From the IMG/VR virus record IMGVR_UViG_3300022750_000007, positions 1-41,618 of that record: a stretch of DNA of 41,618 nucleotides. One strand, given 5' to 3'. The notes under the pieces were generated by a model. That model did no database searches. It was not told the DNA's origin and saw only the letters and a program-made list of their open reading frames with translations. Each line of letters begins with the position of its first letter. The first letter of the stretch is position 1. Shown in pieces: positions 1 to 41,618 of this stretch. This DNA is from a virus. A program made the position numbers and the translations under genes.

Positions 1-127
1 CCCATTGGCCGTCTTGCAAAACGACCTTTTCGCCCGTTTGTGGATTGGTCGCGGTTTGCGCCATGCTTAGTCCAGTACGAATCCGGGGGGCGGGGGAGGA
101 ACGGCAGAGCGCGAAGGCGAGGCAGAA
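1..127. repeat. Terminal direct repeat, left copy (circular closure)
   Basis: Bases 1-127 are identical to bases 41492-41618. The repeat covers the end of one virion gene (stop at 67-69) and the start of the next (ATG at 62-64, equal to 41553-41555). Joining the ends restores normal 2-base gene spacing. A length of exactly 127 inside coding sequence is what an assembler with k=127 leaves on a circular contig. It is therefore read as an assembly overlap and not as a biological terminal repeat. Confidence 0.9.
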
Positions 128-1479
128 GGCCCGCCAGACCTCAGGCGTTCATAGTTTTGTTGTTCACGCTGCGCACGCGCGCGAGCAAGGCGAATTCCCT
201 CACGAATGGCCTCCGGCGTATACGTGACATCCGCGCCTGACATTTGTTCAGCGTATCGACGTTCACCTTCAGTCGGGTTCGCGCCGAATAGCGGCAGGAT
301 GCCGGACACCACTTGGCGCGCTTCGCCCTGGAATGTTTGCGTCGAAGACGCTCGGCGCTGAGCGCCGTCATTCAACGGACCCAGAGGAAGAGCAGCGACG
401 GCACGGTCAACGCCGGTGCGAACATTGGCCCCGTACCCGGAGTTAATATCCGTCAGGAGTTTTTCCATGTTCGAAAGTTGCGGAAGAATGCGGTTGGCCG
501 CAGACGCGCGGGTGCGGGCGTCTTCGATAGCCCCCACCTGATTGCGCGCGTTGCCTTCTGCGAAAACGGCATCAACGGGGGTCTGGCTGCGAATAGGCCC
601 GCCGCCAAGAAGGCTGGCGCGATCCGTAGTGATGATTTCGCCGTTAGGGCCTGCAATTCGCTCGATCTGATAGGGAGCTTCGCCCGCTGCCCGTCCACCG
701 GAGATAGCCCCGGCATAACTGGCCTGTGACGCTCCCTGAGCATCGGAAACAGCCCTGACGCGCTCCGCTTCAGCCAGAACCGATCCATCAATGTTTCGGA
801 CGCCGACAATGCGACCGGCCTGATCATAGACAGGTTCCTGGCCTTCTGCGAGGTCAGGGCGGTACAGGTTTGTATTGTCCGGATTGTTTACGTCCGTCAC
901 GAAGCCATTGATGTTTTCGAACTTACCAAAGCGACGGTTGAGCGCGCGAGGATCATTTGCGTCGTAAGTCGTCCCGTCAGGACCGACCTGAACGTCAGGG
1001 CGGCTCTTGTCGAGAATGCCGACCAGTCCGTCTACGCCGGGGATTCCCGCCAATTGTGCAGCCGCGAGAACTGGAGCGGCATCGCTCCATGCAGGAAGGC
1101 CGCCGCCCGTAGCCGCTACCGGCGCTCCGGTAAAGCCAGGGGTTGCCGCTGTTTGTGTGATTCCTGCCGGAGTTGGGCCGCCACCAAACATCCCCAGCAA
1201 GCGCTGTTGAGTAGCAAGACGCGCTCGCGCCGCTGCTTCTGTCGTGGGACGCAAGCGCTCCTTGTCGATAGAGTCGCCAATCGTCCCTTCCCCAAACAGG
1301 AAGTTATCAATCACCCGCAAAGGATTAACCCGCGTCCGTGCAGGCGCAGCAGCCGTCGGAACCGGCGTCGCCAACAGAGACGAAACCTGACCTGCCAGAG
1401 GCGCGATCTGAGACGGCTGCGCGGGAAGCCCTCCTAGCAGCCCCGGTCGCATGAGTTGTGCGGAGAGAAGACCTGCCAT
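67..1479 (-). CDS. Putative internal virion/ejection protein (470 aa)
   Basis: No family is recognised with certainty. The N-terminal 50 residues are rich in Gly, Pro, Ala and Leu. The middle has D/N/G-rich stretches, and the C-terminal 170 residues are Ala/Arg/Glu-rich and predicted helical, ending in a Pro-rich tail (PPPPP). The gene lies between the nozzle/GNAT-like block and the 837-aa peptidase-bearing protein, where podoviruses keep proteins injected with DNA. The ATG overlaps the upstream stop as TAATG. The stop is two bases before the next start across the circular join. The role is inferred from position and composition. Confidence 0.7.
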   Translation of the reverse strand: MAGLLSAQLMRPGLLGGLPAQPSQIAPLAGQVSSLLATPVPTAAAPARTRVNPLRVIDNFLFGEGTIGDSIDKERLRPTTEAAARARLATQQRLLGMFGGGPTPAGITQTAATPGFTGAPVAATGGGLPAWSDAAPVLAAAQLAGIPGVDGLVGILDKSRPDVQVGPDGTTYDANDPRALNRRFGKFENINGFVTDVNNPDNTNLYRPDLAEGQEPVYDQAGRIVGVRNIDGSVLAEAERVRAVSDAQGASQASYAGAISGGRAAGEAPYQIERIAGPNGEIITTDRASLLGGGPIRSQTPVDAVFAEGNARNQVGAIEDARTRASAANRILPQLSNMEKLLTDINSGYGANVRTGVDRAVAALPLGPLNDGAQRRASSTQTFQGEARQVVSGILPLFGANPTEGERRYAEQMSGADVTYTPEAIREGIRLARARAQREQQNYERLRSGGPSASPSRSAVPPPPPGFVLD

Positions 1480-2048
1480 TATTTCGAGAACCCGAAGTTG
1501 AGACCCGATTGAGACCCTGTTGCCGATCCGCTCGCCGTCCCGTTGGAGGTCGTCACGCGGTCGTTCGCCAGCAGGGACAGAAGCTGATTGATCTGCGCCT
1601 GAACATTGGCGCTGAACGTGTTCTTGTTCGTGTTCTCGCCCTGTGCAACGCCAGTCGCCTGCTCGTAGGCGCGCTGACGCAGACCGGCGATGGTGGTCGC
1701 CTTGGTCCGGTCATAGCGCCCCGTCAGTTCGGCCTCGCGAACCCCGCGACGGTCAGACGAACCCAAAGCACCCCGCGCGAGCATGGCCTGACGCTGTGCG
1801 TTCGCTTCTTCGCCGCGCGAGACGTCGATGTCCGCCGATGTCGCATCGATAACCGCCTGAGTGTTCGGGTTCAGGTATTGATCGATTTGCGATGGGTCGA
1901 ACGCAGTGTATTCCTGTCCCTGAATCTCGGCCATCCGCTGCGCAAGCAGGTTGCGCGACTGGTCCGTGAGCGTGGACGTGGCTGTCTGACTGGTCGTCTG
2001 GTTAGACGACTGTTTCGACTTGTTTTTGCTGCCGCCTATCGAGAACAC
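1479..2048 (-). CDS. Putative virion-associated protein, GTG start (189 aa)
   Basis: The protein begins MFSIGGSKNKSKQSS, a Gly/Ser/Lys start often seen on podovirus internal virion proteins of unknown detail. The rest is Gln/Ala/Arg-rich and probably helical. The frame is open further upstream, but GTG at 2046-2048 is chosen because it follows the previous stop (2051-2053) directly and has an AAGGA about nine bases upstream. Position in the late operon suggests an ejected or tail-associated protein. This is inference only. Confidence 0.65.
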   Translation of the reverse strand: MFSIGGSKNKSKQSSNQTTSQTATSTLTDQSRNLLAQRMAEIQGQEYTAFDPSQIDQYLNPNTQAVIDATSADIDVSRGEEANAQRQAMLARGALGSSDRRGVREAELTGRYDRTKATTIAGLRQRAYEQATGVAQGENTNKNTFSANVQAQINQLLSLLANDRVTTSNGTASGSATGSQSGLNFGFSK

Positions 2049-2050
2049 AA

Positions 2051-2389
2051 TTACAGTTCCTTTTCCACCGCTGGAACAGCAGCGGTATACCCCATATTTC
2101 GCAATGCGCGAACCCATCCCGTGCGTCCGGTTCCGCCTGCTGCATCGCAACCGACAAGCCGTCCGTAAGCCTCTGCCTCAAGAATCAGAGGGCGCAGAGA
2201 CTCCAGGTCACCCCCTGCCGCAAAACAATGAAAAACCTTGTGGCGTGGCGACGATATGATCTCGCAAACCAGACACCCTCCCTTATTCTCAAACAGGAAG
2301 AAATCGCCCGATTGAACGCCGTCCATGATCTGGTCGAACGTCCAGCCGGATTCCTTCAGCGCGCTCTCGATCCACATCTTGAGGCTCAC
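2051..2389 (-). CDS. GNAT-fold-like internal virion protein (112 aa)
   Basis: The protein resembles the short acetyltransferase-fold proteins found next to internal virion genes in T7-like and other podoviruses (compare T7 gp13). Visible signs are strands around FFLFENKGGCLVCEI, then HCFAAGGDLESL, and near the C-terminus the pattern RTGWVRALRNMGY, which looks like the end of a GNAT fold. No acetyl-CoA loop of the R/Q-x-x-G-x-G/A type is clear, so catalytic activity is doubtful. It overlaps the preceding gene by 4 bases (ATGA). Confidence 0.6.
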   Translation of the reverse strand: MSLKMWIESALKESGWTFDQIMDGVQSGDFFLFENKGGCLVCEIISSPRHKVFHCFAAGGDLESLRPLILEAEAYGRLVGCDAAGGTGRTGWVRALRNMGYTAAVPAVEKEL

Positions 2390-2595
2390 GAACGGGCCTC
2401 CGTGGTGACGACGCCCGCGTTATCGACCTTCAGCGCCCACAGGGAGCCGTCAGGCGCGGACACGACAAGCTCGTTGCGGCGAAGATAGATCGTATCGCCT
2501 TTCTTGACGTTCTTGGTGTCAGCCTGTTGGAGCGCCTCGCGGGTCTCCTGCTCATTGACCGCGTCGTATTTCGGAAACGCCTTGGGTAGGATCAT
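2386..2595 (-). CDS. Small virion-region protein, unknown function (69 aa)
   Basis: This is a 69-residue protein with a helical N-terminus (NEQETREALQQADTKNVKKGD) followed by short beta-like segments. No family is recognised. It overlaps both neighbours by 4 bases, between the nozzle gene and the GNAT-like gene, so it is co-translated with tail/ejection genes. A structural or chaperone role is possible but unproven. Confidence 0.6.
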   Translation of the reverse strand: MILPKAFPKYDAVNEQETREALQQADTKNVKKGDTIYLRRNELVVSAPDGSLWALKVDNAGVVTTEARS

Positions 2596-4079
2596 CGCGA
2601 CGGCCCCGGTTTGACGTTGAACCGGAACACGCCAACGCGGAAGTCAATATCGGGATCAGCGATCATCTTGATCGACACGCGGCGACCGTTGAACCGGACA
2701 TCGGTTTTGGCGGTCAGGGCGAACGGCCCCTGCTCATAGTCAGGCGACATCGTCCAGTCGCCGGTCGTGAACGAAACTGCCACATCACCCACCGAATCCT
2801 CGTCAGGAATGATCCCATAAACGGACATGGTCGTTTCGCCCGTTCCAATCTCAACGGGACCAGATAGGGCGTAGGGCGAGCGACCATCGCGGGCCTGCCC
2901 GACTTCGTGCTCAAACAGGAACCCGTCCCGGTCCACCATCAGAGGGTATTGCACGACGCCACGGTCTGTCCCGCACAGACGGACCATCGCGCCAATCGTC
3001 CAGTGTTCCTCGCGATAGTTATACGTCACGTATCGGTTGTTCTCGATGGATGACGCTGACGGGTAATACCACGTCACCTCGCCGAACTGGCTATTGTGCA
3101 TGGCCGTGACCTTGGACATCTGGCCGGTGTTGATGTCCCCGAAAACGTAGTCTCCGACATCGCATTCCAGCGGATCAACAGACCCGTTGAACACCCAGAA
3201 CCGGTTCGACCCCATCCAGAAGTCACGGCTGTCAACGACCGCAGCGGCCTGTTTTGAGGCAATTCCGCAACCAGACGCCAGACGCGTGATCTCATACACA
3301 TCGGGCGAACCGGCGCTGTATGTCATCACGTGGCAATCGACATCGGTGTGCAGGATCGACCCGCCGCGCACCCGCTTGCCGCACTGAAGTTTTCCCGTGG
3401 ACTGGATACGAAAACCGCCCGCCAGATTCGTCCCTGAGGGCTTCCACGCGTTGCGGTCCTCAGGATCGGCCCACTCGACCTTGCGAGGGTCTCCAGCGGC
3501 CCCCAGAGCGACAATAGCGCCCTCTTCCGTCACGAAGATCGCCACGGCAGACGGAGCGGCCTCGTCAGGCGGTGCGCCTGCCGTCAGAACGGTGGCGGGG
3601 GAGGCGGGATTCAATTCCCACTCATAGATCACGTCGCCGTCACAGGCGATCTCGATCTCGCCCCACGTGTCCAACGTCCAGACCTGTGCAGGGATAATAT
3701 TCGTATCGTCAGGGCGAGGCGTGCCATACAGACCGCGACCATAAAGGCCGCGCCCATAACCACCGCCGGTCGTCGCGTCCACGTTTCCCGGAACGAACCC
3801 GACAGGCGTAATGTTCGATTGTGCGCCGCCTCGCGAATAGACAAAGAGGCCTTCGTTCGTGCCGACTGAGGTCCATGTCTGGTTGGAGTTGTCAATCCAC
3901 GTCAGGATGGCTCGTGCGGCTCCGGTGACGGGGTCGGTAGCCTTCTTTCGCCAACCGCCGATGGGTCGTTGCGTACCCTCAAACCAGCGCCACAGATCGG
4001 CGTCGTAAAACCGGCCCTGCGAGGTGTATCGCGTGCCTGTTTTGAAGACTCCGGGCGGGACCTGGTATTTGATGAGCAT
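2592..4079 (-). CDS. Tail nozzle / packaged-DNA stabilisation protein (495 aa)
   Basis: This is the expected size and place for the podovirus nozzle (P22 gp10 / T7 gp12 functional class), which plugs the portal-adaptor channel. The start is taken at MLIKYQVPPG because its ATG (4077-4079) overlaps the upstream stop as ATGA. A longer open frame to 4142 has no such support. Features typical of the class are FYDADLWRWFEGTQRPIGGW near the N-terminus, RKVEWADPEDRNAW in the middle, and many Trp/Gly/Asp beta-propeller-like motifs. A small internal repeat GYGRGLYGRGLYG occurs near residues 105-120. Confidence 0.8.
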   Translation of the reverse strand: MLIKYQVPPGVFKTGTRYTSQGRFYDADLWRWFEGTQRPIGGWRKKATDPVTGAARAILTWIDNSNQTWTSVGTNEGLFVYSRGGAQSNITPVGFVPGNVDATTGGGYGRGLYGRGLYGTPRPDDTNIIPAQVWTLDTWGEIEIACDGDVIYEWELNPASPATVLTAGAPPDEAAPSAVAIFVTEEGAIVALGAAGDPRKVEWADPEDRNAWKPSGTNLAGGFRIQSTGKLQCGKRVRGGSILHTDVDCHVMTYSAGSPDVYEITRLASGCGIASKQAAAVVDSRDFWMGSNRFWVFNGSVDPLECDVGDYVFGDINTGQMSKVTAMHNSQFGEVTWYYPSASSIENNRYVTYNYREEHWTIGAMVRLCGTDRGVVQYPLMVDRDGFLFEHEVGQARDGRSPYALSGPVEIGTGETTMSVYGIIPDEDSVGDVAVSFTTGDWTMSPDYEQGPFALTAKTDVRFNGRRVSIKMIADPDIDFRVGVFRFNVKPGPSR

Positions 4080-4387
4080 CAGGTGCGCGTCAGTTCTATT
4101 TCCACAAAAGCCAGGCCATACCCCGGAACGGCGCATTGCCATATGGCGGAAAGGGTTGTTGAAGGAGGCACGCCATTAGCGCGAAAAGCCGTCGATTGAG
4201 AAGATGGAGAAAGCGCGAAAATGGAAGCATCTCCAGATACATAAGACCACGAATAGGTTTGCCCGGCGGGGGTAACGGTAGTCGTGCCAGAGGTTATCTG
4301 GCTGACTGACCCCGTAGCCATCAAAACACTTGGTGTCGCAAAAACAACCGCGCCTTGGGCTGCTATTGCTGCGATTACGCCGGTCAC
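4079..4387 (-). CDS. Small structural protein, Ig-like (102 aa)
   Basis: After a hydrophobic N-terminus (MTGVIAAIAAQGAVVFATPS) comes a Ser/Thr/Gly-rich, beta-rich region (TYSWSYVSGDASIFAL, TTLSAIWQCAV) that looks like an immunoglobulin-like fold seen on phage tails and decoration proteins. It lies between the fibre-type protein and the nozzle and overlaps both by 1-4 bases. The N-terminal stretch could be a membrane segment, but its position argues for a virion component. Confidence 0.6.
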   Translation of the reverse strand: MTGVIAAIAAQGAVVFATPSVLMATGSVSQITSGTTTVTPAGQTYSWSYVSGDASIFALSPSSQSTAFRANGVPPSTTLSAIWQCAVPGYGLAFVEIELTRT

Positions 4388-4935
4388 GAAACGCCGACTC
4401 CCGACAGAATCCAGATATTGGTATCTTCCTGAACGAGAGTCGCGAAACCAAAGCTGGCCAGGGTCTTGTTGGCGTTAATGTTCGCTCCGGGGTTAGTCAG
4501 GGTGACTCCAGCCCCACGCGCGACCGTCAGGTTCGCCGTGCTGTAAGACCGCAACGCAATCGCCGTACCGACCTGAAACACGTTAGGCGGAATCGTCCAC
4601 GTGCGCGCATCAGACCCGAACAGACGAATCATCTTCGCCGCATCGGTGTTCAGGAAGGTTCTGTCTGCATTGATCGAGACGACCGGCAAACCACGGAACC
4701 CCGCAGAGAACTGCGATGTTGCAGCGACATCAGCCAGGACTTGATCTCCTGTGGACGTGCTGCCGGTTTTCTGCACTGCGCCGGTCGCTGCTGTCTCGCT
4801 GGCGTTACCCTGCGCAGCTAAGGCGTCCAGATCGACCTTGATGTCGCCAAGAGCGTCGTTAAGCTCGACGCCCCACGTGTCGAAATCGGCGTTATTCGTG
4901 GGAGTCGCGCCACTGTAGGTCGGGGTAACGGGCAT
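4384..4935 (-). CDS. Tail fibre/appendage-type structural protein (183 aa)
   Basis: The protein begins MPVTPTYSGATPTNNADFDTW, a common start for small phage fibre proteins. It continues with a helical ELNDALGDIKVDLDALAAQ and a C-terminal beta-rich region from about residue 90 (RTWTIPPNVFQVGTAIALRS, ANLTVARGAGVTL) resembling fibre knob repeats. The ATG overlaps the stop of the 47-aa gene upstream. It is probably part of the tail appendages. Confidence 0.65.
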   Translation of the reverse strand: MPVTPTYSGATPTNNADFDTWGVELNDALGDIKVDLDALAAQGNASETAATGAVQKTGSTSTGDQVLADVAATSQFSAGFRGLPVVSINADRTFLNTDAAKMIRLFGSDARTWTIPPNVFQVGTAIALRSYSTANLTVARGAGVTLTNPGANINANKTLASFGFATLVQEDTNIWILSGVGVS

Positions 4936-5078
4936 CAGGCTTTTCCGTTAAGGAGGCGCGGGAACAGGCCAGCAATACGCGCTTTCGGACCTTCACGATA
5001 GGTTCCGAACAGCAGATCGCTCAGCCAGCAGATACCCACGAACGGGAACATTAGAACGATGATGGCGGCGTGCTTCAT
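4935..5078 (-). CDS. Small membrane-type protein (47 aa)
   Basis: A 47-residue gene starts at ATG 5076-5078 and ends at TGA 4935-4937, overlapping the next ATG. The N-terminus MKHAAIIVLMFPFVGICWL has one hydrophobic segment of about 16 residues and the tail is basic. It fills an otherwise gene-free 145-bp gap in a tightly packed operon, which supports it being real. Function is unknown. Confidence 0.6.
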   Translation of the reverse strand: MKHAAIIVLMFPFVGICWLSDLLFGTYREGPKARIAGLFPRLLNGKA

Positions 5079-5080
5079 GT

Positions 5081-5314
5081 CTAGTCTTCGTGGCCGCCGA
5101 ACGGGCCGATAAGCTCGTTTACGGTGACGCTCGTATTCGAGCAGATCAGCGGCAAAACCGGATCATTCGACATGATAGTTGGCGAAGTGAAAAACGCCAT
5201 CAGTTCGGCGTCGTCAAGAATGGCGGCAAAGATCGCCTCTTCCTGCCCCCAACGGCCAAGACCGGAAACGATACCCATAGTGGGGATTTCAACGATAACT
5301 TGGGTCATGATCAT
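5081..5314 (-). CDS. Hypothetical late protein (77 aa)
   Basis: A short acidic protein of beta/alpha character with no recognised family. ATG at 5314 overlaps the stop of the fibre gene as ATGA; a second in-frame ATG at 5308 is possible. It lies between fibre genes, so a chaperone or fibre accessory role is possible but not shown. Confidence 0.6.
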   Translation of the reverse strand: MIMTQVIVEIPTMGIVSGLGRWGQEEAIFAAILDDAELMAFFTSPTIMSNDPVLPLICSNTSVTVNELIGPFGGHED

Positions 5315-6918
5315 GCAACCTTGAAAATAGGGATGGTGTATCCGTTAGAGCCGATCCGCGTGAAGGTTGCGGAGGTGAGGTCGTTCCACGTTCCAAACGT
5401 CTGCGTTGCGACCGACAGGGCGAGCGTCCCGGTCGTTCCTGCGCCTGTGACGTCAGACAAAGCAGGCGAGCCAATCATATACCCCGCCACGACCTGAGCC
5501 GTGGAGTATACCTGACAGATCACAGTGCTGTTGTCAGAGTTCACGGCCAGCCAGTAAATTCCGGCCTCAAACGTGGTGTCCCCTGCAACAAGAGGAGCGC
5601 CCGTCGAAGGCTGAGGCCCCGTGGCGGTGGTGCTGATGCTCGCGGTTGTCGCTCGTGCAAGGCCGGTCGGGAACCCGGTAGCCGAGTTGTGGTCGTAAAT
5701 GGCAAGCTGGATGTTCCCGCCAGACGATGCGGTCGTGATGCGCGTTGCGAGGGCGGAAATCGTAACCCTGGTCTTAAAGACAAACGGGATCATGCGAACC
5801 GTATTCGCGGTGAGAGCTGCGCCGTTCGCAAGGGCGACGCCCGTGTTTCCGTGATACCAGTTCCCGGAGATATATCCGGGGTGATCAGCGAGGTCTTCAA
5901 GCACCCAGACTGCCGCGCCCACCGTAACGACTCGCGCTGTCCACATCTGGCTAGTTACAGTGTTGAACCAGCGCGATCCGACTTCATAGCCGTCAGCACT
6001 GTCATCGTTGACGGTCGGAGCCGTGGTCGCGGTGTAGTTCCCCAGAGGCGCGCCACCCCCGCCACCACCTGCATTGGCCAGAACGAAAGCTGTCGTGGCG
6101 ATCTGCGTCGTGTTCGTACCGTTGGACGCCGTAGGGGCCGTGGGCGTTCCCGTCAGGGCGGGAGACGCCAGCGGGGCTTTCAGGTTATCCGCTGTGGTCA
6201 CGAAAGCGGTTGTCGCAAGCTGCGTCGTTGACGTGCCTGCGGTCGCAGTCGGAGCGGCGGGTGTCCCGGTGAACGTCGGGGACGCAATCGGAGCCTTCAG
6301 ATTGTCTGCCGTCGTTACGAACGCCGTCGTCGCCAGTTGGGTGGTGCTGGTCCCAGCCGTAGCGGTAGGTGCCGCCGGTGTGCCTGTGAACGTGGGCGAG
6401 GCCAGCGTGGCGTAGGAACCCACAGGCTGATAACGCGTATCCGCAGCCGCACGATCCGGGATGTCGGTCGCACTGGCCACGCCAATCGCGCGCCCATTCT
6501 TGAGGGTCTTTGAGTTCGCGCCGTTCCACTGAGGAAGATAATCGGCGGTGTTCGTAGCGGGGCCGTAAACATCGCCGCCGCCTGACCCGCCACCCGTACC
6601 GGTAAGGATACCGCCGGAGAACGTCAGAGACCCCGCAACAGTCACAGGACCCCATGAACCGTCTCCCGCGCGATAGATCAGGACATTGGACCCGCTCAGG
6701 GCCGCGATAGCCGTCAGATCAGCGTCAAGCGGCTGTTTACCGTCCAGCGCGGTCTGAAGGCCCGTCGTATAGCTGATGGGGAACGGCGGGCTGACACCGC
6801 CACCGCCGCCAGCGTCGATTTCGGCCTGCATGGCGTCCAGACGCGTATCGACAGCCCGGAAGCCGTTGAAGACGGACAGGCTCTCGGCAGCGATACCAGG
6901 AGGAGGCGGGGTAGCCAT
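5311..6918 (-). CDS. Tail fibre protein with recoded tandem repeats (535 aa)
   Basis: The N-terminal 45 residues are helical (SVFNGFRAVDTRLDAMQAEID). A Gly-rich linker and the typical fibre phrase ALDGKQPLDADLTAIAALSG follow. Then come three tandem repeats of about 39 residues (TFTGTPAAPTATAGTSTTQL followed by ATTAFVTTADNLKAP, and variants), a glycine run, and a C-terminal beta domain of about 240 residues, probably the receptor-binding head. The first two repeats are identical in protein over 36 residues but differ in 30 of 36 codons. It overlaps the adaptor gene by one base. Confidence 0.85.
   Translation of the reverse strand: MATPPPPGIAAESLSVFNGFRAVDTRLDAMQAEIDAGGGGGVSPPFPISYTTGLQTALDGKQPLDADLTAIAALSGSNVLIYRAGDGSWGPVTVAGSLTFSGGILTGTGGGSGGGDVYGPATNTADYLPQWNGANSKTLKNGRAIGVASATDIPDRAAADTRYQPVGSYATLASPTFTGTPAAPTATAGTSTTQLATTAFVTTADNLKAPIASPTFTGTPAAPTATAGTSTTQLATTAFVTTADNLKAPLASPALTGTPTAPTASNGTNTTQIATTAFVLANAGGGGGGAPLGNYTATTAPTVNDDSADGYEVGSRWFNTVTSQMWTARVVTVGAAVWVLEDLADHPGYISGNWYHGNTGVALANGAALTANTVRMIPFVFKTRVTISALATRITTASSGGNIQLAIYDHNSATGFPTGLARATTASISTTATGPQPSTGAPLVAGDTTFEAGIYWLAVNSDNSTVICQVYSTAQVVAGYMIGSPALSDVTGAGTTGTLALSVATQTFGTWNDLTSATFTRIGSNGYTIPIFKVA
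6178..6402 (-). repeat. Two tandem 117-bp fibre repeats, same protein, different codons
   Basis: Copy 1 (6295-6402) and copy 2 (6178-6285) start 117 bases apart and encode the same 36 residues (A-S-P-T-F-T-G-T-P through T-T-A-D-N-L-K). Comparing codons by eye, 30 of 36 differ. Almost all differences are at third positions, and one serine switches AGC to TCA. A third, diverged copy follows at lower coordinates. Confidence 0.9.
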
Positions 6919-7610
6919 TAAGGCGAAACCTCTTCTGCGTAGTTGAACGGGACGGGATCGGAGTCCTGCACCGGGAAGATGAACGAGGTTGAGCGCGTGT
7001 AACCCGACAGACCATCGACGCGGTCAGACTGCATCTTCAGCGGGCCGCCGAACTGCTGAGCGATGGCCTGTTTGTTGATCGCCTCGACTGCGTTCGCATA
7101 CAGGCCGCCCCATACGCCAATCCGGCTGTCATCCTCCAGATACGGCGCAGCGTGCTTCAGCGCTCCGTACAGGTAGGCGTCAGGATGCTTCATCAGAATC
7201 CAGTTACAGCGCGTGCGAGTGCTCAACGGCGTAAACAGGGCCATATACCGCATACGGATGTCGCCCGGAGCGCGGCTGAAATAGATCATCCCGCCCGAGA
7301 TCGTATAACTGTTGGCCGTCGGATGGGCGATGTTATCCATCGTATCGGACGATACATAGTTGATCGTGCGATAACCGCCGCGCCCGTTGATCGAAACGAT
7401 CCCATCGAACCCGCAAGGCAGCGCGTAGCTGTCCTCATCAATCGAGATGTCTTCGGTCTGGGTTTCGGCGCGCGCACGGACATCACGGCGCATTTCGGCC
7501 TCTGCCAACGCAATCAGATCAGGAACAGCCGCACGAAAACCGGCGTCAGTCTCGCGGTTCGCGGTCTTGACGATGGCTTCCTGGAGTTCCTGATATGTCG
7601 AGAGGGGCAT
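6918..7610 (-). CDS. Portal-tail adaptor protein (230 aa)
   Basis: The length and pattern match the podovirus head-tail adaptor class (SU10 adaptor / P22 gp4 type), the ring below the portal. Visible features are the helical start TYQELQEAIVKTANRET and LIALAEAEMRRDVRAR. A beta part follows (SYALPCGFDGIVSINGRGGY, YTISGGMIYFSRAPGDIRMRY). The C-terminal segment WILMKHPDAYLYGALKHAAPYL followed by helices is typical of the family. It sits between head and fibre genes in the expected order. Confidence 0.8.
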   Translation of the reverse strand: MPLSTYQELQEAIVKTANRETDAGFRAAVPDLIALAEAEMRRDVRARAETQTEDISIDEDSYALPCGFDGIVSINGRGGYRTINYVSSDTMDNIAHPTANSYTISGGMIYFSRAPGDIRMRYMALFTPLSTRTRCNWILMKHPDAYLYGALKHAAPYLEDDSRIGVWGGLYANAVEAINKQAIAQQFGGPLKMQSDRVDGLSGYTRSTSFIFPVQDSDPVPFNYAEEVSP

Positions 7611-7957
7611 TAGCGCAGGATTCCACTCTTGGCGGACATGACCCCTTCAGCGGTTCGCAGAAAGAACCAATCGGGGTCATTGAATTTCTCCGCAAGCTTC
7701 TCAGGGTACAGATCAGGGCGATACGCATCCCATCCTTCCTCCTGAAGCCACTTGTCGCGGATAGACTGAGGCACGTGGGCGACGCGCTTGGCTGACTTGT
7801 CTTCGGAATAACCGTCGTTCGTCAGGCGCATGTCGCGGTTGGCCTCAAGCGCGTGCGACACGTCCTGAACGGAGACCACAGCGTAACCGCCAGCAGTCTC
7901 CGTCCAGAAGTGCGCCCTGTCACCCACAAACTCTGGCGGCAGGAGAAGGTAGGACAT
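7610..7957 (-). CDS. Hypothetical head-tail region protein (115 aa)
   Basis: A mixed alpha/beta protein (MSYLLLPPEFVGDRAHFW, DKWLQEEGWDAYRPDLYP) with no family I can name. The ends overlap both neighbours by one base (TAATG at each junction). Position between the capsid-side 130-aa protein and the adaptor suggests a virion or assembly protein. Confidence 0.6.
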   Translation of the reverse strand: MSYLLLPPEFVGDRAHFWTETAGGYAVVSVQDVSHALEANRDMRLTNDGYSEDKSAKRVAHVPQSIRDKWLQEEGWDAYRPDLYPEKLAEKFNDPDWFFLRTAEGVMSAKSGILR

Positions 7958-8349
7958 TAGTCCTCGACTTCAACAAAGTGACGACGCTCAAGCTCTTCAG
8001 CGTTCTCACGCTCAAGCTCGATGATGTCGCCCTTCTCGAAGGCGGCGGTAGGCGAGCCAGGATCGCCAGTGAATACCTGGCCGTGGCCTGCCTTGGTGAT
8101 CCGGCACAGGACCGGGTCTTTCAGCTTGGCCTTCAGCGACTTGGGAGTGCCGTCCTTGTTCACCGTCTGCACGTCTTCTTCAGTTTCCTGAGCACGTTCG
8201 GCACGCTGGTTGGCCTCGTCCTTGCGGTTGCGGTCAATCGTAGTGTTGGTGATCGGCTTCGACATGCCGGGTTCCAGAGCGCCCGAGGCGGGCTTTTTCT
8301 CAGGAGGGGTGTTCGGAGCGGCGAGAGTGCCGGTGGGTTGGTCTTCCAT
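7957..8349 (-). CDS. Hypothetical head-region protein (130 aa)
   Basis: The N-terminal half is disordered, charged and Pro/Glu/Arg-rich. The C-terminal 50 residues (DPVLCRITKAGHGQVFTG, AFEKGDIIELERENAEELE, RRHFVEVED) resemble the short beta-strand and helix module found in small phage proteins encoded after capsid genes. It is separated from the major capsid gene only by the HNH insertion, so it was probably next to it before that insertion. Confidence 0.6.
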   Translation of the reverse strand: MEDQPTGTLAAPNTPPEKKPASGALEPGMSKPITNTTIDRNRKDEANQRAERAQETEEDVQTVNKDGTPKSLKAKLKDPVLCRITKAGHGQVFTGDPGSPTAAFEKGDIIELERENAEELERRHFVEVED

Positions 8350-8365
8350 GATTTTATTCCTTCGG

Positions 8366-8950
8366 TTAAGTTACGTGACGCCAAGTCTTGCGGTGCCTTA
8401 CGGCGTGCACCACGGATGGTACAACGCCTAACTCTGCCGCTAAGTCCACATTCCTCAGTGGCGATGACCGAATATAGCGCACTTTTTCTTCGGTGAGAAC
8501 AGCGGCTCCGCTTCGCTCACCGTAGTTTACAAAGGGAGCTTTTCGACCCTTTTGGATCATGTCTGCGGTGTTTTCCTTATGTGTTCCTACCGAAAGATGA
8601 TCCGGGTTGACGCAAGCTGGAGTGTCACAGGAGTGCATCACGACCATGCCTTCGGGTATCTTTCCCTTGTGCATCTCGTAGGAGAAGCGGTGAGCACCAA
8701 GATGAGGCGACCCTTTTCCTCCGGATTGGAAGCGCCCATAACCATTAGGCGCTTTGGTTCCAGTCCACATCCAGCAACCGTCTGACTTCTCGACCCTCCT
8801 GAAAAAACGCTCTTCAGGCGGGGCATGGCCGCGAGGGCAAATGTGGGGGCTGCCATACTTTTTAAGGCGGTATTGGTGCCCAACACAGAGGCCTTGGCCA
8901 TTTTGGGTGTTATCACACCCCTCAATCGTACAAACTCGTCTTGGCTTCAT
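8366..8950 (-). CDS. Free-standing HNH homing endonuclease (194 aa)
   Basis: The N-terminus has a Cys-rich zinc-binding-like part (C7, C12, C22, H25, C38). The HNH core follows (AHRFSYEMHKG at 86-96, HSCDTPACVNPDHL at 106-119, THKENTADM at 123-131), and the C-terminus has a helix-turn-helix for DNA recognition (153-190). This is the HNH_3 type seen in mobile phage endonucleases. It splits the capsid block, has larger intergenic gaps than any neighbour (16 and 65 bp), and its ribosome binding site lies inside a perfect hairpin. These are marks of an invading homing gene. Confidence 0.88.
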   Translation of the reverse strand: MKPRRVCTIEGCDNTQNGQGLCVGHQYRLKKYGSPHICPRGHAPPEERFFRRVEKSDGCWMWTGTKAPNGYGRFQSGGKGSPHLGAHRFSYEMHKGKIPEGMVVMHSCDTPACVNPDHLSVGTHKENTADMIQKGRKAPFVNYGERSGAAVLTEEKVRYIRSSPLRNVDLAAELGVVPSVVHAVRHRKTWRHVT

Positions 8951-8980
8951 CTGCCCTCTCCGTAGTGGTGGAGAGGGCAG
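8951..8980 (-). promoter_or_regulatory. Perfect hairpin sequestering the HNH ribosome binding site
   Basis: On the minus strand CTGCCCTCTCC (8980-8970) pairs perfectly over 11 bp with GGAGAGGGCAG (8961-8951) around an 8-base loop. The 3' arm contains the GGAGAGG ribosome binding site and ends directly at the ATG (8950). No U-run follows, so it does not look like an intrinsic terminator. It should strongly reduce translation of the endonuclease from long capsid mRNAs. Confidence 0.8.
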
Positions 8981-9015
8981 ACTATCCAGTAAAGTCTACT
9001 GAGTCAAATACCGAC

Positions 9016-9969
9016 TTACAATAGATCGGCTACGACTCCGGAGCTCTTCTGGTTCTTGGCGACCAGAGTAGCCTCGTGGGTCATCAGCCACTTGGTGGAG
9101 TCGCCGGTCTTGGCCAGTTCGCTCTTCTGGAAACCGTCCAGCGTACCCACGGCCCAATAGTCGGGGTCGTAGACGAAGCAGTCGCGGCTCAGAGCATACG
9201 GGTGTGGGACAATGGCGACGGTGCCAAAGTCCGAGACGTAGTAGTCAGCGCCCGAGATGATGGTGGCCTGATTGCGGCCCTTCACGTCAGCTCGGATGGA
9301 AGCAATACCGGTGAAAGCCGAGAACTGCTGCTTGGTCGTTGCGCCCACCATGGCGATGGAAGGCGACGCACCATTGGTGAACGAAAGCGCCATGACGGTC
9401 TTGAACAGGGCCTCGGTGAAGGTCCGTTGCGTACCGTTGGTAGCAGCAGCGACGATACCGGCGGAGAAACCACCGTTAGCGCCACCGGCACCACGCGAGA
9501 CGTTCGTGGTCAGCCACGCCAGCGCACCAGCGGCCTTACGCGGGTTAGCGCCGGATTCGTTCTGCGAGGCCCGGTTCTGGAGGAACGCGGCCTCCATGTC
9601 GCGACGAATTTCGATCCCCTTGATGACGGTCTGACGGGTCGATTCCTTGTCGCGGCCAGCCAGATCGACAACGTCGTCCGTACGCGAAACGCCCACGGTC
9701 TTGCTGAAGATTTGGCAGTAGTTGCCGACGCGCTGGGGCTGGTTACCGGCCTCAAGCGTGGCCTCGTCACCTTCCAGCTTGGCGTTTTCCGGGTTCGGAG
9801 TCGCCAGGTCTTCGACCTGCCATTCGTGGTAGCGAGCCTTGACCTTCACCTTGCCGATGGACGAGATGAATGGGGTCTTTTCAGGGGCGACGCGATAGAT
9901 CACGTCTTCGAGGTCTTCACGCTGTCCAACGGTGTTGAGCGTGGTGACCAGATTGGCGGGAGCGGCCAT
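9016..9969 (-). CDS. Major capsid protein, SU10-like family (317 aa)
   Basis: The opening MAAPANLVTTLNTVGQREDL, then DVIYRVAPEKTPFISSIGK, is typical of the SU10 major head protein family (HK97 fold). RYHEWQVEDLATPNPENA, QRVGNYCQIFSKTVGVSRT, a long helix IEIRRDMEAAFLQNRAS and the C-terminal LDGFQKSELAKTGDSTKWLM also match. It lies directly after the scaffold gene (one-base overlap), in the usual portal-scaffold-capsid order. Confidence 0.9.
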   Translation of the reverse strand: MAAPANLVTTLNTVGQREDLEDVIYRVAPEKTPFISSIGKVKVKARYHEWQVEDLATPNPENAKLEGDEATLEAGNQPQRVGNYCQIFSKTVGVSRTDDVVDLAGRDKESTRQTVIKGIEIRRDMEAAFLQNRASQNESGANPRKAAGALAWLTTNVSRGAGGANGGFSAGIVAAATNGTQRTFTEALFKTVMALSFTNGASPSIAMVGATTKQQFSAFTGIASIRADVKGRNQATIISGADYYVSDFGTVAIVPHPYALSRDCFVYDPDYWAVGTLDGFQKSELAKTGDSTKWLMTHEATLVAKNQKSSGVVADLL

Positions 9970-10946
9970 TAGCCTTGTTTCCTTGCGAGGAGAACGTCCA
10001 CCGCGTCGTCAATCGAACCGGACTTCTGGAGTCGGCCCATCGCGGCAGCGGACGTTCGTTGTTGGGATGTCGCGCCGTCTGCCGCCGAAGGCTTCAGACC
10101 GGGACGCGTCGGAACGGGTGGACGAGGTTGAGCAAGTTTCTGCACACCGGCGTCGTAAAGCATGGCCTTGCGAGCGATGCTCATCTCACGTGCGCCGACG
10201 TGTGGAAGCTGATCAGGCTCTACGCCCTGCTTCACCAGATACTCGGAGAGTTCCCGCAGGTTTTTCTCTCCTTCGACTGGATCGACAAGGGCGGGACAGA
10301 GCGTGGTCAACGCTTCCTTTTGCTCAGTCAGCCATTCCTGGTGCTCGGCCTGCGCGGCGGCTTCTCTGGCAGAACGGGCCTGCTGAGTCGCTTGCTGCTC
10401 AACGTCGAACTTCGCACGAAGGGCTGTGTATTTTCCGGGGTCGGATTCTGCGAGGGCCGCCCATGCTTCCGGCGTAATCCCGTCCCAACGGCTCGCAAAG
10501 GTGGATTCGGCCTTGTCAGCCGCCTCCGCCATACGCGTCGTCAGTTCCGTGAACTTCGCTTTCTCGGCCTGTGCCGCCTTACGCTCCGCAGCAGTCCCCT
10601 CCAGCTTCTTCGCCGTCAGGGTCTTGACCGAGTTTTCCTCAGCCAGGATCGCCGCTTGCGCTTCCGGTGTCAGCGTCGCGAACAACGCCTTGCCTTCCGC
10701 AGACCAGAAACTCGGAGCCTCGACTACCGTTGCCGGTGTCTCAACGTCTCCTTCTTTGTCTTCCGCTGGCCCTTCGGCTGCTTCGACATCTGACGGCTGG
10801 TCACCGTCAGAAACTTGTTCACCGTCGTCAGCAGCCCCTTCAGGCGCATTCTCGACGGTTTCGACAGGGTCAGGCGCGCTATCGATGGTTTCAGCGTCCG
10901 TCAGAACGGAAACGGCCTCGTCAATCGAATAGGAAGCGTCGCTCAT
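9969..10946 (-). CDS. Capsid scaffolding protein (325 aa)
   Basis: A highly charged, Ala/Glu-rich protein with an acidic disordered N-terminus (residues 1-75) and long predicted coiled-coil helices (about 90-240, for example AAERKAAQAEKAKFTELTTR). The basic, Pro-rich C-terminus would bind the shell. Size, composition and position between portal and major capsid genes fit scaffolds of P22/SU10-like phages. There is no sign of a protease domain. Confidence 0.8.
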   Translation of the reverse strand: MSDASYSIDEAVSVLTDAETIDSAPDPVETVENAPEGAADDGEQVSDGDQPSDVEAAEGPAEDKEGDVETPATVVEAPSFWSAEGKALFATLTPEAQAAILAEENSVKTLTAKKLEGTAAERKAAQAEKAKFTELTTRMAEAADKAESTFASRWDGITPEAWAALAESDPGKYTALRAKFDVEQQATQQARSAREAAAQAEHQEWLTEQKEALTTLCPALVDPVEGEKNLRELSEYLVKQGVEPDQLPHVGAREMSIARKAMLYDAGVQKLAQPRPPVPTRPGLKPSAADGATSQQRTSAAAMGRLQKSGSIDDAVDVLLARKQG

Positions 10947-11203
10947 TGTTCACCTGTGATGATGTTCGCCTTTATTAGCGCATCTTTTGCAATAAGGCCA
11001 CTACCCACAATTCCGTTTATGGCGGCCTCGACCTTGTTGATCATAATCAAGGCTGCGTGGGTCGTCAGGACGTGTTCTGAATTGATGGGTAGCGCCATCA
11101 GTGTCCGGTTCAGTTCGGCGCGCAAATCGGACATCGCGCGGTCGAGAACGGGCTTGACCGCAGCGGCGTCGCGACCAAGGCGGGCTGTGTCGGTGTTACT
11201 CAT
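10943..11203 (-). CDS. Hypothetical small late protein (86 aa)
   Basis: Mostly helical (AAAVKPVLDRAMSDLRAEL, ALIMINKVEAAINGIVGSG). No family is recognised. It overlaps both neighbours by 4 bases between portal and scaffold genes, so it is co-translated with head assembly genes and could be a minor head protein. Confidence 0.65.
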   Translation of the reverse strand: MSNTDTARLGRDAAAVKPVLDRAMSDLRAELNRTLMALPINSEHVLTTHAALIMINKVEAAINGIVGSGLIAKDALIKANIITGEQ

Positions 11204-11418
11204 CGCCCGATGATGTCCATTTTCGCGCGTTCCATCAGAATCAGCGTCTCACCAGCGTTCGCGGTGCCAGTGATGTAAACGCCGTCCTCGTCCTCCAACT
11301 CACCAATAACCATAAGGCGGTGCCAGTTGCGGCCCTTGGCGGCTTCAAGAACCTCGTCGGCGGCGCATCGCCAATCCTCTGACGCGGTTTCAGGAACCAG
11401 CCTTACAACTTCACTCAT
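11200..11418 (-). CDS. Hypothetical small late protein (72 aa)
   Basis: A beta-alpha protein containing GRNWHRLMVIGELEDEDGVY and NAGETLILMERAKMDIIGR. Similar short proteins with a 'GE.EDG.vyi.GtAn.GetL.LmErAK' pattern recur in tailed phages, but their role is not established. The ATG overlaps the portal stop as ATGA. Confidence 0.65.
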   Translation of the reverse strand: MSEVVRLVPETASEDWRCAADEVLEAAKGRNWHRLMVIGELEDEDGVYITGTANAGETLILMERAKMDIIGR

Positions 11419-13601
11419 CCCCCAGCCCCTCCGGTCTCGACATCCGCCGTAGCAGTGGACACCTGTGCGTCAACGATGATTCCCTGACGCTTCAATTCGA
11501 TCTCGGCAGCGATCTGCTCACGCTTCAGCAGCAGTTCCGCATCGATCTGCTCGCGCTTCAACTGAAGTTCGCCCGCCACCTGGTCGCGCTTGGCCTGGAT
11601 GGACGCAGCAGCCTCATCGCGCTTCAGTTGCGCGTTCAGCTCAGCCGCAGCCCGGTCATCCTCGGCCTTCGCCAGATTCTTCTCGCGCTCCATATCAAGC
11701 CGCGCGGCCATCTCCTGCGCACGCATCTGCTGATCGGCCTGAGCAAGCATCATCTTTCCCTCAAGCTCCTGTGCAGCGAGAGCCTGACGCCCCTCAAACT
11801 CGGCCTGCGCCATGGCCATCTTGCCCTCGGCCTCGACCAGCTTGGGATCGGGTGCGGGGGGTTCTGGCGGCGGATCACCGGGCTTCGGAGGCGCGTTAGG
11901 ATCGGTCAGGTACAGGTCCGCGTTCTTGAACCCGAGGCCCTTTTCAAAGAACTTCTTGGTCAGATTGTAGACATTGGCTGGCTTGACCAACGGGCCACTT
12001 GCGCCGCCTTGCGCCGCTACGATGGTCTCCTGAACCTGTAGCCCCTGTTGCAGCATGAGCATCTGCGCCTCCTTGCCGGAAGCCCCAACGCCGATCTCAA
12101 TCGTCATGTCCGACCGGCTACCCCACGAGGTCGGGTCGATCTTCACCCACTTGTTCCGCAGACGCGCCATAGACGGCCCAGACGAATTCTCGCGAATCAG
12201 GGCGTGCAGGCCGAGGAACATGTCCTTGACGCCGGTCTCGGCCAGAATACGGGCGATCAGACGAATACGCTTCTGCGCAGTGTCCATCATCGCCAGTGCA
12301 CCCTTGGCGGTGTCGTGCAGCGTGTCGGGGTTCAGGCCTTGAGCGTTGCGGACGATCCCGGTGCGCTGTTCGGCCTGCGTCGAGAAATATTCCAGCGCGC
12401 CGAACGGATCGAAACCCAAACCAGCAGACGCCAGAGGGGTTACGGCGTCGGGGCCGTTCCCCCGGATCGGCATGTTAGGCGCGTTGTTCAGGTAGTCGGG
12501 GATCGTCCACTCGTTGACCTTGGTCATATCGATGTACGAACGGCCATTGAGGGCGAAATACCCGGCGTCCAGCGCCATTCGGGTGATAGCCGTGCGGATT
12601 TTCTGGATTTCCAGCAACCGATCCGCCACCGACTCCCCGTAGAACCGGTGCGTGGTGATGTATGGCGTAATCGCCGAGAAACGGTTGGACTTGACCTCTT
12701 CGCGTTCCAGCAGCACCGATTCAGACGCATCGGTCAGGGCGCGCGTATAGCCCTTTTCGGTCTTCAAGTAGTGCTCGACAACCTCGACCAGGCGACGATC
12801 CCCCGTTCCACCCGTCCCCTCATCGTCTTCGCCTGCCGTATCCCGTGCACGTTCGATTTCACCGTCTTGCAGCCCGTACGACTGGAACTTCTCGATCTTG
12901 GCGCGCGGGTATCCCTCGGCTAGCAACTCATAGACCCGCTTACGGGCTCGGTGCGCGCAATACGGCGTGTCCCGTAGCGAGATCGTGTCCCGGCTGACGG
13001 TGAAGTCTTCGGGAGCGACGGCAGCCACGCGAGCGCGCTTGCCCTTCTTGCGGATCGTGAACGACCATGTGCCGTCCTCGGCCCGCTTCTGGTCGGTCAT
13101 CCCGTCTGGATTGGCCTCCAGCGCCGCGACAGCCTCTTCCTCGGCCTTGCCGGTGAAGTCCTCTGACTCGTCAATCTCCTCCGACCACCACTTGAAGATG
13201 CCCGTTTTCGTCAGCAGGGCATCCTTGATCGCGGTATAGAGGATCATGAAACCGTCGTTTTCGTTGAAGAAAACGTGGTTTATGTAGTCGGTTTCCTGTT
13301 CAGCCGCGTCCTCGTCTTCTTCGCCGCGCGGCATGAACGCGGCCACGTCCTCGGCAGTGAAGATTTCGACCAGATCAGGCAGGATTGTCTCGATAGCGTC
13401 GGAGACGTCCGTACTGACAGCAGACGAGCGCCCATCAAGGTGCGACACGTCGTCCATCTTGCCCTTGTAGTAGTTCAGGGCCTTCTCGCGCGCCTTGGTC
13501 AGGGTGGCGTCTTGGTCGAATCCGAGCGAGTTCGCCCTTTCGTTCGCCAGTGTCGCGAGAAGCTGGCTGTCAGCGTCCGTTTTGACGGGGGTCTTGGCCA
13601 T
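11415..13601 (-). CDS. Portal protein, P22/SU10-like (728 aa)
   Basis: The length matches the large P22-type portals (about 725 aa). Family features are the N-terminal ARTKARE-like helix and YYKGKMDD, DVSDAIETILPDLVEIF, EQETDYINHVFFNENDGFMI (clip/wing start), FKWWSEEIDES, and the later DRLLEIQKIRTAITRMALD stem. From about residue 600 a long Gln/Glu/Lys/Arg coiled coil with heptad-like repeats (LKREQIDAELLLKREQIAAE) corresponds to the C-terminal barrel. The dodecameric ring would be the DNA channel and the site where terminase docks. Confidence 0.92.
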   Translation of the reverse strand: MAKTPVKTDADSQLLATLANERANSLGFDQDATLTKAREKALNYYKGKMDDVSHLDGRSSAVSTDVSDAIETILPDLVEIFTAEDVAAFMPRGEEDEDAAEQETDYINHVFFNENDGFMILYTAIKDALLTKTGIFKWWSEEIDESEDFTGKAEEEAVAALEANPDGMTDQKRAEDGTWSFTIRKKGKRARVAAVAPEDFTVSRDTISLRDTPYCAHRARKRVYELLAEGYPRAKIEKFQSYGLQDGEIERARDTAGEDDEGTGGTGDRRLVEVVEHYLKTEKGYTRALTDASESVLLEREEVKSNRFSAITPYITTHRFYGESVADRLLEIQKIRTAITRMALDAGYFALNGRSYIDMTKVNEWTIPDYLNNAPNMPIRGNGPDAVTPLASAGLGFDPFGALEYFSTQAEQRTGIVRNAQGLNPDTLHDTAKGALAMMDTAQKRIRLIARILAETGVKDMFLGLHALIRENSSGPSMARLRNKWVKIDPTSWGSRSDMTIEIGVGASGKEAQMLMLQQGLQVQETIVAAQGGASGPLVKPANVYNLTKKFFEKGLGFKNADLYLTDPNAPPKPGDPPPEPPAPDPKLVEAEGKMAMAQAEFEGRQALAAQELEGKMMLAQADQQMRAQEMAARLDMEREKNLAKAEDDRAAAELNAQLKRDEAAASIQAKRDQVAGELQLKREQIDAELLLKREQIAAEIELKRQGIIVDAQVSTATADVETGGAGG

Positions 13602-13796
13602 TTAAGACGGACACACGGGGAGCGTAGCGATGAGCGCCAGAATCAGGCTGATGACGGTGTATGTTGGCGTACCGTGCGCAACGGTGAAGCCCTCAATGTA
13701 GGTCTCGCCGAGGTACACAGCGACAGCCGATTGCGGCGGCGCATAATCTGGCTGATTAGTTACGCGAACCACATAACAATCGAATTGATATTCCAT
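13602..13796 (-). CDS. Small late protein with C-terminal hydrophobic segment (64 aa)
   Basis: Starts MEYQFDCYVVRV at ATG 13794-13796, overlapping the upstream stop (TGATG); a GTG one codon earlier is possible. A C-terminal hydrophobic stretch (YTVISLILALIATLPV) could be a membrane anchor. It sits immediately before the portal ATG with no gap. Function unknown. Confidence 0.6.
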   Translation of the reverse strand: MEYQFDCYVVRVTNQPDYAPPQSAVAVYLGETYIEGFTVAHGTPTYTVISLILALIATLPVCPS

Positions 13797-14302
13797 CACT
13801 CAGGCCTCCAGCCTGCGGCAGTGTAGGTCAGAACTTTCGTCGCGCCCGTCAGAAGCGGCACGCTGGAGCCGATTAGTCCTTGCAGGCTAACGCCCAGAAG
13901 AGCACCGATAACGCCCGTCATGGTCACAGTGAACTGCTGACCTGGATAGGCATTAACGGCTGATGGCGTGATCGTCATGTTCGTCAGCGTGTTCGCCGTG
14001 AGGAAGATTTGCGGCGCTGTGACCAGAGGAACCAGAGACACTGCGCCGCCTGTGCTGTTCATGTCCACGGCATAGTCGGAGCGTTGCGGACGCCAATAGT
14101 AGGTGGAGCCGTTGGACGAACACCGCATGACCTCGTCGGCAGAACCGTACAGATCGGTAACGCGAGCGTACTTTCCGAGATATGCCGCGCCCGCTGGGTA
14201 AGTCGCCAGCAGAGCCGCGACCGTCATGGGGGTCGGGCTTACGAACGAAGTAGGCGGCAACTGAGCAACGGTGACAAAATCACCGGAATAAATACCCCCC
14301 AT
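13796..14302 (-). CDS. Putative virion decoration/fibre protein (168 aa)
   Basis: A beta-rich Gly/Thr/Val protein. The middle part (KYARVTDLYGSADEVMRCSSNGST, then YYWRPQRSDYA) resembles head-fibre or capsid decoration proteins of podoviruses that list sample-like beta repeats. The C-terminal half is hydrophobic beta sequence. It lies in a small cluster of structural proteins between terminase and portal. Assignment is by composition and position. Confidence 0.6.
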   Translation of the reverse strand: MGGIYSGDFVTVAQLPPTSFVSPTPMTVAALLATYPAGAAYLGKYARVTDLYGSADEVMRCSSNGSTYYWRPQRSDYAVDMNSTGGAVSLVPLVTAPQIFLTANTLTNMTITPSAVNAYPGQQFTVTMTGVIGALLGVSLQGLIGSSVPLLTGATKVLTYTAAGWRPE

Positions 14303-14739
14303 CAGACAAAGTCCGCCGCAAGAAACGCGGTGGCGCTGATAGCCTTGGCGAACGGCCCTGTGGTCGAGAAGACCAGAACGATCCCGCTGGCCATGCGCAC
14401 GGGCATGTCGAAGTCGAAGGCAATCGTAGAGTTTGCCGCCATGACGTAGGTCTTCTTCGGGGTCGTCGTTCCGTCAGCGGGAACGGTGGCCGAGTCATAG
14501 ATCAGCAGATAGCCCGCCGATGCGCCCGAGGTAGCATTGACGCCGTACAGGTTACCGGCGCTGGCCTTGGCGATCAGAGACCCGGCTGCGACGGTGGTTT
14601 GAGCCGAACTGACAGCGGACGTAGCGGCAGACGAGGGAGCCGCCGTTGACGTGGTCGGCAGCGGGTTCGTGGCGCTGACCGGGGATTCGTTCCCCAGAGT
14701 GTCGCCCGGAATGGGAAGATAAATCAGACCGCCAGCCAT
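14302..14739 (-). CDS. Putative head decoration protein (145 aa)
   Basis: Ser/Thr/Ala-rich N-terminus, then a compact beta domain (AGSLIAKASAGNLYGVNATS, AGYLLIYDSATVPADGT, MASGIVLVFSTTGPF). This pattern, in which '..a.aGnLygvn..sga.aGyl.i.d' is followed by 'GivlvfS', is common in phage proteins annotated as structural. It is the first gene after the 73-bp gap at 14740-14812, which may contain its own promoter. Confidence 0.65.
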   Translation of the reverse strand: MAGGLIYLPIPGDTLGNESPVSATNPLPTTSTAAPSSAATSAVSSAQTTVAAGSLIAKASAGNLYGVNATSGASAGYLLIYDSATVPADGTTTPKKTYVMAANSTIAFDFDMPVRMASGIVLVFSTTGPFAKAISATAFLAADFV

Positions 14740-14812
14740 CGAAAATAACCCCTATGCTTTTCCGTCTATAGCACGATTTTGGTTATGCGCCATAGACAGT
14801 GGCCGCCCGGAA
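14740..14812 (-). promoter_or_regulatory. Intergenic hairpin and possible late promoter
   Basis: This is the largest gap in the head operon apart from the HNH insertion. On the minus strand TCTATGGCGC and GTGCTATAGA can form a 10-bp stem (two G-U pairs) around a 12-base loop. The 3' arm contains TGCTATAGAC, which resembles an extended -10 (TG-N-TATAGA) and the Caulobacter GCTANAWC box. No good -35 box is seen and no U-run follows. A promoter, an RNA processing site or an mRNA-stabilising hairpin are all possible. Confidence 0.35.
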
Positions 14813-15001
14813 TCACTTCCTCCTGAGGGTAGCCAATGCGATCTCGCCAAGGATGATCGTTATGATCCCGTCGAAGCCTGGGGCCTCTTTCGCCCACCAG
14901 CACCAGCCAAGCCAAACGACGCTATAGGCCAGCAACAGCACAGTTGACCACTTGGACCGCCCAAAGCGTAGGATGGCGGCCTCATAGCGATCCCAGATCA
15001 T
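14813..15001 (-). CDS. Small membrane protein (62 aa)
   Basis: One clear hydrophobic segment (WSTVLLLAYSVVWLGWCWWA) and a second weaker one (IITIILGEIALATL), ending in a basic LRRK. The ATG overlaps the terminase stop as ATGA. Similar short membrane proteins are often encoded after large terminase genes; their role is not known. Confidence 0.65.
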   Translation of the reverse strand: MIWDRYEAAILRFGRSKWSTVLLLAYSVVWLGWCWWAKEAPGFDGIITIILGEIALATLRRK

Positions 15002-16479
15002 ACCGCACCAATCCTCGGAAGCGCCATCTTCCCCGATCCAAACGACACAGGCTCCGGGGCGACAGCGCCTGTCCTGAACGAGTCCGCGTCGTGCGAGAAC
15101 ACGTCGTGACGTGGACGGTCGCGCCAGACGCCCCGATTATCGTCCCACTCCTTGCGGTAGTTCTTTAGGCTGCGGATTCCGTTGGCGCATTTCTGCTCAT
15201 CGAACCAGCACCGGCCCAGCAGGTTGCGCACCGCCTCGATGCCGTCGCTGACCTCCAGCTTGGGCGCGACGAGGATAGGTTTTATCCCCAGCCCCTCAGC
15301 GACCTCCTTGCGGGATTTCCCGTTCGTCTCGCTCAGATCGCGCACCTGAACGTCGTGCGGCATGATATGGCGCTCGTACACGTACGGCTTGTCGGCAACC
15401 ACCTTGGCGTAATGTGCCAGACCCTCGCCGTTGTTCGCGTAGTGATCGATCACCCTGATCTCGCGGCGATGTCTCTGGATAAACCAGATCGACATGTCGT
15501 CGTTCATGCCAAGGTCCCACCAGGTCTCGACCTTGAGGGCTGATTCGTACGGGACGCGGGTGATACGGTCTTCGCGCTCTGCAAGGGCCATTTGAGAGGA
15601 ATAGTAAGCCCCCTCCACAGCCGCCTCGAAAGCCTCCTTGGGGGTCGCAGGATACTCACGCTTCATGTCCTCGCCCTGTAGTTCCGCCTTCTTGACGTAC
15701 CACGCCTTCTGGAACGGATCGAGGGTGATACCGGCCTCGTCTTGCAGAACGGTGAAATACCGCTCCAGCGACGGCGGGACGGTCACAGGGCTGTCGAGGC
15801 GATAGGCGGGCTCTTTCCACCACGGATAAAAGTGAAACTTCCAGTCAAGCTCAGACAGCGTCTCGCCCCGGCGCTGTTTGGCCTGAGCCTCTTCGCACAA
15901 GTCATAGAACCTTCCCTCCTGACCCTCGGCAGTGGACTCGATGAACGCCACCTGTCCCGCCTGGATGGTATTGAGCGCGCCAGTGACGATCTCTCGCGCA
16001 CGCTCCGGGAACTTGGCGCATATCTTTCCGAACTCGCTGACGTGCAGGTATTGCAGCGTGCCGGAACGCAGGGACGTCCCCACGCGGATCAGACTGTTAT
16101 TCGAGAGTTCCAGCGTGGACGTGTTCGACTTGACGATCTGCGTCGTGTTCTTGATGCCCTCGGGCAGGTTGTCATACGGGAACTTGATCTTGTCCCGGAA
16201 GATCGCCTCCGCATCGGGCAGGGTGTGGGCGATGACACCGCAGCGGGTGTCCGGATAGAACACCGCCATATCCAGCATGTAAATCTGGATGAAAGTCGTG
16301 AACCCAAGCTGACGGGCCTTAAGGATCACGTTGAGGAAGTGCATCTCATCCAAAAGCTGGGCCTGCGCCCACGTCATCTGGAACTTGACGCGCTTACCCT
16401 CCTTGTCCGTGATCCAGTAGAGGCTGTTCAGCCGCCACTTCTGGTCCTTGAAGTGGTCGATGACCTGGGCGGGGGTCAA
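14998..16479 (-). CDS. terL: Terminase large subunit (493 aa)
   Basis: The ATP-driven DNA packaging motor and headful nuclease. ATPase motifs: a deviant Walker A KARQLGFTT (residues 54-62) and a Walker B YLHVSE (144-149). RNase H-fold nuclease motifs: WWDLGMNDD with the first acidic residue, and the late RHDVFSHDADSFR with a terminal Asp. The length is normal for P22/Sf6-like enzymes. It overlaps TerS by 4 bases. The partners are the TerS and portal described here. Confidence 0.93.
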   Translation of the reverse strand: MTPAQVIDHFKDQKWRLNSLYWITDKEGKRVKFQMTWAQAQLLDEMHFLNVILKARQLGFTTFIQIYMLDMAVFYPDTRCGVIAHTLPDAEAIFRDKIKFPYDNLPEGIKNTTQIVKSNTSTLELSNNSLIRVGTSLRSGTLQYLHVSEFGKICAKFPERAREIVTGALNTIQAGQVAFIESTAEGQEGRFYDLCEEAQAKQRRGETLSELDWKFHFYPWWKEPAYRLDSPVTVPPSLERYFTVLQDEAGITLDPFQKAWYVKKAELQGEDMKREYPATPKEAFEAAVEGAYYSSQMALAEREDRITRVPYESALKVETWWDLGMNDDMSIWFIQRHRREIRVIDHYANNGEGLAHYAKVVADKPYVYERHIMPHDVQVRDLSETNGKSRKEVAEGLGIKPILVAPKLEVSDGIEAVRNLLGRCWFDEQKCANGIRSLKNYRKEWDDNRGVWRDRPRHDVFSHDADSFRTGAVAPEPVSFGSGKMALPRIGAV

Positions 16480-16907
16480 TCACCACCCGGTCGCGGACGC
16501 CCACCAGCCGTAACCGCGTCCATCAGGCTTGCGAACGGATTGTTGCCGTTGGGGTCTTCGTGGACGGTGGTGGCGCGGTCACCGTACTTTTTCGGGTTCA
16601 TGCGGGACAGCGCCCACTTGCGCGTGTCAACACGAAGCTTGGCCTTGGAAACTTCGGCAGGATCGGCGACTACGTCATCAGCAATATCGAACATGTCCTC
16701 AAACATGCCGACCGCACGTTCATCGGTCGCCTTCGCGTATTGTTCCGAGAAATCATTGTGTTTTGTCAGCCAGAGCATGACGCTTGAGAGTGCTGGCATT
16801 TTCGGGTCACGGCAAACAGCCCGCAAAGACTCCCCCTCTACGAGCCTGGAACAAATGTCTGCGGCCAGTTCAGCGCTGTAGTCTGACGGCCTACCCAAAT
16901 CACCCAT
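16476..16907 (-). CDS. terS: Terminase small subunit, Sf6-like (143 aa)
   Basis: Starts MGDLGRPSDYSAELAADICS at ATG 16905-16907. The longer open frame to 17021 is rejected because it would run through the 83-aa gene. The GRPS-Y-ELA-ICSRLVEGESL pattern is the N-terminal HTH of Sf6-type small terminases, followed by SSVMLWLTKHNDFSEQYAKA. It would recognise the packaging site and regulate TerL. The C-terminus is Pro/Gly-rich and basic. Confidence 0.9.
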   Translation of the reverse strand: MGDLGRPSDYSAELAADICSRLVEGESLRAVCRDPKMPALSSVMLWLTKHNDFSEQYAKATDERAVGMFEDMFDIADDVVADPAEVSKAKLRVDTRKWALSRMNPKKYGDRATTVHEDPNGNNPFASLMDAVTAGGRPRPGGD

Positions 16908-17151
16908 GATACGCAATCTTCGCCAGACCAGCCTCGATCTCGCCGTGAGACCGACCCTCATGATGGGCGCGCTCGATATACACCTCAGCCTCAGCCTTCC
17001 AGTCCTGGAAGCTCTCGTCACCGTGAGACGCGTCCTCTGGGATCACGTCGGTTACATCGAAGACACCGTAATCGGTGCGGAACGTCATGCGCATCTTACG
17101 GCTCGAAGGCTGGTTGGCGTAGAACTGCTGGGCGGGGTCGCAGGCAGTCAC
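16900..17151 (-). CDS. Hypothetical protein upstream of terminase (83 aa)
   Basis: GTG start at 17149-17151 overlapping the previous stop (GTGA). Contains RTDYGVFDVTDVIPEDASH and a C-terminal helix EAEVYIERAHHEGRSHGEIE. No family recognised. It overlaps TerS by 8 bases. Probably expressed with the packaging genes. Confidence 0.6.
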   Translation of the reverse strand: MTACDPAQQFYANQPSSRKMRMTFRTDYGVFDVTDVIPEDASHGDESFQDWKAEAEVYIERAHHEGRSHGEIEAGLAKIAYHG

Positions 17152-17309
17152 GAGGCGTAGTCTCCCGGAATATCGATCAGGTCCGTGTCCGAGGTGCGAC
17201 GATCATCGAAGTCGCCGAGGACATAGGCCGCGAGTTGTTTGATCTCGTCCTCTGTCGCGATCCCGTTCGGCAGGACACGCGCAGCCAGGGATTTGATCTC
17301 GGTGGTCAC
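17148..17309 (-). CDS. Hypothetical small protein, GTG start (53 aa)
   Basis: MTTEIKSLAARVLPNGIATE followed by DEIKQLAAYVLGDFD, mainly helical and acidic. GTG 17307-17309 overlaps the upstream stop. No recognised domain. Short overlaps on both sides support it as part of the first late operon genes. Confidence 0.55.
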   Translation of the reverse strand: MTTEIKSLAARVLPNGIATEDEIKQLAAYVLGDFDDRRTSDTDLIDIPGDYAS

Positions 17310-17476
17310 AGCGAAGCAAGACCCGCACGATGGAGGATCACCAGCACGGCGATCAGGATCGCGATGGCCTGTAGCGCCCACTTGAAGTTGGGCGAGATCA
17401 TCGGGGCGGACTGGATCAGCCAGCACACGAGTGCGGCCACGATCAGGACGATGAAGGCGAGGATCAGGATGTTCAT
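17306..17476 (-). CDS. Small two-helix membrane protein (56 aa)
   Basis: Two hydrophobic segments, ILILAFIVLIVAALVCWLI (3-21) and WALQAIAILIAVLVILH (33-49), separated by a polar turn (QSAPMISPNFK). This layout resembles the short Thivi_2564-type phage membrane proteins, whose function is unknown. The ATG overlaps the previous stop as ATGA. Confidence 0.65.
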   Translation of the reverse strand: MNILILAFIVLIVAALVCWLIQSAPMISPNFKWALQAIAILIAVLVILHRAGLASL

Positions 17477-17640
17477 AGCGCAGGATTATCCACGGATGCG
17501 GGCGGGTTGGCAAGGGGTCGGCGCGAGACGAAATCAACATGCTTCGCGCAAAACTCCTTGCCCTGATCGGGTCCGCTTAGAAACTCCTCGGTCGCGTCCT
17601 TCGTGCAGCGTGGGAAATCGCAAGTTCCGTCCATCTTCAT
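17473..17640 (-). CDS. Small Cys/His protein, first gene of the late block (55 aa)
   Basis: Starts MKMDGTCDFPRCTKD with GAGGAGA directly upstream of ATG 17640; a second ATG lies two codons later. C7, C12, C31 and H34 could bind one metal ion. The C-terminus is Pro-rich. It is the first gene downstream of the repeat/terminator region at 17.65-17.80 kb, so it may be the leading gene of the late transcript. Confidence 0.55.
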   Translation of the reverse strand: MKMDGTCDFPRCTKDATEEFLSGPDQGKEFCAKHVDFVSRRPLANPPASVDNPAL

Positions 17641-17651
17641 TCTCCTCGACT

Positions 17652-17803
17652 AGTGTGAAACGCAAAAACCAAAAACGTGTAAAAAATCGGGGTAGTGTGA
17701 TCGGTGGTGAAAACCCCCCTTACGGGGGTGTTTGTTTTCACACCTCAAATCACACCAATCTGGGCAGTGTGAAATCACATGTGAAATCACACTAGATCAC
17801 ACT
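17652..17803. promoter_or_regulatory. GTGTGA/TCACAC repeat array: candidate origin or late control region
   Basis: Eight copies of GTGTGA or its complement (or close forms) lie in 150 bases. AGTGTGA occurs at 17652, 17694 and 17766; TCACACC at 17738 and 17750; TCACACT at 17787 and 17797; and the palindrome TCACATGTGA at 17775-17784. The segment 17660-17690 is A-rich (AAAAACCAAAAACG, AAAAAATC), unlike the GC-rich genome. The array sits between the primase-helicase gene and the first late gene. It could be an iteron-type origin or binding sites for a late-gene regulator. Confidence 0.55.
17710..17737. terminator. Hairpin terminator between primase and late genes
   Basis: ACCCCC (17713-17718) pairs with GGGGGT (17724-17729) around CTTAC. 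On the plus strand GTTTGTTTT follows; on the minus strand a TTTT run follows. It would end early transcripts after the primase-helicase gene and could work in both directions. Confidence 0.65.
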
Positions 17804-19737
17804 ATCAAATGCCACCTCTTTTGACCCTCTTCACCGACCTCTCCAACCAGTCCTTTTTCGACCAGAGGCTTGATGGCCTGGCTGAGTTTTGAGCCGTTTA
17901 GATTGCTCATTGCAGCAAGTCTGGTGAAGCCAAGCGAGTCGTTTCCGGCCTTCTTAAGGGCGCTCATGATGGCCTTTTGGTTTGCTCCCATAGGGCTTTG
18001 ACGAGGCGCATTCTCATCCTCTTGACGCTCGTTAACAGGCGAATCATCGGGATAAAGAATGAGGGTTCCTTCCACTTCTCCGCGATGCGGAAAGGCGAAA
18101 CCCTTGGCCAGAAGACGGATCGTTTCGAACTCTTCAGCGTCCTTTTGCTTGCCGTAAGGAGCCTCATTGATAAGCTCCAGACGCTTGTCGGTGCGCTTGC
18201 AGAAGATGAGGGAATCGACCGCCCCACGGAAAGAAGATGAACCGCGCTCGCCCTTGTCCACGTCCTTACCAGTGTGGTGAACGACCATGACGGCGGATTT
18301 GGTGTGTTCTATAAGGGCGTCGATACCTCGAATGAACGCGCCCATATCTTTCTGGCTGTTCTCGTCTCCAGGGCCGAAGTTCCGCGCCAGCGTATCGATT
18401 ACGATAAGAACGGGCTTGATAGGCAGGGAGTCGAGGGTGCGGGCAACTTCAGTCAGATCATCGTCTAATGAGATAGAGACGGATGATGGAAGCATGTGGA
18501 AGTCTGGACGTCCTGCCTCCGGGAAGGCCCTGCGCCAGCCCATGACACGCTTCGCCATGCCTCGCTGGCCCTCGCCCGCGATATAGACCACACAGCCCTG
18601 TTTAACTGCTTTTCCGTTCCACTCACGGCCCGTAGCGATGTGCAGGGCCATATCCACCGCCGCAAAGGATTTCAGGCCTCCTGAAGGCCCGTAGAGGCCA
18701 GCAAAGCCAGAGACCGGCACAGCGCCATCTATGAGCCATTCGACGGGCTCCAGGTTCTCCAACGCATCGACGTCCAGCAGGCGATACTTAAGAGGTTTGG
18801 CCTGCCCCGCTTGCGGCGAGATGAAGGCCTGAACGTCGAATCCTTCTGCGACTGCGTCTGCGGCATCCCACTTTGGCGGTTTGCCTTTCGGAATGTCGAT
18901 TGTTCGCACATCGCAACCGATCCCCTCCAGAACCGGCTTAACCCTGTCCATAAACTCAAGGCCGGTTTTATCGTTGTCCGGCCAAAGGATGATTCTCTTA
19001 CCGGCGAGCGGTGACCAATCGGTCTTGTTGATAGAGGTATTGGAGCCGCCCATGGCGCTAGTGGATTCGATACCAAGCGAAGCGAGCGCATCCGCGCATT
19101 TCTCGCCCTCGCAGAAAACGACTGTTTCCGCCGCCCTGATCTCTGGCAGGCGATAGAGAGGGCGCGGGTCTGGCATCCCCGAAGCGCCAGACGGCAGGAA
19201 GGGAAGATAAGTCTTCTCGTTGTTTGGCAGTTCGTAGCGTCGGACCTGTGCAAGTTTGGTTTCCCCGTCGAGAGCCAGATAGGTCCAGACCTGAGAGGGC
19301 GATCCGAGAGGCGCACGCGTGACCTTGGGCTCAGTGGCGACGATGGCTTTGCGCTGTTCGCCTATCGTGTGGACCTTGGACGTAAAGCGCGGGGCGCTTG
19401 AGAGACCGCAGAAGCGCTCCAGGTCTTCAACCGTGTCCCTAAAAGACATGTTGCTGGACTGACGCCACAGATCGATAAGGTCGCCCGCTTCTCCTGTCGC
19501 ATGATCCATCCAGAGGCCCGTTTCCGGGCCGGTGAGGGCGATGGACAGGCTTTCGCCTGCGTCGCCCTGCACATTACCGACACGGGCTTCCTTGGCCGTT
19601 ATATGGGCGCGCGGGAGAACGTGTCTGATAACGTCCTGTGCAGACGCCTGAAGCGCTTGGCGCAAAGTCTCCACGCGCCTATCCCAATCATCGGGGTTGA
19701 TGACCTGGAACTGCGGAGCATCGTTGAAATCGAGCAT
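17797..19737 (-). CDS. Primase-helicase (Toprim + RecA-fold ATPase) (646 aa)
   Basis: The N-terminal 120 residues are a DNA-binding part (DHATGEAGDLIDLW) without the usual CHC2 zinc cysteines. A Toprim domain follows with EGEKCAD (210-216) and the metal motif DNDKTG (254-259). Then a RepA-like AAA domain has Walker A GPSGGLKS (350-357), Walker B LIVIDT (444-449) and VVHHTGK (485-491). A C-terminal winged helix starts near residue 590. It should prime and unwind at phage forks. It lacks a polymerase domain, and none is encoded elsewhere. Confidence 0.87.
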   Translation of the reverse strand: MLDFNDAPQFQVINPDDWDRRVETLRQALQASAQDVIRHVLPRAHITAKEARVGNVQGDAGESLSIALTGPETGLWMDHATGEAGDLIDLWRQSSNMSFRDTVEDLERFCGLSSAPRFTSKVHTIGEQRKAIVATEPKVTRAPLGSPSQVWTYLALDGETKLAQVRRYELPNNEKTYLPFLPSGASGMPDPRPLYRLPEIRAAETVVFCEGEKCADALASLGIESTSAMGGSNTSINKTDWSPLAGKRIILWPDNDKTGLEFMDRVKPVLEGIGCDVRTIDIPKGKPPKWDAADAVAEGFDVQAFISPQAGQAKPLKYRLLDVDALENLEPVEWLIDGAVPVSGFAGLYGPSGGLKSFAAVDMALHIATGREWNGKAVKQGCVVYIAGEGQRGMAKRVMGWRRAFPEAGRPDFHMLPSSVSISLDDDLTEVARTLDSLPIKPVLIVIDTLARNFGPGDENSQKDMGAFIRGIDALIEHTKSAVMVVHHTGKDVDKGERGSSSFRGAVDSLIFCKRTDKRLELINEAPYGKQKDAEEFETIRLLAKGFAFPHRGEVEGTLILYPDDSPVNERQEDENAPRQSPMGANQKAIMSALKKAGNDSLGFTRLAAMSNLNGSKLSQAIKPLVEKGLVGEVGEEGQKRWHLIV

Positions 19738-20481
19738 CTAGACGCCCTTCCAGCAGCGTTCGGGGAAGCTGCAAAACCGGCAGACGAAATGGTCCCGTGT
19801 CGCGAATGGCCTGGGCAAAAGTTCCTCGTTGCGCGTGGACTCGATGACCCGTACAGCCCGGTCCGTCATGCGCTGCGCCTCGCCCGCGTCCAGATCATAG
19901 ACGAGGTGCAGTTGCTCCCCATCGTCCAGATTGGTGACAGTGAAGACGGTTTGGCGTAGTTCCAGATATGCCATGCAGGTGTGGATTTGCGACCAGTATT
20001 TGGGACGGGCTTTCTTTAGGCCGTCACGCTTGATCTCTTTGAATGTTTTGACGCCTACGGCCTTGTGCTCCCACATAGCCGGATAGGACAGGCCGGGGAT
20101 TTCCGGCCCGCCAATGAAGACCCCGTCCGGCTCTCCGCTGAAGTCTCCGTCCATCTGCACGAACCGGAATGGCTTGCCGGTCTTCTCGCTTTTCTGCACA
20201 AGTTTAAAGCCCGCGTCCTGAAACCAGCATCGCGCAAGTTCCTCAATCATGTGTCCGAAATCGAACTTGCGCAGGGTAAGGGGCTTGAAGTCGCTTTCCT
20301 TGGGAGCGCCCGCGAACTCGTACTGAAGCTGGCGTTCGCACTCCGTGCCGATCCCGGATGCGCCAACGTAGGCGCGGCGCTCCTGCTTTGAGCGCTTGTC
20401 GAGAAGGGAGGTGAAGAGGACTTGGTTAATCGCGACATCGGTCGCGGCCTTGGTCGCATGGTGTGAATTGAGGTCGATCAT
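19738..20481 (-). CDS. Cas4/RecB-like PD-(D/E)XK nuclease with Fe-S cluster cysteines (247 aa)
   Basis: Motifs: C48 in GIGTECERQ, catalytic GEPDG (116-120) and EHK (138-140), then three C-terminal cysteines C234, C237 and C243 in CRFCSFPERC. One early plus three late cysteines is the 4Fe-4S arrangement of AddB/Cas4-type nucleases. It probably makes single strands for recombination with the ATPase and SSB-like proteins upstream. It follows the terminator at 20506-20532 and abuts the primase-helicase (TAGATG). Confidence 0.85.
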   Translation of the reverse strand: MIDLNSHHATKAATDVAINQVLFTSLLDKRSKQERRAYVGASGIGTECERQLQYEFAGAPKESDFKPLTLRKFDFGHMIEELARCWFQDAGFKLVQKSEKTGKPFRFVQMDGDFSGEPDGVFIGGPEIPGLSYPAMWEHKAVGVKTFKEIKRDGLKKARPKYWSQIHTCMAYLELRQTVFTVTNLDDGEQLHLVYDLDAGEAQRMTDRAVRVIESTRNEELLPRPFATRDHFVCRFCSFPERCWKGV

Positions 20482-20505
20482 TTGAGGTCATTTTCTTTCT
20501 TAAAG

Positions 20506-20532
20506 AAAACCCCGACCCTTTAGGGGCCGGGG
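20506..20532 (-). terminator. Intrinsic terminator in the early leftward operon
   Basis: On the minus strand CCCCGGCCCC-TAA-AGGGTCGGGG forms a stem with one or two mismatches, followed by TTTTCTTT. It lies after the 137-aa gene and before the nuclease gene, so it may lower expression of nuclease and primase-helicase relative to upstream genes, or be subject to read-through control. Confidence 0.7.
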
Positions 20533-20549
20533 CAGTTAGTCAATGTGTT

Positions 20550-20963
20550 TCAGGGGAAGGGAATTTCGTCGTCGAAATAGGCCCCGCTATGATGTCCAGC
20601 ATGGAAGCCAATCGCCAGAACATCAATCACCTGTTCCTTGCTCAGTTCAAAGAACGGCTTGTCGCTTGGGAGATGCGAAAGCTGTGAGCCGATCTGAGGG
20701 AGAAGAGCCTCCAGAGACCCGCGCAGATGAGCATCGCCAAGGCTGTAGGCGATCTCTCCGCACAGAATACGGCCAATCGAGAGCTTGACCCGCTCCACGA
20801 TCCACGCCGAGACGATGGCGTAAACCACAGAGTCCGGTGCAGCATGTCCCGGAAAGAACTCCCTTAGTTTTTCCGCCGCAACCTTGACGGCCTGTAGTTC
20901 CTCCGGATTAGGCGGGGGAGGAACGAATCCCTCCCCCTTCTTCGCCTTCCTTACTGCGCCCAC
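20550..20963 (-). CDS. Hypothetical replication-region protein, GTG start (137 aa)
   Basis: GTG 20961-20963 overlaps the upstream SSB-like gene by 13 bases. The basic N-terminus MGAVRKAKKGEG and Pro run are followed by helices (AVKVAAEKLREFF, VVYAIVSAWIVERVKLSIG, KEQVIDVLAIGFHAG). The acidic tail DDEIPFP resembles the conserved C-terminal tip of single-strand binding proteins that recruits partners, which is suggestive only. No domain is named. An 8-bp perfect hairpin lies in the coding start (20914-20937). Confidence 0.65.
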   Translation of the reverse strand: MGAVRKAKKGEGFVPPPPNPEELQAVKVAAEKLREFFPGHAAPDSVVYAIVSAWIVERVKLSIGRILCGEIAYSLGDAHLRGSLEALLPQIGSQLSHLPSDKPFFELSKEQVIDVLAIGFHAGHHSGAYFDDEIPFP

Positions 20964-21550
20964 GTCGGCTTACCGGCAGAGGCTTGAGCCGGAGCTTGAG
21001 CAGGCTTGGATGCAGAGGGCTTTGCGCCGGTAGAACCGACGTTCTGATAGCCCTCTTGATCCGGAGTGATGATACTGCGGATGATGTTCTTGTCCGGCCA
21101 CTTTTCACTGTCTGGTCCGTGGGCCTTATTCTTGAGCCGTCCGGTGTCGATGCCAATTTCCACCGGGAAGGTGAGGCCGTTGAAGTCAGCGTAGGATGCG
21201 ACCTTACGCGCCGCCATGGCGTTGTCGGACGTATCGCTTGGCTGGATGTTGCGAGCCGCTTCTAGCATGGCGCGAAGCGCGGACTTGCTGATCTTGGCTG
21301 CGGTCTGCTGGCCTTCGGTGTGGCCGTCGATGGTGTAGAGGTTCCAGATTTTGCGGCGGTCGTAATCGCCGCCCTGAATCGTGAACTCGAAGTCCAGGCC
21401 GGAGGAGCCGCTGTCCGCGTTGCGGATCAAACCGCCATCACCACTACCACCGGGACGGATCGAAGCGACCACGATAGCAATCGTGCCCTCTGGAATCAGC
21501 GAGCCGCTAAAGCCGCTGCGCTGTTCTTCTGCTGTGTTGAAATCAAACAT
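20951..21550 (-). CDS. DUF669-like single-stranded DNA-binding protein (199 aa)
   Basis: The sequence opens MFDFNTAEEQ and continues SGSLIPEGTIAIVVASIRPG, GLDFEFTIQGGDYDRRKIWN and a C-terminal Pro/Ala/Gln linker. This is the pattern of DUF669 proteins, which replace SSB in many phages and lie next to Sak4-type ATPases. An OB-like beta fold is expected. It is directly downstream of the AAA ATPase gene. Confidence 0.75.
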   Translation of the reverse strand: MFDFNTAEEQRSGFSGSLIPEGTIAIVVASIRPGGSGDGGLIRNADSGSSGLDFEFTIQGGDYDRRKIWNLYTIDGHTEGQQTAAKISKSALRAMLEAARNIQPSDTSDNAMAARKVASYADFNGLTFPVEIGIDTGRLKNKAHGPDSEKWPDKNIIRSIITPDQEGYQNVGSTGAKPSASKPAQAPAQASAGKPTWAQ

Positions 21551-21577
21551 GGTCTTTGGTCTTTCGTTTTAAAAGGA

Positions 21578-22411
21578 TTAGGCCGCTTGGGTTTCCGGCA
21601 GGGCGGTATGGATACCGCTCCGTCCGCGTTGCTGATCGCTGGCCTTTGCAATCAGTTTTCCGAGATGGGGTTCTTCGACAGGGTCGAGACGCCCCGAACG
21701 ATCCTTTGCAGGGACCGCGTGTTCGTTGTCTTTGTTTGTGATGAAGGCGCGGGTCGTGTTGCCATCGCCGAAGTCCACAAGGATGTAGGAGATAACCTCA
21801 TCCACGATGCCGGGAAGCTCACGGCCTGTCTTCGATCCCTCGATATGAGGTTCCCAGATCATCCGACCGTAATCGTCCTTATGCTGTTCCATGGCGCAGG
21901 TCAGGATGACGTTCTTTCCGCGTGCGTGCTGAAGCTGGGTGATGAAGCCTAGCATCTCTCGACCCAAGAGGCCGTAGGCCCCGCGCATGTCCTGCTTACC
22001 CTGTGCATTGAAAGCATCGGGCTGTTGCTGCGACCACTGGAGGCACAGGCGAGACAGCTTGGTGATGGAGTCGACAAAGATCGTGTCGTACTTTTCCAGC
22101 ATGTCCATGTCGAAGTCGGAAGCGACATTGGCGTAGTGCGCTGCACTGTACGGCGCATGGTCTGGCAGGGCAGGATTAGGCCCGCCAATAAACGCCGCCA
22201 GATCACGACACTCCGGCCAGGCAAGCGGACGAATGGTGTCGCAGCGCACGTCTTGCACCGCAAGGTCACCGGCCTCGCCATCCACGAACAGAGTGCGCTC
22301 TGCATCCAGAGTGCGCAGAAGGCTGGTCTTACCCACGCCATAAGGCCCGAGAATCAGGGCCTTAACCCCACCCTTCTCTGCCGCCCGCTCATCAGCCGTA
22401 ATGATCTTCAT
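21578..22411 (-). CDS. Sak4-like RecA-fold AAA ATPase, recombination protein (277 aa)
   Basis: Walker A GPYGVGKTS (22-30) and Walker B DTIFVDS (109-115) are clear, with VILTCAMEQHKDD further on as sensor region and ARAFITNK-type beta strand near the end. Such single-domain ATPases next to DUF669 proteins promote strand annealing or exchange in phages. C-terminal residues 240-277 are disordered. Confidence 0.8.
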   Translation of the reverse strand: MKIITADERAAEKGGVKALILGPYGVGKTSLLRTLDAERTLFVDGEAGDLAVQDVRCDTIRPLAWPECRDLAAFIGGPNPALPDHAPYSAAHYANVASDFDMDMLEKYDTIFVDSITKLSRLCLQWSQQQPDAFNAQGKQDMRGAYGLLGREMLGFITQLQHARGKNVILTCAMEQHKDDYGRMIWEPHIEGSKTGRELPGIVDEVISYILVDFGDGNTTRAFITNKDNEHAVPAKDRSGRLDPVEEPHLGKLIAKASDQQRGRSGIHTALPETQAA

Positions 22412-22414
22412 TGG

Positions 22415-22885
22415 TCAGTTTCCTTTGATTTTGATGGAGGTGTTACCGGGCTTGACGGTGCGAGCCGGTTCGAACTGTTTCTGGATCGAAGATGGCCACG
22501 CCGTATAGCGCTTCTCCGTCACGACCAGATTCGTTTCGATGTATTCCGCCGGATCATCGCCAGCCTCGGCAATGCGAGCCGCGATAGCCTTGAGGTCCGC
22601 TTGATCCCACTCGACCTTCTTAGGTCGGCTCACCTCGATAGCGCACCCTTCGGCCTGGACATGAACCGTGCCGGTGTCTTTGGCCTCACGCAGATACGCG
22701 GCCTGAATCTGGTCCTTAAGCCGATGCTCTACCTCCCCCTGAAGTGCGCGGCTTACGCCAGTCGCAGACGCGCTAAGCGCCTTTGCGTCTTCCAGCAGGA
22801 GGCCAATCGTCTCAAGGTCAAGTTCCGCAATCGCAGAACCATCGTTGATTAAGTCCATTACGGACGGGATATTCTGAAGGGTCAT
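22415..22885 (-). CDS. Recombination-cluster protein behind a structured leader (156 aa)
   Basis: The start is MTLQNIPSVMDLIND at ATG 22883-22885 with AGGGAAG upstream. The frame open to 22966 is rejected as start because it lacks a ribosome site and runs through the leader structure. Helical N-terminus (LETIGLLLEDAKALSASATG), then a beta part (TVHVQAEGCAIEVSRPKKVEW), then DQADLKAIAARIAEAGDDPA. Similar proteins occur beside Sak4/DUF669 pairs in alphaproteobacterial phages; function is not known. Confidence 0.7.
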   Translation of the reverse strand: MTLQNIPSVMDLINDGSAIAELDLETIGLLLEDAKALSASATGVSRALQGEVEHRLKDQIQAAYLREAKDTGTVHVQAEGCAIEVSRPKKVEWDQADLKAIAARIAEAGDDPAEYIETNLVVTEKRYTAWPSSIQKQFEPARTVKPGNTSIKIKGN

Positions 22886-22950
22886 TTGGTCGCTTCCCTG
22901 TTTGATGTGTGGTCGTTTGTCTTTTGTTTGGGTGGTTGTGCGGAGGCCAT
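22882..22950 (-). CDS. Candidate 22-residue leader peptide
   Basis: ATG 22948-22950 opens 22 codons (MASAQPPKQKTNDHTSNREA plus TK). They end in a TGA that overlaps the ATG of the 156-aa gene as ATGA, the same coupling used across this operon. No Shine-Dalgarno site is visible and its start sits just after a stem arm. Translation through it would melt the long hairpin that hides the downstream start. It may be a regulatory leader peptide or chance. Confidence 0.35.
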   Translation of the reverse strand: MASAQPPKQKTNDHTSNREATK

Positions 22951-23005
22951 AAAAGGAAGCGACCAAACTTCACCGTGCGCTTACGCTACACGGAGACCTC
23001 CGCAC
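22885..23005 (-). promoter_or_regulatory. Interleaved inverted repeats in the leader of the 156-aa gene
   Basis: Arms 22885-22897 and 22955-22967 are a perfect 13-bp inverted repeat (TTTGGTCGCTTCC / GGAAGCGACCAAA) that buries the ribosome site and first base of the start codon. Arms 22938-22946 and 22997-23005 are a second perfect 9-bp inverted repeat (GTGCGGAGG / CCTCCGCAC). The order A-B-A'-B' means the two helices form either a pseudoknot or alternative folds. A small CCGTG/CACGG hairpin (22973-22993) lies between. This is the largest gap (178 bp) in the early leftward operon. Confidence 0.7.
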
Positions 23006-23063
23006 ATATTCTGTTAATCGCCGGTCATATGGTCGATTTCTCTCGGCAGATTGAGAGGACAGT

Positions 23064-23432
23064 TTATGCGGGTTCGGGCGCGGGGACAAGCAGAATATGG
23101 ACTTGTGCATCTTTTCCCGGCGCTCTGTCCGTCCACTCCGCATAAAGCGCAACGCAGTCGCTGTCGTCCCTTACGCACTGACAGAGAACAAGCGCGTCCT
23201 CTGGTCCTTTGATGTAGTTGGAAAGGTCGCGCTCTGCGCGTGAGGGCCTGTCGAACTTAAGGGATAGGCGGTAGGGGCCGGTTAGCGGGGCCTGGTCTAG
23301 CATCTGACGCTGTATGTCCATCTCTGCCAGGATACGCCACTTGCGATAGCTAGGGCTCATGATCTTTCGCCCGTGTCGCACAGTGAACATATTGTTCCCG
23401 GTCGGGGGCATTGGCAGAGACAGGCGAATCAT
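23064..23432 (-). CDS. RusA-like Holliday junction resolvase (122 aa)
   Basis: The start is MIRLSLPMPPTGNNMF (ATG 23430-23432 overlaps the previous stop as ATGA), with the typical RusA opening 'PPT.N'. FDRPSRAERDLSNYIKGPED and CVRDDSDCVAL carry the catalytic acidic positions. The family's D-x-D-N reads D-L-S-N here, so one usual Asp is replaced by Ser. It would cut branched intermediates before packaging if active. Confidence 0.82.
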   Translation of the reverse strand: MIRLSLPMPPTGNNMFTVRHGRKIMSPSYRKWRILAEMDIQRQMLDQAPLTGPYRLSLKFDRPSRAERDLSNYIKGPEDALVLCQCVRDDSDCVALYAEWTDRAPGKDAQVHILLVPAPEPA

Positions 23433-23638
23433 CCCCGCACCAGCCGATACCCGAGACACCGAACGGACTCGATCTGCACACCCTCAAGCCGTGCATGGCT
23501 GATCCACGTCAGCAGCGACGCTTGCGGGATGCCGTGGCGATAAAACACCTCCTTGGCGACCGTGCCGGGACATGACTCCAGAATGGTCATGACGCGCGCA
23601 AGGCCGTTCAACGGACTACACCGCACAATAATATCCAT
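23429..23638 (-). CDS. Small winged-helix-like DNA-binding protein (69 aa)
   Basis: MDIIVRCSPLNGLARVMTIL, then TVAKEVFYRHGIPQASLLTW, then VQIESVRCLGYRLV. The last part resembles the wing of OmpR/PhoB-type regulators (IE-VRG-GYRL). It looks like a minimal winged helix without a receiver domain, close to the CtrA-DBD-like and GcrA-like genes. ATG 23638 is preferred; a GTG one codon earlier is possible. It overlaps the upstream gene by 23 bases. Confidence 0.6.
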   Translation of the reverse strand: MDIIVRCSPLNGLARVMTILESCPGTVAKEVFYRHGIPQASLLTWISHARLEGVQIESVRCLGYRLVRG

Positions 23639-23921
23639 CACCCTTCTCGTTCAGAACGGTGTGGATGTCGGCGCAGTCGAACATGCCTTCTGGCCCTTCA
23701 TAGAAACTCGTCTCGTCGCTCACCTCATCCCAGAACCGACGCAGGTCCGCGATGCTGTAGGGGCGAAGCTCGTTCAGACATTCCTCGTGTCGCTTTTCCC
23801 ATTTGATGTCTGCGACCGTCTTCTGTTTGGTGAGAACCTGAAAAACCTGCTCCATGGTCATCATGACCATTTCGGATTCTTCAACTGGCGCTGGTTCGGG
23901 AAACGGGATTACGTTGGTCAT
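23616..23921 (-). CDS. Hypothetical early protein (101 aa)
   Basis: MTNVIPFPEPAPVEESEMVM, then helices (MEQVFQVLTKQKTVADIKWE, SIADLRRFWDEVSDE) and DCADIHTVLNEKGDGYYCAV. No family recognised. It is embedded between the winged-helix genes of the regulator cluster. Confidence 0.6.
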   Translation of the reverse strand: MTNVIPFPEPAPVEESEMVMMTMEQVFQVLTKQKTVADIKWEKRHEECLNELRPYSIADLRRFWDEVSDETSFYEGPEGMFDCADIHTVLNEKGDGYYCAV

Positions 23922-23936
23922 TCTAATTCCTCTTGC

Positions 23937-24287
23937 TCATTTAACCGCTGCCAGCTTGTCGGCTGGGATGTGATAGCCTTGACCAAAGACGTTGATAATC
24001 GTCTTCGGAGGCAGGCGGTGGCGAAGCCTGCTGATGATGACGCGCACGATGTTTTCCAGCGTCCCGTTGTCGCCGCTGATGAGGTTCTGGATCGTGTCCT
24101 TGGTGACGATATGGGGACTGTGGCGAACCAGGGCGTGAAGCACGCGACCTTCAGCGGGCGACAGGTCGTGCTTGGTTTGCAGCCTTACCGCTTCCGGAAC
24201 AACCGGAGCCTTTCGGGCCTCATACTCCGCAATCTCCTCCTTAAGCTCGCGGACCTGTCGCTGAAGCCGGGCGCAGTTATCGCACAT
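23937..24287 (-). CDS. CtrA/OmpR-type winged-helix protein without receiver domain (116 aa)
   Basis: The N-terminus MCDNCARLQRQVRELKEEIA has a CxxC and a coiled coil for pairing. Residues 42-109 form a Trans_reg_C winged helix: LSPAEGRVLHALVRHSPHIV, then DTIQNLISGD, the recognition helix LENIVRVIISRLRHRL and the wing IINVFGQGYHIP. This resembles the DNA-binding half of CtrA, the alphaproteobacterial cell-cycle regulator. There is no phospho-acceptor domain, so DNA binding would not respond to host phosphorelay. It overlaps the GcrA-like gene by 11 bases. Confidence 0.75.
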   Translation of the reverse strand: MCDNCARLQRQVRELKEEIAEYEARKAPVVPEAVRLQTKHDLSPAEGRVLHALVRHSPHIVTKDTIQNLISGDNGTLENIVRVIISRLRHRLPPKTIINVFGQGYHIPADKLAAVK

Positions 24288-24588
24288 TGGCGCGCTCCCT
24301 CTGAATCCGTTCTTTCCGCACGGCCCACGGCTCGAACAGCTTCATGTCCCAGTCGCCACGGTCGATCTTGCGCGGGTTCATGTTGATCCTCCGGTGATAG
24401 GTGCGGATACGCCTGGACTCAGCCCCGACAAGACCCAGACGGTCCAGCTTTCCGCAGACCTGATTTCTTGTCATCTTCATCTCGTGCGCGATCTGGTTGA
24501 AGGATCGGCCCTGTTTGTGCAGTTGAATCAGGGTTGCAATCTTCTCCGGCGTCCACGGCGTGGTGTTCTGGTTGGCGTGGGTGATCAT
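24277..24588 (-). CDS. GcrA-like regulator (103 aa)
   Basis: Residues 12-53 (WTPEKIATLIQLHKQGRSFN, QIAHEMKMTRNQVCGKLDRL) match the N-terminal HTH of GcrA closely, including TRN-V-GK--RLGL. Host GcrA binds CcrM-methylated promoters and recruits sigma-70 RNA polymerase. The C-terminus here is short and basic, unlike the Cys-rich sigma-binding end of host GcrA. It may therefore compete with or redirect host GcrA rather than replace it. It is adjacent to the CtrA-DBD-like gene. Confidence 0.75.
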   Translation of the reverse strand: MITHANQNTTPWTPEKIATLIQLHKQGRSFNQIAHEMKMTRNQVCGKLDRLGLVGAESRRIRTYHRRINMNPRKIDRGDWDMKLFEPWAVRKERIQRERANVR

Positions 24589-24863
24589 GCGCTGGCCTCT
24601 TTAACCGCCGTCAACGCCTGCTGCATGACGTTCATAAGCGCATCTGCCATGGTCGAGGGTTGGCGCAGATCGACGTGAAACCCACTGTCGAATGCGCTGT
24701 TTTTCTCGATCAATGCGATGTGCGGACTTTCGACAGTGGGGGCGCACGAGGCGTCACAAGACACCTGACACTCTGCGACCGAAAACCACCATCCGGGGAG
24801 CGATGTTTTGAACCGGACGATTGCGCCTTCAAGGCCATCGGCGGGCATGTCTTTCCAGTTCAT
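24585..24863 (-). CDS. Hypothetical early protein (92 aa)
   Basis: MNWKDMPADGLEGAIVRFKT, a Trp-rich GWWFSVAECQVSCDASC segment with three cysteines, and a C-terminal helix TMADALMNVMQQALTAV. No family recognised. It is joined to the genes on both sides by 4-base ATGA overlaps. Confidence 0.6.
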   Translation of the reverse strand: MNWKDMPADGLEGAIVRFKTSLPGWWFSVAECQVSCDASCAPTVESPHIALIEKNSAFDSGFHVDLRQPSTMADALMNVMQQALTAVKEASA

Positions 24864-25027
24864 CCCATCCCCTCCAGCTTCCCCCGCAACTCCAGCACAT
24901 CCTGCGCCGTGAACCCGTCCGCCAGTTCCAGCGACCCGCCGAGCAGGCGCAGGAGGTATTGGCGTTCGGCGGGGGTGAGGATCAGTGGTGCGGGCGCTTC
25001 GTCCTGAAAAGGTGACCTCTCACTCAT
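24860..25027 (-). CDS. Small hypothetical protein (55 aa)
   Basis: MSERSPFQDEAPAPLILTPA, then ERQYLLRLLGGSLELADGFT and a final helix. The pattern LTPAERQYLLRLL resembles short phage proteins of unknown role. It overlaps the membrane protein upstream by 8 bases and the next gene by 4. Confidence 0.6.
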   Translation of the reverse strand: MSERSPFQDEAPAPLILTPAERQYLLRLLGGSLELADGFTAQDVLELRGKLEGMG

Positions 25028-25202
25028 GATTAATACCCTTCACAAGACAGATAGTCATGGCAGGGATGAAGGTCAGATAGCAGGCGGCGAAGAACCAAAA
25101 GCCCTCGGCTGTATAAGCTCCAATTTTTGCGGCTATTAACCCGCCAACGCAGATCGCCATTGCTGACAGCCATGCGCCGATAAACCATGCTGCGCGCTTC
25201 AC
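25020..25202 (-). CDS. Small two-helix membrane protein (60 aa)
   Basis: Hydrophobic segments at about 5-26 (AWFIGAWLSAMAICVGGLIA) and 34-54 (GFWFFAACYLTFIPAMTICL). It is one of the first genes expressed leftward, so it may act at the host membrane early in infection. No family recognised. Confidence 0.62.
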   Translation of the reverse strand: MKRAAWFIGAWLSAMAICVGGLIAAKIGAYTAEGFWFFAACYLTFIPAMTICLVKGINHE

Positions 25203-25396
25203 TTCACATACCTCCAGCTCTTATCCACCGGCTCGATCCCTAGGATTTTGCAAATCTTCGGCCCTGGCGAAGTGCGTCCCGACAGGACGTTGCGGATGTA
25301 AGGGTCCGACAGGTCGAACTTGCCGCTGAACTTCGGGACGCTGCCGACCTTTTCGATCTTCTTGCGCAGCAGTTCGGTCACTTCGTCGCGGGTCAT
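25199..25396 (-). CDS. HTH regulator, Cro-like (65 aa)
   Basis: TRDEVTELLRKKIEKVGSVP, then FDLSDPYIRNVLSGRTSPGP and KICKILGIEP follow the XRE/Cro helix-turn-helix outline (LSD-YI-NVLSGR). ATG 25396 overlaps the upstream stop as TGATG. As the second gene from the divergent promoters it is a candidate for the protein that binds the palindrome at 25718-25734. That link is inferred. Confidence 0.7.
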   Translation of the reverse strand: MTRDEVTELLRKKIEKVGSVPKFSGKFDLSDPYIRNVLSGRTSPGPKICKILGIEPVDKSWRYVK

Positions 25397-25611
25397 CAGT
25401 AATCACCATCGTTGAGAATTTCGACGTATTCGCGATTAACGGGATGGCGCTTCAGCGTGAAGGCCTTCCGCGCGTCTAGGTTGGCAGCTTGAAGGGCTGC
25501 ATTGAGCAATTCTTCGGCGCGCTCTTCGGTCTCCGCGATGACCAGGGACGCACACCCCACAGGATAAACGCTGTCGTGGTCTGTGCACGTCCACAGATAC
25601 ATATCTGTCAT
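25396..25611 (-). CDS. First leftward early gene, unknown function (71 aa)
   Basis: MTDMYLWTCTDHDSVYPVGC, then ASLVIAETEERAEELLNAAL and a C-terminal VNREYVEILNDGDY. This alpha/beta outline is seen in short phage proteins with 'a...eA..lL...l' helices. It follows the candidate leftward promoter at 25647-25675 with GGAGAG before the ATG. Confidence 0.65.
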   Translation of the reverse strand: MTDMYLWTCTDHDSVYPVGCASLVIAETEERAEELLNAALQAANLDARKAFTLKRHPVNREYVEILNDGDY

Positions 25612-25646
25612 TCATTCTCTCCAGTCCGCTCAATCAGCGTCCCTAA

Positions 25647-25675
25647 ACCGTACCTCTGAAATCGTGTCGTCGCAA
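25647..25675 (-). promoter_or_regulatory. Candidate leftward early promoter
   Basis: Minus strand TTGCGA (25675-25670), 17-base spacer, TACGGT (25652-25647). It lies 36 bases from the first leftward gene and back-to-back with the rightward promoter. An AT-rich stretch (AACAGATTATTTTCG) lies just upstream and could act as an UP element. Confidence 0.55.
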
Positions 25676-25690
25676 CACGAAAATAATCTG

Positions 25691-25718
25691 TTGACACCCC
25701 CTCAATCCCCGTCCATGG
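25691..25718 (+). promoter_or_regulatory. Candidate rightward early promoter
   Basis: A perfect -35 TTGACA (25691-25696) is followed after about 16-17 bases by a weak -10 region near CATGGT (25713-25718). It serves the 55-aa zinc-ribbon gene at 25747 and the block behind it. Confidence 0.55.
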
Positions 25719-25734
25719 TTCCGGTTACTGGAAC
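25718..25734 (+). promoter_or_regulatory. Palindromic operator candidate at rightward promoter start
   Basis: GTTCCGGT-T-ACTGGAAC is a 17-base palindrome with 7 of 8 arm positions matching, placed at the expected transcription start. A related sequence, TCCGGTAACCA on the minus strand, lies at 28289-28299 just after another promoter. Both could bind one repressor. Confidence 0.5.
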
Positions 25735-25746
25735 TGGAGATTGAAG

Positions 25747-25914
25747 ATGCCGATTAGCAAGAATGACGACGGTTGGTGTGGAGAGCCCTGCCCTGAGTGC
25801 AAGGGCGATCAGTTTGTTGAAGAAGAAAACGGCTATAGATATTCGTGCGGACGATGTGGCGGAACAGGTGAGCGTTACGAATCCTCGCTCGATCTGAGGG
25901 ATAAGGGCGAATGA
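25747..25914 (+). CDS. Zinc-ribbon protein, first rightward gene (55 aa)
   Basis: Starts MPISKNDDGWCGEPCPECKG; CPEC (residues 15-18) and CGRC (34-37) form a four-cysteine zinc ribbon, with TGERYESS behind it. Such short ribbons are common early phage proteins and may bind nucleic acid or host proteins. GGAGATTGA precedes the ATG. It ends in an ATGA overlap. Confidence 0.7.
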   Translation: MPISKNDDGWCGEPCPECKGDQFVEEENGYRYSCGRCGGTGERYESSLDLRDKGE

Positions 25915-26192
25915 CCCACACCCCCGCCCAACAATCCCTCTACGCGGCGACCAACGAGTTCTTCGCCGAACACGCAGACCGCCACGGCAACACTCAGGCC
26001 AGCCGCGACGAGGCGACTGAGTTCGTCGTCCGCGCGGAGAAGACCGTAGCCGACGTGGTCGCCCTGGTGCGCAAACACACCGCGCCGGAACAGCAACACG
26101 ACCAGGCGACGGAGATCGCCTGTATGATTATCGACGCCGAGCCGTATCTGGTCGGGCGGATGGTTGATGTGCAGATGGAGGGGGTGAAGTGA
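25911..26192 (+). CDS. Hypothetical early protein (93 aa)
   Basis: Helical and acidic (QQSLYAATNEFFAEHADRHG, EFVVRAEKTVADVVALVRKH). No family recognised. It overlaps the genes on both sides by 4 bases. Confidence 0.62.
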   Translation: MTHTPAQQSLYAATNEFFAEHADRHGNTQASRDEATEFVVRAEKTVADVVALVRKHTAPEQQHDQATEIACMIIDAEPYLVGRMVDVQMEGVK

Positions 26193-26365
26193 TTGAGATC
26201 GGAAACACGGTCACGAACGGTTCAACCTTTAGCGACAAGAAAACCCCCTACCTTTATCGCGTTATCGCTATCGATGGTGGATGGGCTTGGGTTTTTGCGA
26301 TCAACGGCACGTTCGCTGGCGACCGGCTAACTTTCAAACTTTCCGCGCTAGAGGCGGTGAAATGA
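26189..26365 (+). CDS. Small beta-barrel-like protein, GTG start (58 aa)
   Basis: MIEIGNTVTNGSTFSDKKTP, then YLYRVIAIDGGWAWVFAING looks like a short SH3/beta-barrel-type protein of the kind found in phage accessory regions. GTG 26189-26191 overlaps the previous stop (GTGA). Function unknown. Confidence 0.6.
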   Translation: MIEIGNTVTNGSTFSDKKTPYLYRVIAIDGGWAWVFAINGTFAGDRLTFKLSALEAVK

Positions 26366-26577
26366 CCGACTGCGTCCAACACCCCGAAACCCTCAACGTC
26401 CGCGCCCCGGCGTCGTTTGAGAATTCGATGAGCCTGCTCAATCTGGCGATTGGCAATCTGGAACGGTTCGGCCCGAGTTCGTCGGAAGACATTCACCGCA
26501 TGAGGCTCCTGACTTCGCGTCTGGACACGCTAACATCCAAGGCCGCGCGTGCGGTTCAATTGGGAGAAGAGAGATGA
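26362..26577 (+). CDS. Hypothetical early protein (71 aa)
   Basis: Starts MTDCVQHPETLNVRAPASFE at ATG 26362 (ATGA overlap); an upstream-extended frame is not used. Mostly helical (SLLNLAIGNLERF, SEDIHRMRLLTSRLDTL). No family recognised. Confidence 0.6.
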   Translation: MTDCVQHPETLNVRAPASFENSMSLLNLAIGNLERFGPSSSEDIHRMRLLTSRLDTLTSKAARAVQLGEER

Positions 26578-26735
26578 TTTGGGTTAACCTGTTTATCGTG
26601 GGCTTAGCGGGCGTGACGACCCTCTTTGCAAGAGAGGCGGCCAAGGAAGAGAATTGGCATGATGCGCTTGGATATTCTCTTGTGGTGCTTATCAATCTTG
26701 CCGTGTTCATCGCATCGCCCGGAGGTGGACAATGA
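26574..26735 (+). CDS. Small membrane protein 1 (53 aa)
   Basis: MIWVNLFIVGLAGVTTLFAR and YSLVVLINLAVFIASP are two hydrophobic segments joined by a charged loop (EAAKEENWHD). This is the first of four consecutive small membrane proteins, each joined by ATGA. Confidence 0.6.
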   Translation: MIWVNLFIVGLAGVTTLFAREAAKEENWHDALGYSLVVLINLAVFIASPGGGQ

Positions 26736-26887
26736 CCGACCCCGAACCCATCAACGACTACGACGCCGGTCGCGTCTGGCCTGTAACGCAACTGGTCGTC
26801 GGGTGCGTGGCCCTGATCGTCGCTGCCGCCGTTCTTATCCTTGGGCCGCTGCTGGTGGCGATGTGGGTGTGGGAGAAACTTGGATGA
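26732..26887 (+). CDS. Small membrane protein 2 (51 aa)
   Basis: Polar N-terminus MTDPEPINDYDAGRVWPVTQ, then one long hydrophobic stretch (LVVGCVALIVAAAVLILGPL) running into LLVAMWVW. Likely a single-span or hairpin protein. No family recognised. Confidence 0.6.
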   Translation: MTDPEPINDYDAGRVWPVTQLVVGCVALIVAAAVLILGPLLVAMWVWEKLG

Positions 26888-27063
26888 GCGATCTCGGATG
26901 GAAACTTGGCTCCACCGCGCTTCCGTGCCTCATTTTGGCATACACCTCTCTGGCGCTGTTTTGCACAACCAAAAAGGCTTGGGTCAAGCCGCTCATATAC
27001 GTTTTTGGTTCTTTGACTGTTTTGCTGCTTTGCGCAGGAATCCTTGTAGGAACTTGGTCATGA
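26884..27063 (+). CDS. Small membrane protein 3 (59 aa)
   Basis: Starts MSDLGWKLGSTALPCLILAY at ATG 26884. Two hydrophobic segments (ALPCLILAYTSLALF and LIYVFGSLTVLLLCAGILVG) flank a basic loop TTKKAWVK. No family recognised. Confidence 0.6.
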   Translation: MSDLGWKLGSTALPCLILAYTSLALFCTTKKAWVKPLIYVFGSLTVLLLCAGILVGTWS

Positions 27064-27254
27064 TCCCTCTGAAAATATGGGCTGTCTCGACATTCCTGAT
27101 GTTCGTGGTCTTTGGCATTCATCGGTCAGCGATGCATCACAAGGACTATGATCCGCAAGGCTCATTTGAACAGATCGTAGGATGGCTTTTGATCATCACT
27201 TTCCTTTCGGCTGTAGCTTCAGCCGCCGCTACAATCTGGACCCTCATCCCATGA
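27060..27254 (+). CDS. Small membrane protein 4 (64 aa)
   Basis: Starts MIPLKIWAVSTFLMFVVFGI at ATG 27060, with a second segment VGWLLIITFLSAVASAAATI and a polar loop (HRSAMHHKDYDPQGSFEQ). It is the last of the run of four. Function unknown. Confidence 0.6.
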   Translation: MIPLKIWAVSTFLMFVVFGIHRSAMHHKDYDPQGSFEQIVGWLLIITFLSAVASAAATIWTLIP

Positions 27255-27469
27255 CCCGCCTAGCAATCCCCTCAAACATCCACGACCTCGCCACCCGCGC
27301 ACACAACGACGCGAAACGCGCTGCAACGGCGCTGACGGGCACCTCGACTCTGGCGGCCCTGATAGCAGCCAGGCTTGCGGTTGATCGCTCCATCGACGCA
27401 CAGCGCGCGTTGAAGCCCATGATCCGGCGTCTGGAGCGGGAGGCGCGGTTGGCGGGGAGTGTGTCGTGA
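27251..27469 (+). CDS. Hypothetical early protein (72 aa)
   Basis: A strongly helical, basic protein (IHDLATRAHNDAKRAATALT, DAQRALKPMIRRLEREARLA). No family recognised. It overlaps the membrane protein gene and the methyltransferase-like gene by 4 bases each. Confidence 0.6.
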   Translation: MTRLAIPSNIHDLATRAHNDAKRAATALTGTSTLAALIAARLAVDRSIDAQRALKPMIRRLEREARLAGSVS

Positions 27470-28077
27470 GATGCCTGATTGCTTGTGAGTATTCGGCTAC
27501 GGTTCGCGACGCCTTTCGTGCGCGCGGTCACGACGCCTGGTCGTGCGACTTGTTGCCGACCGAGGGTGACCCGAGGTGGCATATTCAGGGCGACGTGATG
27601 GACGCCATCGGCTTGCATCCGTGGGACCTGATCATCGTGCACATTCCGTGCACGGCGATGGCGGTGTGTGGGAACAAGACATACGCTGAAGGGTCGCCAG
27701 AATATCAACAGCGCCTGGACGCCATTGAGTGGTCGCTCAAGGTCTGGGATGCTGCGTGCATGATGTCCCCGCGTGTCGCCATGGAGAACCCCGCCAGCGT
27801 TTTGTTTCCACATCTCAGGAAGCGAAAGAAGGCTTTGGTTCAATACGTCCAGCCGTATCAGTTCGGACATCTGGAACAGAAGAAAACGGGCTTTGGGCTG
27901 CGCGGCCTGATGCCATTGCGCGAGACGGACAACGCCTATGAGGAAATGATGAAGCTACCGAAAAACGTTCGTGAGCGCGTTCACTACATGCCGCCTGGAC
28001 CAGACAGGGCTAAAGAGCGTGCCAGGTTCTATACTGGCTTTGCCGAAGCCATGGCGGAACAGTGGGGCGGGCAATGA
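27466..28077 (+). CDS. Minimal C5 cytosine methyltransferase-like protein (203 aa)
   Basis: The N-terminal CEYSATVRDAFRARGHDAWS is a SAM-site-like motif (normally F-G-G). D-V-M-D and WDLIIVHIPCTA place the catalytic Pro-Cys at 61-62, and MENPAS (106-111) fits motif VI. It is about 100 residues shorter than full C5 enzymes and no target-recognition domain is visible. It might act as an unspecific or partner-dependent modifier, or on nucleotides. GTG start overlaps the previous stop. Confidence 0.72.
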   Translation: MRCLIACEYSATVRDAFRARGHDAWSCDLLPTEGDPRWHIQGDVMDAIGLHPWDLIIVHIPCTAMAVCGNKTYAEGSPEYQQRLDAIEWSLKVWDAACMMSPRVAMENPASVLFPHLRKRKKALVQYVQPYQFGHLEQKKTGFGLRGLMPLRETDNAYEEMMKLPKNVRERVHYMPPGPDRAKERARFYTGFAEAMAEQWGGQ

Positions 28078-28277
28078 CCCCTCCCCGCGCCCCCCGTGGC
28101 TTCGCCCTCATGACCCCCGAGCGCCGCAAGGAGATCGCTGCGAAGGGCGGGGCGGTTAAGGGGAGGAAGGGTTACGCGGCTGTCTCGCCTGAGGTCCGCG
28201 CTGAAATCCAGCCAAAGGGCAACGAAATCAGGTGGAAGCGTCATCGCGAGAAAAAGGCATTGACGGCGGACGAATAG
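28074..28277 (+). CDS. Small basic protein with KGG motif (67 aa)
   Basis: MTPPRAPRGFALMTPERRKE, then IAAKGGAVKGRKGYAAVSPE contains an R-KEIA-KGG stretch like the stress-type KGG repeats. Very basic C-terminus (RWKRHREKKA), so nucleic-acid binding is possible. It is the last gene before the second rightward promoter. Confidence 0.6.
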   Translation: MTPPRAPRGFALMTPERRKEIAAKGGAVKGRKGYAAVSPEVRAEIQPKGNEIRWKRHREKKALTADE

Positions 28278-28299
28278 GGCGTAGTGTGTGGTTACCGGA
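28260..28299 (+). promoter_or_regulatory. Second rightward promoter with operator-like site
   Basis: TTGACG (28260-28265), 16-base spacer, TAGTGT (28282-28287), followed at 28289-28299 by TGGTTACCGGA, similar to half of the palindrome at 25718-25734. GGAGAGAG before ATG 28311 is the ribosome site. Confidence 0.4.
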
Positions 28300-28310
28300 T
28301 ATGGAGAGAG

Positions 28311-28454
28311 ATGATGATTTATCGCGGATATGAAATCGAGGTTGTTGCTGATCACGCTGTCTGGAAAGACGAACATGGTGTTGAGCATGTGGCTGAAAAC
28401 GAAGATCGCGCCATGGATCAGATCGACGCTCACCGTCGTCTTCTTCGTAAATAA
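28311..28454 (+). CDS. Short hypothetical protein (47 aa)
   Basis: MMIYRGYEIEVVADHAVWKD, then EHGVEHVAENEDRAMDQIDA resembles the widespread small phage proteins with a 'YRGyeI' beta hairpin followed by a helix. GGAGAGAG precedes the ATG. It is followed directly by a hairpin. Confidence 0.62.
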   Translation: MMIYRGYEIEVVADHAVWKDEHGVEHVAENEDRAMDQIDAHRRLLRK

Positions 28455-28455
28455 C

Positions 28456-28490
28456 AAAAAAGGCCGGTCCCTCATCACAAGAGACCGGCC
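28456..28490 (-). terminator. Terminator oriented against the local genes
   Basis: GGCCGGTC (28462-28469) pairs perfectly with GACCGGCC (28483-28490). Six A residues at 28456-28461 give a U6 tail only on the minus strand, while the plus strand has no T-run after the hairpin. It would stop leftward transcripts, for example from the RHH-like gene at 30318-30521 or read-through from the late block. Confidence 0.65.
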
Positions 28491-28521
28491 ACCATCATCC
28501 TTGAAACTCTGGAGAGAGAAG

Positions 28522-28866
28522 ATGACGAAACCGCAGGATACACACGCCACCCCATCCACGCAACCCACCCCGGGCGGGCAGGGGGCGGGGCTAGATCAAG
28601 AGCGCATTGAGCGTGGCCTACGGACCATCCGCGCTTATGACGCTGTCCGCTTTCTCCGAGACGCGCTTACCGCCACCGCGCAGCGCTCAACCGGATACGA
28701 CTGGAACGCTGACCCGGATGGCATCACGCGCATTCAAGGCCACGCGTTTGAGGTAGCTGACAAGGTGTTCGCGGACCTCAACAAGGCCGTCTCAGCGACC
28801 GACGCCCTGTTCGATCACCGCGATTGGGAAGATGAAATCGCCATCGCGAAGGCGACCGGCCAATGA
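28522..28866 (+). CDS. Hypothetical early protein (114 aa)
   Basis: Starts MTKPQDTHATPSTQPTPGGQ at ATG 28522 with GGAGAGAGAAG upstream. The N-terminus is disordered. The rest is helical (DQERIERGLRTIRAYDAVRF, GHAFEVADKVFADLNKAVSA). No family recognised. ATGA overlap with the next gene. Confidence 0.6.
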   Translation: MTKPQDTHATPSTQPTPGGQGAGLDQERIERGLRTIRAYDAVRFLRDALTATAQRSTGYDWNADPDGITRIQGHAFEVADKVFADLNKAVSATDALFDHRDWEDEIAIAKATGQ

Positions 28867-30146
28867 CCCCGACCCCCAACACCCCGCTTACTGCCGAGGA
28901 CGTGACGCTGCTGAAGGCGGGGGACGTGCTGCGGGCCGTCGAGAGCACCGTATCGTTTTCGGTCGGAGAGATCGTCACTGTCGAGGGTATCGAAGACTGG
29001 GGGAACACCAGCGAGATCAACGTCTTTGGTCTGTCGTGGATGCCTTCGCGCTTCACCTTCATCGGTCGCCCCGGCCCTGACGGCTGGATGCCATGGACCG
29101 GCGGCGAAAACCCGGTGCCGGGTCAAATCATCAACGCGAGGCTCCGAGACGGAACGGAGACTGGGGACATCCACTCAAAGGGCGATTGGCTTCACAGCCC
29201 ACGCAGGAACTGCGGATACGACATCATCGCCTTCCGTCTCGCCGGCCTATCCCCCGCCGCTTCGGAGGATGGTGAGAAATGCGAGCGGAGAGGCAACTTC
29301 TGTCAGCGGTGCGGCTATCGCGCCTGCATGGCCCGTCCAGCCCCCGCCGCTTCGGAACCGGGCGGGGAGAGCGGGGCGGTGCTGGCCGAAATAAATGAGC
29401 TTCGGGTGCTGCTGGATAGCCTGCGCGCCGAAGATGACGGATACTGCGTCCAAGGCGATGACGATCTGCCCCTGCGGGTCCTTCGTCGGCTGTTCACCGC
29501 CCTGTCCTCCTCCCCACCCGCACAGGCCGGGGCGGTGGCTCATGCTGAACTGCGCAAGGCCGCTGAAGCCGCTGCTAAGATCGCGCCGGGGCTCTGGGGC
29601 AGCGACATCGAGAAGGGCGAGGGTGAGTACGGGATCGGGGACAATACCCATACCGGCTACATGGTCCCGTATATGGAAACCGAGTACGGCAAGCGCCTGT
29701 TCGACGCCCACAATACCGACGTTGGTCTAATCGAAGAAGACTACAGCTTCGACGAAAACGGGGCGCATCACAGCGCATGGGATGAGAACAGTCAGGTCAT
29801 CTTCGAATATCTGGCCCTAGTCCAGCCCGCCAACATCATCGCGCTATTGTACGCCCACCCCTCCGGTCTGGCCGGGGCGGTTGAGGACTTGCGTGGACAC
29901 AGTGGCGTCGAAAAGACCTACTGGCACATGATCAGGATGGCGAAAGAGCGGGGCTTCAGCTCAGTCTCAGATGCCATCGAAGCCGCCGGGGCGGTTGAGG
30001 TCGCACGGAAGGCGCTGGAGCGGATCAGGGACGGGCGAGAAAAGCACTTGCCCGATGGGACGACCGCCATGGTCGAACTGGACGACGCCGAAACCGTGGC
30101 CCGCGACGCCTTAGAAGCCCTAGCCGTTCTGACGGGGGCGAAGTAA
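28863..30146 (+). CDS. Composite early protein, Ea8.5/DUF551-neighbour type (427 aa)
   Basis: The sequence looks like several modules joined by Pro/Ala-rich linkers. Module one (residues 1-65) has GEIVTVEGIEDWGNTSEIN. Module two (about 70-125) has DGWMPWTGGENPVPGQIINA through YDIIAFRL, a common phage module. Then comes a four-cysteine segment CERRGNFCQRCGYRAC, helical parts, a GDNTHTGYMVPYMETEYGK region and a C-terminal helical tail. Mosaics of this kind are frequent in phage early regions; the roles of the modules are unknown. Confidence 0.62.
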   Translation: MTPTPNTPLTAEDVTLLKAGDVLRAVESTVSFSVGEIVTVEGIEDWGNTSEINVFGLSWMPSRFTFIGRPGPDGWMPWTGGENPVPGQIINARLRDGTETGDIHSKGDWLHSPRRNCGYDIIAFRLAGLSPAASEDGEKCERRGNFCQRCGYRACMARPAPAASEPGGESGAVLAEINELRVLLDSLRAEDDGYCVQGDDDLPLRVLRRLFTALSSSPPAQAGAVAHAELRKAAEAAAKIAPGLWGSDIEKGEGEYGIGDNTHTGYMVPYMETEYGKRLFDAHNTDVGLIEEDYSFDENGAHHSAWDENSQVIFEYLALVQPANIIALLYAHPSGLAGAVEDLRGHSGVEKTYWHMIRMAKERGFSSVSDAIEAAGAVEVARKALERIRDGREKHLPDGTTAMVELDDAETVARDALEALAVLTGAK

Positions 30147-30313
30147 TGGTCTGGACCCCGCCGCCTGCGAACCCGATCCTCCACATTCGCGGCCCTGAAA
30201 AGACGCTCTGCGGTAAGTCGATAGGCCGCTGCTATTTCGCCAAGCCGGACAGCCCCGCGACTTGCCCCAAATGCCTCGCCGCCCTGGCCCCCACCGCTGG
30301 GGAGGGCGTGTGA
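30146..30313 (+). CDS. Small zinc-binding protein (55 aa)
   Basis: MVWTPPPANPILHIRGPEKT, then LCGKSIGRCYFAKPDS and TCPKCLAALAP. H13, C22, C40 and C43 could hold zinc, as in the phage 'H..........CG......CP.Cl' proteins. TAATG overlap with the preceding gene; it ends five bases before the stop of the convergent RHH-like gene. Confidence 0.6.
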   Translation: MVWTPPPANPILHIRGPEKTLCGKSIGRCYFAKPDSPATCPKCLAALAPTAGEGV

Positions 30314-30317
30314 TGGG

Positions 30318-30521
30318 CTACGACTTGGGCTTGGCGCGCTCTCGGCGAGAGACTTCCTTGTCGATAGCCGCGCGGATGAGGTCGAGACGGTCCTCGCCGT
30401 CAGCCAGCACGGCATCCATCCGCGCCTTGGCCCCCAGAGGGAGGGTGAGGTTGACGTTCTCGTGCCACAGCTTCGCTCGTCCCATGCGGCGCGGGGTAGC
30501 CTGTACATGTAAGTCGGTCAA
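30318..30521 (-). CDS. Ribbon-helix-helix-like repressor candidate, TTG start (67 aa)
   Basis: KLWHENVNLTLPLGAKARMD, then AVLADGEDRLDLIRAAIDKE has the beta strand plus two helices of a ribbon-helix-helix DNA-binding protein. The start is placed at TTG 30519-30521 because the predicted leftward promoter would start near 30545. The longer frame would need to start upstream of its own promoter. It is the only minus-strand gene inside the rightward block. It probably binds the repeats at 30535-30591. Confidence 0.6.
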   Translation of the reverse strand: MTDLHVQATPRRMGRAKLWHENVNLTLPLGAKARMDAVLADGEDRLDLIRAAIDKEVSRRERAKPKS

Positions 30522-30534
30522 GGCAGTCTCTTTT

Positions 30535-30591
30535 CGTGTACGTGATAGCTTGACATACCATGTACGCGGTATATGTTCAATCGCATACACG
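30535..30591. promoter_or_regulatory. Fully overlapping divergent promoters with three operator repeats
   Basis: Rightward: TTGACA (30550-30555), 16 bases, TATGTT (30572-30577). Leftward: TTGAAC (30580-30575), 17 bases, TATGTC (30557-30552). The -35 of each overlaps the -10 of the other. Three repeats of (C)RTGTAYGYG lie at 30535-30544, 30559-30568 and, inverted, 30582-30591, spaced 24 and 23 bases centre to centre. The central one sits in the near-palindrome TACCATGTACGCGGTA. Confidence 0.7.
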
Positions 30592-30606
30592 ATTGGAGCA
30601 AACGAA

Positions 30607-30879
30607 ATGACCATCTCGATCCTCGGCTACGAACGCGAATGCCGCTGCGACCATTGCGGTCGCGCTCTGGAACACGGCGTTCAAACCGACACGCACGGCG
30701 TAATCGGTGCCGATTGCTTCAACAAGATCATCAAGGCCGACAGAAAGCGCTTCAGCGGCAATGGCAAGCCCGGCGCATCTCTGGTCCGCACGTTCGCCAA
30801 GCTGCGCGAGCGGGATAGCTGGGAAAGCCTCGGTCGCATTGGATACAGCCCCCGTCACTTCACCTTCGAGGTGGCGTGA
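30607..30879 (+). CDS. Cys-rich early protein under switch control (90 aa)
   Basis: MTISILGYERECRCDHCGRA, then LEHGVQTDTHGVIGADCFNK. C13, C15, C18 and C38 fit the small phage zinc proteins with 'C..CGr.l..G......vG.dC'. A basic middle (KADRKRF) and a C-terminal helix follow. GGAG lies 12 bases before the ATG. It is the first gene of the operon controlled by the divergent promoters. Confidence 0.65.
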   Translation: MTISILGYERECRCDHCGRALEHGVQTDTHGVIGADCFNKIIKADRKRFSGNGKPGASLVRTFAKLRERDSWESLGRIGYSPRHFTFEVA

Positions 30880-31058
30880 TGGCGCGGCTGACACTGCTGG
30901 TGGCGGGCGGCTCTGACGACGAGCGCGCCGCTATGGTGGACGAGCTTTTCGAGAAGCTGGCCCTCATGACCCGAACAGATGACGCCGGGCCGCGCATCTG
31001 GGCCACGTCCGACGATCCCGACAGACTGCCCTTCAACGATCATTCGTCGTGGAACTGA
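30879..31058 (+). CDS. Hypothetical early protein (59 aa)
   Basis: MARLTLLVAGGSDDERAAMV, then DELFEKLALMTRTDD. ATG overlaps the previous stop as TGATG; a GTG codon directly before it is an alternative start. No family recognised. Confidence 0.55.
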   Translation: MARLTLLVAGGSDDERAAMVDELFEKLALMTRTDDAGPRIWATSDDPDRLPFNDHSSWN

Positions 31059-31062
31059 ACCC

Positions 31063-31281
31063 ATGACCGATAACACATCGCTGATCGCTCGGCTGGAAAG
31101 CGCGGCGAGAGAGCGCGTTAGCGACGCGATTTGGGCCGTCATGCACGGATACGACGGAAGGCTGCTGACAGGCGAATATTACCCCGGTCACGACGCAATC
31201 GTGAACGCAGCTATCGAAGCGTTTGAAGGTGACCCCGCCGCAATCCTGAAGGCCCTCAGCACCGCATCGGAGGCGAGATGA
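31063..31281 (+). CDS. Hypothetical early protein (72 aa)
   Basis: MTDNTSLIARLESAARERVS, then DAIWAVMHGYDGRLLTGEYY and helices at the end (HDAIVNAAIEAFEGDPAAIL). Helical; no family recognised. 4-base gap before, ATGA overlap after. Confidence 0.6.
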   Translation: MTDNTSLIARLESAARERVSDAIWAVMHGYDGRLLTGEYYPGHDAIVNAAIEAFEGDPAAILKALSTASEAR

Positions 31282-31421
31282 GCACGTCCTACGTCCCCGT
31301 CTTTCTGTGGGTTCCAACTCGCCTGATCAGCGGAGGATGGGCTTGGCTGAGAACGGTCCAGCGCGTCTCCGCCAACGGCCCGTACGGGCGATCACATATC
31401 TATCGGGACTACAGCAAATGA
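31278..31421 (+). CDS. Short hypothetical protein (47 aa)
   Basis: MSTSYVPVFLWVPTRLISGG, then WAWLRTVQRVSANGPYGRSH, rich in Trp, Arg and Tyr. No family recognised. Joined to both neighbours by ATGA overlaps, which is the main support for it. Confidence 0.55.
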   Translation: MSTSYVPVFLWVPTRLISGGWAWLRTVQRVSANGPYGRSHIYRDYSK

Positions 31422-31696
31422 CCCAGCCCAACCCGCCCGAGAAGGTGGAGGGCCTGGTCGAACGGTTGCGGTCGTGGGCCGCGCTTCTCGATAACGCCAA
31501 CCGGGCCAGCGATCTCCCCCTCGAAGCCGCCGCCCGCATCACCGCCCTTGAGGCTCAGGTCGCGGGGATGGGGGAGGCGTTGGAGGCCATCGAGACAGAA
31601 GCCGAGCGCGAAGCCGTTCGCTGGCCCCATCTGAAACGGGTCATTCTGATTGCAGCCCGCAAAGCCCGCCTCGCTGCCGCCAAGGAGCCGTCATGA
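31418..31696 (+). CDS. Coiled-coil early protein (92 aa)
   Basis: Starts MTQPNPPEKVEGLVERLRSW at ATG 31418. A long coiled coil follows (ALEAQVAGMGEALEAIETEA). This resembles the Ea8.5-type 'L...W......A..l...aa..i..Le.ev' proteins of phage early regions. Function unknown. Confidence 0.62.
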   Translation: MTQPNPPEKVEGLVERLRSWAALLDNANRASDLPLEAAARITALEAQVAGMGEALEAIETEAEREAVRWPHLKRVILIAARKARLAAAKEPS

Positions 31697-32280
31697 GCAC
31701 GAAGCCGAGATATGTGATCGCCCCGCTTTCGATGGCCCCTTTCCCGCCGTCGTTTCTCGACGCGATCAACGGATACGCGACCGGCGGATCGACTCGTTGC
31801 CTTGAAGCGATTCACGAGGAAGGCGCTTGGCTGGATACAGCCGCCCCCGACCCCCTTCCACAGGGAGATTTGAGGGAGGCGGTGGCGAGGGTGTTGGCGA
31901 AGCAGCGCGGCCATATTGATATTGGCCACTCGATCTGGATGAACGAGGCCAAGTCTGAAGCGCCGGTCTGGCACTTCTATCTTGAAGACGCCGACGCCAT
32001 CCTCGCCCTCCTGACGCCTGCTGAGTGCGCCAGTAATCCTGGCGAACTGACCCCAGCCCGTTCAGGGTGGAGGCCGATTGAGAGCGCGCCGAAGGACGGG
32101 ACGCAAGTTCTGACATGGGGGTGTCTCCACGATGACGGAGGCGTGGACATGGGCGAAATCCCAAGCGCCCAGATTTCCCAGATGACAGAGTTTGGATGGT
32201 CCTGCCCGCTTCTCGGCGGCCACTACCCCACCCACTGGATGCCCCTCCCCGAAGCCCCGTCTGTAGGAGGCGAGCCGTGA
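31693..32280 (+). CDS. DUF551-containing protein (195 aa)
   Basis: The C-terminal 75 residues begin GWRPIESAPKDGTQVLTWG and end YPTHWMPLPEAP, the typical DUF551 signature. The N-terminal part is of separate origin and includes DLREAVARVLAKQRG. DUF551 proteins are frequent in phage accessory regions and have no proven role. Confidence 0.72.
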   Translation: MSTKPRYVIAPLSMAPFPPSFLDAINGYATGGSTRCLEAIHEEGAWLDTAAPDPLPQGDLREAVARVLAKQRGHIDIGHSIWMNEAKSEAPVWHFYLEDADAILALLTPAECASNPGELTPARSGWRPIESAPKDGTQVLTWGCLHDDGGVDMGEIPSAQISQMTEFGWSCPLLGGHYPTHWMPLPEAPSVGGEP

Positions 32281-32609
32281 CTTGGAAGCCGATCCAAACT
32301 GCGCCCCGCGATGGTACAGAGATACAGGTGCGCATCCCTGGCCATGGGGATGACAACGTGGTCGCTTGGCTGAGAGACACAGTCGAAGGCACGAACGGGC
32401 CGTGCGGGTGCTGGATGTTCACACGCGATCAGGAGCCGCCTCAGGACTGGTCGGACGGCTATTGCTGGGCGATCAACGAGGACGGCGAGCGATCAACGTG
32501 GCCGACCGAATGGAAGATGCTGCCCATCACCGCCCCATCTGCTCCCCAGCTGGGTACGCAGCGAAGCGAAGTCTCCCCAAACCAACACAAGGGGGCAACC
32601 GATGTCTGA
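32277..32609 (+). CDS. DUF551-like protein, GTG start (110 aa)
   Basis: MTWKPIQTAPRDGTEIQVRI is a second copy of the DUF551 opening and it ends TEWKMLPITAP. GTG 32277-32279 overlaps the previous stop. Probably a paralogue of the gene before it, since the two signatures are adjacent. Confidence 0.68.
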   Translation: MTWKPIQTAPRDGTEIQVRIPGHGDDNVVAWLRDTVEGTNGPCGCWMFTRDQEPPQDWSDGYCWAINEDGERSTWPTEWKMLPITAPSAPQLGTQRSEVSPNQHKGATDV

Positions 32610-32955
32610 TCTGCGCAAACTGGCTGAGGCGCGTCCGAGCCACGAAGAGCGACAACGGCTAACGGAGGCTGCCGCCGCAAGGGATGGAAACCAATGCTGG
32701 CTTTGCGCCGGGAAGTTTGAGCGGTTCGGATCGCTTTCCCGAACGCTGGAGCATCTGACCCCCAAAAGTCACGGCGGTACATGGGAAAGCGATAACATCT
32801 TTCTTGCCCATAAACAGTGCAACGAACTGATGGGCGACATGACCCGCCAACAGAAGGTTCGGTTTCGAAGAGGACTTGGGTTCGTCACGCGTCCGCCGAT
32901 ACGGCCACCGTGGGCCCGCCAAGCCCTCCACCAACACAAGGGGGAGAGACCATGA
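32602..32955 (+). CDS. HNH endonuclease (117 aa)
   Basis: RDGNQCWLCAGKF gives one zinc pair and LEHLTPKSHGGTWESDN the HNH core with the His before LTPKS. LAHKQCNELMG supplies the end of the motif. It is of the McrA type without the HTH part of the gene at 8366. It may be a nuclease for host DNA or a mobile gene; no hairpin precedes it. Confidence 0.78.
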   Translation: MSDLRKLAEARPSHEERQRLTEAAAARDGNQCWLCAGKFERFGSLSRTLEHLTPKSHGGTWESDNIFLAHKQCNELMGDMTRQQKVRFRRGLGFVTRPPIRPPWARQALHQHKGERP

Positions 32956-33110
32956 GTGCGGCTGTGGTGACGTTTCCAATCAATCGTACCCGCGCAGCTT
33001 GTTACGCTTGCTTTGACTTCCGCATTGGCGATAAAAACAACTGTCCGTCGTGCGGACGAGGGATCGGGAATCGTCTTCCTGAAAACCTTCGTCCAGAACG
33101 TCCATTTTAA
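32952..33110 (+). CDS. Zinc-ribbon protein (52 aa)
   Basis: MSAAVVTFPINRTRAACYAC, then NNCPSCGRGIGNRLPENLRP. C17xxC20 and C31xxC34 form a zinc ribbon. The ATG overlaps the HNH stop. A DNA- or protein-binding role is possible. Confidence 0.62.
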   Translation: MSAAVVTFPINRTRAACYACFDFRIGDKNNCPSCGRGIGNRLPENLRPERPF

Positions 33111-33120
33111 GAGAGAGAAA

Positions 33121-33795
33121 ATGACCGACCTGGAATTGCGTTCGAAGCAACGTGATCGGCTCCCAAGCCGCGATCAGATAAATCAAATCAATGATGTCGA
33201 TGCACTAGAGTCGATGAGGGACGAGGTCGATATGCGGATCGCCCGCATTGAGGCCGATCTGGATTATCGCGATGCGACAGTGGAGTGGGAAAACCGCGCC
33301 ATTTCCGCCTTGTCGGTGCACCGGTACATCTCAACGGCCATCAAGAGGCGGTTGGAAAAACTGAGAAAGCCAGCGCATCCCAATAAGCGTGAAAAGCGTA
33401 CCGAGTGCCTTGCCCTGACGTGGATGGTTATCGACGGAGAGTTTGATAACGAAGACGCCGACACCAGCGAAGAGATCGACGCCGCGCTTAAGCGCCTTGA
33501 TGAGGCGATGGAGTCGATAGAGTGGGATCGCGCTGACGAAACCGCCAAGCTTTTAGAGCTTCGTGACGTTACATGGATTGTCGAAGCTAACGCAGCCATC
33601 AAGCGCATTAAGGCCGTTCGGCATAACCTATCGGTCAAGAAGGCCGCCATATTGAGGGCCGAAAAAGAGGCGAGACGGCTTGAAATGGAAGGAACTCGGG
33701 AGCGTATGTTTATCGACGCCTGCCGCGAGGTTCTGCCAAAAGAGACCTATCAGATGCTGTGGAATCGCGTTGATCGATTAGTGGCAGAAGCTTAA
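33121..33795 (+). CDS. Coiled-coil protein of unknown function (224 aa)
   Basis: Highly charged and helical throughout (DALESMRDEVDMRIARIEAD, IDAALKRLDEAMESIEWDRA, KKAAILRAEKEARRLEMEGT). GAGAGAGAAA lies before the ATG. The codons are less GC-rich than in its neighbours, so it may be a recent arrival. It overlaps the convergent 72-aa gene by 4 bases at the stop codons. Confidence 0.65.
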   Translation: MTDLELRSKQRDRLPSRDQINQINDVDALESMRDEVDMRIARIEADLDYRDATVEWENRAISALSVHRYISTAIKRRLEKLRKPAHPNKREKRTECLALTWMVIDGEFDNEDADTSEEIDAALKRLDEAMESIEWDRADETAKLLELRDVTWIVEANAAIKRIKAVRHNLSVKKAAILRAEKEARRLEMEGTRERMFIDACREVLPKETYQMLWNRVDRLVAEA

Positions 33796-34010
33796 CGCCC
33801 CTCTTTAATCCGCCCGATCTCCCTGTCATAAGCCTCAATAGCCTGGAACAGCGCATCCATCGGCCTCCGTACAAATCCAGGTACAAGCGCCCACATCCAG
33901 ATCGGTCGTGCATCGCGCGCCTGTCGCAACTTGTTCGCCGCGATGATGACGGGCTCAACGATGGCGTCGAACTTGAGGATTGCGGCGGTGTAGGTGGTTG
34001 GAGTTTTCAT
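33792..34010 (-). CDS. Hypothetical protein, convergent to the early block (72 aa)
   Basis: MKTPTTYTAAILKFDAIVEP, then VIIAANKLRQARDARPIWMW and a helical end (MDALFQAIEAYDREIGRIKE). It could associate with membranes through AIVEPVIIAA, or be helical. No Shine-Dalgarno site is visible. It faces the plus-strand gene at 34083 across a 72-bp region. No family recognised. Confidence 0.55.
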   Translation of the reverse strand: MKTPTTYTAAILKFDAIVEPVIIAANKLRQARDARPIWMWALVPGFVRRPMDALFQAIEAYDREIGRIKEGR

Positions 34011-34012
34011 GG

Positions 34013-34063
34013 TTGCGAGTGTGGCATAACTCGCTTACCCTGTCACGGCTGCGATTTTGCAGC
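34013..34063 (+). promoter_or_regulatory. Candidate promoter and leader hairpin for the 69-aa gene
   Basis: TTGCGA (34013-34018), 17-base spacer, TACCCT (34036-34041). The predicted transcript would begin with the hairpin GCTGC-GATTTT-GCAGC (34048-34063), then AAAGGA before ATG 34083. CGAGT/ACTCG inverted repeats flank the spacer. Confidence 0.4.
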
Positions 34064-34082
34064 GCTTCCAAAGGAAAAGAAA

Positions 34083-34292
34083 ATGGAAGACCAAACCGAA
34101 CAAGCTACCCAAGCGGGTGAGCTTTCTGCGGGAAATCAATCTTGCGGAACCGCCGGTCTGTCGGACTTTGATCCCAACAGCTACTATCGTCAGAATGCGC
34201 TTCAACAGGCCTGTCACGACCTTAAGGGCGAGTCTTCTGCGGAAGATACCGTCGCCCGCGCGAAGGTCTATTTTCAGTTTCTGAAGGGCTAA
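34083..34292 (+). CDS. Hypothetical protein at the end of the rightward block (69 aa)
   Basis: MEDQTEQATQAGELSAGNQS, then FDPNSYYRQNALQQACHDLK and VARAKVYFQFLKG. Acidic N-terminus and helical end. It has its own promoter-like sequence, a good AAAGGA site and a terminator about 110 bases downstream, so it may be expressed alone. Confidence 0.6.
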   Translation: MEDQTEQATQAGELSAGNQSCGTAGLSDFDPNSYYRQNALQQACHDLKGESSAEDTVARAKVYFQFLKG

Positions 34293-34327
34293 GGTTGACG
34301 CCCTGCGCGGATTGGTTAGGGTGTCGA

Positions 34328-34427
34328 TTGCCGTGGGGCGGGCGGTATATCTGTTCGTTAGTTGCAACCCCATTGCGCACTCTCCAGTGCCGCGACCAGC
34401 GCCCTCGGTTCACGCCGGGGGCGTTTT
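34328..34427 (+). ncRNA. Candidate small RNA
   Basis: TTGACG (34295-34300), 16 bases and TAGGGT (34317-34322) could start a transcript of about 100 bases ending at the terminator. It would fold as TGGGG (34334-34338) with CCCCA (34368-34372), then GCACT-CTCC-AGTGC (34377-34390), then the terminator stem. No convincing ORF lies in it. It could instead be a plain 3' untranslated region of the 69-aa gene. Confidence 0.35.
34400..34427 (+). terminator. Terminator of the rightward block
   Basis: CGCCCTCGG (34400-34408) pairs with CCGGGGGCG (34415-34423, one T-G pair) around TTCACG, followed by TTTT (34424-34427). No U-run exists on the minus strand, so it ends rightward transcription just before the convergent endolysin stop at 34429. 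Confidence 0.75.
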
Positions 34428-34428
34428 G

Positions 34429-35139
34429 CTACCGCCCACCCGCAACCAACGCCTTCTCAAACGTCTGCGCATATCCGGCGATCAGTTCGGCCTTGTCCTG
34501 CCCGTTGATAATCCGCCGCGCTCCGACGTAATCCCCCGGCAGATAGTCGGCCAGTTTCTTCCCCGTGAACCGCCCGCGCTCCATGCCGTTAACCATCACG
34601 CGCGCGGCTTCGTGCGGCAGCATGGCATCATCCGGACGACCGGCCAGACCGTACTTCTCGTAGTTCGCTTTGCCTGTTAGCTGGACATATCCGCGACCGG
34701 CGTACTTCACGCCGTCTCCAGGCGACATGTTCCCCAGACTGCGAGCGACACCGGGACGCTCGCCGGTGATGTCGTACATGCGCTTATAGTATGCCTCACC
34801 GCCGTACTCCTTGACAGGTTGCATCGTCGCCGCTGTCTCGTGCCATGCCGTCGCCAGTCCATACGCAGCCCACGACACAGGCCAAGCCGACATGGCCTTC
34901 AGCACCTCGTTGAAGCCGGTGACTTGTGATTGCGACATGGGGCCGAACTTCAGCCTTAAGGCGGCGAAGAAGTCGGATGGCTTGGTCAGCGTGTGCGCCG
35001 CCGACGTATTTCCCGCCACGGTCTGCGTCTTACGCCACGCCTGTACGGTGCGAGTCCCAGCGTGACCATCAACACCAACGCCCAGCACCGCCTGAACTTC
35101 GCGAACAAACGCCTCATTGTCTTCCGCCCTAGACATCAT
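34429..35139 (-). CDS. GH19-type endolysin with N-terminal peptidoglycan-binding part (236 aa)
   Basis: Residues 8-38 (NEAFVREVQAVLGVGVDGHA) look like a short peptidoglycan-binding domain. From residue 55 a glycoside hydrolase family 19 (chitinase-like lysozyme) domain has catalytic Glu in AWHETAATMQP (E101), a second acid in KEYGG (E111) and the signature GRGYVQLTGKANY (148-160). It would cut the murein glycan at the end of infection. There is no signal peptide, so it needs the holin candidates encoded just upstream. Confidence 0.9.
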   Translation of the reverse strand: MMSRAEDNEAFVREVQAVLGVGVDGHAGTRTVQAWRKTQTVAGNTSAAHTLTKPSDFFAALRLKFGPMSQSQVTGFNEVLKAMSAWPVSWAAYGLATAWHETAATMQPVKEYGGEAYYKRMYDITGERPGVARSLGNMSPGDGVKYAGRGYVQLTGKANYEKYGLAGRPDDAMLPHEAARVMVNGMERGRFTGKKLADYLPGDYVGARRIINGQDKAELIAGYAQTFEKALVAGGR

Positions 35140-35530
35140 TGGCGGCCTTCTCGTGCTGCACTTTCACATAGATGTTCCACGCCCAGCGAATGGCGAACAT
35201 CAAGACGCCCAGACGGCTGAAGGTCGATCCCCATTGCACGACAGATTCAGCCGTGAACAGGGACGGGATTGACGTTGTCAGCCCGCCCGCCAGCAACGCC
35301 GCCGTCACCGTATCGTAAAGATCGACGCGCTTACCGCCGAAGATCAGAATGCCAAGGCAGATCATCCAGGCTGCGCCTGACACAAGCGCGTTGATGTAGA
35401 TGAGGCTTCCGTGTGGGAGGACGCCGAACACAGCGCTGGCGACGACACAGAGGACAAAGAAGCCCGCGCCTGCGTATGCCTTCACGTCCATGGCATCCAT
35501 CCACCTTTGAGCAGTCAGGTAGCTACTCAT
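35129..35530 (-). CDS. Membrane protein, holin candidate 1 (133 aa)
   Basis: The start is MSSYLTAQRWMDAMDVKAYA (ATG 35530). The longer frame to 35674 is basic nonsense and overlaps the preceding gene. Four hydrophobic segments (AGAGFFVLCVVASAVFGVLP, LVSGAAWMICLGILIFGG, VTAALLAGGLTTSI, RLGVLMFAIRWAWNIYV) suggest a multi-span protein. Adjacent to the endolysin, hence a holin or lysis accessory by position. Confidence 0.6.
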   Translation of the reverse strand: MSSYLTAQRWMDAMDVKAYAGAGFFVLCVVASAVFGVLPHGSLIYINALVSGAAWMICLGILIFGGKRVDLYDTVTAALLAGGLTTSIPSLFTAESVVQWGSTFSRLGVLMFAIRWAWNIYVKVQHEKAANDV

Positions 35531-35864
35531 CAGGCGACTCCGCAGCGACGATTTTGAATTGATATTTCTCGAAGAAATCCTTCGACCGTTTGAGAATGAT
35601 CGGGATAAGCCCCAGCGCCGTGAGTCCGACCAGACCACAGATGAACGACGGGATTCGTGAAGTTTGCGGATCATATTGCGAAAACCATAGCTCGCAAATC
35701 GCGGGACCAGCCAGACACCCGGAAAGGGTCCCGACGATCAGGGTTTGAAGACGCCCCAGCAACGTCAAGTTCCGCGCAGCGGCCATCGCGATCAGCGATC
35801 CGGAGACCGACCCCACGTAAAGCCAACTGTTTTCCGCGAACCATACAAGGAATCCTGACATCAT
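35523..35864 (-). CDS. Membrane protein, holin candidate 2 (113 aa)
   Basis: MMSGFLVWFAENSWLYVGSV, then LLGRLQTLIVGTLSGCLAGP and FICGLVGLTALGLIPIILKR give three hydrophobic segments with a charged C-terminal tail (RSKDFFEKYQFK). This layout resembles class I holins. Two ATG codons in tandem mark the start (possible dual start). Confidence 0.62.
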   Translation of the reverse strand: MMSGFLVWFAENSWLYVGSVSGSLIAMAAARNLTLLGRLQTLIVGTLSGCLAGPAICELWFSQYDPQTSRIPSFICGLVGLTALGLIPIILKRSKDFFEKYQFKIVAAESPDE

Positions 35865-36311
35865 TTACGGCACTTCCGCATCGCGCGATGCACCAGAATG
35901 AACGCGCTGGCGATGAAAACGACCAGACATCCACTCGCCCATCCCACCAAGGCCATTCAAAACACCCCTATGGCCCACAAGGGCGAGTTGTGTCGCCAAT
36001 CCGACACTTAACGTAAAGTCGTATTGTGGACCAATCCACGTCCCTTGTAAAAGGTAGAGAGCGTAAACAAAGTCCATGCCGAGCATGAACAGCGCCAGCC
36101 CTGCCAGCGCGAATTTCCACCATGCTGGTGAGCGGAGATGCAGCCAAAGAAACGTCAGTCCTGCCACAGTGCTGATCAGCGGGTTAATCGGCCACCAGAC
36201 AGCAGCGTAGAACCCCAGCAGCCACCCGGCGGCCAAAATGAAAGCATGGGGTCTCGCTTCTTTGTCCGCCACAAAGCAGACAGCCAGAATGACGAGACCC
36301 CAGAGAATCAC
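35865..36311 (-). CDS. Multi-span membrane protein in the lysis cassette (148 aa)
   Basis: GTG 36309-36311 overlaps the previous stop (GTGA). MILWGLVILAVCFVADKEAR, AFILAAGWLLGFYAAVWWPI, STVAGLTFLWLHL, KFALAGLALFMLGMDFVYAL and a further stretch give four to five hydrophobic segments, then a hydrophilic Arg/His-rich tail. It may be an antiholin or another lysis accessory; this is by position only. Confidence 0.58.
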   Translation of the reverse strand: MILWGLVILAVCFVADKEARPHAFILAAGWLLGFYAAVWWPINPLISTVAGLTFLWLHLRSPAWWKFALAGLALFMLGMDFVYALYLLQGTWIGPQYDFTLSVGLATQLALVGHRGVLNGLGGMGEWMSGRFHRQRVHSGASRDAEVP

Positions 36312-36415
36312 TTCTTTTTAGACGCGGCGCGACCACCAGGAGGTGGCGGGGGAGGCGGCGGCGTCGGGTGACCGCCAGGTCCCGTACGCATCGTAACCGG
36401 CTTTGGTTTTTTCAT
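36308..36415 (-). CDS. Polyproline mini-protein (35 aa)
   Basis: MKKPKPVTMRTGPGGHPTPP continues with six more prolines, then GGRAASKKK. ATGA overlap at the start and GTGA at the end. Small basic polyproline proteins are seen next to phage lysis genes, function unknown. It could be a spurious frame, but its coupling on both sides argues for translation. Confidence 0.5.
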   Translation of the reverse strand: MKKPKPVTMRTGPGGHPTPPPPPPPPGGRAASKKK

Positions 36416-36543
36416 TTCTTGAATTCCTCTGTAATAAGTCTGCCGTCCTCCGCCCGCCATACACGACCGACTGAAGGAACTGAAATTCTTTGACAGCGTC
36501 CTGCCATGACCTCGCGTCTGGCCCATTTGAGAATCACGTTCAT
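36412..36543 (-). CDS. Short basic protein (43 aa)
   Basis: MNVILKWARREVMAGRCQRI, then VPSVGRVWRAEDGRLITEEF. ATG overlaps the tailspike stop and its stop overlaps the next ATG, both as ATGA. No family recognised. Confidence 0.55.
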   Translation of the reverse strand: MNVILKWARREVMAGRCQRISVPSVGRVWRAEDGRLITEEFKK

Positions 36544-38510
36544 CACACAGTCCTCACTTTCACGGTTCCCGACGTATGATACAAACCGCCAACCCTGACA
36601 CCCGCAGCAGCAGCAGCGGCATCACTAGCATACGACAGGCCCACAAGGAACGGCAGGGTAGCGCGACCTGCGTTGTCGATCTCAAAGGCTTCAGATGTAC
36701 TGCCGCCGCCACTGCGAACAAAAACGCGTACGCCGTTGCTTCCGGCCTGCTCTGGCGTGATCTCCAGAAAACCATCAGCAGCCTTACGGGCAACCGTATA
36801 GTTTTCTAAGGATACGCCCGATCCGATGCGAAGTTGATTAGGAAGTCCTATGTTTCCGCTGATCTCCCGATCCGTCGCCCCGGTCGATCCGTTTACGTAA
36901 TTGGTGGTGTTTCCGAAAATACGGTTACCAACGACTTTATAGGCGTTACATCCGGTGCCAATAGACAGCCCGACGTTGTTGAGCGTAAGTCCGTTAGATG
37001 GTGCAATCGTGCTGTCGGACAGGGACCAGCGAGTCGCATTGTTCCCGACGACAACAGCCGTACCGCCACACTGGCTAAGTGTGGAGTTTGCGATGTTTAC
37101 GTCAGTCCAGCCCGAATCCCAATCGACGCCGTTCGTGACAAGCGGGACTTCGCACCGGATCATGTCGAAACCGGAGCAGGTTCCTCCACCCGTATTACGG
37201 AGAATCACTCCGTTACCACCGCCAGAAATCAGAGATCCGCCGCCGTTCCAGACCTGAGTCATAGAACACCTGACGATGTCGCCGCCCAGTCCTTCGGCGC
37301 GAAGGGCGCAAGATGAACTGTCCAGATAGCCGCCAAGAACCTTGAAAGACGAAACGACCTTACCAGCAGTCGGAGCAAGATAAACCGAATTGACGGCCTG
37401 AAGCAGGTTGCAGTTAATGACAGAGACGTCACCGCACTGGATAGCCTGGATATTCGCCAGCGGCTTGTTCGCAGGATCGTGCTGTGTGGCGATATTGAAG
37501 ATACTGGTTTCAACGCCGTTTGTGTCGATCTTTATGACGACCCCCGTTCCTGCCCGGAACGTGGAGGCGTATCCGTTCGAAAATCGGTTAAAGCTGGCGT
37601 TCGTGCCTTTCAGGTCAATCCCGATAAAGCCGTTGTAGAGATAGAAATCATCAACAACGCAGTTGGACCGGCCATTGATGTCGATGTAGGCACCGCCTGT
37701 TTTCGACGCCGTGGAGCGGCACTGAAACCCGCGCAAGCTGATAAAGTCACCATCGAACCGGAAAACAGTTCCGCTCGCCGTCGTGGAGCGGAAAACGGTC
37801 CCTTTGTCGCTACGCCCTGCGCAATCGATCCTGACGCTATCGGGCACGCCTACGACGGTCCCGATAGGGTAAGATCGGGAAGGCGGACGAACATCCAGAC
37901 CGACCACCGCAGCGTAGTTCACGCAGTTCTGCCACGCAGCACTGTCGTCCGTGCTGTTGTCTCCTTTTGCGCCGAAGATTTCAGGCGTCAGGTGCGCAAC
38001 AGAAGGCTTCCACCACTGGCCGTCCGCTGTCTGAAACCCCGCATTGTTGCCTGGATTTGCCCCAGTCCGGACGTAGGACACCGGGCCGCCCCAATCCCCA
38101 GCCGTCGCGTATCCGTAAAGTGAGATTGAGGACAGAACCGCAACGATGGACGAGGCGACAGCCAAGGCTCGCGTGGGGTAGTTTCCCAGCGCCTGAACGA
38201 AAGTTTGTGATGACGCGCCAAGGTTTGAGCCGCTGGTATTTGCTCCTCCGATGTTGGCAAGGAACGTCGCGGGCGAGATGATGTTTGAGCCGTCGATGAG
38301 GGCGCGGCCTGCGACTTGCGCAGGAATGGACGCTGCGGCTGCTGTGGCGATAGCAGCGGCGTCGGTGGCCGTGTCCGCACTTGCGTCCGCCTCCAGAACG
38401 GCAGCGTTCAGGTCCGCCAGCAGAACGCTCGTGCCGATGCCGATGTTACCTCCCTGGACCACGACAGGGCGCTCTTTGCCGCCAATGCGAACCGTAACCT
38501 GACGAGCCAT
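36543..38510 (-). CDS. Tailspike, right-handed beta-helix type (655 aa)
   Basis: The N-terminal 110 residues form an attachment part (ARQVTVRIGGKERPVVVQGG, then Ala-rich helices). From about residue 175 the motif LTPEIFGAKGDNSTDDSAAW marks the start of a pectate lyase-like beta helix. Its repeats run to about 530 (FDGDFISLRGFQCRSTASKT, GGAYIDINGRSNCVVDDFYL, GVVIKIDTNGVETSIFNIAT), followed by a short C-terminal domain. It would bind or cut surface polysaccharide of the host. Confidence 0.85.
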   Translation of the reverse strand: MARQVTVRIGGKERPVVVQGGNIGIGTSVLLADLNAAVLEADASADTATDAAAIATAAAASIPAQVAGRALIDGSNIISPATFLANIGGANTSGSNLGASSQTFVQALGNYPTRALAVASSIVAVLSSISLYGYATAGDWGGPVSYVRTGANPGNNAGFQTADGQWWKPSVAHLTPEIFGAKGDNSTDDSAAWQNCVNYAAVVGLDVRPPSRSYPIGTVVGVPDSVRIDCAGRSDKGTVFRSTTASGTVFRFDGDFISLRGFQCRSTASKTGGAYIDINGRSNCVVDDFYLYNGFIGIDLKGTNASFNRFSNGYASTFRAGTGVVIKIDTNGVETSIFNIATQHDPANKPLANIQAIQCGDVSVINCNLLQAVNSVYLAPTAGKVVSSFKVLGGYLDSSSCALRAEGLGGDIVRCSMTQVWNGGGSLISGGGNGVILRNTGGGTCSGFDMIRCEVPLVTNGVDWDSGWTDVNIANSTLSQCGGTAVVVGNNATRWSLSDSTIAPSNGLTLNNVGLSIGTGCNAYKVVGNRIFGNTTNYVNGSTGATDREISGNIGLPNQLRIGSGVSLENYTVARKAADGFLEITPEQAGSNGVRVFVRSGGGSTSEAFEIDNAGRATLPFLVGLSYASDAAAAAAGVRVGGLYHTSGTVKVRTV

Positions 38511-38863
38511 CAGACGCCCTTTTCCAGAACAAAATCACCATAGTCGAGCCGCGTCACCTCGCCAATTGGCGAAATCAGGTCGCACTCGAAAACGCCCACC
38601 CACGGATCGCTGACTGGGTTGCCGTTTGGAAGCGTGACGAGGTCAGGGACGTTAATGACCGTGCGGACGGTGGACGTGGTGACAACGGTACGAGAGTCGT
38701 TGACCGTGGAGATTTGAACAATTTCCATAAGGACGGATGCGCCTTGGCTTTCGGCAATGCGAAACCGCGCCGTGTACCCGGTCAGGTCGAAGTCGTCGGA
38801 AAACGTCCACGTCCAGTCGAACGTCTCTGTTTTTACCGCTGTGATGTCGTCGCAGCAGGACAT
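38510..38863 (-). CDS. Tail/baseplate-type protein (117 aa)
   Basis: MSCCDDITAVKTETFDWTWT, then DDFDLTGYTARFRIAESQGA and WVGVFECDLISPIGEVTRLD. The 'DLTGYTARF' and late 'Y/E.DL..P.G.VTRL..G' pattern matches small tail-appendage proteins of the BppU-N type. It is followed directly by the tailspike and probably forms its mounting site. Confidence 0.68.
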   Translation of the reverse strand: MSCCDDITAVKTETFDWTWTFSDDFDLTGYTARFRIAESQGASVLMEIVQISTVNDSRTVVTTSTVRTVINVPDLVTLPNGNPVSDPWVGVFECDLISPIGEVTRLDYGDFVLEKGV

Positions 38864-39045
38864 TAGCGAACCCCCGTCGTTGTGTGGTAGTCTAGCAGGA
38901 TGCGCAATGAACCGCCAATCGAAGGTCGTTTCTGGTTAGTGGGCGAAAAGCCCGTCAGAGAGCCAATAGTCAAGTCATGGCCGAACCTAGTTATGTTCGC
39001 AGGACTGCTTGTCATCGCTATTTTGACCCGCGCTGCGCTTTTCAT
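38863..39045 (-). CDS. Possible small late protein with antisense ORF (60 aa)
   Basis: ATG 39045 overlaps the stop of the 837-aa gene (ATGA), and its TAA overlaps the next ATG (TAATG), which supports a real coupled gene. However, the protein (MKSAARVKIAMTSSPANITR...) has no recognisable structure and uses several rare codons (ATA, AGG, CTA). A 52-codon ORF on the opposite strand looks more protein-like. Only one of the two may be translated. Confidence 0.45.
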   Translation of the reverse strand: MKSAARVKIAMTSSPANITRFGHDLTIGSLTGFSPTNQKRPSIGGSLRILLDYHTTTGVR

Positions 39046-39058
39046 CGCTGCGCGCTAA
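38900..39058 (+). CDS. Antisense ORF coding a single-span membrane protein (52 aa)
   Basis: Starts MRNEPPIEGRFWLVGEKPVR at ATG 38900, then PNLVMFAGLLVIAILTRAAL forms a convincing hydrophobic span with a positively charged flank (TRAA...R). It lies antisense to the 60-aa ORF and the last 17 bases of the 837-aa gene. No clear promoter or Shine-Dalgarno site is seen apart from AGCAGG just before the ATG. Confidence 0.35.
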   Translation: MRNEPPIEGRFWLVGEKPVREPIVKSWPNLVMFAGLLVIAILTRAALFIAAR

Positions 39059-41555
39059 GCAGGCCGCGCGCCTCGTTTTGCCCCGTGGCAATTGCGCCGG
39101 TCCCCAAAAGACCCGAACGACGCGCAGGCGCACGAGACAGCATGGACAGCAGATCGTCAGGAGTGCCTAGCAGGAGGCGTCCGATTTCGTCCCTGACCGG
39201 CTGACCTGCCGGGGCCTGGAACCCGCGCACAAAGCCCGCGACAGGAGCCGATACAGCACTGAGGGCTGTGCGGGTTGCGCCGCCGATGGGGCCAGATTGT
39301 TCGATATTGCGGGCCAGATCAGCGAACAGACCAACCCCTTGATCTTGCTCGCGGATTGCCTGAGTAACCTCGCCCGTAATCGAGTTCGATCCCGGAGCCA
39401 TGCGCCCGCCTTGAGCAGCCATGGCGATTTCGGCGTCAATGCGCTGCATAAAAGATGCGGCGTTTTCAGGCCCCATCAGAGCGGAGAGCTTGTTCTGATA
39501 CGCGGGGATACGCAGGGCGCGAGGACGAAGGCGACCAGCCTGTGCGTCATTGAAAAGCTTATCCGCGAGACCAGCAACGACAGCCCCGCGTTCATTTTCA
39601 CCCATGGATGCGATGCGACGGCTAAAGGTTCGCTCGTCCATCGCCTGAGCGAACAACTTCGGAGCATCGTTAAATGCCGCCTCAAGGCGGATCGGGTCGC
39701 CGCCCGCCTGTAGCGCCTCGCCATAGGCGGGGTTGAGGCGGATCATCTCGTCGCGCAGCGCCTTGGTCGTGCCGACGACAGCCCGTCCCTGAGTGTCGAG
39801 GTTCAAGCGACGTGTCGTCGGATCGCGATAACCGTCAAGAACGTCGTCAAGCCCTCGCTTCACATAATCAAGCGTCTGCATGGACGGCTCACGCACATGC
39901 AGCACGTCACCGGCCTCATCGAACACAAACCCAAGCGTGGTTGGGTCGCGGCCTTCTTCACGGGCGATATTGACGGCGTTTCCTAGCGCGCGACGAACAG
40001 AGGGGCGCTCCATCAGGGAATCTAGCAGCGGACTGCGAACCGCGCCGGGACGTGCGTAAGCAGCCTCGTAGAACGGTGTCGCCGCCTTCCTCCCCCGATC
40101 GGCCAGATTGGCGATTACGTCCGCCGATCCGGCAGGGTCCACGCCGGTCAGGTCTGCGAAGTCCTGAACGACGCGTTGCTGAGTTTCAGCAGCGCGCGCG
40201 CCTAACTGATCCTGAGCAAGCAATCCGGTACGGCCTGAGCGACGGGCCAGGGCCGCGACCTGAGACACGCCATTCGGACCGATAGCTTCTGCTGCGGTGA
40301 TCGGCTTTCCGAGAAGACCTGCGGGGTTGGCTGTAATGTCCGCTCCCGAGCCTCCAACGAGGCCGGCAACGTATTGCTCAGCGGCGCGGGTCGCCCGAGG
40401 CGTAATGGCGGCCTCAGCGGGCGCTACACCGAACCCACGAGCAACGCGCGAGGCGGCCTCTGCAACGCCGGAACCCGTTCGTGCGAGCAGGCTCGGCGCG
40501 ACACCGATACCGCCTGCAAGGCCAGCGCCGAGAGCGCCGCCAGCAGCGCCGCCAAGAAGACGACCCTTGAGCCCATCCCCTTCCGCCACGCCAATCCCGC
40601 TGCCGATGGCTCCGGCTTGGCCGATAGACCCCAGCAACCCAGCGGCGCGCGTAGGCGCAAATGCAAACCCCCCAAGAACCCCGCCTGCCGCAGCCTGGAA
40701 AGGATGAGCGTCCTGAAACTCGCGACGCTGACCCTTGATTGCGTCTGATTCGGCGCGAGCGGCATCCATAGCGCTGATCTGGATGTCTTCCCCGCGAAGA
40801 CGGCGCAGAAGGTTTTCGATGCCCTGCTGACCAAAGCCAGCAGCCCCGGCCATTTCGTCGCTCAGGAAGCCCGTTGTTTCTTCCGCAGCCCCATACCTGA
40901 CGCCAGCGCCCTCAAGCAGGTCTTGCCGCTCGTTCGCGCGCGCAAGGGCGAGGTCATAGCCTTCGCCTTTATTTGGGTCGATTTGCTCGACGGTAATGGC
41001 TCCAGAAGAAGGATCGGCACGATAGCCATCGTCTGGAATATCAATCGGCGCTTCAGAAACTGGAGCCCAAATGCCGTCCACTAGCTGCATTTTCTCGCCG
41101 GTCTGAGGGTTTGTCGCGGTTTGTACTGCTGGGGAGGAAGCCGCTTCCGGAGGTTCCAGCGCATCACCCAGGCCGGGGCCGTCCCAAGCCACATGGACGT
41201 GATCGCCTTCGTTGATGTTCTCAACCAGAGGAAGGCCAGACGACGCGAGCCGGGCGCGAAGCTCGGCCATGGTCTCTCCGGCGGCTGGTACAAGATCAAG
41301 AGCCTGTCCCGTGCCGCGCGTATGGTAACTGTTCTGAACGCCGCCAACCTTCGCGTTGTGCGCGGGGTCACGGTATCCTGAGGTTGCCCGCGCCCCGCCA
41401 GCAGCAGCCAAAATTGAGGCGCGAGGGTCTCCCGCCATAGGCGTAGGCGACCGACGTGGCGTGCTCTCGGCACGAGGTGCGGCCATAGGAACCCATTGGC
41501 CGTCTTGCAAAACGACCTTTTCGCCCGTTTGTGGATTGGTCGCGGTTTGCGCCAT
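39042..41555 (-). CDS. Ejection/internal virion protein with zinc peptidase domain (837 aa)
   Basis: An M15-type D,D-carboxypeptidase-like domain lies at about 48-127: TSGYRDPAHN, SYHTRGTGQALDL (H78, D87) and DHVHVAW (H119, H121), with the usual zinc ligands. It is flanked by a repeated linker (QTATNPQTGEK at 3-13 and 145-155). A very long helical, Ala/Gly-rich C-terminal region (residues 240-837) is typical of proteins ejected into the host to build the DNA channel. The peptidase would open the cell wall locally. The start is at 62-64 in the left copy and 41553-41555 here. Confidence 0.8.
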   Translation of the reverse strand: MAQTATNPQTGEKVVLQDGQWVPMAAPRAESTPRRSPTPMAGDPRASILAAAGGARATSGYRDPAHNAKVGGVQNSYHTRGTGQALDLVPAAGETMAELRARLASSGLPLVENINEGDHVHVAWDGPGLGDALEPPEAASSPAVQTATNPQTGEKMQLVDGIWAPVSEAPIDIPDDGYRADPSSGAITVEQIDPNKGEGYDLALARANERQDLLEGAGVRYGAAEETTGFLSDEMAGAAGFGQQGIENLLRRLRGEDIQISAMDAARAESDAIKGQRREFQDAHPFQAAAGGVLGGFAFAPTRAAGLLGSIGQAGAIGSGIGVAEGDGLKGRLLGGAAGGALGAGLAGGIGVAPSLLARTGSGVAEAASRVARGFGVAPAEAAITPRATRAAEQYVAGLVGGSGADITANPAGLLGKPITAAEAIGPNGVSQVAALARRSGRTGLLAQDQLGARAAETQQRVVQDFADLTGVDPAGSADVIANLADRGRKAATPFYEAAYARPGAVRSPLLDSLMERPSVRRALGNAVNIAREEGRDPTTLGFVFDEAGDVLHVREPSMQTLDYVKRGLDDVLDGYRDPTTRRLNLDTQGRAVVGTTKALRDEMIRLNPAYGEALQAGGDPIRLEAAFNDAPKLFAQAMDERTFSRRIASMGENERGAVVAGLADKLFNDAQAGRLRPRALRIPAYQNKLSALMGPENAASFMQRIDAEIAMAAQGGRMAPGSNSITGEVTQAIREQDQGVGLFADLARNIEQSGPIGGATRTALSAVSAPVAGFVRGFQAPAGQPVRDEIGRLLLGTPDDLLSMLSRAPARRSGLLGTGAIATGQNEARGLLSAQR

Positions 41556-41618
41556 GCTTAGTCCAGTACGAATCCGGGGGGCGGGGGAGGAACGGCAGAG
41601 CGCGAAGGCGAGGCAGAA
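41492..41618. repeat. Terminal direct repeat, right copy (circular closure)
   Basis: Identical to bases 1-127. It contains the first 64 bases of the 837-aa gene and the last 61 bases (including the stop codon) of the 470-aa gene. Confidence 0.9.

Follow-up and report, generated by a model that had tools for sequence, protein, structure and literature searches.

A conserved three-way-junction RNA at the head of a phage recombination block, with a hexaloop complementary to gene starts, is a candidate translational regulator

The window analysed here is the whole of a 41.6-kb virus record (IMGVR_UViG_3300022750_000007, positions 1-41,618), and the mRNA at the locus discussed corresponds to its minus strand. 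There, between the gene of a RusA-like resolvase and a gene for a 156-aa protein, lie a structured RNA element and its leader. Downstream (3') of the 156-aa gene follow, in order, genes for a Sak4-like annealing protein, a 199-aa protein, a 137-aa protein, a Cas4-domain exonuclease and a primase/helicase; we infer from its position that the 199-aa protein (phrog_2300) is SSB-like and name it so. The element forms the head of a recombination block, most of its members having a Holliday-junction resolvase gene 5' and the first recombination gene 3'. The 156-aa gene (phrog_2480) adjoins Sak4 in several relatives as well. The genes referred to below are these:

23064 to 23432: RusA-like resolvase gene, phrog_34
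22415 to 22885, minus strand: 156-aa gene, phrog_2480, with a weak DUF7173-like match (Pfam, below cut-off)
21578 to 22411, minus strand: Sak4-like annealing protein gene, start context CTGACCA-ATG
20951 to 21550, minus strand: 199-aa gene, phrog_2300, with GACCAAA at 21561-21555
19738 to 20481, minus strand: Cas4-domain exonuclease gene, start context TGACCTCAA-ATG, degenerate in the window; GACCAAA in the relatives L162 and L168

A preliminary description of this DNA drew attention to two interleaved inverted repeats ahead of the 156-aa gene, and both are as it described them. On the minus strand TTTGGTCGCTTCC (22967-22955) is fully complementary over 13 bp to GGAAGCGACCAAA (22897-22885), an arm that contains an SD-like GGAAG and takes in the first base of the ATG (22885), and GTGCGGAGG (23005-22997) pairs perfectly over 9 bp with CCTCCGCAC (22946-22938); the two cross, in the order B-A-B'-A' along the mRNA. 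The 9-bp stem lengthens inward to 11 bp (GTGCGGAGGTC/GGCCTCCGCAC, with one U-G). A perfect 13-bp inverted repeat with arms within 60 nt occurs once in the window, whereas 60 dinucleotide shuffles contain 0.07 on average; single 9-bp repeats are commonplace (27 observed, 13 expected). The repeats are significant because of the folding of the 68-nt element and the covariation in its relatives, which show both to be parts of a larger, predicted structured RNA. Hairpins C and D of that RNA, a micro-ORF upstream of it and the repetition of its start motif at other genes are all additional to the features described earlier. Other inverted repeats in the window, at 24881-24973 and 17766-17793, include a 28-nt imperfect pair and the palindrome AGTGTGAAATCACATGTG. 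From 5' to 3' along the mRNA, the features of the leader are:

23030 to 23035, minus strand: CGACCA before the micro-ORF, an upstream site complementary to the loop
23014 to 23028, minus strand: micro-ORF reading MTGD and a stop, with a GACC-containing start; equivalents in L162, L169 and L168 read MTGD, MIRQ and MHT, each with a stop
22938 to 23005, minus strand: the whole 68-nt three-way-junction element
22995 to 23005, minus strand: outer stem B, 5' strand, 11 bp including the 9-bp arm; two-sided changes at 8 of the 11 pairs, with pairing complete (100%)
22973 to 22993, minus strand: hairpin C, with the GNRA tetraloop GUAA at 22984-22981
22956 to 22971, minus strand: hairpin D, displaying the hexaloop UUGGUC (22966-22961)
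22955 to 22967, minus strand: arm A, the loop and 3' strand of hairpin D
22938 to 22948, minus strand: outer stem B', 3' strand
22882 to 22950, minus strand: 22-codon ORF, exactly as described in the window; not conserved and judged not functional
22898 to 22937, minus strand: A/C-rich unstructured linker with another CGACCA (22915-22910)
22885 to 22897, minus strand: arm A', with the SD-like GGAAG and with GACCAA immediately before the ATG

The conserved RNA is a three-way junction of 67-69 nt, present in seven phage contigs (the window and six relatives), and in the window a linker of 40 nt separates it from the ribosome binding site. The tetraloop that caps hairpin C is of GNRA type in each member (GUAA, GCAA, GAAA, GUAA, GCAA, GUAA and GCGA in an alignment read by eye), and the hexaloop UUGGUC of hairpin D is invariant in all seven. 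The stem that carries this hexaloop varies: GAAGU/GCUUC, CGGGC/GCCCG, CGGA/UCCG and, in L180, CGGG/CCCG with a U-U mismatch. The 68-nt element of the window folds at -34.1 kcal/mol (z -4.7), with none of 200 shuffles as stable, and the 206-nt leader has a folding z of -3.3; in each of the six members tested the element is more stable than all 200 shuffles. In L180 alone the minimum-energy fold is a different one, and it is covariation that supports the three-way junction there. All seven members have G-U pairs and GNRA loops, which argue for function as RNA rather than DNA, and a DNA-level palindrome or origin is disfavoured on the same grounds.

Homologues of the 156-aa protein in IMG/VR led to three contigs that keep the leader, L162 (91% protein identity), L169 (66%) and L168 (64%); the more distant homologues inspected lack it. 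Using Sak4, primase and exonuclease as bait proteins added three remoter members, L180, L209 and L334. A covariance model trained without them (R1) recognizes L209 at E 2e-6 and L180 at E 1.9e-4, and a later model not yet including L334 (R2) recognizes that contig at E 1.4e-8. The 156-aa gene was not found in L180 and L209, where the element precedes Sak4. Loss of the stems in related phages, or uncompensated changes in them, had been named beforehand as what would count against the structure; the relatives keep both stems, and the outer stem shows compensatory changes, GTGCGG/CCGCAC becoming GTGTGG/CCACAC among close relatives, with hairpin C covarying too. Across the seven-sequence alignment 99.4% of pairs form, 16 of 23 carry two-sided changes and the covariation score is 0.582, compared with 36-52% pairing and scores of 0.06-0.13 when partners are slid by 1-3 columns; the alignment was fitted to the structure, which biases these counts in its favour, and the stems are directly readable in the raw sequences.

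Our searches for further members returned nothing convincing past these seven when models R1, R2 and R3 were run over several hundred loci, and two weak candidates, L316 and L351, were judged to be chance. A pattern scan of IMG/VR for the stem core and loop recovered three known members and otherwise matches without hairpin D. The best Sak4 identity in a prophage search of 385 Alphaproteobacterial genomes was 57%, and there is therefore no close host genome among them; an RNA-model search of ten whole genomes, in which few candidates were scored, came back empty, and named phages and plasmids gave no meaningful DNA match to the window. The element represents a new structured RNA family in a narrow phage group, of a known kind, the phage antisense or leader RNA.

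The small ORFs of the leader fare differently from its stems. The preliminary description had made a 22-codon ORF the operating part of a switch, its translation melting the stem, and the ATG and stop are indeed positioned in the window as it described. In L162, whose 156-aa homologue is 91% identical, this ATG has become ACG, L168 and L169 have no ATG start, the frame is shifted in L162 and L168, and no peptide conservation extends past the closest relative. A conserved leader ORF overlapping the stem, as a leader-peptide switch would have, was not found among relatives, in which start codon and frame vary, and we give this explanation almost no credence. Upstream (5') of the element, phages of the window's clade carry a micro-ORF of 3-4 codons whose start repeats the CGACC motif; it is absent in L180, L209 and L334. 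The best such site is that of L169, AAGCGACCAATG, with 11 bp to arm A. In the C4 antisense RNA system, c4-a1b1 is an upstream site complementary to C4, and the CGACC site of the micro-ORF may compete for the hexaloop in much the same way as that a1/b1 site. The stop codon of the upstream gene falls within hairpin C in L209 (1410-1434, the TAA of its GUAA tetraloop) and in L180 (4873-4893, a TAG at the UA bulge), so that ribosomes ending that gene would open the element.

The 13-bp repeat is the pairing of the hexaloop hairpin D with the ribosome binding site, and its conserved core is UUGGUC against GACCAA beside the AUG. In all seven phages the 9 nt that immediately precede the first gene's start codon contain a GACCA(A) to which the hexaloop is complementary. 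The motif reads GACCAA-AUG in the window and L162, and GACCA-AUG in L168, L169, L180 and L209, where the A of AUG completes the hexamer; L334, with GACCAGACC-AUG, offers just GACCAG, with a U-G at one end. In an independent test, five of the seven element-bearing phages had, for the first gene, an upstream hairpin loop exactly complementary to the six start-adjacent bases, against 3 of 686 control starts. Pairing of loop and ribosome binding site in the window's clade extends over 15-18 contiguous pairs, including G-U, and reaches into the Shine-Dalgarno sequence; outside that clade it comprises 8 pairs in L180 and 6 in L209, where, as modelled, the junction is stable and its loop pairs over a short distance with a linear stretch. 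Loop and target never co-vary, UUGGUC being invariant, and the loop-start contact is therefore without covariation support of its own. A further CGACCA (22915-22910) lies about 22 nt 5' of the first gene's start motif and is kept in the clade, as CGACCAAA in L169 and as GACCA in L168.

The claim that the leader can mask the ribosome binding site of the 156-aa gene, by a pseudoknot or by mutually exclusive folds, survives in altered form. In the window the three-way junction with a free ribosome binding site (-37.1 kcal/mol) and a fold in which that site is masked (-37.9 kcal/mol) are nearly equal in energy. Stem B, hairpin C and the long helix between loop and ribosome binding site sum to -54 kcal/mol before any pseudoknot penalty, which makes masking with the outer stem intact plausible. 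As a switch for the 156-aa gene, the earlier idea holds insofar as a structured leader can mask that site, and is too narrow insofar as the element precedes Sak4 in L180 and L209 and its loop matches several starts of the operon. Taking sequence comparison and predicted folds together, we consider it probable that the element is a cis-encoded RNA that controls translation, its loop forming a pseudoknot with the start of the first gene and perhaps pairing with later genes too. Loop D would pair with the start region and block 30S binding, and in the window's clade this pairing would zip up along its 15-18 contiguous pairs and bury the Shine-Dalgarno sequence too. The geometry may be that of an H-type pseudoknot with stem B, or of an alternative fold lacking stem B. 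Candidate triggers for release are processing, the competing site at the upstream micro-ORF, ribosomes, or a protein.

In the operons that carry the element GACCA also stands ahead of Sak4, SSB-like and exonuclease starts. Counting GACCA followed within 0-4 nt by a start codon, before L334 joined the set, we find it at 14 of 22 starts from four gene families in element-bearing phages and at 15 of 572 in relatives that lack the element (Fisher 3e-15; 2e-5 to 2e-4 for the four families taken separately), P values that are optimistic since the phages are related and the counts overstate independence. Ten of the 15 control occurrences are Sak4 starts, seven of which have one similar start context. 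The motif is missing from Sak4 in L168, L169 and L334, from the exonuclease in L180, L209 and L334, and from the 137-aa gene in all, and elsewhere in the window it does not mark predicted gene starts. In a separate Sak4 group without the element (L267, L282 and L290), GGGGGCCGACCA stands immediately before ATG or GTG, possibly as a coding overlap with the preceding gene.

How far the control extends along the operon is where interpretations diverge. A strictly cis-acting switch of the first gene, with GACCA at later starts being shared start context and no target, is quite possible, if short of an even chance. The cis pairing in the window's clade, at -25 to -28 kcal/mol over 15-18 bp, is far stronger than that available at later genes (about -9 to -19 kcal/mol), where matches are 5-10 nt. 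Against this reading, GACCA is rare at the same later starts in relatives without the element (1 of 174 for SSB, none of 108 for Exo), and L180 and L209, whose cis pairing comprises just 8 and 6 bp, nevertheless have GACCA at the second gene. Tentatively, we propose instead that one hexaloop may govern the whole recombination block: the leader RNA, possibly as an excised small RNA, would pair with a shared GACCAA at four to five starts of its own operon, these starts having come to share, by evolution, a landing site for it. Whether still part of the mRNA or released as a processed small RNA, that loop could then pair with the Sak4, SSB-like and exonuclease starts, and pairing at several starts would repress the recombination block together.

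The same hexaloop occurs in another group of phage contigs, in a candidate small RNA at L174:3160-3250, with similar sequences in L163-L167, L170-L173 and L175-L178. It comprises a sigma-70-like promoter, a hairpin GGAAGU-UUGGUC-GCUUCC and then a terminator-like hairpin (z -6.0), and gave no credible Rfam match. Its hairpin shares a 17-nt exact match with the window, of which a few would be expected by chance on a rough estimate, and the likeness may be a chance match or convergence.

Two further explanations place the structure in another role. It may act in transcription, as an antiterminator RNA such as HK022 put or as an attenuator, or as a processing signal, the match to the ribosome binding site being secondary; its early position in the operon and its compact stable fold would suit such roles. 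No terminator follows on the mRNA strand, however, and both the complementarity to start sites and the enrichment of the motif would be left unexplained, so that we regard this as very improbable. Near the element no sigma-70-like promoter was found. A protein operator is a less remote prospect, although still an unlikely one: the operon's SSB-like protein might repress its own synthesis in the manner of T4 gene 32, or a RegA-like protein might read GACCAA at several starts. The precedents are those of T4 gp32 and RegA (PMC3014915), and such an operator might look like this leader, in which an unstructured, A/C-rich stretch of 40 nt runs from the structured element into the ribosome binding site, but a protein operator would not explain why the loop is complementary, rather than identical, to the start motif, and the SSB-like gene is second or third behind the element, not first.

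Phage recombination genes, among them those for the Sak4 annealase, the exonuclease and the ssDNA-binding-like protein, have mostly been discussed as proteins. If a conserved RNA can set the translation of these genes jointly, it would represent a C4-like class with a role other than the control of immunity, and its compact loop and target make it amenable to base changes in a reporter. More generally, our observations suggest that where phage operons repeat a motif at several gene starts, RNA regulation may be at work.

Among known systems, the T4 gene 32 leader has a structured part, a pseudoknot that nucleates binding, followed by an unstructured run over the ribosome binding site (PMC3014915). 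Our element shares with it the setting, the leader of a phage DNA-recombination gene in which structure comes first and the stretch covering the ribosome binding site is unstructured. It differs in its three-way junction and in a loop that is complementary to the start, in having phrog_2480 or Sak4 rather than SSB as the first gene behind it, and in that a protein ligand is hypothetical. T4 RegA is a protein that binds A+U-rich start regions (PMC3014915); one regulator for many starts is common to both, as a proposal in the case of the element, where an RNA loop complementary to a GACCAA motif would take the place of the protein.

The C4 RNA of P1/P7 offers the closest anatomy. C4 is an RNA of about 77 nt (PMC5320573, PMC8198154). 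It has three stems and a tetraloop, its loops pair around the ribosome binding site of the target, and RNase P cuts it from a longer transcript (PMC5320573); icd and ant follow it within a single operon (PMC8198154), and a separate upstream c4-a1b1 element is listed (PMC2864571). The C4 covariance model (RF01695) matched nothing in the window or its six relatives at E values of 10 or below, and the other families of Rfam 15, with which all but L334 were compared, yielded nothing beyond miRNA matches attributable to chance (E 1.5 and 5.7). Only one complementary loop, D, was found in the element, loop C being a GNRA tetraloop, whereas C4 has two (a' and b'), one of them over the ribosome binding site, and the targets are a recombination block of phrog_2480 and Sak4 rather than an antirepressor operon. 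Shared with C4 are the three stems and a tetraloop (GNRA here, in 67-69 nt) and the position just 5' of the target on the same strand, in all seven phages. Standing apart from the C4 family by covariance model, second loop and target, the element nevertheless resembles C4 in its anatomy, and on that likeness it would work like C4.
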